From: a virus
Direction: 5' to 3' (one strand)
DNA: 35,646 nucleotides
IMG/VR virus record: IMGVR_UViG_3300021076_000050
Coordinates: 1 to 35,646 of that record
A model generated the notes under the pieces. The model saw nothing but the letters and a program-made list of their open reading frames with translations. It did not search any database and was not told the DNA's origin. The first letter of the stretch is position 1; every line of letters begins with the position of its first letter. Shown here piece by piece: positions 1-35,646 of the stretch. A program made the position numbers and the translations under genes.

Positions 1-55
1 GCAAAGTCTGCTGCATGAATTCGAGCGCAATATCCTTCTGAACCGCAAAGCTTGG
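1..55. repeat. Terminal direct repeat, left copy (circularity overlap)
   Basis: These 55 bases are identical to 35592-35646. The portal reading frame continues in frame from one copy into the other. This is what an assembler leaves when it closes a circular (or circularly permuted) molecule with a word size of 55, so it is probably not a biological terminal repeat. The unique genome is then 35,591 bp. A P22-like headful packager would be circularly permuted and give this result. Confidence 0.9.
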
Positions 56-1714
56 CCCGGTGTCAATCTCAATATCATAATCGCCAGAATCAAGTACGTT
101 CTCTCGGATTGGGTTGCCATCCTCATCATCTCCAACGACTTTGTTTAAAACGATTGAATCAGTGCGACCATCCGCTTTAGAGATAACCATAGGACGCTCA
201 AATTCACCTGCAATCACTGGCAATAGGTCAAGTACTACCCGTCCGCCTTGCTCAAGTGCTTGATTAAGGTTATCGAACCATACGTAAGCAGACATTGAGC
301 CTTCCATTTTACGCTCTCTACGCGCTTTTCCTGATATGTCCTTACCTTGCAGTGCTTCGTTCTCTGAAAAGCCTAAAATCTCGCGTATATCTTGGCTTCC
401 GCGTTGGTATTGTGCGAGTAATGACGGTGAAATTTCCCAAGGCGACATTTTTGTGGGCATTTGTCCGGTCTTTGGGTCTGGTTTTGCGACCAAAATACCA
501 TTTTGTAGCTCAGGATTACGCCACATTTGTTCATTGCCTTGGATATTATCCGGTGTGCCAATCCATTGTTCACGTCTACGGTTCTTCACTTCCGCTGCAA
601 TTTCAGAGCCTACATAGTTGACAAACTTCTGGGCGTCTTTGGCTTCATGAATGAATGAACGGGTATATTGTTGGCCGTCAATAAAGTTTGAATCACCATC
701 AACGAAAATAAGAGGCAAATATTTAGATGGCCAGTCATTGAACTTGATAATTTGGTTTTGCGTAAGCATGTATTGGCGAATCTTAAAGTCCTTGCTCATA
801 CGCTCCGCATGAACTTCTGGAATGCTTTTGCGTATCATGTCGCCTACCACTTGCGAACTATCAGCCAGAGCCTTTTTAAACTCCAACTCTTTGCGCATGT
901 CTTCCCATTCTTCCTCGGTTACTGTACTTCCATCTGTTAAGAGCAGTACTTTAATGGGGAACCATTCTTTACGTGAGTACTTGCATACAACGATGGAATC
1001 GCGCGTTTCCCATTGGAAGTCGAGTAATGAACGCGGATCGGAGTAGCTAATAGGGTTAAGAACATGAGGATATGTCGCATAGAATTCTTCCTTCTTGTAA
1101 ACAAATTGCCTTGAACAAAAGTTTCCATCTCCTTTGTGGGGCTTTAATGCCGTAGGGTCGAACGCTGTGCGTGTCACATCGGGGATAATGTCATAACGAA
1201 TTACCTGATTAAATGAGCGTGGGCTTTCATATTCGAGTAAGATTTCAAAGGCACCGTGACCCATCATTAAGGCTTGCTTAAATGCTGTTTGGTACACTAA
1301 ATCGTTTTGTGATTGGTAAGAGATGGTACGCACCAAATCCGCACGTAAATTGATTTGGTCTTGTGACGCATTGCCAGTTATAGAACGCACCATCAAATCA
1401 GGTTTGTTCTTGCGCTGCTCGCCTAGAATCTTTTTAATCGGGTCATACAGTTTGTTAAATACCATCGGTGGTTTAAACAATCTGCTAAATTCGGAACGTT
1501 CGACTGCCGACCATTGGTCACGCAATACGAAGTTCATATCATCTTTTCCGCGTACTTGGTTCTCACCAAAGTAGCCATCCCATTGCACCATGTCTTCACG
1601 TGCTTTGGTTAATACTTCTGCTTCGTCTATCCCTGCATCGTACAGGGCAGCTTGTAATTCTTCGTTAATGGAGTCAATTTCTTCGACTTCAAGTTGATCA
1701 GCAATGATTTCCAT
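1..1714 (-). CDS. Portal protein, N-terminal part (gene crosses the window junction)
   Basis: This encodes the dodecameric ring at the capsid vertex through which DNA is packaged and ejected. It starts with ATG at 1714 and stays open to base 1. Joined through the 55-bp overlap to 35098-35591 it gives 735 residues, close to the 725 of P22 gp1. The N-terminal third has typical portal features: an R-D-Q-W stretch, then a phenylalanine/arginine-rich segment, N-K-L-Y-D-P-I and G-E-Q-R-K-N-K-P. P22-family portal is the best fit. The gene follows a Tad2-like gene and a 109-bp spacer containing two hairpins, and it precedes the scaffold gene on the minus strand. The start has only a weak upstream purine run (ACGGGG). 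Confidence 0.93.
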   Translation of the reverse strand, partial: MEIIADQLEVEEIDSINEELQAALYDAGIDEAEVLTKAREDMVQWDGYFGENQVRGKDDMNFVLRDQWSAVERSEFSRLFKPPMVFNKLYDPIKKILGEQRKNKPDLMVRSITGNASQDQINLRADLVRTISYQSQNDLVYQTAFKQALMMGHGAFEILLEYESPRSFNQVIRYDIIPDVTRTAFDPTALKPHKGDGNFCSRQFVYKKEEFYATYPHVLNPISYSDPRSLLDFQWETRDSIVVCKYSRKEWFPIKVLLLTDGSTVTEEEWEDMRKELEFKKALADSSQVVGDMIRKSIPEVHAERMSKDFKIRQYMLTQNQIIKFNDWPSKYLPLIFVDGDSNFIDGQQYTRSFIHEAKDAQKFVNYVGSEIAAEVKNRRREQWIGTPDNIQGNEQMWRNPELQNGILVAKPDPKTGQMPTKMSPWEISPSLLAQYQRGSQDIREILGFSENEALQGKDISGKARRERKMEGSMSAYVWFDNLNQALEQGGRVVLDLLPVIAGEFERPMVISKADGRTDSIVLNKVVGDDEDGNPIRENVLDSGDYDIEIDTGPSFAVQKDIALEFMQQTL

Positions 1715-1748
1715 GCTTTACCCCGTCCGTTGGGTTAAACAATTAAAT

Positions 1749-1817
1749 CGTGACTTCAACAAATCTATGTCAAAGTCACGTTTTAAACTCTTATAGTCGC
1801 TTCATCCTGAAACGACT
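1749..1817 (-). other. Two stem-loops upstream of portal
   Basis: The 109-bp spacer before portal holds two inverted repeats. CGTGACTT at 1749-1756 pairs with AAGTCACG at 1773-1780 (8 bp, 16-nt loop). AGTCG plus TTCA pairs with TGAA plus CGACT between 1795 and 1817, with one C-A mismatch and a 3-nt loop. Neither is followed by a clean U-run on the minus strand. They are more likely attenuation, RNA processing or stability elements than strong intrinsic terminators. Confidence 0.5.
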
Positions 1818-1823
1818 TTGCAG

Positions 1824-2075
1824 TTAAGCTGCTTCTTGCTGCTCTTCTGCTTCTGCTACTGGCGCAATTGGTTCTTCATATTTAACCCAATCATCACCTT
1901 CAAAATCTGCGATTGAGAATATGAAATTTCCAGCATTAGGGTTAGGACGAGTAACGATTTTCCATACATAGTCCATATCAGGAAGGACTTTCAAATACCC
2001 TTCACTATCAGCCCATGCAGTACGTCTCATAGCATCACCTGCTTTCAATTGCGCTAAAGCTTCTAAAAATAACAT
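1824..2075 (-). CDS. Tad2-like (DUF2829) small protein, possible Thoeris inhibitor
   Basis: An 83-residue protein, started at the ATG at 2075 because AAGGAGAAATAAGG lies directly upstream. An upstream in-frame extension to 2174 would run through the previous gene and is rejected. The sequence has the DUF2829 pattern: F-L-E-A-L-A-Q-L-K-A-G at residues 3-13, an R-R-T-A-W motif near 18, P-N-P-N-A-G-N-F in the middle and D-F-E-G-D-D-W-V near the end, followed by an acidic Ala/Glu/Gln tail. DUF2829 is the family of Tad2, which sequesters Thoeris signalling nucleotides; many relatives are untested. It sits in the packaging block just before portal. A second member lies at 15607. The fold assignment is fairly secure; anti-defence activity is inference. 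Confidence 0.65.
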   Translation of the reverse strand: MLFLEALAQLKAGDAMRRTAWADSEGYLKVLPDMDYVWKIVTRPNPNAGNFIFSIADFEGDDWVKYEEPIAPVAEAEEQQEAA

Positions 2076-2095
2076 CCTTATTTCTCCTTTTTGGT

Positions 2096-2356
2096 TTATG
2101 GTAAAACGGTTAATTGGCAAGAGCCGTTTGTAAATACTGGTTTGTATGTTTGGTGACCATCCGAAGCCACACAAAATACAAAATCAGTCGCTAACAAAAT
2201 GTTGTTTGAAGTTTTCAAGTAATTGTCTAAGAACCCAGCAGCAGCAACTTGCGAAAGGGTATTGTTTGGTGCGTACAAGCGACCCAAACGTGGAATCACT
2301 TCGTTATTTTCACCAGAAAAGTTTAATAGTAACGTCACTACGGCTTGAATTGTCAT
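2096..2356 (-). CDS. Small conserved phage protein, probably virion-associated
   Basis: An 86-residue protein with a strong GGAG site just before the ATG. It reads as a compact beta-rich domain: M-T-I-Q-A-V-V-T-L-L-L at the start, then N-N-E-V-I-P-R-L-G and Y-A-P-N-N-T, a mid-section S-Q-V-A-A-A-G-F-L-D-N-Y, L-L-A-T-D-F-V-F-C-V-A-S-D-G, and a C-terminal Q-L-T-V-L-P. Domains of this kind occur in phage decoration or fibre-associated proteins, but I cannot name the family with confidence. Its place between terminase and portal suggests a head or late role. Confidence 0.7.
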   Translation of the reverse strand: MTIQAVVTLLLNFSGENNEVIPRLGRLYAPNNTLSQVAAAGFLDNYLKTSNNILLATDFVFCVASDGHQTYKPVFTNGSCQLTVLP

Positions 2357-2367
2357 TTTGGATCTCC

Positions 2368-2520
2368 TTATCTATCGGCTAGGCGAAGCATCACATCATG
2401 TAATGCCTTATTATTTTTGAGCTTATGAAAAGCAATCTCGTAATGACGCTTGCATTCCCTACACATTTTGTCATCTTTTTGTTGGTTATAGAACCTACCA
2501 CATCCTGTGCACTTCTTCAT
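2368..2520 (-). CDS. 50-residue zinc-ribbon-like protein
   Basis: A short gene starting M-K-K-C-T-G-C-G and ending L-A-D-R. It has C-x2-C near residue 4 and a second C-x2-C (C-R-E-C) near residue 20, a likely zinc site, followed by a basic helix. Its ATG overlaps the TGA of the upstream gene (ATGA), which supports translation by coupling. The function is unknown. It belongs to a run of tiny late-block genes between terminase and portal. Confidence 0.65.
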   Translation of the reverse strand: MKKCTGCGRFYNQQKDDKMCRECKRHYEIAFHKLKNNKALHDVMLRLADR

Positions 2521-2690
2521 TTACTTACAATCCTTAACGGTATCACGTTGTTTTCGTAATGAACTACCTTCTTGGGCTTGTTATTTAGCATGTCTGTAAT
2601 GTCGCGCAGTTCTTTCAAACACTCCAAACATTTATTCGCTAACATCTTCTTACCGTACTTCCCACAATATAGACATCTAGTTGAACACAT
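2517..2690 (-). CDS. 57-residue zinc-ribbon-like protein
   Basis: The frame begins M-C-S-T-R-C-L-Y-C-G-K. It has C-x2-C at residues 6-9 and C-L-E-C near residue 21, the spacing of a small treble-clef or zinc ribbon. It starts 4 nt after the stop of the preceding gene with a modest AAGG site. It ends by overlapping the start of the next gene in an ATGA. It is a small nucleic-acid or protein-binding candidate of unknown function. Confidence 0.62.
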   Translation of the reverse strand: MCSTRCLYCGKYGKKMLANKCLECLKELRDITDMLNNKPKKVVHYENNVIPLRIVSK

Positions 2691-2693
2691 GTA

Positions 2694-3128
2694 TTAACCT
2701 TGTCTCACTTTACCCCGGTTAGTAATAATATACCGACCATGATCAGCACCACCCAAATAAATTTGTCGCGTTTCTTCTTCTCTGAGTCGCTTATTTCGCG
2801 CCAATTCTGCTTCCCGAGCTTCTAATCGTTCCCTGTATTCCCTGAGTTCCCTTAGTGTCGAGTCGCGCTCTTCTTGTTCTTTTCGTTCTTTTTCACGCCT
2901 AATCTCATACTCTTTTTGCCGTAACTCTTGCTCAAGCGCATACTTTTCTCGCTCTTGCTGGCGAATAATGCGTTGTTCATAAGCGTTTTGTCGGTGTTCG
3001 TAATATTCAGCGGAACATTCGGTGCCACTACTTACCAATTGTGAGTATGAGTGACAGCTATTGATAGTGGTAAGCTTATCAATGTTCAACTTCCCTGTTT
3101 CTAAATCTTTGTACCTGTAGTCAAACAA
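2694..3128 (-). CDS. Charged coiled-coil protein without an ATG start
   Basis: A 144-residue frame beginning with TTG at 3128. There is no internal methionine anywhere and no convincing Shine-Dalgarno site, so the start is uncertain. Residues about 45-125 are a long Arg/Glu/Gln-rich coiled coil (runs such as R-R-E-K-E-R-K-E-Q-E-E-R). The N-terminal 40 residues hold two cysteines, and the C-terminus is basic. The frame is the same as that of the large terminase, separated from its TAA only by a few sense codons, so limited readthrough could create a terminase fusion. The function is unknown; a scaffold-like or packaging accessory is possible. Confidence 0.6.
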   Translation of the reverse strand: MFDYRYKDLETGKLNIDKLTTINSCHSYSQLVSSGTECSAEYYEHRQNAYEQRIIRQQEREKYALEQELRQKEYEIRREKERKEQEERDSTLRELREYRERLEAREAELARNKRLREEETRQIYLGGADHGRYIITNRGKVRQG

Positions 3129-3149
3129 GTACTCGTGATGTGCGCTAAT

Positions 3150-4706
3150 TTAAAATATCCTCATAACCGGATTAAACATATTTTCGTGCTTATGAGTACC
3201 GAACTTATCTTGCGTTACTTGGTCGCTCGCAATCTCTAAACACCCATAACCTAGCGCGTCCATTGGATGAGAAGCCATATTTTTTGTAGGTTTGTCTTTG
3301 TATCGTTCCTCACCTGCTACAGCTACACGGGCATAAACGTACTTTTTAACAAATCCCTTAAATAATGTTGGGCAATTCTTCTTGTCCAATAGCAATGCTG
3401 GTTTCCCATCAACCATGCGATTAAGGAAGAATCGAACAGCCCCTAACCGTGGTTCTAAATCATTCGTTCGTGCAGCGGTAGTAACAATCCCCAATGAATT
3501 AAGCTCTCCAATGCAAGACATCTCTTCGTGTATCTGGTCACGGGCATTTCCCGCAGGGTCACCCACTGAGCTTTCAACCTTGCAATAAGGGAAGTCTTTT
3601 AATAACCCGGGCATCACTACCGACTCAGCAAACGTTCTAATGCCCATATTCTCACTTACATACTCTTTGAGTATTAGTAATTGACCACGTGCAGACAATT
3701 GTTTGACAACACATGCCGGAGTCAATCCAAAATCCCAGCATAAACGCAATCCTAGACCCTGTATGGCTTCCAATTTATCGACCGCATGGAAGTCTGGGTT
3801 AAACTCAGGATAAACGCGCTTATCGAAGCCTACAGCCCCATATTCGCCTAAACAAAATACCTTGATGAACTCTTCTGATTGTCCACTGGCTAAATTCTCG
3901 TAGTAATGATGGGGTAAATGCCCGGCATTATCAGCATCAGGGTTTCTGCGCCATTGATTATCTTTGTTCTTAATCAGCCCGGGCGGTTGCTTAAATAGCA
4001 CGTGATTGTCTGCGCAGTTCTCTTCAAAGTCTTTGAATATCCAATGGTCATCTTCCGGTGGGTTGGTATCAGCTATGATTCCAGACCAATACGGTTCTTT
4101 GCAGAATGCCTTTGATGGGTAACGGTTAACCCGTCCTTTCATGTGGGCTAATGCTGCTTTTGGAACCTCTGAAAGCTCATTGATATAACAGCCTGTTAAC
4201 TCTAACGACTTAATCTTTCGCACGTCTTCGGGTCTGTCCAAGGCTATGAATAATAGCTCAAGCTCTACAATCCCTTTGCCGTCATTGAATGTATGCTCGT
4301 AGGTGAGCATAGGCTTTTGACGTTTACGAACATCGCCCAGCTCATCAAACCAGCTTAACCATGTGGCTAAGGTTGTTGTTGCAAGCTCGCCAGAAGTATT
4401 TCGCACGATTCCCCATCGGCTTCTACGTCTACCGTTATTCCATACTGGAACTTCGCAAGCTCGTTTAACGATTTCTGCAATTGATAGTGTTGATTTGCCA
4501 CTTCCATAAGGCCCCATAATGACACGCACAAATTGATCGTTGTCATGAAAAATAGCACCTGTGGGAGTCGGAACATATATTTTATCCTGTTCATGCGCAT
4601 GTATAATCATCCTATCGGGTAGAATAGTTAATTGTTTTTGAGTGCCTTTGTTAATCCCAGCCTCATATTCGTTGAAGGTCTTTAGTAGTTCAGCAGCAGA
4701 TTTCAT
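3150..4706 (-). CDS. terL: Terminase large subunit (packaging ATPase/nuclease)
   Basis: A 518-residue packaging motor. It has an N-terminal ATPase with Walker A G-P-Y-G-S-G-K-S-T at residues 65-73 and a Walker B-like segment ending G-C-Y-I-N-E at 172-177. The C-terminal RNase H-like nuclease has acidic residues D325 (W-D-F-G), D383 (G-D-P-A-G) and D483 (H-P-M-D-A-L-G-Y). The length is typical (P22 gp2 is 499). It cuts concatemeric DNA and pumps it through the portal. Its ATG overlaps the stop of the NrdR-like zinc-ribbon gene (ATGA), so the two are translationally coupled. The small terminase lies 2.3 kb upstream rather than adjacent. Confidence 0.96.
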   Translation of the reverse strand: MKSAAELLKTFNEYEAGINKGTQKQLTILPDRMIIHAHEQDKIYVPTPTGAIFHDNDQFVRVIMGPYGSGKSTLSIAEIVKRACEVPVWNNGRRRSRWGIVRNTSGELATTTLATWLSWFDELGDVRKRQKPMLTYEHTFNDGKGIVELELLFIALDRPEDVRKIKSLELTGCYINELSEVPKAALAHMKGRVNRYPSKAFCKEPYWSGIIADTNPPEDDHWIFKDFEENCADNHVLFKQPPGLIKNKDNQWRRNPDADNAGHLPHHYYENLASGQSEEFIKVFCLGEYGAVGFDKRVYPEFNPDFHAVDKLEAIQGLGLRLCWDFGLTPACVVKQLSARGQLLILKEYVSENMGIRTFAESVVMPGLLKDFPYCKVESSVGDPAGNARDQIHEEMSCIGELNSLGIVTTAARTNDLEPRLGAVRFFLNRMVDGKPALLLDKKNCPTLFKGFVKKYVYARVAVAGEERYKDKPTKNMASHPMDALGYGCLEIASDQVTQDKFGTHKHENMFNPVMRIF

Positions 4707-4888
4707 TTCTCTAATATCCTCCGTGGTGGAGGCGTTTGATAGTTTGGGTTTTCTCTAATGTTTTCTTGCGTGGTGAATCGGACACCGCAACGCATACATT
4801 CGCGACGTCTTACGATTTTATTTAGCCTGTCATCCCGTTTCGTTTCCACCACGCGAGAATCGGGATAGCTACAACTGTGACATTGCAT
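4703..4888 (-). CDS. NrdR-like zinc-ribbon protein coupled to terminase
   Basis: A 61-residue protein that closely resembles the isolated N-terminal zinc ribbon of the ribonucleotide reductase repressor NrdR. It has M-Q-C-x2-C at residues 3-6, P-D-S-R-V-V-E-T, R-R-R-E-C-M-R-C-G (cysteines 31 and 34) and R-F-T-T. The ATP-cone domain that completes NrdR is absent. In NrdR this ribbon binds DNA. Here it could bind DNA during packaging, regulate late genes or compete for NrdR boxes. The ATGA overlap with terL favours a packaging-linked role, but this is inference. Confidence 0.75.
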   Translation of the reverse strand: MQCHSCSYPDSRVVETKRDDRLNKIVRRRECMRCGVRFTTQENIRENPNYQTPPPRRILEK

Positions 4889-5074
4889 CTATTTCCTTAT
4901 CCCTCGTAGTGTTCTTACAAAGATTCCTGTTGACGGTAAAGAGAATCTCTTCTTTGGCTTCTTGGTATCATGTGCGTAAGTATCAGCCAAAGGGTCGCGC
5001 TCATAAGAAGGTGCCGTCTCATGCTCTTTTTTCTTCTTAATCTTTTCGACCCACGTATTGCGGATAGTAGCCAT
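4889..5074 (-). CDS. Small basic protein of unknown function
   Basis: A 61-residue, lysine/arginine-rich protein (K-K-K-K near residue 12, K-K-P-K-K-R-F near 38-44, R-T-L-R-G-I-R-K at the end). Its stop abuts the ATG of the next gene, as expected in an operon, and a GGGATG purine run precedes its own ATG. I do not recognise the family. The charge suggests nucleic-acid contact. Confidence 0.65.
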   Translation of the reverse strand: MATIRNTWVEKIKKKKEHETAPSYERDPLADTYAHDTKKPKKRFSLPSTGIFVRTLRGIRK

Positions 5075-5104
5075 ATAATCACATCCCTATGTGTTAAGTG
5101 CTGA

Positions 5105-5563
5105 TTACTTCTTTTTCTTGCCTAATACTAAATATTCGATAGCATTCGCTAAAAGAACTTCGCTATCTTTAAACAATCCAATTCCTTGATTGCACTTTTG
5201 GCATAATAATCCTCTTATGGCTTTACTATTGTGACAATGATCAACATTTAATACTTCTTGGTATACACCACAAATTTTGCAATTACCAAGTTGCTCATCA
5301 TACATTTTCTGATACACATCCAAACCAATTCCATAATTTCTCATTAAACTAATGTCTTTATGGTATGCGTAACCATGAGATTGATATTTAGATTTCTTTC
5401 TTTTATTTATCAACTCTCTATTCTTTTCCTGATATTCCTTAACCCTTTCTAAAACTTGTTTCTTGTTCTTCTCATAATAAGTGCTTTTGTATTTTTTATA
5501 TTTTTCTGGAAATTTCTTTCTATCTTCTCTTTTCCATTTAGCTTGATAGGACTCACTAACCAT
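5105..5563 (-). CDS. Endonuclease VII-type HNH nuclease
   Basis: A 152-residue protein. Residues 1-60 are a very basic, Lys/Tyr-rich DNA-contacting region. The C-terminal half is a recombination endonuclease VII domain: C95-x2-C98, V-D-H-C-H at 107-111, then R-G-L-L-C-x2-C-N with cysteines 121 and 124, and G-L-F-K-D-S. Members either resolve branched DNA before packaging or act as free-standing homing nucleases. Its ATG directly follows the TAA of the upstream gene with a weak ribosome site, and the gene is more AT-rich than its neighbours. This fits a recent mobile insertion. A relative lies at 34611. Confidence 0.85.
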   Translation of the reverse strand: MVSESYQAKWKREDRKKFPEKYKKYKSTYYEKNKKQVLERVKEYQEKNRELINKRKKSKYQSHGYAYHKDISLMRNYGIGLDVYQKMYDEQLGNCKICGVYQEVLNVDHCHNSKAIRGLLCQKCNQGIGLFKDSEVLLANAIEYLVLGKKKK

Positions 5564-5770
5564 TTATTTCTTCTTTAAAATCTTATTTGCTTTAGCATCA
5601 ATTTTACTCTTTTGCGTCGATGTAAGTCTACCTTTCTTTTCCATCTCTGATGCGCGAGCCTTTGCATTCTTTGCGTGGCTCTTATCATTCACGGGGTATT
5701 TTTCTATGCCCGGCAATGCAAACTCATTCTTGGGTAACGCATTACGTTTCGCAGCGGTTAACTTAGCCAT
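5564..5770 (-). CDS. Small lysine-rich conserved phage protein (DUF6582-like)
   Basis: A 68-residue basic protein preceded by AAGGAC. The sequence M-A-K-L-T-A-A-K-R, then F-A-L-P-G-I-E-K-Y-P-V-N-D-K-S-H-A-K-N-A-K-A-R-A and a C-terminal lysine cluster, is the pattern of a small family widespread in phages of proteobacteria and actinobacteria. It also occurs as a tail segment of larger proteins. The function is unknown. It is likely to be nucleic-acid-bound or virion-packaged, judging by charge only. Confidence 0.75.
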   Translation of the reverse strand: MAKLTAAKRNALPKNEFALPGIEKYPVNDKSHAKNAKARASEMEKKGRLTSTQKSKIDAKANKILKKK

Positions 5771-5820
5771 TGTTCAAGTCCTTATGTGTTAGGCCAAGGC
5801 GGTTAAACCTTGGCTATTGC

Positions 5821-5922
5821 TTACATGCAATCTTTCTTCATCTTCTTTTTAACGCCTTTGGCCTCGTCTTTCCGGGCTTTCTTCATCGGCTCTTTCTTCA
5901 TGGGTGCTTTGTCTTTAGCCAT
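5821..5922 (-). CDS. 33-residue lysine/methionine-rich peptide
   Basis: This tiny frame has a clear AGGTGA site six bases before the ATG and overlaps the end of the upstream small gene. About a third of its residues are lysine, with repeated P-M-K-K motifs, and it ends D-C-M. The operon context and ribosome site support translation. The function is unknown; it may be a DNA-condensing or small internal-head peptide. Confidence 0.55.
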   Translation of the reverse strand: MAKDKAPMKKEPMKKARKDEAKGVKKKMKKDCM

Positions 5923-6082
5923 TTTGATCACCTGCTAATGATGGAACTTTAGATTGCGCCCAAGTAATAACTTCGGTTGCTAAAGTGTGAACTTGTTTTA
6001 CGAGGAACTCGGCAATAGCTGGCTCTTGTGCTAGCAATTCAGCTTCGAGCTTAGGAAGGATAATAGAACTTAATAAACTCAT
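5915..6082 (-). CDS. 55-residue small helical protein
   Basis: The frame begins M-S-L-L-S-S-I-I-L-P-K-L-E-A-E-L and continues as an amphipathic helix (E-F-L-V-K-Q-V-H-T-L-A). AAGGACATAACACC precedes the ATG. It overlaps the next gene by 8 nt. Similar short proteins occur near phage lysis and terminase genes, but no function is assigned. Confidence 0.6.
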   Translation of the reverse strand: MSLLSSIILPKLEAELLAQEPAIAEFLVKQVHTLATEVITWAQSKVPSLAGDQNG

Positions 6083-6094
6083 GGTGTTATGTCC

Positions 6095-6265
6095 TTATAA
6101 CGATTCGATCATGTGATCGACTTCAATGATTGCGCCGTTGATATTCGCAATCTCCTTTTTGATTACCTTCAACCTGTCCTTGAGTAAGTCATGATCGACT
6201 GAACTTGTGGCTAAGGTTGAAGCTAGATCATCTCTACGCTTTTGCAATACTTCCAATGTAATCAC
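6095..6265 (-). CDS. 56-residue coiled-coil protein with GTG start
   Basis: The start is GTG at 6265, chosen because AAGGAG lies 8 nt upstream. The sequence is a continuous heptad-like helix (L-E-V-L-Q-K-R-R-D-D-L, then D-R-L-K-V-I-K-K-E-I-A-N-I-N). It closely precedes the 5915 gene in the same operon. No family is recognised. Small coiled coils in this position may be late accessory or Rz-like factors, but there is no signal peptide here. Confidence 0.6.
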   Translation of the reverse strand: MITLEVLQKRRDDLASTLATSSVDHDLLKDRLKVIKKEIANINGAIIEVDHMIESL

Positions 6266-6280
6266 GTGTCAAGCTCCTTG

Positions 6281-6793
6281 TTAAATTAAATCTTTAATCC
6301 TTTCTAATTGACACTTCATATGCTCAAGACTATGTGTAAGGCAGCTTATTTTGTTTGCTAAATACCTGTCTCTATCAGGTTCTGGAGCATATGTATTTAA
6401 TATATCCAAACATTCATCATGATAGTTTGGTTGTTTGTGTAAATACTCATCATATTTGCATTCGTATTGTGCATATATTGGCATTGGGAAAGGGAATATT
6501 AAATAGCTTGTTCCGTTATTGTCTTGCTTAAAACCTATGTAACGATGAACACCACCACATCTTTCTACATCTGGAATCTCACCGATGTATAGCTGGTCAG
6601 GTCTGATATCGCCTTCCCAGTAACTAACTACATAATTCGCTATGTGATACAGGTATTGATCAAGCATTATTCGTGCACTCAATCGCTCATCGTAAGAGCA
6701 AGAATCGTAGAAATCTTCAAAAGAAACCATAGGTTTCCATATATCAATGATTCCTACCTCATACACATAAGCAAGTCTTTGCTTGTCCTTCAT
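6281..6793 (-). CDS. Hypothetical protein, 170 residues
   Basis: The start is the ATG at 6793, with AAAGGAG 8 nt upstream. An adjacent in-frame TTG is disfavoured. The protein is soluble, aromatic- and aspartate-rich, with W-K-P-M-V-S-F-E-D-F-Y-D-S-C-S-Y-D-E-R near the N-terminus, an I-G-F-K-Q-D-N-N-G-T-S-Y-L-I-F core and a C-terminal helix with two cysteines. I do not recognise the family. It lies in the run of small genes between the two terminase subunits. Confidence 0.75.
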   Translation of the reverse strand: MKDKQRLAYVYEVGIIDIWKPMVSFEDFYDSCSYDERLSARIMLDQYLYHIANYVVSYWEGDIRPDQLYIGEIPDVERCGGVHRYIGFKQDNNGTSYLIFPFPMPIYAQYECKYDEYLHKQPNYHDECLDILNTYAPEPDRDRYLANKISCLTHSLEHMKCQLERIKDLI

Positions 6794-6813
6794 CAATACG
6801 ACTCCTTTGCTAA

Positions 6814-6830
6814 AGACGCATCATGCGTCT
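6814..6830 (-). terminator. Short perfect hairpin, weak terminator or operator
   Basis: AGACGCAT at 6814-6821 is repeated inverted at 6823-6830 around one central base. On the minus strand the stem is followed only by TTTAGC. It lies between the stop of the 57-residue gene and the ribosome site of the 170-residue gene. It may attenuate transcription or bind a dimeric regulator. Confidence 0.4.
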
Positions 6831-6836
6831 ATATCA

Positions 6837-7010
6837 TTATTTCAAATAACCTTTCTTTCCGTAGTTAGCTTTGCTCTGCTCTGGAAGGTTACGAGAGGCA
6901 CCAGCTTCACGATAGGTACGCACTTCTTGTTTGTACTCACGGTCAAGGTATACGTTGTTGCGTGTTTCTAAGTAGCCATCTGGTTTAGGTGATGTGTATT
7001 TAGCGCCCAT
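6837..7010 (-). CDS. 57-residue basic protein of unknown function
   Basis: It starts with ATG 2 nt after the stop of the small terminase, using a GAGGAG site inside the end of that gene. The protein is polar and basic (N-N-V-Y-L-D-R-E-Y-K-Q-E-V-R-T-Y-R-E-A-G-A) and ends G-K-K-G-Y-L-K. Close coupling to the small terminase suggests co-expression in packaging. No family is recognised. Confidence 0.65.
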   Translation of the reverse strand: MGAKYTSPKPDGYLETRNNVYLDREYKQEVRTYREAGASRNLPEQSKANYGKKGYLK

Positions 7011-7012
7011 GG

Positions 7013-7453
7013 TTATTGCTCCTCTGGTTCTGTTGTAGGTGTGTGCTTTGCTCCGCTCATTTGGTTCATGCGCTCGTTAAGCTCTTTAAGGAGAACATTA
7101 TTGCCGAAATGCTTAGGCCATCTACGTTCTAAAAGCCACGCATCAGCTTGCCATCTCTCGGGTTTAGCTGCAATCATGTCCGTGTGTTCCATGACCTTTT
7201 GCATCTCAGCCCTTTTTATGGACTGAAAAAACTCGGCATATTCTGAATCAATGCCATCATCTAAATCATTAGCCCCTTGGTCAAGCCAATAATACAAACA
7301 ACGCTCTGTAATCCCGTTTGCTTCTGCTGCCATTTGATAAGGTGCACGCCTTGAAATAGCCGATATAATCTCAGCCCGTCTTTCCGGTGTGAACTTGGAT
7401 GGCCTACCCATAGCATTGCTAGGATCGGCTTGTTTCTTGTCCTTTTTAGCCAT
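7013..7453 (-). CDS. terS: Terminase small subunit (DNA recognition)
   Basis: A 146-residue protein. G-R-P-S-K-F-T-P-E at 16-24 leads into a helix-turn-helix (A-A-E-A-N-G-I-T-E-R-C-L-Y-Y-W, about 42-56). This is followed by E-Y-A-E-F-F-Q-S-I-K-R-A-E and the late W-x-A-D-A-W-L-L-E-R-R-W-P-K-H-F-G motif (101-117) typical of phage small terminases. It would recognise the pac site and load the large subunit. The start is ATG at 7453 with AAGGA 9 nt upstream; an in-frame GTG at 7459 is too close to the site. It is unusual in being 2.3 kb and several small genes away from terL. Confidence 0.85.
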   Translation of the reverse strand: MAKKDKKQADPSNAMGRPSKFTPERRAEIISAISRRAPYQMAAEANGITERCLYYWLDQGANDLDDGIDSEYAEFFQSIKRAEMQKVMEHTDMIAAKPERWQADAWLLERRWPKHFGNNVLLKELNERMNQMSGAKHTPTTEPEEQ

Positions 7454-7494
7454 AATCACTAATCCTTTAGTGTATGTAAATCATCATCTACATA

Positions 7495-7713
7495 TTACGG
7501 TTTTTTGTTTCTTAACGCTACCATAACGATAAATAAAACTACCGTTTCAAAGCCGTCTGCCGTTCCTAGCAACGTGCTTAATTCATTGGCATCTATTTTA
7601 CCATCACTCAATGCGCTATAAAGATTCGTGCAAAACGTAATAAAGCACAATATCGCTGGCACTGATAGTACAATATGCGGTTTGTTTTTCAAGAACTCTT
7701 TTAAACATTTCAT
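7495..7713 (-). CDS. Putative holin
   Basis: A 72-residue membrane protein. It has one hydrophobic segment near residues 16-35 (I-V-L-S-V-P-A-I-L-C-F-I-T-F) and a second near the C-terminus (V-V-L-F-I-V-M-V-A-L), with a short D-G-K-I-D-A-N-E-L loop between, and charged ends (K-N-K-P; R-N-K-K-P). The pattern is that of a two-helix holin, which makes the inner-membrane holes that release endolysin. The start is ATG at 7713 with GAGGT 6 nt upstream. It follows the endolysin stop by 8 nt, forming a lysis cassette. Confidence 0.75.
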   Translation of the reverse strand: MKCLKEFLKNKPHIVLSVPAILCFITFCTNLYSALSDGKIDANELSTLLGTADGFETVVLFIVMVALRNKKP

Positions 7714-7721
7714 TGCGCACC

Positions 7722-8135
7722 TCAAACCACCAGTTCAAAATGGTCTGCGTCATTGAGTTGTCCGGGTCTATCAAGTTTCCCTAGGCCATCCCATGAGCCA
7801 CCCCAACGCACAGAATGAGACATTTTACCCTCATCCTTAAGTTTCTGGGCAATACCTAGAACGTAACCACCGAACCATATTGCCAGTTTGTCATCGTTAA
7901 AGTTAACAGGATAGGGTGCCACATCTACCGCCATTGACGGGTTTTGATTATGTTTACCGTGTGGGTAGTGAAGTTTTGTATTGCCTTTAGCAAAAGCAGC
8001 TTCTTGATTGGCTTCGTTTCGATAACCTTCCAAAATAGTGCAATCAAAGAATTTTATTACCTCGTAGAACAAGGCTTGTAGGTCTGGATGACAGGTTGAT
8101 AACTTAGAAAATGATGCTTGACTGAATTTTGGCAT
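7722..8135 (-). CDS. Endolysin, M15-type L,D-/D,D-peptidase
   Basis: A 137-residue peptidoglycan peptidase that cuts the stem peptides of the host wall. It has the zinc-peptidase layout of phage T5-like and Ply500-like enzymes: E36-G-Y-R, then H62 in G-K-H-N-Q-N-P-S, A-V-D71-V-A-P-Y-P, a W-G-G-S-W-D-G segment at 111-117, and the final D-A-D131-H132-F-E-L. H62, D71 and H132 are the likely zinc ligands. There is no signal peptide, so it needs the adjacent holin. The start has AAGGAAAG upstream. Confidence 0.9.
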   Translation of the reverse strand: MPKFSQASFSKLSTCHPDLQALFYEVIKFFDCTILEGYRNEANQEAAFAKGNTKLHYPHGKHNQNPSMAVDVAPYPVNFNDDKLAIWFGGYVLGIAQKLKDEGKMSHSVRWGGSWDGLGKLDRPGQLNDADHFELVV

Positions 8136-8177
8136 GATAACTTTCCTTGTCTTGTTAATTTAATATTAGCATTAAAT

Positions 8178-8195
8178 AGCCCTATTGCTAGGGCT
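8178..8195 (-). terminator. Hairpin between HNH gene and lysis cassette
   Basis: AGCCCTA at 8178-8184 pairs with TAGGGCT at 8189-8195 across a TTGC loop. On the minus strand it is followed by ATTTAAT, not a strict U-run. It may be a weak terminator or a transcript boundary that separates early minus-strand genes from the lysis and packaging genes. Confidence 0.4.
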
Positions 8196-8214
8196 AGAAA
8201 GCAAGGAAGTTTTC

Positions 8215-8337
8215 ATGAAACAAATCAATAATAATAGAAAATCAAGCGGAGAGATAGCACTCGATGATTCGCTTGCCATCTTCTTCACTTTACATTTTTC
8301 CATGTTTTATTTCTACAAATATTATGCATTGAGCTAA
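8215..8337 (+). CDS. Possible 40-residue plus-strand membrane peptide
   Basis: A short frame starting M-K-Q-I-N-N-N-R-K-S-S with AAGGAAG five bases before the ATG. Its C-terminal half is aromatic and hydrophobic (A-I-F-F-T-L-H-F-S-M-F-Y-F-Y). It overlaps the 3' end of the HNH gene on the opposite strand. Only the good ribosome site argues for translation; it could be chance. Confidence 0.28.
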   Translation: MKQINNNRKSSGEIALDDSLAIFFTLHFSMFYFYKYYALS

Positions 8338-8803
8338 TATGTAGTGAAAACTTCGTTGCAAGAGAAGTTTGAGTTGCTCCTTGGGAAAACAAATAACGTA
8401 TTTCCTTAACAATATCAGGATTTACTTTGGATAAATGATGCTTGACTCCTAGATTTAAAGGTGGATTTTTTGCTCTCCCTTTTTTTATTTTATCCCTCAT
8501 GTTGTCACCATGAGTTCCAACAAATAAATGATTCGGGTTAACGCAAGATGGATTATCGCATTTATGGCATATAATTTTTTTCTGCTCAAAATCCCCAACA
8601 AATAGCAAATAAGAAAATCTATGAGCAGCTACATTACCCAAATCACGATACATAATCTGCCCATACCCTTTCTTATTTTTAAAAGCATTCCATTCCCAAC
8701 ATTCATTTTTCTTAAATGGAACACTCACTTTATCCATGAATCTTACTTTATCAGCGATTGTTAAATCACTCTTTGAGATATTTCTCAATGATTTTAATGC
8801 CAT
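8285..8803 (-). CDS. HNH homing-type endonuclease (HNH_3)
   Basis: 172 residues from the ATG at 8803. Earlier in-frame starts exist inside the upstream gene and cannot be excluded. An N-terminal C-W-E-W-N segment is followed by G-Y-G-Q-I and A-A-H61-R-F-S-Y. The HNH core is I-C-H80-K-C-D-N-P-S-C-V-N-P-N-H92-L-F-V-G-T with D-N-M-R-D and K-K-G-R after it. A C-terminal helix-turn-helix (residues about 125-170) probably reads DNA. This is the standard layout of free-standing phage HNH nucleases that spread between related genomes. It overlaps the VRR-NUC gene and is AT-rich. Confidence 0.88.
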   Translation of the reverse strand: MALKSLRNISKSDLTIADKVRFMDKVSVPFKKNECWEWNAFKNKKGYGQIMYRDLGNVAAHRFSYLLFVGDFEQKKIICHKCDNPSCVNPNHLFVGTHGDNMRDKIKKGRAKNPPLNLGVKHHLSKVNPDIVKEIRYLFSQGATQTSLATKFSLHISSMHNICRNKTWKNVK

Positions 8804-9158
8804 CTTCAAACCCATAACAAAAATAACCATCGTACCCAACAGTTTTCATCCTGTCAATCCATTCTTGTTGCCTCACCCAAGTTTCAGACTTCCTTGCTGA
8901 TGGCGGATAGTTCATATTTCTTTTAACTTCCAACCATAAACCAGCGTATAACCCTGTTCGGCTAGGGTAGGGAATAAACAAGTCACTCACACCCGGACGC
9001 AATCCCATTAACTTCAAGTTCCAAGTTTGAGCTTCGGTGCGTTTCCCCTCGTTGTTATTCTTGTAAAAGTACTCTTTCAGTATCGGGTGCAGACTCAGCC
9101 ACTTCACAAGGGCGCGTTGCTCTTGGTTTTCCGTGGGAATCAGAAATTTTCGTGTCAT
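8766..9158 (-). CDS. VRR-NUC domain nuclease
   Basis: 130 residues from ATG 9158 (GAGG 6 nt upstream). It fits the VRR-NUC family of the PD-(D/E)xK superfamily: N-N-N-E-G-K-R-T in an early helix, G-L-R-P-G-V-S-D-L-F-I-P in the core (catalytic D) and L-W-L-E-V-K-R (catalytic E-x-K). A later Q-Q-E-W-I-D-R-M and the C-terminal Y-F-C-Y-G-F-E-D-G-I-K-I-I complete the pattern. Stand-alone phage members are structure-specific nucleases that can resolve branched DNA. It lies in the early minus-strand replication region. Confidence 0.85.
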   Translation of the reverse strand: MTRKFLIPTENQEQRALVKWLSLHPILKEYFYKNNNEGKRTEAQTWNLKLMGLRPGVSDLFIPYPSRTGLYAGLWLEVKRNMNYPPSARKSETWVRQQEWIDRMKTVGYDGYFCYGFEDGIKIIEKYLKE

Positions 9159-9243
9159 CCTTGACCTCATCATTTCCGTAAAGAATTTTCATCAACGCTA
9201 GAACTTCCTGTTGGTCGCGCAAATTAACCGTTTTTCTTTTCAT
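9055..9243 (-). CDS. Possible small early protein overlapping the VRR-NUC gene
   Basis: A 62-residue frame starting M-K-R-K-T-V-N-L-R-D with AGGAAG about 9 nt upstream. The first 28 residues fill the gap between its neighbours and look natural. The last third overlaps the VRR-NUC gene in another frame and looks less protein-like. It also overlaps the end of the upstream small gene. The function is unknown. Confidence 0.45.
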   Translation of the reverse strand: MKRKTVNLRDQQEVLALMKILYGNDEVKDDTKISDSHGKPRATRPCEVAESAPDTERVLLQE

Positions 9244-9388
9244 TTTTCTTCGCTTCCTCTTCGTCCGCACAACGGCGTAAAAATATTTCTGATGCCTCGC
9301 TAATGGTCATGCTATTGGGTAAAAATCCTTTCACACAAGCAAGCCATGCGACAAACTTCTTGGCCTTATCTCCTTGAATCGTATTCAT
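9224..9388 (-). CDS. 54-residue small early protein
   Basis: The frame begins M-N-T-I-Q-G-D-K-A-K-K-F-V-A-W and ends in an acidic-basic tail (D-E-E-E-A-K-K-N-E-K-K-N-G). Its ATG overlaps the TGA of the upstream gene (ATGA). The core S-M-T-I-S-E-A-S-E-I-F-L-R-R may form a small helical domain. Translation is supported by coupling; the function is unknown. Confidence 0.6.
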   Translation of the reverse strand: MNTIQGDKAKKFVAWLACVKGFLPNSMTISEASEIFLRRCADEEEAKKNEKKNG

Positions 9389-9600
9389 TTCAGCTTCCTT
9401 TCTGGGTAGTATTTCAACTGTTCGACCATCTCTTCATAGCATCTGATGGCCTCCTCTATTTTCTCTTCTGGATGGGCTTCTAACACTTCCCTACAATGTT
9501 GACGCAAAAATTCAATGTCATCACCGCGATGACCATCGGAAACCTTTTTAATCAATCCGCACAAATAATTCTTACGCGCTATCCATAACGCCCTGTTCAT
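9385..9600 (-). CDS. 71-residue helical protein of unknown function
   Basis: It starts at the ATG at 9600, where TGATG links it to the stop of the upstream gene. The protein is helical and mixed-charge (W-I-A-R-K-N-Y-L-C-G-L-I-K-K near the start; E-E-K-I-E-E-A-I-R-C-Y-E-E-M later). I see no known domain. It is coupled on both sides in the early minus-strand operon. Confidence 0.62.
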   Translation of the reverse strand: MNRALWIARKNYLCGLIKKVSDGHRGDDIEFLRQHCREVLEAHPEEKIEEAIRCYEEMVEQLKYYPERKLK

Positions 9601-9914
9601 CAGGCATGCGCCCAATTTTTGTAAACTTTCACGGGTTTACCAGCACCGCTTCTATCAGAGCCTTTCGGAGATGCAAACCCCTCTCGCTCTCTAGGCGGTA
9701 TGTAGCCTTGTTTCTTTAACCATTCGGGTTGCTCTCTCATGCTTATAATCTTTATTCGTCTATAAGAATGTATTACAGGTATTTTGATAACATCTGCTTC
9801 TTGAATAGATAACAAGAAGTCCTCATAACCTTTTGCGTGCTCTTTATCAAAAAGTTTGCTAGAAGGATTTATTTTTTCGTCATCAAATTCTCTATTCAAT
9901 ATCTTTATTAGCAT
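9600..9914 (-). CDS. 104-residue hypothetical early protein
   Basis: The start is the ATG at 9914, with AAGGA about 9 nt upstream. The frame stays open to an ATG at 9977, but that extra N-terminus is a shadow of the upstream gene. The sequence begins M-L-I-K-I-L-N-R-E-F-D-D-E-K and has an R-R-I-K-I-I-S-M-R-E-Q-P-E-W-L-K-K-Q-G-Y-I-P-P segment and a basic Gly/Ser-rich tail. The W-L-K-K-Q-G-Y pattern resembles short motifs in DNA-binding accessory proteins, but no family is certain. Confidence 0.55.
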   Translation of the reverse strand: MLIKILNREFDDEKINPSSKLFDKEHAKGYEDFLLSIQEADVIKIPVIHSYRRIKIISMREQPEWLKKQGYIPPREREGFASPKGSDRSGAGKPVKVYKNWAHA

Positions 9915-10368
9915 TGGCACGTTCCTTGTCCCAAGTAGAAAAATAATCCGCTCCGTGGATTTTCCCGTCTTTGCCATGAAAACAGAATTTATATAAATAA
10001 TTAATGTACTCTTCGTATATATTTTTTTCTATTAACATGTTTTCGTTAAAATAACATGCTCTGAATAGTCCAACGGTGGGGTAAAGGTTTATAAAAATTA
10101 AATTATTTGCCGCGTCTTTTGCGCGCTCTATGTCGTCAATTTTCCAATCCATAAAGCAATCAGCCCATGTTATGACCGCGGACTTAAGGCTTTCTGCTTG
10201 CTCTTCTATGGTTCCAATCCCTTCAAATAATGGGTTAAAGCAATAGGCTTTGTACAACCTGTTAAGAACCATTTCTGCTATTTCAATATAAATAGGTTCT
10301 ATGTCGTCATTAATACGAAACGGGTCTTTTTCTATAAACTTATTAAATTTAAACTCTACTACATTCAT
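9892..10368 (-). CDS. Possible replication protein P-like helicase loader
   Basis: A 158-residue protein directly after the O-like initiator. Residues 25-110 are helical: I-A-E-M-V-L-N-R-L-Y, F-N-P-L-F-E-G-I, then I-T-W-A-D-C-F-M-D-W-K-I-D-D-I-E-R-A-K-D and Y-P-T-V-G-L-F-R-A-C-Y. The order of a tryptophan-rich helix, a loop with conserved Pro and a final cysteine-bearing helix is reminiscent of lambda P-type loaders, which bring host DnaB to the origin. Position supports this; the sequence match is weak. The end overlaps the next gene by 23 nt. Confidence 0.5.
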   Translation of the reverse strand: MNVVEFKFNKFIEKDPFRINDDIEPIYIEIAEMVLNRLYKAYCFNPLFEGIGTIEEQAESLKSAVITWADCFMDWKIDDIERAKDAANNLIFINLYPTVGLFRACYFNENMLIEKNIYEEYINYLYKFCFHGKDGKIHGADYFSTWDKERANANKDIE

Positions 10369-10370
10369 TT

Positions 10371-11348
10371 CTACCCCGATTTTAGTTTTTTAAGGATGTC
10401 ACCTATTGTTTTCTCACCTGTAGGAGAAAGAACCGCGCTAGCTATATCCCTAAAAGCCTTTCCGTCCTGTTTGTATTGTTCTTGTTTTTGCTTTTGCTGC
10501 TCTTCTTCGTGTTCACGTATTGATTGTGAGGTAATGCCGTTGTAACCCTGTGGAATTAACCATTTACCCTCACGTACTTTTTTCAAAAAGATGTTAATTC
10601 GTTTATTAACTGCATCAAAGCTTTGTTCAGGGTTAGTTTCATAGGCGTAATAAACACCTTGGGAAAGAATATCACCCTCAATGTAAATATCACGATTAGC
10701 AATAACCATCTCAATATGGGTTTTAACAGAATCAGTACAAGAAAAAACAGAAACAGATTTGTTGTTTGTTTTCTTTCTTTCTTTTATTTGTTTTATTGTT
10801 GTATTTATATGTGCGCCATCCAACCGTTCAACGGTAAATTGGCGGAACGGTGAATTATCAAATTCTTCAGTGGTGGCGCGGGTTTTAGAAGGTTCAACCG
10901 TTCCGCCAATTTTGGCGGTGTGGTTAGCTTCTGAAATGTGGATAACTTTTGCCTTTGACCTATTTACAACCGTTCCGCCAATTTTGGCGGTGTGGCTATA
11001 AGCGGATTCAGGATTGAATCTTGTTCCATTTAAGACAACCAATTTCCAAGACCCAAATTTACCGCTTCCTTCTCTTTCTTGGCGATATTCAATTAAATTT
11101 GTAGAATTTAAATAACACATATATCGTTCGTAGGTTCTCTCGCTAATACTAAAATGCTGCATAATGTGATGTTTATTTGGCTTCCAGGTTGGAGGAAGGC
11201 TCTCAAGAAACATCCACAAATGTAGTTCTTTTGAATGCTTTATGGGAAATTTTTGAATTAAATCGGTAAGAACCATTACAAAAGGTTTTTGCTCTTTCTC
11301 GAATGCTTTGATATCGTATTTTTCTATATGAACAGGTTTATTGGTCAT
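10371..11348 (-). CDS. Lambda O-like replication initiator with internal origin
   Basis: 325 residues from ATG 11348 (AAGGGAA 8 nt upstream). The N-terminal third is a winged-helix domain (W-K-P-N-K-H-H-I-M-Q-H-F-S-I-S-E-R-T-Y-E-R-Y, about 55-76), as expected for an origin-binding initiator. The middle holds a repeated peptide, H-T-A-K-I-G-G-T-V, because the DNA encodes direct repeats that look like iterons. The C-terminal region is helical and Glu/Gln/Lys-rich with D-G-K-A-F-R-D-I-A-S, a likely partner-binding tail. The order initiator then possible loader, with the origin inside the initiator gene, mirrors lambdoid phages. It is the first gene of the leftward block. Confidence 0.7.
   Translation of the reverse strand: MTNKPVHIEKYDIKAFEKEQKPFVMVLTDLIQKFPIKHSKELHLWMFLESLPPTWKPNKHHIMQHFSISERTYERYMCYLNSTNLIEYRQEREGSGKFGSWKLVVLNGTRFNPESAYSHTAKIGGTVVNRSKAKVIHISEANHTAKIGGTVEPSKTRATTEEFDNSPFRQFTVERLDGAHINTTIKQIKERKKTNNKSVSVFSCTDSVKTHIEMVIANRDIYIEGDILSQGVYYAYETNPEQSFDAVNKRINIFLKKVREGKWLIPQGYNGITSQSIREHEEEQQKQKQEQYKQDGKAFRDIASAVLSPTGEKTIGDILKKLKSG
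10821..10995. repeat. Iterons: candidate replication origin inside the initiator gene
   Basis: Two identical 29-bp copies lie at 10895-10923 and 10967-10995, 72 bp apart. Each contains the dyad CCGCCAA-TT-TTGGCGG. A third, inverted match (ATTGGCGGAACGGT) is at 10838-10851, next to the small dyad ACCGTTcAACGGT around 10823-10835. Lambda's origin has the same logic, with four dyad iterons inside gene O. The AT-rich flank at 10742-10810 could be the melting region. Confidence 0.65.
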
Positions 11349-11395
11349 GCTAATTCCCTTTAACGGTTGTCGAAGCACTCCATGTGCTTAGGGAT

Positions 11396-11424
11396 AGTAT
11401 AGATTGTGATAGGATATATATAAA
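11396..11424 (-). promoter_or_regulatory. Leftward early promoter for the initiator operon
   Basis: Read on the minus strand, TTTATA (11424-11419) and TATACT (11401-11396) are 17 bp apart, matching sigma70 at 4/6 and 5/6 positions. The start point would be about 40 nt before the initiator ATG. It is back-to-back with the rightward promoter at 11432. Confidence 0.55.
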
Positions 11425-11431
11425 AGAAATG

Positions 11432-11460
11432 TTGTCATAGGAATCGTTCATGACTATAAT
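11432..11460 (+). promoter_or_regulatory. Strong rightward sigma70 promoter
   Basis: TTGTCA (11432-11437), a 17-bp spacer, then TATAAT (11455-11460). This is 5/6 and 6/6 to consensus and the best promoter I find in the window. No gene starts for about 310 bp downstream; the first thing transcribed is the stem-loop region 11467-11591. Confidence 0.75.
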
Positions 11461-11466
11461 TGCCTT

Positions 11467-11591
11467 ATGTGTATGGACGCACGTAGCCGATTTATGCCAA
11501 ACAATGGCGTCCGGTAGTTCTAATAGCATGATTGATATCTTGGCGGACACGCAATCATGCGCTGTTTATAAAAGTTCCAGCGGCATGGAAC
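11467..11591 (+). ncRNA. Candidate structured RNA or leader in the control region
   Basis: Downstream of the strong promoter lie three perfect inverted repeats in 120 nt. GGACGC (11475-11480) pairs with GCGTCC (11507-11512). GCATGATTG (11526-11534) pairs with CAATCATGC (11552-11560) around a 17-nt loop. GTTCCA (11574-11579) pairs with TGGAAC (11586-11591) around GCGGCA. The loop of the second stem carries CGGAC, which can pair with GTCCG at 11509-11513, so a pseudoknot or alternative fold is possible. No good reading frame with a ribosome site is present. It could be a small regulatory RNA, an untranslated leader of the early operon or a set of operators. No clear intrinsic terminator follows. 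Confidence 0.5.
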
Positions 11592-11709
11592 AGTGAAGTA
11601 ACTTGCTGCTAACCCTCTTAGTTTACCCTCAAATTTTTCATAATCCTAATCTAAATCACACAAACATAAAAGTCTTTTTGTATCTTGATATAATTATTTT
11701 AAATTTCGC

Positions 11710-11745
11710 TTGCATTCTTTTGCCGTGTCGTGATACATTTGTATC
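11710..11745 (+). promoter_or_regulatory. Early rightward promoter with operator-like dyad
   Basis: TTGCAT (11710-11715) is 18 bp from TACATT (11734-11739), which is preceded by TGA in the extended -10 position. A perfect 14-bp dyad, GATACA-TT-TGTATC (11732-11745), overlaps the -10 and the start. Another TGTATC half-site is at 11679-11684. This is what an autoregulated operator for the ribbon-helix-helix gene just downstream would look like. Confidence 0.5.
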
Positions 11746-11778
11746 CATGATATCGCAATACATTAATACGAGGGAATT

Positions 11779-11982
11779 ATGTCAGTAAAAAGAAAAAATA
11801 TACAAGAAGATGACCGAGCATTTCACATGAGAATGCCCAGAGACACTTGGTTGTTGCTAAAAAAGGCTGCCATGATTTCTGAAATTTCAATGGGTGAGTA
11901 TGTGACTAAATTAGTTGAAAAACAAAGAGTAAAACTAGCAAAAAAGATGGATGTTTTAGGTGATTTCGCAGATGTAGAATAG
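11779..11982 (+). CDS. Ribbon-helix-helix (Arc/Mnt-like) regulator
   Basis: A 67-residue basic protein preceded by GAGGGAATT. The segment F-H-M-R-M-P-R-D-T-W-L-L-L-K-K-A-A (15-31) gives a short beta strand then a helix. I-S-M-G-E-Y-V-T-K-L-V-E-K-Q follows as the second helix, the Arc-repressor layout in which the strand from each subunit enters the DNA major groove. As first gene of the rightward block next to an operator-like dyad, it probably represses its own promoter and perhaps the divergent ones. It is the only obvious transcription regulator in the genome. The family is convincing; the target is inferred. Confidence 0.72.
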   Translation: MSVKRKNIQEDDRAFHMRMPRDTWLLLKKAAMISEISMGEYVTKLVEKQRVKLAKKMDVLGDFADVE

Positions 11983-11999
11983 CAGTAAAAAAAGTAAGT

Positions 12000-12031
12000 C
12001 TGAGGCTATAGGCTGGAACCTATAACCTCGG
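12000..12031. terminator. Strong hairpin after the regulator gene
   Basis: GAGGCTATAGG (12002-12012) pairs with CCTATAACCTC (12019-12029) with one mismatch and a CTGGAA loop, and flanking bases extend the stem to 13 pairs. There is no U-run on the plus strand (GTTGTTC). On the minus strand a run of T follows after 9 nt. It probably limits read-through from the regulator gene or stops antisense transcription. Confidence 0.5.
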
Positions 12032-12063
12032 TTGTTCAAACAAAACTTTAATAGGTGAATTAT

Positions 12064-12585
12064 ATGAACGCATTAAGTTTAGCGTATTCTAACGCGCAAA
12101 AGCAACAATCATGGATTGATGACCCATTTGAGTTTAAGGGTTTTGTTACAGGAGTAACGAAAATTTCAGACCACCAACGTAATCTTAATGATTACCTTCA
12201 AGAGTTAGTTTATAGCTATGGTAAACACATAGGCGATAACTACGAGCTTGACCTCAACAAACTTTCAACTCCCTGCCAGCTTGAGCTTGCCAGACTATAC
12301 ATTGAGTCAATTGACCGTGAAATAGAATGGGCTTGCTATGGTGAAGACCAGACTTTAAACAGCGATTTTCTTTGCGCCATGCTTGCCATGTTCAAAGATT
12401 CTAACCCTAAAACACGTGCCAAATTCGCACAAGTTACGACTGTAAACGTCCTTAAATATTACCACCAGACCTTGCAAGACCTGATTGACACAGCGTGCCA
12501 AGATTACTTTTGCAATGAAATGAGTGAAGCAGGTTATCACGCTGAGCAAGATATGGATCATGGTGATGTCGTATGGAGACGTTAG
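12064..12585 (+). CDS. Hypothetical early protein, 173 residues
   Basis: The start is ATG 12064 with AGGTGA upstream; the GTG at 12055 is part of that site. The protein is mainly helical (N-D-Y-L-Q-E-L-V-Y-S-Y-G-K-H-I; P-C-Q-L-E-L-A-R-L-Y-I-E-S-I) with a D-Y-F-C-N-E-M-S-E-A-G-Y-H-A-E-Q-D-M-D-H tail. I do not recognise the family. It overlaps the next gene by 13 nt and begins a tightly packed early operon. Confidence 0.78.
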   Translation: MNALSLAYSNAQKQQSWIDDPFEFKGFVTGVTKISDHQRNLNDYLQELVYSYGKHIGDNYELDLNKLSTPCQLELARLYIESIDREIEWACYGEDQTLNSDFLCAMLAMFKDSNPKTRAKFAQVTTVNVLKYYHQTLQDLIDTACQDYFCNEMSEAGYHAEQDMDHGDVVWRR

Positions 12586-12815
12586 TACGGGAAGACCGTT
12601 ACAGTCACTACGACTATGAGATTTGGGCGTACCCCGATGATGATTACCCAGACACAAAGTATTACTACTACAAAATTCTGGATAAAGGAGGCGATCACCA
12701 TTTTTGGATGGGTACGCCAGTAATCAGGGAATCAGACGAGTACTTTGATTCTGCCGGGGAAGCATCCTTGGCAGCAATCGGACACATCGACTTACTAGAA
12801 AGTGGAGAGGGTTAG
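12573..12815 (+). CDS. Acidic tyrosine-rich hypothetical protein
   Basis: An 80-residue protein, strongly acidic with clustered tyrosines (H-Y-D-Y-E-I-W-A-Y-P-D-D-D-Y-P-D, then K-Y-Y-Y-Y-K-I). A later G-D-H-H-F-W-M-G-T-P-V and S-A-G-E-A-S-L-A-A-I-G-H-I-D suggest a small alpha/beta domain. Acidic small early proteins can be DNA mimics, but nothing here proves that. It overlaps its neighbour, so it is translationally coupled. Confidence 0.65.
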   Translation: METLVREDRYSHYDYEIWAYPDDDYPDTKYYYYKILDKGGDHHFWMGTPVIRESDEYFDSAGEASLAAIGHIDLLESGEG

Positions 12816-13061
12816 ATGAATTATTTCATGCGCGATCAGATTACAACAGAAGAGCGATTAAATTTTAAGAGGAAAAAGACGTGGAAAGAACTACTTTGGA
12901 ACGGGTACGTGTATGGCTACAACATCGAATTGACCACTGGGAAGATATTGTTGAAGCGCACCCCAATGACTATGAAACGTTTACAGACATTGGTGAAACA
13001 TGGCGAACAGGTCTTGAGCGAGGCGAAGACCAAGGAATGCTTGATGCTTTCTACATGGTAA
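12816..13061 (+). CDS. Doubtful frame overlapping the next gene
   Basis: An 81-residue frame starts immediately after the previous stop, with GGAGAGGG upstream. Its first 25 residues fill the gap before the 12881 gene, but the rest overlaps that gene in another frame and has a less natural composition. A short real peptide or a translational leader is possible. Confidence 0.27.
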   Translation: MNYFMRDQITTEERLNFKRKKTWKELLWNGYVYGYNIELTTGKILLKRTPMTMKRLQTLVKHGEQVLSEAKTKECLMLSTW

Positions 13062-13093
13062 TGCAATGCATTAATGGTGAAAGAAGCAGCTAA
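12881..13093 (+). CDS. 70-residue early protein with GTG start
   Basis: The start is GTG 12881 with AGAGGA 8 nt upstream. The sequence is natural-looking and helical: V-R-V-W-L-Q-H-R-I-D-H-W-E-D-I-V-E-A-H-P, then E-T-F-T-D-I-G-E-T-W-R-T-G-L and A-F-Y-M-V-M-Q-C-I. No family is recognised. It is the last gene before the structured non-coding region upstream of the Sak4-like gene. Confidence 0.6.
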   Translation: MERTTLERVRVWLQHRIDHWEDIVEAHPNDYETFTDIGETWRTGLERGEDQGMLDAFYMVMQCINGERSS

Positions 13094-13120
13094 ATCATAG
13101 ATACACACTTTATGCACGTG

Positions 13121-13166
13121 CCTACGACACACCCCGGTTTTTGATGCCTGTGTCGTAGGGGTGTGT
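13121..13166 (+). promoter_or_regulatory. Two mutually exclusive perfect stems upstream of the Sak4-like gene
   Basis: CCTACGACACA (13121-13131) pairs perfectly with TGTGTCGTAGG (13149-13159). ACACACCCC (13127-13135) pairs perfectly with GGGGTGTGT (13158-13166). The arms overlap, so only one stem can form at a time. A further ATACACA near 13101 can also pair with TGTGTAT near 13162. The 136-bp gap has no gene. This could be an RNA switch or attenuator, or a DNA site for a regulator or replication factor. Confidence 0.5.
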
Positions 13167-13229
13167 ATAGCGGGTTTATCTAAGTCCTTAAGTGGACATA
13201 ATTAATGTAACTAAGTTGGAGATTTAAAA

Positions 13230-14075
13230 ATGGCTTTAAAAGCAAAGAAACCAAGTGTGAAAGAATGCAGACTAAAAGCATTGTTTTATGGATCTGCCGG
13301 AGTCGGCAAAACGTATGCTGCGATTCAGTTCCCCAAGCCCTACATCATTGACACTGAGGGTTCAACGAACAAACCTCAGTACGTTAAATTAATCGAGAAG
13401 TCAGACGGTGCGGTGCTTATGACCGTGGACTTTGACGAGATGATTAACGAGGTAAGGGAATTATTAACAACAAAGCATGACTATAAGACTTTGATTCTTG
13501 ACTCGCTAACACTGGCTTATAACGATTTGCTTGAAAAAGCCGAACGCAAGGTAGGTACAGACTTTGGCCGTCATTACGGAGAAGCCAATAAACGCATGAA
13601 GCAATTGCTTAACCTGCTATTCAGACTCGACATGAACGTTATCATCACCTCGCACTCTAAGAACGAGTACGGGCAGAATTTGGCGGTTTTAGGGCAAACG
13701 TTTGATTGTTACAAGAAACTAGATTACCTTTTCGATCTCGTATTTGAAATTCAAAAGCGCGGAACGCACCGAGTGGGTCTTGTGAAGAAGTCACGGTTTG
13801 AGACATTCCAAGACAGCGACACGTTCCCATTCTCATACGAAGAGATTGCAGAGCGTTACGGCCGCGCAGTAATTGAACGTGAAGCCGTGGCGCAAGAACT
13901 AGCCGAGCCTGAGCAAGTAAAAGAGATTACACGATTAATCGACTTGCTTAAGGTTCCCGAAGAGATGTATCAAAAGTGGTTGGATAAAGCCAGTTCCGAA
14001 AGCTGGGAAGATATGCAAAAGGATTCAATACAAAAATGTATCGACCACCTGAAATCAAAAATTCAGGGGGAATGA
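13230..14075 (+). CDS. Sak4-like RecA-fold ATPase (single-strand annealing)
   Basis: A 281-residue protein with Walker A G-S-A-G-V-G-K-T at 21-28, a Walker B strand T-L-I-L-D ending at D91 and a sensor-like N-V-I-I-T-S-H-S-K. It fits the AAA_24 family, in which phage Sak4 proteins are RecA-core ATPases that promote single-strand annealing, usually with a partner SSB. Here a DUF669 SSB-like gene follows two genes later, the usual pairing. The C-terminal 70 residues are helical and charged and may contact the partner. GGAG precedes the ATG. Its role is recombination and repair of replicating phage DNA. Confidence 0.85.
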   Translation: MALKAKKPSVKECRLKALFYGSAGVGKTYAAIQFPKPYIIDTEGSTNKPQYVKLIEKSDGAVLMTVDFDEMINEVRELLTTKHDYKTLILDSLTLAYNDLLEKAERKVGTDFGRHYGEANKRMKQLLNLLFRLDMNVIITSHSKNEYGQNLAVLGQTFDCYKKLDYLFDLVFEIQKRGTHRVGLVKKSRFETFQDSDTFPFSYEEIAERYGRAVIEREAVAQELAEPEQVKEITRLIDLLKVPEEMYQKWLDKASSESWEDMQKDSIQKCIDHLKSKIQGE

Positions 14076-14251
14076 TGGCTTCTTTTAAAAATATACCAGT
14101 CATCGACTTTGATATTAAAGTTGAGGAAATGAATATAAGAGAATTGCGGGAACTTGCCCGCAATCTTATAAGGCTTGCCCGAGTGGATGCTGAATTGATT
14201 CAGACCATGCGACAAATGCTTGATTTAACTAAAAACCAACAGGGAGAGTAA
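14072..14251 (+). CDS. 59-residue coiled-coil protein between Sak4-like and SSB-like genes
   Basis: It starts in an ATGA overlap with the Sak4-like stop, after a GGGGG site; a second in-frame ATG follows directly. The protein is helical and charged (M-N-I-R-E-L-R-E-L-A-R-N-L-I-R-L-A-R). Its place between the annealing ATPase and the SSB-like protein suggests a recombination accessory. No family is recognised. Confidence 0.65.
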   Translation: MMASFKNIPVIDFDIKVEEMNIRELRELARNLIRLARVDAELIQTMRQMLDLTKNQQGE

Positions 14252-14253
14252 CA

Positions 14254-14754
14254 ATGTTCCATTATGATGTAATGAGCGAGCAGGAAGCAATGGCCGAAAG
14301 GTTCCAGTTAATGAAGGAAGGTATTTATGACGCGGTGATTACTGCGTCTCAAGATACAACATCTGCAAGTTCCGGCAATCCTATGATGGATATGACCGTT
14401 ACCGTGTACGATGAGAACGGCAAGACCCATGATGTCCGTGATTTCTTAGTGTTTACCAAACAAATGATGTGGAAGGTTGTTCACTTCGCGGAGTCCGCAG
14501 AGATTCAAAAAGAATATGCAGAAGGTAAACTTTGCTCCCAAGTGGCAATTAATAGAACCGTTAAGGTAAAAATAAATGTCGAACAGGGTAGCGAAATCCC
14601 TCAAGATAAGTTAAAAGGCAAGCCGTTAGGTTCTAAGTACCCAGACAAAAACAAGGTTGAAGATTACCTATCGAAAGGCGAACAAGGGGCAAACGGTGTA
14701 CCGAATGGCGATACGCCACCACCGTTTACTGATGACGACATCCCGTTCATGTGA
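14254..14754 (+). CDS. DUF669 SSB-like protein
   Basis: A 166-residue protein. Residues 20-110 give the beta-rich DUF669 pattern (G-I-Y-D-A-V-I-T, S-S-G-N-P-M-M-D-M-T-V-T-V-Y-D, then R-D-F-L-V and W-K-V-V-H-F). The chain ends in a Pro/Asp tail, F-T-D-D-D-I-P-F-M, which copies the C-terminal tip of bacterial SSB that recruits partner proteins. It probably coats single-stranded DNA for the Sak4-like ATPase and the host replisome. The final residue M after P-F is a small departure from the host tip. GGGAG lies upstream. Confidence 0.82.
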   Translation: MFHYDVMSEQEAMAERFQLMKEGIYDAVITASQDTTSASSGNPMMDMTVTVYDENGKTHDVRDFLVFTKQMMWKVVHFAESAEIQKEYAEGKLCSQVAINRTVKVKINVEQGSEIPQDKLKGKPLGSKYPDKNKVEDYLSKGEQGANGVPNGDTPPPFTDDDIPFM

Positions 14755-14768
14755 GATATTTGTACTAT

Positions 14769-14840
14769 ATGAGAGTATTAAAAGCAATTGGAGTAACTTG
14801 TTTCGTGGTGGTTCTTAGCCATCACGTACAAATGGATTAG
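14769..14840 (+). CDS. Possible 23-residue hydrophobic peptide
   Basis: A short frame reading M-R-V-L-K-A-I-G-V-T-C-F-V-V-V-L-S-H-H would form one membrane helix. There is no good ribosome site. It is the only sign of coding in the 144-bp gap between the SSB-like gene and 14899. Confidence 0.22.
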   Translation: MRVLKAIGVTCFVVVLSHHVQMD

Positions 14841-14898
14841 TGGGAAGGTTGTTTGTTAAGCTTTGGAGCTATGTTAATACTAGGATAAGGAATTTTAC

Positions 14899-15099
14899 AT
14901 GTATTGTAATCAGTGCGCTTCATACAGTTGTATTCATTTGTTGCAGGGTATTGGTGGAATGGCTGCGGCTCAACAACAACAAAGTGCAATGATGAGTGAA
15001 TTAATGATGCAACATTACAGGGGTCATTTGCCAATAGGATTATCAGCAGCCGATCAAAAACCAAAAACTAACAAAAAATTATTATTACTAAGGACATAA
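14899..15099 (+). CDS. 66-residue cysteine- and glutamine-rich protein
   Basis: The ATG follows an AAGGA site by about 9 nt. The N-terminus has C-N-Q-C (residues 3-6) and a third cysteine in Y-S-C-I-H, a small potential metal site. The middle is Ala/Gln/Met-rich and the tail is basic (K-P-K-T-N-K-K). The function is unknown. Confidence 0.5.
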   Translation: MYCNQCASYSCIHLLQGIGGMAAAQQQQSAMMSELMMQHYRGHLPIGLSAADQKPKTNKKLLLLRT

Positions 15100-15100
15100 A

Positions 15101-15397
15101 ATGGCTCTATTAAAATACAAAGACGTATTGATTCTTTGCAAAGATAAAATCAAGGAAGCTATGGCACCATTACGCGCCAGAGAGATGAAGAAGAAAGCCG
15201 AACTTGAAGTATGTAAAATTGAATCTCAGATTGCCGAAGGTGAACAAAAGATTCAAGAGTTAGCGAGTGAATACCCTATTGATTTTCACAAGATGATTGA
15301 TGCGATTGACGACCTTGACTTGGTTAAACGCCGTAAAGAACAGTTTGAGTTAATCATTGAAGAAATGTTTGGTGAAGAAGATGACAAAGCAGTGTGA
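15101..15397 (+). CDS. Coiled-coil early protein, 98 residues
   Basis: It has a good AAGGAC site. Residues 15-60 are a charged coiled coil (R-E-M-K-K-K-A-E-L-E-V-C-K-I-E-S-Q-I-A-E-G-E-Q-K-I-Q-E-L), followed by P-I-D-F-H-K-M-I-D-A-I-D-D-L and an acidic end. Similar short coiled-coil proteins are common among phage early genes without assigned function. It overlaps the next gene. Confidence 0.72.
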   Translation: MALLKYKDVLILCKDKIKEAMAPLRAREMKKKAELEVCKIESQIAEGEQKIQELASEYPIDFHKMIDAIDDLDLVKRRKEQFELIIEEMFGEEDDKAV

Positions 15398-15665
15398 TAA
15401 TTGCAAAGAACTTGATAAGCGTATGCTCAAATGGCTTGATCATGTTGGGTGCGCGCCTAGAAAGTTTCAACGCTATGACACCCTTTTAGAGTTTGTGAAG
15501 ATGATTGCCAACGAATCTATTTCTACAGGTGGAGAGTTACAAAACAATGAGACGTTGCGCTGGATTAATCAAGCCGCAACCAATCTACTAAAGGAGCTAG
15601 ACGAAAATGAATTTTTGCGAAGCAATGGATTTGCTAAAAGCAGGAAAGAAAGTAACCCGAAATGA
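15381..15665 (+). CDS. 94-residue hypothetical early protein
   Basis: The start is ATG 15381 with GGTGA upstream, inside the end of the previous gene. C-D-N-C near residue 5 and a later C-A-P-R are the only possible metal ligands. The rest is helical (L-L-E-F-V-K-M-I-A-N-E-S; A-T-N-L-L-K-E-L). Its end overlaps the Tad2-like gene by 59 nt. No family is recognised. Confidence 0.65.
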   Translation: MTKQCDNCKELDKRMLKWLDHVGCAPRKFQRYDTLLEFVKMIANESISTGGELQNNETLRWINQAATNLLKELDENEFLRSNGFAKSRKESNPK

Positions 15666-15981
15666 CTGGCGTGATGGGCTTTATTTTGTGATGGAAGAAA
15701 ACAATGTTAAGTCATATCAGCCCGTGTTAGAGCATTATTTATATACAGAAGACATTATGGTGTCTGATGGTTGGATGGTCGAAGGTTCCGAGGCGTCAAA
15801 GACCTTTTGCGAAATCATCCCAGATTTGCAAAAAGGTACACGCGCTTGGATGAGTGATTGGAAGCCTGAGTTTTATATTTTCCTAGACCCAACCGATGGG
15901 CTGGTATTACATAAGATGTCACAGTTTTCTTTCAATCCTACCTTTGCGGATTTTAAAGCGGATGATTGGATCGAAGTATGA
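15607..15981 (+). CDS. Tad2-like (DUF2829) protein with an insertion
   Basis: A 124-residue protein whose first 50 residues match DUF2829 well: M-N-F-C-E-A-M-D-L-L-K-A-G-K-K-V-T-R at 1-18, then D-W-R-D-G-L-Y-F-V-M. It closes with F-A-D-F-K-A-D-D-W-I-E-V. Between these lies an extra segment (about 45-85) not present in the short copy at 1824. The family includes Tad2, which traps the cyclic-ADP-ribose-type signals of the Thoeris defence system. Many members are uncharacterised. Early-operon placement is right for a protein that must act before host defences fire. AAGGAG precedes the ATG by 10 nt. Confidence 0.7.
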   Translation: MNFCEAMDLLKAGKKVTRNDWRDGLYFVMEENNVKSYQPVLEHYLYTEDIMVSDGWMVEGSEASKTFCEIIPDLQKGTRAWMSDWKPEFYIFLDPTDGLVLHKMSQFSFNPTFADFKADDWIEV

Positions 15982-16178
15982 ACGAAGTAGATGTAAAAGA
16001 ATTAGTTGATGTTGGCCAGAGGACAGCCTTGTTATTGGGTGAGATAACAGGGCGTTTAATTATGCATCTTAATAGCCCTCATGACGTAGTGGAAGAAGCT
16101 AAAGACGAAATGCAACAGCTTTTAGAGATGATGCAAAAACGTATAAGTAGCATTTACTACGGGGTGGAAGATGAGTGA
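15978..16178 (+). CDS. 66-residue helical early protein
   Basis: It starts in an ATGA overlap with the Tad2-like stop, so its expression is tied to that gene. The protein is helical: E-L-V-D-V-G-Q-R-T-A-L-L-L-G-E-I-T-G-R-L, then D-E-M-Q-Q-L-L-E-M-M-Q-K-R. No known domain is seen. Coupling makes it a candidate accessory of the Tad2-like protein. Confidence 0.65.
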   Translation: MNEVDVKELVDVGQRTALLLGEITGRLIMHLNSPHDVVEEAKDEMQQLLEMMQKRISSIYYGVEDE

Positions 16179-16503
16179 TGCTATTTATGAATGGTATTGT
16201 GCCACGAAAAAATTAATTAAAGATGTTGGCAATCATCGAACTGACGAAACCGACAAAATGATTACTGAATGGCAAGAAGCATTAGAAACTATGGAAGCAG
16301 CTTGCCCAGACATAAGCAGTATGTATGACCGAAGAACTGCTATGCAGCAATCATTTACACCGGAACAGATTGATCACATCTGCTATATGATTGGCGATTG
16401 GTACATCGAGTGGAAAGGTAAAATGTGGGTCGATGGAAAGCCAAATCAGCACAGACTTGGGATTGCGAAAGAGAAACTTAAAATGATGATTTGTGGTGAA
16501 TGA
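16171..16503 (+). CDS. 110-residue hypothetical early protein
   Basis: It has a GGGGTGG site and overlaps both neighbours. The sequence is helical, tryptophan- and methionine-rich (Y-E-W-Y-C-A-T-K-K-L-I; C-Y-M-I-G-D-W-Y-I-E-W-K-G-K-M-W). No family is recognised. Its position in the early operon suggests a host-takeover role, unspecified. Confidence 0.68.
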   Translation: MSDAIYEWYCATKKLIKDVGNHRTDETDKMITEWQEALETMEAACPDISSMYDRRTAMQQSFTPEQIDHICYMIGDWYIEWKGKMWVDGKPNQHRLGIAKEKLKMMICGE

Positions 16504-16685
16504 TGGAATACATAAGTTTAGATGAAGAAGATTTTAGATGCTTAGTTCGAGGTGGCGTAATTAAATATGACGACCGTGTAAGTATCTGCTTAAAAGATAT
16601 AGGCTATACAACGATGTACGATGCTATTGCTGATGCTCAAACTGGTATTGCAGAAATATACAAAGACCACATCAAGGAAAAATAA
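16500..16685 (+). CDS. 61-residue small early protein
   Basis: It starts in an ATGATG overlap with the previous stop and ends overlapping the next ATG. It reads M-E-Y-I-S-L-D-E-E-D-F-R-C-L-V-R-G-G-V-I and A-I-A-D-A-Q-T-G-I-A-E-I, a small acidic domain. Function unknown. Confidence 0.62.
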   Translation: MMEYISLDEEDFRCLVRGGVIKYDDRVSICLKDIGYTTMYDAIADAQTGIAEIYKDHIKEK

Positions 16686-17080
16686 TGGCTTTGATTGTAA
16701 TGAATGAAAGAGAATTAGAAGCATTGCGCAAACAAGCCGATGAACTTTTAAATAGCCGTGATTATTATTACCTGCTCGATGAGAACAAAAAACCCTACAA
16801 ATGCACATTGAGAGAATGGGGCGAATGGTTTCAAGATAGCCGAGGTGATGATAGACGAAGAGTTGCCGAGGACGAGATTGACGGCAAGAGAATCTCTACC
16901 GTATTTTTGGGAATGGATCATAATCTGTACGGTGAAGGTCGCCCATTAATATTTGAAACAATGGTCTTTGATGAAAACGGACATGAAATGTATACAAATC
17001 GTTACTCATTGTGGGAAGAATCTTTAAATGGACATGAAAAAGCAAAGGAATGGGTGAAAAATGGATGCAAAGACGAATAA
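16685..17080 (+). CDS. Conserved phage protein of unknown function, 131 residues
   Basis: The core E-W-G-E-W-F-Q-D-S-R-G-D-D-R-R-R-V-A, then I-S-T-V-F-L-G-M-D-H-N and P-L-I-F-E-T-M-V-F-D, then N-R-Y-S-L-W-E-E-S-L-N-G-H, is a pattern I recognise from many phage and prophage proteins without a proven role. AAGGAAA lies before the ATG. It overlaps the next small gene. Confidence 0.75.
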   Translation: MALIVMNERELEALRKQADELLNSRDYYYLLDENKKPYKCTLREWGEWFQDSRGDDRRRVAEDEIDGKRISTVFLGMDHNLYGEGRPLIFETMVFDENGHEMYTNRYSLWEESLNGHEKAKEWVKNGCKDE

Positions 17081-17228
17081 AATTAGAGTTGGCACGATTA
17101 TTGCACGATTAAAATGTTGGATTGAAGGTCATGATAGAACGCAACACAGAGACTTTTACGGGTTCCTCACCAATGGAGAACCCATTTATGTTCAACGATA
17201 CGATAAATGTATAAGGTGTGGGAAATGA
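17061..17228 (+). CDS. 55-residue zinc-binding protein (DUF1660-like)
   Basis: The frame reads M-D-A-K-T-N-K-I-R-V and has C-W-I-E-G-H-D near residue 19 and Y-D-K-C-I-R-C-G-K at the end. This C-x3-GH plus C-x2-CG layout is that of the small prophage proteins in DUF1660. The likely metal ligands are the two histidine/cysteine sites. A GGGTGA site precedes it, and its TGA overlaps the next ATG. Confidence 0.62.
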   Translation: MDAKTNKIRVGTIIARLKCWIEGHDRTQHRDFYGFLTNGEPIYVQRYDKCIRCGK

Positions 17229-17413
17229 GTTACAAAGATAAAAGTTATTGTGCAAGCCCAGCCTGTGAAAATAAATGTGGCCGTAAATTAAGCGAACAAG
17301 ATAGAAAATTTATTGCTGGCCATCCTTGGATGCCTGTATCATACGCCTACTTTTGCGGCGAACCTGTCGAGGACACGCCACAAAGTAACCCTAAGCCCTC
17401 AAAGCCTCTGTAA
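17225..17413 (+). CDS. 62-residue cysteine-rich conserved phage protein
   Basis: The start is ATG 17225, in an ATGA overlap. The sequence Y-C-A-S-P-A-C-E-N-K-C-G-R-K-L-S and later P-V-S-Y-A-Y-F-C-G-E is typical of a small family seen across enterobacterial and related phages, with three or four cysteines that probably bind zinc. The tail is proline-rich. The role is unknown. Confidence 0.65.
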   Translation: MSYKDKSYCASPACENKCGRKLSEQDRKFIAGHPWMPVSYAYFCGEPVEDTPQSNPKPSKPL

Positions 17414-17463
17414 ATCCTAACGCTGTTTAGCTCTATTAGGTACGCTCAAGATGAGGGCTTACC

Positions 17464-17799
17464 TTAATTTAATCCGATATGGACAGGTCGGCAGCTATTC
17501 ACCGAAAATATACATTGTCCATTTCCGCTTGAAGTACAACCAGATAATGAATGACCTGTAACGTCCACTTTAATTCCTGCCGTTGGATATTTAGAAGGGT
17601 TCGATGTTTTCGATCTCACGTATAAATCGCTTCCAGTAGCCAAGTGTGTCTCGCAAGACGAAGGGGTTATTCCATCCAAACATAAAGTTATTGGCACATT
17701 AATTGGCTTTCCCGCATAAAGAATGTTAAACAATACTCCATTGCAAAATGCTGAACTTGAACCCAAAGTTAACATAACTGCTAGTAGTTTTATTTTCAT
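17464..17799 (-). CDS. Secreted cysteine-bearing accessory protein (moron)
   Basis: A 111-residue protein on the opposite strand to its whole neighbourhood. It has a signal peptide, M-K-I-K-L-L-A-V-M-L-T-L-G-S-S-S-A, then a mature beta-rich domain with L-C-L-D-G-I-T-P-S-S-C-E, Y-P-T-A-G-I-K-V and L-S-G-C-T-S-S-G-N-G-Q-C-I-F-S-V. Paired cysteines suggest disulphides in the periplasm or outside the cell. From memory it resembles small secreted proteins of Legionella and relatives; this is unverified. AAGGATAAATCATAG precedes the ATG. Opposite orientation and export suggest a cargo gene that alters the infected host rather than serving replication. Confidence 0.7.
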   Translation of the reverse strand: MKIKLLAVMLTLGSSSAFCNGVLFNILYAGKPINVPITLCLDGITPSSCETHLATGSDLYVRSKTSNPSKYPTAGIKVDVTGHSLSGCTSSGNGQCIFSVNSCRPVHIGLN

Positions 17800-17855
17800 C
17801 TATGATTTATCCTTAGTTTTTTTAGACTACGCTACTGTAATATAAGGATATATTA

Positions 17856-18152
17856 ATGTCACCAATGAATGTGATATACAAGTACGAATTACCCCTTCAA
17901 GATGGAATAATCACAGTAAAACTACCTAAGAATTCACACATTTGCGAAATACATAATCAGGGCGATAACATTTGTTTATGGGTAGCTCTATGTGATGGTG
18001 AGGAGTTGGAAGAAAGACATTTTAGAATTTATGGTACAGGCCATAAAATAGAGAACATGGAAAAGATGCGGTTTTATACCACGGTTCATATGCCTAATGG
18101 TTTAGTCTGGCATATCTTTGAACTGCCTTTAAGCCATACCCAACAAGTATAA
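17856..18152 (+). CDS. DUF7352-like conserved phage protein
   Basis: A 98-residue protein with the pattern I-Y-K-Y-E-L near the start, Q-G-D-N-I-C-L-W-V-A-L in the centre, R-H-F-R-I-Y-G-T-G-H-K-I, and a C-terminal G-L-V-W-H-I-F-E. This matches a small beta-strand family common in phages, with no known function. It restarts the plus operon after the inverted secreted gene. GGATATTA precedes the ATG. Confidence 0.7.
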   Translation: MSPMNVIYKYELPLQDGIITVKLPKNSHICEIHNQGDNICLWVALCDGEELEERHFRIYGTGHKIENMEKMRFYTTVHMPNGLVWHIFELPLSHTQQV

Positions 18153-18175
18153 AACAAGTATAAAACAAGAATAAA
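18143..18175. repeat. Three tandem 11-bp repeats
   Basis: ACAAGTATAAA occurs twice in tandem, followed by ACAAGAATAAA. The array covers the stop codon of the DUF7352-like gene and the start of the gap before the DnaB N-domain gene. It may be a protein-binding array or simple slippage. Confidence 0.6.
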
Positions 18176-18208
18176 TTATACCTATTCAACAACAATAAGG
18201 ACGTTACA

Positions 18209-18820
18209 ATGCGAATGCCTCAATCAATAGAAAGTGAAAAAAGGGTTCTTGGTGCACTATTATTAGATAGCTCACTGTTGAAAAATATTTCAAATGAACT
18301 TTGCCCCGAAGATTTCACCAAAACGCTACATAAAGAAATATTTAATCAAATGAGAAAACTTGCAATTGTTCATAAAAGTTTCGATGCGCAAATTATATGT
18401 GATGCATTAAAATTAAATAAAGCAGGTGAAAAATATCTTTATGAGTTAGCCAATGACACTGCTTCTACTGCCAACATTAAAGCGTATTCCGATATAATCC
18501 GCGAGAAATCAGTACAAAGACAGCTTATCGCTGTAGCCACCGACATTGCTAAAGCTGCAAGTAAACCGGGGAACGAAGGGATTAGAGAACTTCTTGATGA
18601 CGCTGAAAATAAAGTACGTTCTATCTATGATGATGGGGTTTGCGGTTTTCAATCACATCTTGCTTCTTTCTTTAAAGAAATTGTAGAAGAAATTGAATCT
18701 ATCCCAAGAGATGAGTTTGACGTAGGGTACATCCAATACACCATCATTGAAGTAAACAAGGCTTTGGTCGATACACTTCGCCATGTTGAAGATACACATC
18801 CAAAACATGAAGAGGATTAG
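18209..18820 (+). CDS. DnaB N-terminal-domain protein lacking the helicase domain
   Basis: A 203-residue protein. Residues 3-140 match the replicative helicase DnaB N-terminal domain and linker: P-Q-S-I-E-S-E-K-R-V-L-G-A-L-L-L-D at 4-20, D-F-T-K-T-L-H-K-E-I-F at 35-45, Y-L-Y-E-L-A-N-D-T-A-S-T-A-N-I at 76-90, I-R-E-K-S-V-Q-R-Q-L-I, and E-L-L-D-D-A-E-N-K-V-R. The RecA-like motor is missing; instead there are about 60 acidic helical residues. No Walker motifs occur. The DnaB N-domain normally makes the helicase collar and binds primase, so this could be a partner-capturing adaptor or an inhibitor that enters host DnaB rings. The next gene downstream does not restore the missing domain. Confidence 0.8.
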   Translation: MRMPQSIESEKRVLGALLLDSSLLKNISNELCPEDFTKTLHKEIFNQMRKLAIVHKSFDAQIICDALKLNKAGEKYLYELANDTASTANIKAYSDIIREKSVQRQLIAVATDIAKAASKPGNEGIRELLDDAENKVRSIYDDGVCGFQSHLASFFKEIVEEIESIPRDEFDVGYIQYTIIEVNKALVDTLRHVEDTHPKHEED

Positions 18821-18823
18821 ATA

Positions 18824-19006
18824 ATGATTTTGTGGCTTGTGAAGTTTCCAAAACATCATTGGCCACGAGAAATTGCCTACTGCTCCTATGAACAAGCTGT
18901 TCGAATGTGCGAAAAATTTAATATTCCGAAAACTAAAGCAAATTTCAGAATCTTGTATTTTGAAGAAGATAACGACATTAATTCTTTTTCTAAAGAAGAC
19001 CTGTAA
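18824..19006 (+). CDS. 60-residue hypothetical protein
   Basis: It follows the DnaB-like gene by 3 nt with GAGGATTAG upstream. The sequence starts M-I-L-W-L-V-K-F-P-K-H-H-W-P-R-E-I-A-Y and has A-V-R-M-C-E-K-F-N-I-P and an acidic end. No family is recognised. Close coupling suggests joint action with the DnaB-like protein. Confidence 0.62.
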   Translation: MILWLVKFPKHHWPREIAYCSYEQAVRMCEKFNIPKTKANFRILYFEEDNDINSFSKEDL

Positions 19007-19070
19007 ATAAGGTACACCGACTAGACCATATTGGTGACATCAACAAAATGCCCTGTAATAAATTATTTTA

Positions 19071-19103
19071 ACCACCTTAATGCGCAATGTATAATAAGGT
19101 GGT
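19071..19103 (+). promoter_or_regulatory. Promoter with overlapping inverted repeat
   Basis: A perfect TATAAT lies at 19090-19095, preceded by an indifferent -35. It overlaps the right arm of a perfect 9-bp inverted repeat, ACCACCTTA (19071-19079) and TAAGGTGGT (19095-19103). A regulator on this dyad would occlude the promoter of the Lar-like and recombinase genes. The repeat could alternatively fold as RNA. A second pair, ATTACC and GGTAAT, lies at 19111-19116 and 19136-19141. Confidence 0.5.
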
Positions 19104-19147
19104 ATACTCAATTACCAATTCATTAGCAATTAGTAGGTAATTAGTAA

Positions 19148-19447
19148 ATGGCAAAACGTAACAATATGCAACTTGTAGAATTTATCACAATTAATGACAA
19201 AAGATTCTTGCCTTGTCCTTTTTGTGGAACTAAAGAAGATGATGAAGGTCATTCTTTTCATGTGCTTCAAGATTGGTGGTACAAGATAAGATGCACCACT
19301 TGTGAAGCTTGCCCTTACTCTTCGGAATCGAAAACTTTAGACGCTGCTATTGAGTTTTGGAATAAACGAGTTCAACTTTCCTCTTTAGATGATGCCAAGT
19401 TTCTTATCAAGAAAGTAATCAATGATTTAACAAAAGTGATCGAATAA
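19148..19447 (+). CDS. Lar-like (restriction alleviation) zinc protein
   Basis: A 99-residue protein with L-P-C23-P-F-C26-G-T, a W-W-Y-K-I-R-C49-T-T-C52-E-A-C core and the terminal A-A-I-E-F-W-N-K-R motif (66-74), the pattern of the Lar family. Rac prophage Lar in Escherichia coli modulates type I restriction and protects incoming DNA. Many phage members are known only by sequence. The last 25 residues are an extra helix. AGGTAA precedes the ATG. It has its own promoter and dyad and is followed 2 nt later by the serine recombinase. Confidence 0.68.
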   Translation: MAKRNNMQLVEFITINDKRFLPCPFCGTKEDDEGHSFHVLQDWWYKIRCTTCEACPYSSESKTLDAAIEFWNKRVQLSSLDDAKFLIKKVINDLTKVIE

Positions 19448-19449
19448 TT

Positions 19450-20004
19450 ATGAGCCATCAAATAGTAGGCTATATTCGTGTTTCATCACAAGGACAAAAT
19501 ACAGCAAGACAGTTAGCAGGAATTACATTAGACAAGGAGTTTGTCGATATGGTTACAGGAAGTAACAAAGACCGGGATGGTCTAAAAGAATGTATGGCTT
19601 ACGTTCGTGAAGGTGATCAGCTTTTAGTGGATAGCATTGATAGGCTTGCTAGAAACCTTCAAGACCTTCAAGAAATAGTGGATAACCTTATTAAAAAAGG
19701 GGTTTCCGTTAAGTTCATAAAGGAAAACCTTACCTTCAATGCACATAAAGACCCAATGGCTACTTTAACATTGCAAATTATGGGTGCATTCGCTGAGTTT
19801 GAGCGCACTATGATTAGGTCTCGTCAACGCGAGGGAATTGATGCGGCGAAAAAAGCCGGAAAGCACCTTGGTAGACCTATTAAAGTTGACAATAAATTTA
19901 GAAAAATTGTCAAAGAGAAGAGGGAAAGTTTACAATCCATACGTTCCATAGCTAAAGATATGAACGTTTCTCGCGCTACGATATACAAAGCATTAGAGTT
20001 ATAG
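19450..20004 (+). CDS. Small serine recombinase (resolvase/invertase)
   Basis: A 184-residue protein with catalytic Ser12 in Y-I-R-V-S-S (8-13), conserved arginines 10, 65 and 68 (I-D-R-L-A-R-N), the long E-helix E-F-E-R-T-M-I-R-S-R (116-125) and a helix-turn-helix at about 160-182. This is the size of Hin, Gin and Tn3 resolvases, not of a large serine integrase. It could resolve genome multimers, invert a fibre segment or belong to a plasmid-like maintenance system. Adhesin genes end about 640 bp away on the other strand. I see no obvious inverted crossover sites flanking them. Confidence 0.88.
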   Translation: MSHQIVGYIRVSSQGQNTARQLAGITLDKEFVDMVTGSNKDRDGLKECMAYVREGDQLLVDSIDRLARNLQDLQEIVDNLIKKGVSVKFIKENLTFNAHKDPMATLTLQIMGAFAEFERTMIRSRQREGIDAAKKAGKHLGRPIKVDNKFRKIVKEKRESLQSIRSIAKDMNVSRATIYKALEL

Positions 20005-20061
20005 CTTGCACTCAAGATCATGATTTTGTACTATGCCAACTTTTTAGGCGTAAATAAGTAG

Positions 20062-20205
20062 ATGAGATTCTATGTAGAGGGTCACGAAGTGGACGTGTCA
20101 GACCCTAGTTTCTTTATGGATGAAGAAGAATATACCGAAACCAGAGAAACCTTAGATGAGATGTTAAGTACCTATGCTGATTTACCAATGGCTCAACAAA
20201 GCTAA
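20062..20205 (+). CDS. 47-residue acidic protein
   Basis: It begins M-R-F-Y-V-E-G-H-E-V-D-V and is acidic throughout (D-E-E-E-Y-T-E-T-R-E-T-L-D-E). The ribosome site is poor, but the end overlaps the start of the WGR-like gene, as elsewhere in this operon. Function unknown. Confidence 0.42.
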   Translation: MRFYVEGHEVDVSDPSFFMDEEEYTETRETLDEMLSTYADLPMAQQS

Positions 20206-20407
20206 AGACAGATTTTATAAAATCGCAGTGCAGGAAGATGCTAATAGGATTAGACTTGATTATAGTTGGGGTTCTTGTAATTCAAATCGCGGTGGCAAGA
20301 AGAACATTTTCTTGTGTTCCGAAGAGGAAGCACAGAAAACAATTGACCAAATGATGAAGAGGCGCAAGAGTCGTGGTTATGAACTCATTGCGCCATCTAT
20401 GAATTAA
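20174..20407 (+). CDS. WGR-like domain protein
   Basis: A 77-residue protein that resembles a stand-alone WGR domain: A-K-D-R-F-Y-K-I-A-V-Q-E-D-A-N at the start, L-D-Y-S-W-G-S-C at the signature position, G-G-K-K-N-I-F-L-C-S-E-E-E-A-Q-K-T, and the closing K-R-R-K-S-R-G-Y-E-L-I. The signature reads W-G-S, so the arginine of W-G-R is replaced. WGR domains bind nucleic acids in PARPs and in many phage proteins. It is the last plus-strand gene and overlaps the end of the convergent gene by 4 nt. Confidence 0.62.
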   Translation: MLIYQWLNKAKDRFYKIAVQEDANRIRLDYSWGSCNSNRGGKKNIFLCSEEEAQKTIDQMMKRRKSRGYELIAPSMN

Positions 20408-20613
20408 GCAGCTTCGTTATGTTCAGGAACAGTTTCAACCTCGCTCTTCTCCTCTCCTTCGGGCTTGGCTTCTTCTGGATGTTCGATACGCCATATCATT
20501 TGCTCTAACACGGAAATCGCGCCAATTAATTGATGGTAATCTTGATGGGCTTGGTCTCTTCTTATTGCAAGAACGGCAATATCTCCACGCAATTTTTCTA
20601 CTGTTAATGACAT
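20404..20613 (-). CDS. 69-residue coiled-coil protein ending the late block
   Basis: It begins M-S-L-T-V-E-K-L-R-G-D-I-A-V-L-A-I-R-R-D and continues as a helix to W-R-I-E-H-P, with an acidic Pro/Glu tail. AAGGAG lies upstream. Placed after the last adhesin gene, it may be a fibre chaperone or a small virion protein, but that is a guess. No terminator is visible between it and the convergent WGR-like gene. Confidence 0.65.
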   Translation of the reverse strand: MSLTVEKLRGDIAVLAIRRDQAHQDYHQLIGAISVLEQMIWRIEHPEEAKPEGEEKSEVETVPEHNEAA

Positions 20614-20644
20614 TAAAACTACTCCTTATGTTATTGAACAAATA

Positions 20645-21373
20645 TTATGAATATTCCCATATTACAACCATTCCAGCAGCTCCGTTTCCGCCAGCAGTTG
20701 CGGCAGTAATACTTCCACCACCACCACCACCACCACCCGGAGCATTGCCTACTGCACCACCACCAATTTGACCACCTGCTGCATTACTAGAACCAGCACC
20801 ACCACCACCACCCAATGCAGCATTTCCACCGGCGCCACCCATAGCTTGGCCAGTAGTTGTCATTCCTCTTTGACTCATACCGCCCTGAATAGATATTTGG
20901 TTTGTAGTGGTAAGTAAACCACCTAATCCACCACCTACCGAAGCATACGTTTGGGTAAATGTTCCAGAGGCTGCCCCTGCACTTCCATTGCCAGTACCAC
21001 CACCTCTAATAGCAATATAATTTGTAGGGTCTGCAATTTGATCACTAAATTGTGATGTTCCACCACCAACACCGTTATTATTTCCAGCAGATCCTCCTGA
21101 GCCACCAGCTCCAACCACTAAAGTTAAAGTTGTAGGCATAGTGGTGTAGTAACGATTGCAATATCCACCACCACCTCCACCACCAGCAGCACTATTAAAT
21201 ACAGAAGACCACGCAGCACCACCACCACCACCACCACCACCCCATACTTCAACATATATTTTAGTTGTTCCAGTGGTGGGGGTATAAGTAAAGCTTCCAG
21301 CCGTAGCAAATATTTGCTTCCCTATTAATCTACCGGGATTGTAAACTAAGTTAATTCCATTATTTCCAGCCAT
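20645..21373 (-). CDS. Glycine-rich tail-fibre tip / adhesin
   Basis: A 242-residue protein. Residues 20-50 form a beta-rich start (F-A-T-A-G-S-F-T-Y-T-P and K-I-Y-V-E-V-W). Then come runs of six to eight glycines separated by Ala/Ser/Asn patches, ending G-M-V-V-I-W-E-Y-S. This is the polyglycine-sandwich class of phage adhesins, in which glycine helices display variable loops for receptor binding. The G-G-G runs use GGT/GGA codons, so the opposite strand shows CCACCA tracts that could slip. GGGG precedes the ATG. Confidence 0.82.
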   Translation of the reverse strand: MAGNNGINLVYNPGRLIGKQIFATAGSFTYTPTTGTTKIYVEVWGGGGGGGGAAWSSVFNSAAGGGGGGGYCNRYYTTMPTTLTLVVGAGGSGGSAGNNNGVGGGTSQFSDQIADPTNYIAIRGGGTGNGSAGAASGTFTQTYASVGGGLGGLLTTTNQISIQGGMSQRGMTTTGQAMGGAGGNAALGGGGGAGSSNAAGGQIGGGAVGNAPGGGGGGGGSITAATAGGNGAAGMVVIWEYS

Positions 21374-21382
21374 GATTTCCCC

Positions 21383-22123
21383 TTAAACAATTGTTATCAG
21401 TGCAGATTGTGGTGCACCTAAGCATTGCCATGTAGTATTTGCTACCGTGCAAATAAAATGAATTGAATCAAATTGGTTGGTTGATGCAATGCTTCCCCCC
21501 GTTCCAGAAGTTGAAGAAAGGTTTCCTATTTGAATATTTTGACTGGCATTTTGAGCTATTTTCCATCCACCTGCACCCATACCAATAACATAAAGAACAT
21601 CTCCAATAGCCGCAGTTGTAGGGAGGGTAAAAGTAACTAAAGATGCATTATTAGCTCCCCATCCGGTATTTGTAGTCATAGATTGAGACGTTCCCGTTAC
21701 TACAGTAAAAGGAGTTGAACCTGATGAAATTGTTGACCAAGTGCCGTCTCCACGCCAGAAAGTTGTGGCCGATGCTGCCGTACCACTATTTAAGTGAGTT
21801 ACGGCTAAGTTGCCGCTCACAAAACTTGCCAAATCTATTGGCGTTGCATTCCATGTTCCAGTCGTCACCGTACCAAGCGTGGTAATCGAAGTTTGACCGA
21901 CATAGTTTGACGAAATATCTATAATTGGATTGACGCCACCCGTTGAGGTGATGCGATTTGTCGTACCTGAAACACTTTCAACAAAGGTTCCAGTCAATAA
22001 GTCTAAGACTTGCTGAATAGTTATTTTTCGCGTCACAGGGCCTGGTAATTGATCCGCTGGGAATACGTCTGTAACTTGTGCGGACGTGGCCGCAGGTAAG
22101 GCACTAATATCTATACCGGGCAT
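21383..22123 (-). CDS. Tail fibre / receptor-binding-region protein
   Basis: A 246-residue protein of beta-strand composition (Ser/Thr/Gly-rich). It has an N-terminal [10 protein letters not shown] and [14 protein letters not shown] anchor-like part. Then come repeats such as G-T-W-N-A-T-P-I and F-W-R-G-D-G-T-W-S, and a compact C-terminal domain with W-Q-C-L-G-A-P. The same W-R-G-D-G-T-W motif is common in phage fibre shafts. It lies between the 49-residue gene and the glycine-rich adhesin with a GAGGAATAG site. Confidence 0.78.
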
Positions 22124-22126
22124 GGT

Positions 22127-22276
22127 CTATTCCTCTTCCGTGACTAATATGTTTTGTCCAAGGTTCGTAAGAATCGGATCACCGCCTTGTGTAATGAGAA
22201 ACAATTCCTGATCGATAACCGATTCAGAAGCGGCATAAATTAAGATAACGATTAACCCACCGTAAACGCCTGGCAT
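22127..22276 (-). CDS. 49-residue hydrophobic-start small protein
   Basis: It reads M-P-G-V-Y-G-G-L-I-V-I-L-I-Y-A-A-S-E-S-V and ends in T-E-E-E, with AAGGAATTAAAG before the ATG. The first 17 residues could be a membrane or signal segment. It starts just after the intrinsic terminator at 22291. Its role is unknown; tail-module context. Confidence 0.58.
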   Translation of the reverse strand: MPGVYGGLIVILIYAASESVIDQELFLITQGGDPILTNLGQNILVTEEE

Positions 22277-22290
22277 CTTTAATTCCTTTT

Positions 22291-22316
22291 AAAAAAGGGG
22301 GAATTCATTTCCCCCC
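22291..22316 (-). terminator. Intrinsic terminator within the adhesin block
   Basis: On the minus strand the stem GGGGGAA (plus 22309-22315) pairs with TTCCCCC (plus 22297-22303) and is followed by TTTTTT (plus 22291-22296), a standard rho-independent terminator. It lies just after the 22323-23180 gene, so the last adhesin genes may be expressed less or from another promoter. Confidence 0.82.
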
Positions 22317-22322
22317 AATTAA

Positions 22323-23180
22323 TTACGCTGTAGCTATTACATGGTAGTGAACTTTAGCAACAAAAGTACTATCACCAGTGGTGAACGCACCTGTCGCGTT
22401 GCTCAAATACAAACCTTGGTTAACGGTAGTTGCGAAAGGCTTAGCACCGATTGCCCCGTTAAATAGGTACGTATTGCTCGCTGTAACAAAGAAGTCCGCG
22501 GCAGCTTCGGTATTAGAAGCAGCAGGGCCAGCACCGTTAATAGTCGCGCCATATTGAGCAGCTACCACACCACCACCAGCAAATGCCGCTGTGCCATAAG
22601 TTTGGACTAACTCCATACGGTCAAGAACGATAAGTCTATTTGCACCGGGTGCTGGAACTAAAGCAACAGGAGCCGCAAACATACCGAGGAATTGCGCAGC
22701 AGTTAAGGCCGTGGAAGAAACGATTGGAGAGGAAGCAACATAGATGAAGGCATCTGCTCCGATGTTTTGAGGTAAAGGCTCAACCAGAGAGTACAAAGCA
22801 CCAGCGTTAGCAGTACCAGCACCGATAACCACGAATTGACCTGCTTTCAATTGCTCAAGACTTTGTTGGTCGAAGGCACGTTGAAGCACAACAACTTGAG
22901 GTGGTTGTGGGAAAGGATAGGACACATTAGGGAATCCATAATCTTGATAGATGTAGATTCCGTTTTGTGCAGGAAGAGTTTGACCAGCTAATAGAATTCT
23001 ATCACCGGGTTTTAATAACACGCCATCCACTGTTAAAGAAGTTACGGCAAGAGTTAATAAAGCACCAACTCCGTTGTTATTTGGGCCATTGTAGTAAGTA
23101 CCTACTATGTTTGATAACGATACGACACGCGCAGGTGTCAAATCGTTAAACAGTACTGTTTGTCCTAGGTGTAAAGTCAT
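22323..23180 (-). CDS. Tail protein with fibre-type N-terminal domain
   Basis: A 285-residue protein. The first 140 residues carry the widespread fibre and tail pattern: L-L-T-L-A-V-T-S-L-T-V-D-G-V-L-L, then G-D-R-I-L-L-A-G-Q, N-G-I-Y-I-Y-Q-D-Y-G, V-V-L-Q-R-A-F-D and G-T-A-N-A-G-A-L-Y. The C-terminal half is Ala/Gly-rich and beta-stranded (F-A-G-G-G-V-V-A-A-Q-Y-G; Y-H-V-I-A-T-A). It is probably a structural tail protein or base for the adhesins. AAGGATATTAAA precedes the ATG, and a terminator follows. Confidence 0.75.
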   Translation of the reverse strand: MTLHLGQTVLFNDLTPARVVSLSNIVGTYYNGPNNNGVGALLTLAVTSLTVDGVLLKPGDRILLAGQTLPAQNGIYIYQDYGFPNVSYPFPQPPQVVVLQRAFDQQSLEQLKAGQFVVIGAGTANAGALYSLVEPLPQNIGADAFIYVASSPIVSSTALTAAQFLGMFAAPVALVPAPGANRLIVLDRMELVQTYGTAAFAGGGVVAAQYGATINGAGPAASNTEAAADFFVTASNTYLFNGAIGAKPFATTVNQGLYLSNATGAFTTGDSTFVAKVHYHVIATA

Positions 23181-23227
23181 TTTAATATCCTTATTAAATG
23201 ATGAGTAATATTACTGCTTGAAGTTAG

Positions 23228-23530
23228 CTAACTTCCCCATACGATACCTGTAGCTGTTGTTCCACTCGAATTAATCCTGATGGAGTAAATCGGGTGCCAA
23301 ACGCCAGCCGCCAAGGCCGTAAGAGTCTGTACAGTGCCATCCCATTTTGTATAAGAGACATCACCAGTCACGCCTACATAAAGCCAGCGTGCGAATTCAA
23401 CGGAGTTATTGGCTCCAAAATAAGTATCGTTTATTACGTTTCCTGTCCTTGCAACACCCGACATAACCCGAGTTGGGCCAGTGTAAGAGTTGGGATCTAA
23501 AGCTGGTATATTACATAATTGAACTGCCAT
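23228..23530 (-). CDS. Spike base protein (RCAP_Rcc01079-like)
   Basis: A 100-residue protein with R-W-L-Y-V-G-V-T-G-D-V-S-Y-T-K-W-D-G-T-V-Q in the middle, then A-G-V-W-H-P-I-Y-S-I-R-I-N-S and a closing T-T-A-T-G-I-V-W-G-S. This fits the small beta-sandwich family described as spike base proteins, which anchor tail spikes. It lies between the large collar-type fibre and the other adhesin genes, the correct place. AAGGAG precedes the ATG. Confidence 0.75.
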   Translation of the reverse strand: MAVQLCNIPALDPNSYTGPTRVMSGVARTGNVINDTYFGANNSVEFARWLYVGVTGDVSYTKWDGTVQTLTALAAGVWHPIYSIRINSSGTTATGIVWGS

Positions 23531-23541
23531 TACGTGGCTCC

Positions 23542-25137
23542 TTAAAGTTTAATGTAAATATTCATGAATGAGGTTAACGGCAGCGTAGATAAGGTAATAG
23601 CCGTTGATGTTCCGGGGCCATTTCCTGTATTTCCGGTTGCAGTCGTCAAGTTTGTTCCCGATGCAAAACCGAAACCAAACCCAGCCCCTACCGTTGTAAA
23701 GGTATAGGTATGTGAGTGAGGTGGCAAGTTTGCTGCACCAATTGTAAAGGTTGCACTATTAGCACCAGCATTTTGACCTAAGACCGCGCCCATGCCCGTA
23801 GCAGCTATTGACCTTCCCAAAGATAAAGGCAATGTCAGAGCCTTATTAGCAATAAAGTCCGCTTGTGCTGTAGCTCCGCGTCCTCCGGCAACAGGTGCAT
23901 AGGTATTTGATACAGCATCCCAAATCGTTTTATATAGTTGAAACATAAATTGCCCAGCATAAGGCGGTGTTGCACCTGATCCAGTATTTCCAATGGTGCT
24001 ATCATTCATAGGCATCCATCCCAAAGGAGCAGATGACCAATAAGTTGCTTTAACATCCCCACATCGTGGTGTTTGGTCTATAGAGTCAATCATGTCATAT
24101 GAATCAAACTCAGTATCAGGATCGACAGACCCTAAGAACAGAGCAGGTTTCGTAAACAAGATGTCACATGGCGCACCTAATGGCATATCAATTTGAATGT
24201 ATAATGCGTCATCATCGGTTTGCATTCCGGGCGTACCAAGCGAACCACCTGCAACAGATGGAACCACAAAGTTTATAGGGAACCATTGCCATGTCGTAGT
24301 AAGTACCGCTGAACCAATGTTAACTCGTGTTGCTGATGATTCAGGTGTTGCACCCGTTCCAGACCCATAATATTGACGACTAAATATATTTACCGTTTGA
24401 GTTCCAGACCCACAAGCTGCCCAAAATCCGAAAGTCATAGGCTGATTTGATAAGTTTTTAACCTTTTGGGTTATTGGAAACTGGAAGCTTTTGTATGTTT
24501 CACCCGTTGGCGTGTTGGTGCATTGATATTCTACATACTCAACAGGTGTTACATCTCCGGTTAAAGGAGCCGCAGACAATGCGAATGGAACAAATGTTAT
24601 CGAGTCGATTGCATTGGTGTTATTTTTAACAAAACGAATATCAGGGCCAAGAACTCCATAGGTTCCTACAATGGGGTTAGTAAGAGCCGGAGTAAAGCCT
24701 TTGTGATTAGATGGGGCGATAACCAAGTTGGTAGGGAGAGGACCCGCTTGCGCCCCAATGTGGTTGATAAATTGGTTATTGGTGATGTAGTTCGTCACAG
24801 TAATATATGTCGTGACGTTACCACCACCACCTGATCCACTTGCTGGGAAGTCGTTTGCTTGCCATAGCAGATTACCGTCTTTATCGTAAACTTCTACATA
24901 GTACAAGTCGTCTGGGTTTGCGCTATCTTCTTGCCAATAGAAAGGGCCTTTAGTGCCATTAAGATTGAAAATAACAGGATTTGGCCATGCCAATGTTCCC
25001 GCTGGGTCTTGATAGATAGGTTTAGGTTGACGCGTAATAGAGTCGTAAGTAAACATTTGTGCGCCACCAGCCGCAAGGCCATCGTTACCAACGATGTACC
25101 ATAGGGGCGGAAACGCTTGTACGTAAGTAATTGCCAT
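23542..25137 (-). CDS. Large tail fibre / collar-type protein
   Basis: 531 residues from ATG 25137 (AAGGAATG upstream). Residues 1-105 look like a P22-type head- or tail-binding domain (F-T-Y-D-S-I-T-R-Q-P-K-P-I-Y-Q-D; then Y-V-E-V-Y-D-K-D-G-N-L), followed by a Gly/Ser linker. A middle part has a carbohydrate-binding-like beta fold. The C-terminal 150 residues carry the tail-collar pattern G-W-M-P-M-N-D and L-P-P-H-S-H-T-Y. It probably carries the host-recognition function together with the glycine-rich tip. Confidence 0.82.
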   Translation of the reverse strand: MAITYVQAFPPLWYIVGNDGLAAGGAQMFTYDSITRQPKPIYQDPAGTLAWPNPVIFNLNGTKGPFYWQEDSANPDDLYYVEVYDKDGNLLWQANDFPASGSGGGGNVTTYITVTNYITNNQFINHIGAQAGPLPTNLVIAPSNHKGFTPALTNPIVGTYGVLGPDIRFVKNNTNAIDSITFVPFALSAAPLTGDVTPVEYVEYQCTNTPTGETYKSFQFPITQKVKNLSNQPMTFGFWAACGSGTQTVNIFSRQYYGSGTGATPESSATRVNIGSAVLTTTWQWFPINFVVPSVAGGSLGTPGMQTDDDALYIQIDMPLGAPCDILFTKPALFLGSVDPDTEFDSYDMIDSIDQTPRCGDVKATYWSSAPLGWMPMNDSTIGNTGSGATPPYAGQFMFQLYKTIWDAVSNTYAPVAGGRGATAQADFIANKALTLPLSLGRSIAATGMGAVLGQNAGANSATFTIGAANLPPHSHTYTFTTVGAGFGFGFASGTNLTTATGNTGNGPGTSTAITLSTLPLTSFMNIYIKL

Positions 25138-25162
25138 GTTCACATTCCTTGTGAAGTTTTAT

Positions 25163-26371
25163 TTATTTGCTCTTACCAAAAAGCTCATTGTAAAAACCTA
25201 AAGCCCCAGCTCCTAAAGCACTTCCTGTGCCTATTCCTGCAAGATAAGGGTGACTCTTAACCAATTTTCTCATTCGCATTGCATTATGATATTTACCACG
25301 CTTTGCATAAAATGCTCTCTTAGATAATGAATTTACTAATTCATCAGGAGAAGATTCACCGCGCATAAACTCATTGATGGCCTTATTCTTATAAGGAACC
25401 ACTTCGTTTCTATAACCTTCTTGAAGTTCGCCATATTTTTGCTTCATTCCCTCATGTATCTTACCATCAGGGCCTTTAAACATATTGTTATTAATGCTGT
25501 CAATTGCATTATTTACAGCACCCAATTGTTGGCGTTCAGCAGTTCGCAATGTAGTTAGTTTATCTAAATCTCGCTTAATACGTAATAGGTCACTTTTTGC
25601 ATTGTGCGCATTTTGCAAGGTAGGGTTCTTGTCGAAATCCTCAAGTCCTTTGATACCCTTGTTTGGCGAGTACTTTTTGATGGTCTTCATGTCCACATCA
25701 ATATCATACAATGCATCACCAAAGCCTTTTCCTTCGGCTTCCTTCCACAAGTTTTCATAGCGATTACCGTATTGACCAATATTTTTTTCACGAGTCTTTA
25801 AGACATCCTTAGCAATACTCTTGGCGGTAAGGTTCATTGGATTTAAAGCCCCTGCAACCTTTCCAGCCGGAATAATGCTTGTGGCATTTCTTGCAATTCC
25901 TCGTGTCAAAGCATCACCTGGGTTCATTTCTTTGCCCGTGAATTGGTCTAATGCCCCTGATATGTCCTCTTGATAAAGATATTTTTTTACTTTATCTGCG
26001 GCACCTTTTGGTAAAAGATTAAGACGATTTTCTAAATAATTTGTTATTTTGTAAGGTGTATTAATCGTTTCATGACCAAGTTCCGCAAGTCCTGCAATTC
26101 CATTCTTGATACGGGAAACGGGATGTTTAAGACCATTAATTGGATTTAACCAAGCTGGAACCTCCGTCTTTGCCTTTTCCCAATACTCAGGCGCACTTTC
26201 AAGCGCACCCTTTCCGGCATTCAGTAAATCCTCGCCAACCCTAAAAGGCGCATACTTTGCAGCTTGACCAATACTTTCTTCCGGTTCTTCCATTTCTAAG
26301 AAGTCTCGGGGCTGGTAAGTTTGCTTTGCAGGATTGTAACTACCTTCTAAAAAATCGCGTGGCGTTCCCAT
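25163..26371 (-). CDS. Putative DNA ejection / internal virion protein
   Basis: A 402-residue protein, largely helical, with duplicated P-R-D-F-L-E near residues 4 and 21. A region around 60-120 is amphipathic (A-P-E-Y-W-E-K-A-K), and there is a long helical middle. One glycine-rich hydrophobic segment is near the C-terminus (Y-L-A-G-I-G-T-G-S-A-L-G-A-G-A-L-G-F-Y). In P22-like phages the ejection proteins gp7, gp20 and gp16 occupy this position and enter the host with the DNA. Its start overlaps the stop of the upstream gene (TAATG). Confidence 0.7.
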   Translation of the reverse strand: MGTPRDFLEGSYNPAKQTYQPRDFLEMEEPEESIGQAAKYAPFRVGEDLLNAGKGALESAPEYWEKAKTEVPAWLNPINGLKHPVSRIKNGIAGLAELGHETINTPYKITNYLENRLNLLPKGAADKVKKYLYQEDISGALDQFTGKEMNPGDALTRGIARNATSIIPAGKVAGALNPMNLTAKSIAKDVLKTREKNIGQYGNRYENLWKEAEGKGFGDALYDIDVDMKTIKKYSPNKGIKGLEDFDKNPTLQNAHNAKSDLLRIKRDLDKLTTLRTAERQQLGAVNNAIDSINNNMFKGPDGKIHEGMKQKYGELQEGYRNEVVPYKNKAINEFMRGESSPDELVNSLSKRAFYAKRGKYHNAMRMRKLVKSHPYLAGIGTGSALGAGALGFYNELFGKSK

Positions 26372-27711
26372 TACAGTACTCCTTGCGCTTTTAATTTCTT
26401 CCTGATTTCCGCAGGTGATGTTTTGTATTTTTCAGCCATATACTTGATGTCTTCTTCCGTAGGTTTATCACGCAATAATTCATCAGTTCGCTTCTCAATA
26501 GCACTTACATCGACCATTTTGTTTGCTTGCTTAACAGCATCAGATAGATTGACGCCTTTATCAAGCAACCCTGAGATAATATCGTTCTTCTTTTCTGCAA
26601 TGTCATGAAGTGCAATAGCTGATTTTAGTTTACCTTCGGCGACATGAATTGGATCGCTTGGGCTAATCTTTTGACGTTGCGCTAAGTCAAACTCACGCAC
26701 TAAAGGCTTACCACTAAACCCTTGAACAGTTGATGCAATAAAACTTTCAGAAGTAGATAAAAAGTCACCAATAAGTTTCTTTTGCGCAGGGGTTCCGGTC
26801 TTCATCAAATAATTTAATTGCTTATCTTGGAAGAAAGGAATCTTATTGCGCATCTCTTGAAACTCAGGATTTTTAATAATATCTGTCATACGACCCAATA
26901 CGGCACCTGAATGACTTAAGCCAAGTTGACTGTCTCCAATTTCCTGTTGCGCTTTGGCGCGATACTTTCCGGCTTCTTCGCCTTGCTTCTCTTCGCCTTT
27001 AAATCGGCCGGTTTTCTCAGCCCATGTGGGTTCAGTTTCTTCAATCTGAACATCCTCATTAGGCGTTTGAACATCTTCCTCATAAACAGGATTGCCATTC
27101 TTGTCATACCATTGTTGACCTTCAACAGTGACACCACCTTTTGGCCTTTTTCCGGGAACAGTATTCATTGCTGGATTACCCATTGGCTGTTCAGGAGCTT
27201 GTGGCTGTCCTTGGGGCATTTGTTGCTGTTGAGGCATTTGTGGCATAGCTTGAGCCGCTTGCGCAAATGGGTTGTTTCCTTGCCCTTGGCTTTGGCCTTG
27301 TCCAAGAAAACCTTTAAGGCCATTCTTTAAGTAGCCAGCAAAGTTATTGGTTGAAGGTTGTCCAACGCCTGTATGTTGCGGAATGTTATTTAAATAATTC
27401 CGGCCTGTACCTTGACCCATACCAGCATTAACCGATTTTTCTAATGCTTCTCGGGCTTTTTTATTGCCCATATTGGCTAAAGCACCGGGGTTTTGTAGTA
27501 ATTTGGCAAGGAATTGTGGCCCCATCAAATTGGCATAGGCACGTTTACTCGCAGCTTCGGCTTGCAAGGTTGTGGGCAAATACTGAGATTTAATTTGGTT
27601 AATCTTCTTCTCAATCATTGCGTTGTGAAGGGCATTAATCCCACCCATAGCAGTGACCAAACCACCACCGGGGCCAGTATCGGGAACAGTTCTTGGTAAT
27701 GGAAGTGCCAT
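26371..27711 (-). CDS. Putative ejection protein, glutamine-rich
   Basis: A 446-residue protein in three parts. The N-terminal part is helical. A Gln/Pro/Met-rich low-complexity stretch (roughly 130-185, with P-Q-M-P-Q-Q-Q-Q-M-P) follows. The C-terminal part is helical with many charged residues, ending A-E-I-R-K-K-L-K-A-Q-G-V-L. Internal virion proteins of podoviruses often have such low-complexity regions. It sits second in the three-gene ejection cluster. AAGGATATAAA precedes the ATG. Confidence 0.7.
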   Translation of the reverse strand: MALPLPRTVPDTGPGGGLVTAMGGINALHNAMIEKKINQIKSQYLPTTLQAEAASKRAYANLMGPQFLAKLLQNPGALANMGNKKAREALEKSVNAGMGQGTGRNYLNNIPQHTGVGQPSTNNFAGYLKNGLKGFLGQGQSQGQGNNPFAQAAQAMPQMPQQQQMPQGQPQAPEQPMGNPAMNTVPGKRPKGGVTVEGQQWYDKNGNPVYEEDVQTPNEDVQIEETEPTWAEKTGRFKGEEKQGEEAGKYRAKAQQEIGDSQLGLSHSGAVLGRMTDIIKNPEFQEMRNKIPFFQDKQLNYLMKTGTPAQKKLIGDFLSTSESFIASTVQGFSGKPLVREFDLAQRQKISPSDPIHVAEGKLKSAIALHDIAEKKNDIISGLLDKGVNLSDAVKQANKMVDVSAIEKRTDELLRDKPTEEDIKYMAEKYKTSPAEIRKKLKAQGVL

Positions 27712-27720
27712 TTTATATCC

Positions 27721-28365
27721 TTATAAAAAGCTGCCGCGCATACTTAAGCCACCGCCTATAGTGTTCCAGAAGTCATTTTTCTTACCTGCTTCTTTCCCAT
27801 AGGCCGCTTCACCCATTTGATGGCCCATTTTATTATACATGTCGGTCAATGAATTTGCCGCGCCTTGACCACCTTTCATCAAATTATCTTCGCCTTGTCC
27901 ATATTGGCTATTAATTCCCAATACGTTTTGAAGCCATGAATTCATGTCACCCGATGCAATTTGCCCGGCATTTTGCTGTTGTTGTTGCATCAGTGCGCTA
28001 CTTCCCATCATGCCACTGGCTGATGCCGAATTGTTTCCTGCGTTCATTGCTTGCTGTTGAAGCATGTGGGCGTAAGGACTTTCTTGGTAATTACCCATTA
28101 AGTTATTAATAAAACCGCTTGGGTCTTTCTGGCCTTTTAGCCATTCCTGATAATTTCCAAGACCTTCTTTACCTGCATCTAGGTAAGGTTGTTGTACCCC
28201 TTGACCCATTTGCATGTACTTTTGGTATTGCTCCATAGCTTTGTCATAGGATTTTCCGGAGTCGCCAAAAAGGCCCCCAAGAAAACCTCCTGCACCTGAC
28301 ATCATCCCTTGAGGATCAAATCCATAATCTGGGTTATTCCAACCACCACCCATCGTATTAGCCAT
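27721..28365 (-). CDS. Putative ejection protein (gp7-like position)
   Basis: 214 residues from ATG 28365, chosen because AAGGA is 9 nt upstream; the ATG at 28374 lies directly on that site. The protein starts with Gly/Met-rich loops (G-G-F-L-G-G-L-F-G-D-S-G-K-S-Y-D-K-A), followed by Gln- and Asn-rich helices (M-L-Q-Q-Q-A-M-N-A-G; L-M-Q-Q-Q-Q-Q). This composition is common for small internal virion proteins of podoviruses. It is the first of three ejection-like genes after the tail accessory proteins. Confidence 0.7.
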   Translation of the reverse strand: MANTMGGGWNNPDYGFDPQGMMSGAGGFLGGLFGDSGKSYDKAMEQYQKYMQMGQGVQQPYLDAGKEGLGNYQEWLKGQKDPSGFINNLMGNYQESPYAHMLQQQAMNAGNNSASASGMMGSSALMQQQQQNAGQIASGDMNSWLQNVLGINSQYGQGEDNLMKGGQGAANSLTDMYNKMGHQMGEAAYGKEAGKKNDFWNTIGGGLSMRGSFL

Positions 28366-28393
28366 AGTCCACATTCCTTGTGCTAATTAATCT

Positions 28394-28693
28394 TTAAACA
28401 ATGGTCGTCCATTGTCCATTACCTGCAACCACTTGCCATATTTGTAATGAAGCCGTCCTTGGCAACGTTGGCGAATTGGCATCACTCACGTAAATCATTT
28501 GCCCTTCAACGGGCGTTTGTATCAAAGCCTTTTGTGCTTTAGTAAGTCTTGGAACGAAAAAGCCGCCCGATGACATATATTCGCGTAAGGACTCGACAAA
28601 TGTCGCCATAAAGTCGCCCCAAACGTTACTTAAATAAACCTGATCCCTTACTAAAGGGTCATAGGTTGGGAAAAAGTCAAAGTCACGAGCCAT
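28394..28693 (-). CDS. Small tail / needle-region protein
   Basis: A 99-residue protein. The N-terminal helix F-D-F-F-P-T-Y-D-P-L-V-R-D-Q-V-Y leads to S-S-G-G-F-F-V-P-R-L-T-K-A-Q-K and P-V-E-G-Q-M-I-Y-V-S-D-A-N, with the ending N-G-Q-W-T-T-I-V. The F-V-P-R-L-T motif and the closing tryptophan are seen in short tail or fibre proteins that trimerise. It is translated just after the gp10-like gene (GGAGTAAATA). The exact role is unknown. Confidence 0.68.
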   Translation of the reverse strand: MARDFDFFPTYDPLVRDQVYLSNVWGDFMATFVESLREYMSSGGFFVPRLTKAQKALIQTPVEGQMIYVSDANSPTLPRTASLQIWQVVAGNGQWTTIV

Positions 28694-28697
28694 TTAT

Positions 28698-30512
28698 TTA
28701 CTCCGGTAAAATCTCGAAATTCCAAGAGGCACCCAAGATAATGAATGGGATCTCGCTAAAGAATTCGACTCTAGGAACAAAGCCTTGTCCTCTAGGGGTT
28801 GTTCCAATCTTACGCCAGACGGTTCTATGGGTTCGCTCACCTGTCTTTCCCATTGTCGCGTGCAGATTATTACCATAGCTTTGACCTCCATCTTTTGATA
28901 CAGACAAATAAACGGTTGGTTGAGCATTTGGCGCGTAAGGAATCGTTAAAATATTATCCAGACCGTGATCGGGCGTAAACCCTAAAACACCCGTGGACAA
29001 TGCGCCCTGTAATAAATCAAGTTGCCATCGGTCAATGCGTAATCGCTTATAACCCTCTGGACTCATTTGACGGCCTATTCTCATGCGTCTGATTCGTTCA
29101 CCATTATTAGTCGTGACCTGATCGCTTACGATGTAAAATAAAGCCTTCTCATAATCTCCATAGAAATTAACGCCAGCAAAATAAGCGTGAGTTTGGGCGG
29201 GGTGCCTATCGCCATTGATGACCTCCTCTTCATGCCATTTGGGCGAATCAGATGTACTCATCGATACATTCAATACAAACGTATGATTCGCAGCCGTGAA
29301 GTTGATACGGTAAAAAATAAGTCCGTTCTCTTTAATTAAAATGCCGCGAGCATCAGACACACCGGGGCCAGCAGCGTATTGCGCTAACTGATAATCCAAT
29401 GCTCTGTTACTTACTGGTAGTGACTCAGTACCTTTAACTTCCATCACTCCGGCTAATCCATCACGGTCTTGAGCCAAGAAAAACATCCGGTCAAATCCAA
29501 CCGCAACACTTCCTATGGCTGGTGTACCAACTTCCATAAGGAGCGAATTATTGCGCCTAAATGGTAAGTTAGTACCCAGACCCGCGTTTTCCCAAACTTC
29601 TGTATAGTATTGAGAAAACAAAAATATTCGTCTGTGTAAGGTTCTACAGGCAACAATAGTTCCCGGATGGGATGTAATGCTGCCGAACTGCAATTGACCT
29701 GATACCGTAACGGTATTGGTCGGTGCGCCATTAGTGGTAAGCGTTATAAATATTCCGGCAATTGCATTGGCGTAACTCGTAGCTACTTTAATGGTTCCCG
29801 GGTTAGTTGTTGGAGAACCTACCATAATCACGTAATAAGTTGTTGTCGTGTTCAAAGGTGCTGGCAAAGTTCCAGTGGTTGTAAAAGTAATCGGTACGCC
29901 AGTTTGAAAGTTGGCATTGCTCGTACTGAGTGTAAGAATGCTTGTTACTGAGCTTCCGGTAAACGTTGCACTGCCACCACTCCAAACCATCCCTTGATTT
30001 AGTGAGGACAAATAAAAGTTATTAGTGCCACCAGCGGCAACCAAAAAGAATCCATCGAGATAACACACATCAATGGGATTAGCGGGAAACCCGACATCAG
30101 TAATTTGTACAAAAGTAGTCGCATTGATATCCCATATATACCCTTCTACACCGTCAACAAAGATAACTTGGTACTGATTCGCATCAATACCCACATAACC
30201 CGCAGCGGTAACAAGTGTTCCCAGAAGAGTTTTTGTTAATGAACCCACCGTTCCTGTAATTAAAAATACAGACGCCCCAAAAACTTGATAAATTGCATTA
30301 TTAAATACAAAAGTAGCCCTAGAACCCCCCGTTTCCGGGGTAAAGTTTAGGGTAGAATCAACCAATCCAGACGTTGAAATCATGGCTTTTGGACGCTTAC
30401 CATTGGCATCAAGGTATTCAAATACGTTAACGCTACGTTCCGCATTAATTGTGCTGATACGCTGGTTATCGTAACTGCCTACAAAGTCATAATCTTTGCA
30501 ATCACTCGCCAT
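28698..30512 (-). CDS. P22 gp10-like tail accessory protein with an inserted domain
   Basis: A 604-residue protein that plugs the portal-tail junction and keeps packaged DNA in. The N-terminus (S-Y-D-N-Q-R-I-S-T-I-N-A-E-R-S-V-N-V), the central Y-L-D-G-F-F-L-V-A-A-G-G-T-N-N-F-Y (151-167), S-Q-Y-Y-T-E-V-W-E-N and the later L-S-V-S-K-D-G-G-Q-S-Y-G are typical. Residues about 178-272 form an additional Ser/Thr-rich beta domain (F-T-T-T-G-T-L-P-A-P-L and T-T-Y-Y-V-I-M) interrupting the family core. P22 gp10 is 472 residues, so the extra length fits the insertion. It follows the gp4-like gene by 2 nt. Confidence 0.85.
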   Translation of the reverse strand: MASDCKDYDFVGSYDNQRISTINAERSVNVFEYLDANGKRPKAMISTSGLVDSTLNFTPETGGSRATFVFNNAIYQVFGASVFLITGTVGSLTKTLLGTLVTAAGYVGIDANQYQVIFVDGVEGYIWDINATTFVQITDVGFPANPIDVCYLDGFFLVAAGGTNNFYLSSLNQGMVWSGGSATFTGSSVTSILTLSTSNANFQTGVPITFTTTGTLPAPLNTTTTYYVIMVGSPTTNPGTIKVATSYANAIAGIFITLTTNGAPTNTVTVSGQLQFGSITSHPGTIVACRTLHRRIFLFSQYYTEVWENAGLGTNLPFRRNNSLLMEVGTPAIGSVAVGFDRMFFLAQDRDGLAGVMEVKGTESLPVSNRALDYQLAQYAAGPGVSDARGILIKENGLIFYRINFTAANHTFVLNVSMSTSDSPKWHEEEVINGDRHPAQTHAYFAGVNFYGDYEKALFYIVSDQVTTNNGERIRRMRIGRQMSPEGYKRLRIDRWQLDLLQGALSTGVLGFTPDHGLDNILTIPYAPNAQPTVYLSVSKDGGQSYGNNLHATMGKTGERTHRTVWRKIGTTPRGQGFVPRVEFFSEIPFIILGASWNFEILPE

Positions 30513-30514
30513 AA

Positions 30515-31252
30515 TTAGTACGCCAAAATATTTTGCCAGTAGAACGGCTCAGCGCGACTAAGAATCGCAGAGGGTCGTACTGTGACATCAGTTTCATTGA
30601 CGTTCTTAATTGACTCGTAATAATCGTTGTATTCATCCTCGGAAGTTTGAGGCCAATTACCGGATGGGTAATATGCTAGCCATTTCCTACCGAGTGCATA
30701 CTTTAAGAACCCGTAGTAAAAAGGTGGTAACTCTTCAAGATTTGAATTAGCGGCTAAACTGTTAATCATGCATTTAACGCCTAACCGACAGGGGTAAGGT
30801 TGGTCTGGTGCAGGATAAAACGTCACAATACTTTCATCGGCTTGTTTATCTAGGAAGATAAAGCCCGGTCTTGTATCTAATGGCAACAGTCTTGTAACAC
30901 CGTAATATTGTGCTTTATTAATAATTTGTAATGGATAGATAATTCCTTGCCCAGCACTTGGCACCAAATAGTTTGCAAATGACAAATCAACGATTCGATT
31001 TGAAACCACATCGGGATTAGGAACCATATCCGAAAAAGTATAAGACGCTTGGTTAACTACAAGATTGAAGTTTAACTCGGTCAAATAGGGTATATAGATG
31101 CTGTCTTCGGCAAATTTGGCTAATAGTTCATTAATTAGCTCAAGTCCTGCGCTTAGCATATAGGGATCAGGAACCTCTCCTACTCCAAGTTCTCCAATAA
31201 GATATAATGAATTAATTATTAATTGATTCGTCGTTTTTATTATTTGCGGCAT
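30515..31252 (-). CDS. P22 gp4-like tail accessory factor
   Basis: A 245-residue protein. T-T-N-Q-L-I-I-N-S-L-Y-L-I-G-E-L-G-V-G-E (6-25) and G-L-E-L-I-N-E-L-L-A-K-F-A (36-48) match the N-terminal helices of P22 gp4-type proteins, which bind the portal after packaging and start tail assembly. It is longer than P22 gp4 (166), with a beta-rich second half. GGAGG precedes the ATG. Its first 41 nt overlap the upstream HNH gene. Confidence 0.8.
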   Translation of the reverse strand: MPQIIKTTNQLIINSLYLIGELGVGEVPDPYMLSAGLELINELLAKFAEDSIYIPYLTELNFNLVVNQASYTFSDMVPNPDVVSNRIVDLSFANYLVPSAGQGIIYPLQIINKAQYYGVTRLLPLDTRPGFIFLDKQADESIVTFYPAPDQPYPCRLGVKCMINSLAANSNLEELPPFYYGFLKYALGRKWLAYYPSGNWPQTSEDEYNDYYESIKNVNETDVTVRPSAILSRAEPFYWQNILAY

Positions 31253-31787
31253 CCTGCCTCCTTTGCATCATATGATGCTCTCTATGATGATGACCACATA
31301 ACCATCTTACTTCAAATGGTTTATAATAATCGTCATGATGCGCTTCAACTTTTAATTCTCCACAAACTTCACAAGGCATCCTAATTAATTTACCATTTCT
31401 AATTTTTCTATAGGTTTGAACTCTTATTAAGTTCCTTAATTTTTGTTTATCATTTGGAGGATTTTTTTCTCTCCATTCACGATTATATTTTGCAGCGCAT
31501 GGCTTACAAAATGTCTTTTTCTTAAAATTCTCTATAACCACATTACACCAAGAGCATAATGGTCTAAATATACCCGGCTTTGCGCCAAGCCTAGGATTAC
31601 GTTTTCTTATCCCTTCACGTTTCTTATCTTCATATTTTTTACGTGTAATCTTTGCTTTTTCTTTTTGTTCATCTGTCAGAGGATTATCTATTTTCCATTG
31701 TTTTGTATAAACAGCATGACAGGTATTGCATTGCCCAGCACTTTGTCTCTCTTTTAATTTTCCACACTTACAAAATTCACTTCTCAT
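31212..31787 (-). CDS. Zinc-rich HNH endonuclease
   Basis: A 191-residue protein with three metal sites. The first is C6-x-C8 with C20-x2-C23, the second C78-x2-C81 with C94-x2-C97. The third is a terminal HNH module, C139-x2-C142, A-H-H-D-D-Y at 149-154 and W-L-C-G-H-H-H-R-E-H-H at 162-172. The linkers are very basic. This is a free-standing phage HNH nuclease, probably mobile, lying between the small late genes and the gp4-like gene, whose start it overlaps. AGGAG precedes the ATG. It is AT-rich compared with the structural genes. Confidence 0.87.
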   Translation of the reverse strand: MRSEFCKCGKLKERQSAGQCNTCHAVYTKQWKIDNPLTDEQKEKAKITRKKYEDKKREGIRKRNPRLGAKPGIFRPLCSWCNVVIENFKKKTFCKPCAAKYNREWREKNPPNDKQKLRNLIRVQTYRKIRNGKLIRMPCEVCGELKVEAHHDDYYKPFEVRWLCGHHHREHHMMQRRQDAANNKNDESINN

Positions 31788-31846
31788 AATATATAACTCC
31801 TAAAACCATAATTTTAACATGGAATTAGGAGTTAGTGAAACTTATA

Positions 31847-32050
31847 CTATTTCAAAGGGAATGCGTCATCTAAACCTTTACAAAGTTTACGACCGAAGTC
31901 TTGCGCATTTTCGCCATCATTGCTCATGTATGCGTTAAACTCTTCCATTTCCTTTTTCATCACTGGACGGTTGCCCATCATCTTTTTTTGCTTGGCTTGT
32001 TCTGTTCTAACAAACGCGTTGTTAGACTGAACCATTTTATTATCTTTCAT
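31847..32050 (-). CDS. 67-residue basic late protein
   Basis: A small Lys/Met/Asn-rich protein (K-Q-K-K-M-M-G-N-R; M-K-K-E-M-E-E-F-N-A-Y-M) with AAGGAGAAATAACC before the ATG. It follows the coat and a 66-residue gene, the place of head-completion or decoration factors. No family is recognised. Confidence 0.68.
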   Translation of the reverse strand: MKDNKMVQSNNAFVRTEQAKQKKMMGNRPVMKKEMEEFNAYMSNDGENAQDFGRKLCKGLDDAFPLK

Positions 32051-32052
32051 GG

Positions 32053-32253
32053 TTATTTCTCCTTAGTTTGTCCTTTAGCCTTTGGCTTTGCAGCCTCCGC
32101 CTTTTCGTTCCGCACATCCTTCTCAACACCTTCCTTGTAAGCTCTCGCTTTGGCCGGACAATCAAACCAAACACCCGATTCAATTAGGCGTTCGGCTTCG
32201 TCATGTTCGACCACTCGGAAGTGGTCTAACGGATGATAAATACAAGTAAGCAT
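32053..32253 (-). CDS. 66-residue conserved late protein
   Basis: The first half is a compact domain: Y-H-P-L-D-H-F-R-V-V-E, then D-E-A-E-R-L-I-E-S-G-V-W-F-D-C-P-A-K-A-R-A-Y. The second half is a Lys/Glu/Ala-rich tail. The G-V-W-F-D-x-P motif recurs in small phage proteins next to coat genes. GGAGG precedes the ATG. It is probably structural or a head accessory. Confidence 0.7.
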   Translation of the reverse strand: MLTCIYHPLDHFRVVEHDEAERLIESGVWFDCPAKARAYKEGVEKDVRNEKAEAAKPKAKGQTKEK

Positions 32254-32265
32254 ATGACTGCCTCC

Positions 32266-33477
32266 TTATGACAACACGCGAACAGCATATTGTGCGTGCC
32301 ATTTAAAGCCGCAAAGTAAGTCGATACGCATATAGTTTTGGTATCCTAAGATGTCACCAGTTTGCGTAACCGCAAGTGATAAACCAGTCTCAGGGTCAAC
32401 CGCTACAGATGCATAAGGAACTTGCAGTTTGTAAAGTGGAGGACAAACGATATCTAAACCACGGCTTGGATAAGCCACGTTCACGTTGTGCGAACCAACC
32501 AAAGTAACGGCTGCGTTATCTGGAATCGGATTACTAACGTTACGGTTAGGGTTTAAAGTATCAGAGATGATGATTGGGGCTACAGTTACAGACAAGTTAC
32601 TGCCTGAATCTGAACTTGCATTAGAAGTAACAACCCACTGCATGTCTTGGCCAGTAGATGCACGACCGACAGGGTTCACAGACTGAACACCAGCGATTGA
32701 GAACACATCACCAATTAAGAAGTAGTTAGTTACGTTTGCTGTTGCGCCATCCATAACAATAGTGTTACCAGAAGACACTTGACCATTAACAAGCAATGCA
32801 TCAGATGAATGCAGAGTTGGGCCAGCACCAGCTTGGTGACGTTTAATGTTTTGAGATTGGAAAATGTCGAAGTAGGACAAGTGACCAATAGCAGAAGAAC
32901 GAACGATGTCTTCGTTGAATACAGGAGTGAAGTTGTTTAACAACGCACCTTTCAAGCTAGAACCGTCTCGAACTGTCATTGCCATGTAAGCATCAGACGC
33001 AATATTTACGCCCTGCTCAAGCAATTTAGCACCAGCCATATCAACAGTAGTGAACGAGTTAATCGCAACACCAGCGGTTCCGGTGAAGAAGTTAAGCTCT
33101 TGTTCAGCAGCCGCGGCTATATCTTTTTCCATCTGTGTAATTACTTCCTGAATAGCAGGAGCAATAAACAATCTGGAAAAGTCTTCGATTCTTAAAGACA
33201 AATCTTGGATAGTGTAGGCAATCAGAGCATGGTATTGATGCTGAATGACGATTGTTTCTACAGTCTCAATGATTGATTGAGGGGTAGCTACAGAGCCATC
33301 ACCAACAATAAAGTGATTCTGTCTACGTACTTGTAACGTATCGCCTATCTTATACCCAGAAGACACGAAGTCATCTTGATAAATACGTGATGCAGTCATC
33401 ACGAAAGGCGCATTGTTTGCAAACATTGCCAACGCGGTATTTGATACCAAGTCGGTTGTAATAAATTGGTTAGCCAT
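32266..33477 (-). CDS. Major coat protein (P22 gp5-like)
   Basis: A 403-residue protein of the P22 coat family (P22 has 430). The N-terminus has N-T-A-L-A-M-F-A-N-N-A-P-F-V, then I-G-D-T-L-Q-V-R-R-Q, Q-S-I-I-E-T-V-E-T-I-V-I-Q-H-Q-Y-H and a helical segment with I-A-P-A-I-Q-E-V-I-T-Q-M-E-K-D-I. The long second half contains the inserted beta domain and the C-terminal A-V-R-V-L-S. It assembles with scaffold into the procapsid. GGAG precedes the ATG, partly within the 3' arm region of a small hairpin. Confidence 0.93.
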   Translation of the reverse strand: MANQFITTDLVSNTALAMFANNAPFVMTASRIYQDDFVSSGYKIGDTLQVRRQNHFIVGDGSVATPQSIIETVETIVIQHQYHALIAYTIQDLSLRIEDFSRLFIAPAIQEVITQMEKDIAAAAEQELNFFTGTAGVAINSFTTVDMAGAKLLEQGVNIASDAYMAMTVRDGSSLKGALLNNFTPVFNEDIVRSSAIGHLSYFDIFQSQNIKRHQAGAGPTLHSSDALLVNGQVSSGNTIVMDGATANVTNYFLIGDVFSIAGVQSVNPVGRASTGQDMQWVVTSNASSDSGSNLSVTVAPIIISDTLNPNRNVSNPIPDNAAVTLVGSHNVNVAYPSRGLDIVCPPLYKLQVPYASVAVDPETGLSLAVTQTGDILGYQNYMRIDLLCGFKWHAQYAVRVLS

Positions 33478-33486
33478 TGCTAGTCT

Positions 33487-33559
33487 CCATTTAGTCCGTT
33501 AAATGGGTACATAGCGGTGTCACAAGGGTCTCACGGTTTGGGTTTCGTCCTTGAAACCC
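33487..33559 (-). other. Two hairpins between scaffold and coat
   Basis: GGGTTTC (33540-33546) pairs with GAAACCC (33553-33559). CCATTTA (33487-33493) pairs with TAAATGG (33500-33506). On the minus strand the second hairpin borders the coat ribosome site, which could tune coat translation relative to scaffold. Neither has a U-run. Confidence 0.45.
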
Positions 33560-33564
33560 TTAGA

Positions 33565-34386
33565 TCACTTCCATGTACCAGCCTTCATACGCCTACGGAT
33601 TTCACCCGGAGGCGTCTTGCCTGTAACAGCAGTGGAAGAACTTACTGGATTTGGTCTAATGCCACCCATAGGGGCGGTTTTCTGGTTAGCAGTCGGCTTA
33701 TTGCCGTGGTTCCCCATTAAACTAAATGACAGCTTGTTAACTTCCCTTGCCTGATCTAAGGGATGGAGTTTTGAAATACGTTCAAGTTCGCCACGATTTT
33801 TGCCTAACTTGTAAGCTACCTCAGCAGGGTTTTCGACAAGTAACAGGGCATCCCGCACATGTGGAGTGAAAGGCATGTCTTTGTCTCTCACAACATCGTC
33901 AAAATCATCGTACTTTTCTGATGCATTATCAAACTCATCGTTCAAACGTTGGTACTGTTTGTGGACGTGAGTCTGCATTTCTGCATTTTTGGCTTGTCTC
34001 TCTTCGTGATCCTTCATTCCAAGAGCCATGCGTACTGCGTGCTGTATTCGCTCCTCTTCATTCATCCCAACAACCGGAGGCTGTCCGGGTGAATCGTAAG
34101 GGTTGTGATGTATCTGTTGGCCAGGGTTCGCGCTATCACCGCTTCTCATTGATTCCATAGCCGATATACGGTCATGAAGTTCTCTGATTTCCTTGCGGTG
34201 GTTACGTTTAAGGGCGTGTACTCTTTTTTGCACGGCAGAAAGATGTCCATCTCCTTCTTCGTGATTCTCCTCGCCTACTTCCTGAGCTTCCTGCTCCGAT
34301 TCGTAGCCGGGATCGACTGCCCCTGTCTGTCCATCTTCATCATCACCACTAACTTGTTCAGCTAAAGCGTTTTCGTCCTCGTGCAT
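33565..34386 (-). CDS. Scaffolding protein (P22 gp8-like)
   Basis: A 273-residue protein, very acidic at the N-terminus (D-E-N-A-L-A-E, then E-S-E-Q-E-A-Q-E-V-G-E-E-N), helical in the middle, with a basic C-terminal tip, E-I-R-R-R-M-K-A-G-T-W-K, like the coat-binding helix-turn-helix of P22 scaffold (303 residues). It directs procapsid assembly and then leaves. It lies directly before coat, as in P22. GGAGA precedes the ATG. Confidence 0.88.
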   Translation of the reverse strand: MHEDENALAEQVSGDDEDGQTGAVDPGYESEQEAQEVGEENHEEGDGHLSAVQKRVHALKRNHRKEIRELHDRISAMESMRSGDSANPGQQIHHNPYDSPGQPPVVGMNEEERIQHAVRMALGMKDHEERQAKNAEMQTHVHKQYQRLNDEFDNASEKYDDFDDVVRDKDMPFTPHVRDALLLVENPAEVAYKLGKNRGELERISKLHPLDQAREVNKLSFSLMGNHGNKPTANQKTAPMGGIRPNPVSSSTAVTGKTPPGEIRRRMKAGTWK

Positions 34387-34402
34387 CTCAACTTCTCCAT
34401 GT

Positions 34403-34490
34403 TGACATCTCCAAGATGTCAGTCGTCAATACGGTAGACAACTAACCCTAGACCTTCCGGCGGCCTGAGACCCTAGGCAAATCCTTTGCC
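34403..34490. other. Structured non-coding spacer upstream of scaffold
   Basis: TGACATCT pairs with AGATGTCA (34403-34421, 3-nt loop). CCTAG (34447-34451) is inverted at 34473-34477. GGCAAA pairs with TTTGCC (34476-34490). No reading frame fits the 224-bp gap. The hairpins may control the scaffold transcript on the minus strand, or mark an insertion scar of the HNH gene. No good U-run is seen. Confidence 0.45.
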
Positions 34491-34557
34491 CGATAGATAC
34501 ATTTTCTTACATCTAAAAGTAGCTTACGACCCCATATGTACGACCCCCCAATTTATT

Positions 34558-34586
34558 TTGATTTAAATTATAGTTTGCAGTACAAT
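34558..34586 (+). promoter_or_regulatory. Promoter of the reversed HNH gene
   Basis: TTGATT (34558-34563), a 17-bp spacer, TACAAT (34581-34586). The transcript would begin near 34593, about 18 nt before the ATG, and includes AAGGAG (34598-34603). It makes the plus-strand HNH gene independent of the leftward late block. Confidence 0.68.
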
Positions 34587-34610
34587 TTGCAGTTCATAAG
34601 GAGTTATTTA

Positions 34611-35156
34611 ATGATTGTAAAAATATGTAAGATGCATGGTGAATTAACAATTGATATGGTTTATCAACAATATTCAATTCATAAAGAAAAAAGATATCCA
34701 TATTTTCAATGTAAGATTTGTGTGAGTGATAAGAAAAAAAGGTTGTATGATGCTAATCCTGATAAATATAGGGCATATGCTTTAGAGCAAAGAAAAAAAC
34801 ATTATGAAAAATGTCTTGAACGTGACAAAAAATATAAAAGACAATTATTAATTGATGAAAGTAAATATGAAGAATTAAATCAAAAACAAAATGGTCTTTG
34901 CGCAATTTGCAATAAATGTGAAACTTCGAAAAGTCATAAAAATAGAACTCGAACCGATATTGATTTAAATTTAACAATAAAAAGATTGGCTATCGATCAT
35001 AATCATAAATCTGGAAAAGTGCGCGGATTGCTTTGCTCTAAATGCAATACCGCACTTGGATTATTTCAAGATTCAATTGCTATTATTAAATCAGCAATTA
35101 CTTATCTTTCTTTTCATGAGGATTATGATGAACATGAAGTTGAGATAAAACAGTAG
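34611..35156 (+). CDS. Endonuclease VII-type HNH nuclease, inserted in reverse
   Basis: 181 residues from ATG 34611 (AAGGAG upstream). It has a basic, Lys-rich N-terminal part with C-K-I-C near 34-37. The nuclease core is C97-A-I-C100, then A-I-D129-H-N-H132-K-S-G-K-V-R-G-L-L-C142-x2-C145-N and G-L-F-Q-D-S. It is related to the 5105 enzyme in the core but differs elsewhere. It is the only gene of its kind on the plus strand here, overlapping the portal 3' end by 59 bp. It has its own promoter and is strongly AT-rich. This is the profile of a free-standing homing nuclease. Confidence 0.88.
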   Translation: MIVKICKMHGELTIDMVYQQYSIHKEKRYPYFQCKICVSDKKKRLYDANPDKYRAYALEQRKKHYEKCLERDKKYKRQLLIDESKYEELNQKQNGLCAICNKCETSKSHKNRTRTDIDLNLTIKRLAIDHNHKSGKVRGLLCSKCNTALGLFQDSIAIIKSAITYLSFHEDYDEHEVEIKQ

Positions 35157-35646
35157 CAATTTTAGAAGAAAAGTCTTTTTCAGACTTATCGGCATCTAAT
35201 AAAAGTCTTCCGTGATCTACTTTTATTTTTTGTTGTTCCAATCCCATCTTAGTTTGCATCTCTTGAGCTTTAAGTATCATTTCTGCTTGATCAAGAAGAT
35301 GCTTCTCTTTCCTAATTTTAAGTTCTTCTGCTCTTTCCATTAGTGCTTGTTCTTCGAGATGCATTTTCTGCTCATTCATCATCATCTGTTGTTGCTGAGC
35401 TTTCATTTGTTGCTGAGCCATCATCTCTTGAGGATTTGGGGGTTTAGGAGGAATTGGCTTTCCCTCTTCTTTTGCAATTATTTCTGGAGGAACTAAAGTT
35501 TTAAATCTTTCTGCTATTTGTGGCATAAATTGGACATCCAAATTCTTAGCCCATAAATCTGCAATTAAAGGAAATATAGTAGGATTTGCTTGCAAAGTCT
35601 GCTGCATGAATTCGAGCGCAATATCCTTCTGAACCGCAAAGCTTGG
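35098..35646 (-). CDS. Portal protein, C-terminal part (continues at base 1714)
   Basis: This is the C-terminal 3' portion of the gene described at 1-1714; the frame runs off the window end and re-enters at base 1. It contains the segment P-T-I-F-P-L-I-A-D-L-W-A-K and a Gln/Met/Lys-rich coiled coil (about the last 115 residues: M-K-A-Q-Q-Q-Q-M-M-M-N-E-Q-K-M). This coiled coil matches the helical barrel of P22-type portals that sits inside the head. The stop lies inside the 3' end of the reversed HNH gene. Confidence 0.92.
   Translation of the reverse strand, partial: PSFAVQKDIALEFMQQTLQANPTIFPLIADLWAKNLDVQFMPQIAERFKTLVPPEIIAKEEGKPIPPKPPNPQEMMAQQQMKAQQQQMMMNEQKMHLEEQALMERAEELKIRKEKHLLDQAEMILKAQEMQTKMGLEQQKIKVDHGRLLLDADKSEKDFSSKIATVLSQLHVHHNPHEKKDK
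35592..35646. repeat. Terminal direct repeat, right copy
   Basis: Identical to bases 1-55; see the left copy. The two are most simply the same stretch of DNA represented twice after assembly of a circular or permuted molecule. Confidence 0.9.

Follow-up and report, generated by a model that had tools for sequence, protein, structure and literature searches.

A stand-alone DnaB N-terminal domain without the helicase motor in an uncultured phage and its relatives

Introduction

The N-terminal domain of the helicase DnaB dimerises in the ring and docks primase. In H. pylori, the isolated N-domain with its hairpin binds the C-terminal domain of DnaG, and in Bacillus-type DnaB the residues I119 and I125 are needed for DnaG binding (PMC2761005). 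The loaders DnaC, lambda P and DciA bind at a site built from the linker helix of one DnaB subunit and the docking helix of the adjacent one (PMC9912922, PMC6391071). Helicase loading can also be a phage target, as a protein of an S. aureus phage acts on DnaI and inhibits this step (PMC4887207). Here we analysed the IMG/VR virus record IMGVR_UViG_3300021076_000050 over its full 35,646 bases (the window). An earlier note on this DNA had described the ORF at 18209-18820 as a DnaB N-domain without a helicase, and its author knew of no well-described phage system of this form. In agreement, our searches found no literature on a truncated or stand-alone phage DnaB N-domain, and no such system in named phages among the matches listed.

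Results

Domain identity of the 203-aa protein

The ORF at 18209-18820 (plus strand) starts with ATG behind an AAGGA-like ribosome site and encodes a stand-alone protein of 203 aa. Its residues 3-99 matched PF00772 at 79.4 bits (cut-off 23; E 2.3e-22), covering profile positions 2-103 of 103, which is the whole domain. NCBIfam DnaB models matched residues 3-175 with E values from 1e-25 to 3e-30, and TIGR00665 gave 97 bits against a cut-off of 385, so the level of a full-length DnaB equivalog was not reached. Among solved structures, E. coli DnaB aligned with residues 4-142 (1.6e-20, 77 bits) and Geobacillus DnaB with residues 4-172 (9e-20), through the hairpin and the linker helix. The latter alignment extended to residue 183 of the Geobacillus-type DnaB, in keeping with a linker helix after the hairpin. 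The collar and linker that had been called clear from the letters were thus confirmed, and the concern that no DnaB profile might match was removed by the strong PF00772 and NCBIfam hits.

The AlphaFold2 model (pLDDT 90.6) showed a head and helical hairpin fold. The globular head (residues 1-99, 18209-18505) contained helices within residues 7-83 with pLDDT values of 93-98. The hairpin of the N-tier (residues 100-140, 18506-18628), which includes I107 and I113, was modelled as helices 90-118 and 125-140. It was followed by helix 146-164 at the position of the linker helix (residues about 145-165, 18641-18703) and by helix 172-196. VIA-align matched the model to the DnaB fold with a Z of about 18 over 156 residues, and Foldseek also led to DnaB. 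The helicase-binding domain of DnaG reached a Z of only 8-9 in VIA-align, and DnaB was therefore the closer fold. No match to the lambda P-like loaders (PF06992/phrog_109) was present in the Pfam and PHROG profiles. The closest domain matches were the DnaBs of Legionella adelaidensis (42%, 113 bits) and of a Legionellales MAG (40%, 111 bits); these bit scores and that of E. coli DnaB come from separate searches. P1 Ban was 40% identical over residues 3-136. The 203-aa protein therefore corresponds to the DnaB collar with its hairpin and linker helix, and has no RecA motor.

Absence of the motor and the C-terminal tail

The DnaB_C motor profile PF03796 had no match in this ORF or in the whole closed genome, even at E 10, so the motor noted as absent from the ORF is missing from the entire genome. 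The contig ends overlap exactly by 55 bp (1-55 and 35592-35646) and the portal gene spans the join (2-1714 and 35098-35646, both minus). Because of these two features, we treated the window as a closed circular genome of about 35.6 kb, despite its IMG/VR label as linear. The phage has no DnaB helicase of its own. Its terminase matched those of Pelagibacter phage EXVC031P Hodr, Cronobacter phage vB_CsaP_Ss1 and Burkholderia phage BcepC6B, among others, at 37-41%, and the phages related through this protein infect many different hosts.

In place of the motor there is an extra conserved helix (residues 172-196) with a short acidic end (18713-18817). Residues 144-203 hold 14 D+E and 5 K+R and form two predicted helices, 146-164 in the linker-helix position and 172-196 in addition to it. 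The earlier description of an acidic tail holds for the disordered-looking last ~10 residues only, and the remainder is the two helices, which are conserved across phages. This module of a linker helix and one extra helix is common to 14 of the 18 motorless proteins described below, and the other four forms lack it. A scan with the tail alone found ten loci in viral contigs, each of which belongs to the motorless family. The 84,980 species genomes scanned had none, and none was found in isolate genomes either. MAFFT had placed the extra helix on the helix after Walker B of the motor. We rejected a leftover motor because profile comparison gave only E 0.31, and elsewhere; no motor remnant was detectable in the tail by this comparison. 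The extra helix also had no convincing match to a known domain by sequence in PDB or PHROG.

A family of motorless proteins

Using the Sak4 gene (13230-14075) as bait, we fetched 80 related IMG/VR loci. PF00772 occurred in 11 of 50 records, accompanied by the motor in only two of the 11 (G025 and G047). Further members were added by a search with the motorless alignment, giving 18 distinct proteins, namely that of the window and 17 in related IMG/VR phages. L149, a weak partial match that would be the nineteenth, was left out. PF03796 had no match in the other motorless-carrier records that we searched. A local motor profile likewise detected no motor in any locus with a motorless homologue, the short contigs L019 and L051 among them. 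The absence of a detected DnaB motor is therefore common to all carriers.

All 18 forms are intact open frames. Pairwise dN/dS among the genes was 0.05-0.23, which indicates purifying selection, and in most pairs the tail was constrained as much as the head. These data answer the question of design or degeneration that the earlier note had posed. A full-length helicase in relatives at this site, with a fresh frameshift or deletion in the window, is refuted by motorless relatives and purifying selection; no relative has the helicase at this locus. In the two relatives with a complete DnaB (L050 and L053), the helicase gene occupies the replication slot on the minus strand, adjoining an O-like initiator; the corresponding slot of the window holds the ORFs at 9600-10368 and 10371-11378. 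As the motorless gene is found elsewhere and on the plus strand, it is not a helicase decaying in place.

The members differ in architecture. Head-only forms have 122-147 aa. The late-operon forms lack the hairpin loop and have the two helices fused, as in L110, in which a single 51-residue helix runs into the last helix (model pLDDT 93). Since the late forms have no hairpin loop and four forms have no tail, no single interface except the head and the start of the hairpin is present in all. In a tree of 104 columns, most motorless forms lay apart from 44 full-length DnaBs with moderate support (84/82). A claim of one monophyletic motorless group was set aside, as a tree of this length neither proves nor excludes a single origin.

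With the window protein, L110 and L094 as queries, the matches listed in named phages were only helicases, annotated or unannotated, and four 'hypothetical' ones that we checked had 473-534 aa. In bacteria (10 genomes of the order of the Legionellales MAG and 185 of its class), the matches listed were all in open frames of at least 358 aa. We also considered phrog_23150 as a known motorless family and rejected it, since its profile continues into the motor part of full-length DnaBs. The stand-alone DnaB collar family of uncultured phages is thus real, selected and widespread.

Genomic placement

The window copy is located in an early-type cassette, not in a late operon. Within the window clade, the gene lies between an invertase gene and either a DUF7352 gene or a secreted-looking minus-strand ORF, and the gene immediately upstream varies. 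In the window, this neighbour encodes a DUF7352 protein (PF24043; 17856-18152, plus), which is also found near the DnaB N-domain gene in L010 and L013. The downstream neighbour (18824-19006, plus) encodes 60 aa of no family in the Pfam and PHROG profiles. In L010, L046 and L108 this position is taken by a DUF6378 gene, which shares 4 bp with the DnaB N-domain gene; in L013, L015 and L017 the gene 1 bp upstream encodes a 116-aa protein that belongs to no known family. An exchange was seen between L017 and L016, where the two-gene cassette with the DnaB N-domain is replaced by a 298-aa orphan (L016:13465-14361) between flanks that are 95% identical over 854 bp upstream and 86% identical over 1231 bp downstream. 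Searches of Pfam, PHROG and PADLOC gave no match for the orphan. The late operon houses the motorless gene in more distant phages, where it sits between scaffold and coat genes (L110, L112 and L115), beside the portal gene (L117), upstream of a portal gene (L135) or directly behind terL (L094 and L095). The motorless gene is therefore swappable accessory cargo in phages.

Several further features were observed around these loci. The start of the late-operon gene overlaps the stop of the scaffold gene in L110 (5983-6492), L112 and L115, with the major coat gene beyond. The copies in L094 (1447-1815) and L095 (1483-1863) are head-only, with 122-126 aa, and possibly have a separate origin. In the window, 17464-17799 (minus) encodes a 111-aa protein of no family with a signal-peptide-like start and several cysteines, which occurs at the same place in L010, L013, L015, L016, L017 and L019. 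Two genes downstream of the DnaB N-domain gene, 19148-19447 encodes a Lar-like restriction alleviation protein (phrog_599, E 2e-10). An association with defence was considered and dropped, as PADLOC gave no match.

Replication genes and host

The replication region of the window contains an O-like initiator slot (10371-11378, minus; weak match to phrog_4221) and a P-like helicase-loader slot with two ORFs (9600-10368, minus). The earlier note had singled out the 9892 product as a partner for structure prediction. The ORFs at 9892-10368 and 9600-9977 do lie at the lambda-P-like loader slot, as its N and C parts, which supports this pairing in part; the second ORF is the one that aligns with the C-terminal portion of the P-like profile (E 4e-28), as it also does in L006 and L013. 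In these two and in the window the slot consists of two overlapping ORFs (158 and 125 aa), where other relatives have a single ORF of some 300 aa, and the N part is of a different type. The P-like loaders of relatives matched phrog_109 and PF06992, two of three falling slightly under the PF06992 cut-off. Within the 50 records, a P-like match occurred in 8/9 motorless carriers versus 17/41 non-carriers (Fisher p 0.023, uncorrected for relatedness), and 17 of the 25 records with P-like loaders were without the motorless gene. The distant carriers G052, G056 and G057 gave no P-like match; G052 and G056 have a helicase-like ORF of about 573 aa, as judged by eye.

The Sak4-like RecA-type ATPase is found in the early region of all window-type phages. 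The Legionellales MAG with the close DnaB also holds a Sak4 relative (L187, 61%). As the closest DnaB matches come from Legionella and Legionellales and this Sak4 relative lies in the same MAG, a Legionellales host is hinted at by sequence. The contig L186, which belongs to a phage of this group and has a Sak4 that is 88% identical, was binned in a Planctomycetota MAG.

Discussion

What is established for the 203-aa protein is its identity as a DnaB N-domain, its missing motor, the selection on the gene, its conservation and its cargo-like placement; its partners, its direction of action (inhibition rather than recruitment) and its timing are inferences. As the phage has no DnaB, the partners would most likely be host proteins. 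The candidates are the host DnaB collar, the C-terminal domain of the host primase DnaG as a ligand of that collar, and the helicase loader as a ligand of the linker helix. Sequence comparison shows that the signature residues of DnaB have been kept, as have the positions that contact primase. By alignment, I107 and I113 correspond to I119 and I125 of Geobacillus/Bacillus DnaB. Of 16 motorless proteins, 15 have I, L or V at position 113, which is variable in phage full-length DnaBs. A collar piece unable to move on DNA would most likely fill one of these contacts as a decoy or dominant-negative subunit and so uncouple or divert the host helicase-primase, while the phage O/P-like proteins would bring DnaB to the phage DNA. 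We put the probability that the protein is such a decoy or dominant-negative accessory protein acting on the host helicase-primase at about 0.45. However, several observations do not sit easily with a decoy. Loaders require both the linker helix, which is kept, and the docking helix, which is part of the missing motor. The late-operon placement is ill-suited to an early takeover factor, and the interface is not uniform among the forms. The association with P-like loaders is modest, involves related sequences and does not extend to the distant carriers. The wider view that the family as a whole is a natural set of motorless collars, carried as swappable cargo that poisons or re-routes the host helicase-primase, is more tentative.

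A loading, recruiting or poisoning role on DnaB or primase, as first proposed, is plausible. The case for an obligatory part in loading or recruitment is weaker: most near-complete relatives that have this kind of replication module do without the gene, it can be exchanged between near-identical flanks, and some phages have it in the late operon. Since the gene is dispensable and swappable, takeover by a decoy fits better than an obligatory loader. Other explanations were weighed against the same evidence. A positive role in phage replication, in which the protein brings host DnaB or primase to the phage origin or aids the P-like loader, would suit the O/P-like modules of most window-clade carriers, the retained linker helix and a phage without its own DnaB. 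We nonetheless think it rather improbable, given the many P-like loader records without the gene, the clean replacement in L016 and the late copies elsewhere. Somewhat less unlikely is a re-use of the collar fold outside replication, for example in assembly, packaging or counter-defence. The copies next to structural and packaging genes, the head-only forms and an extra helix seen nowhere else in the collections searched would agree with it; the kept signature and primase-contact residues, the early-type cassette of the window and the missing defence model match speak against it.

Two further explanations have very little room. The protein might be a collar that acts in trans on a RecA-like motor encoded by another gene, for instance the Sak4-like ATPase, which shares the early region with it. 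This split helicase is very improbable, as Sak4 is present with or without the DnaB N-domain gene and its family consists of strand-annealing proteins, and by eye no Sak4-like gene is among the predicted ORFs of L110. A decaying remnant of a phage helicase, to which the clear DnaB descent of the domain and the head-only copies might point, is the least credible of all: the 18 open frames are under selection and share a conserved new tail in most cases, no trace of the motor persists, and the full DnaBs of relatives lie at another locus and strand.

The family shows that the DnaB N-domain can exist as an independent gene. If the decoy reading is true, evolution would have supplied a dominant-negative tool for probing how DnaB contacts DnaG and its loader, and the phages would have a takeover strategy that relies on a replisome piece copied from the host. 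This reading also raises the testable question of whether an isolated collar and linker can control a replication fork.

Among known systems, the S. aureus phage protein that acts on DnaI may be similar in kind, being small and disabling host helicase loading; it is however no DnaB homologue, and its target is the loader ATPase. Lambda P and the P-like loaders (PF06992, phrog_109) also act on host DnaB and are found in the same genomes as the motorless gene, but they are unrelated in sequence and are DnaB binders rather than DnaB look-alikes. The C-terminal helicase-binding domain of DnaG (P16) has a related head and helical hairpin fold (Z 8-9), although the match is far weaker than that to DnaB and no sequence similarity was detected. 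The phage full-length DnaBs (P1 Ban, P22-type, L050 and L053) share the same N-domain and are phage-encoded, but they are complete helicases and, in the relatives, occupy the replication slot on the opposite strand. The bacterial DnaBs with Geobacillus, E. coli and V. cholerae structures have the same head, hairpin and linker helix (about 40% identity over head and hairpin, Z about 18), whereas the window protein is without the RecA motor and its Walker motifs, has an extra C-terminal helix and is a stand-alone gene. The motorless family is thus a variant form of the known DnaB N-domain.
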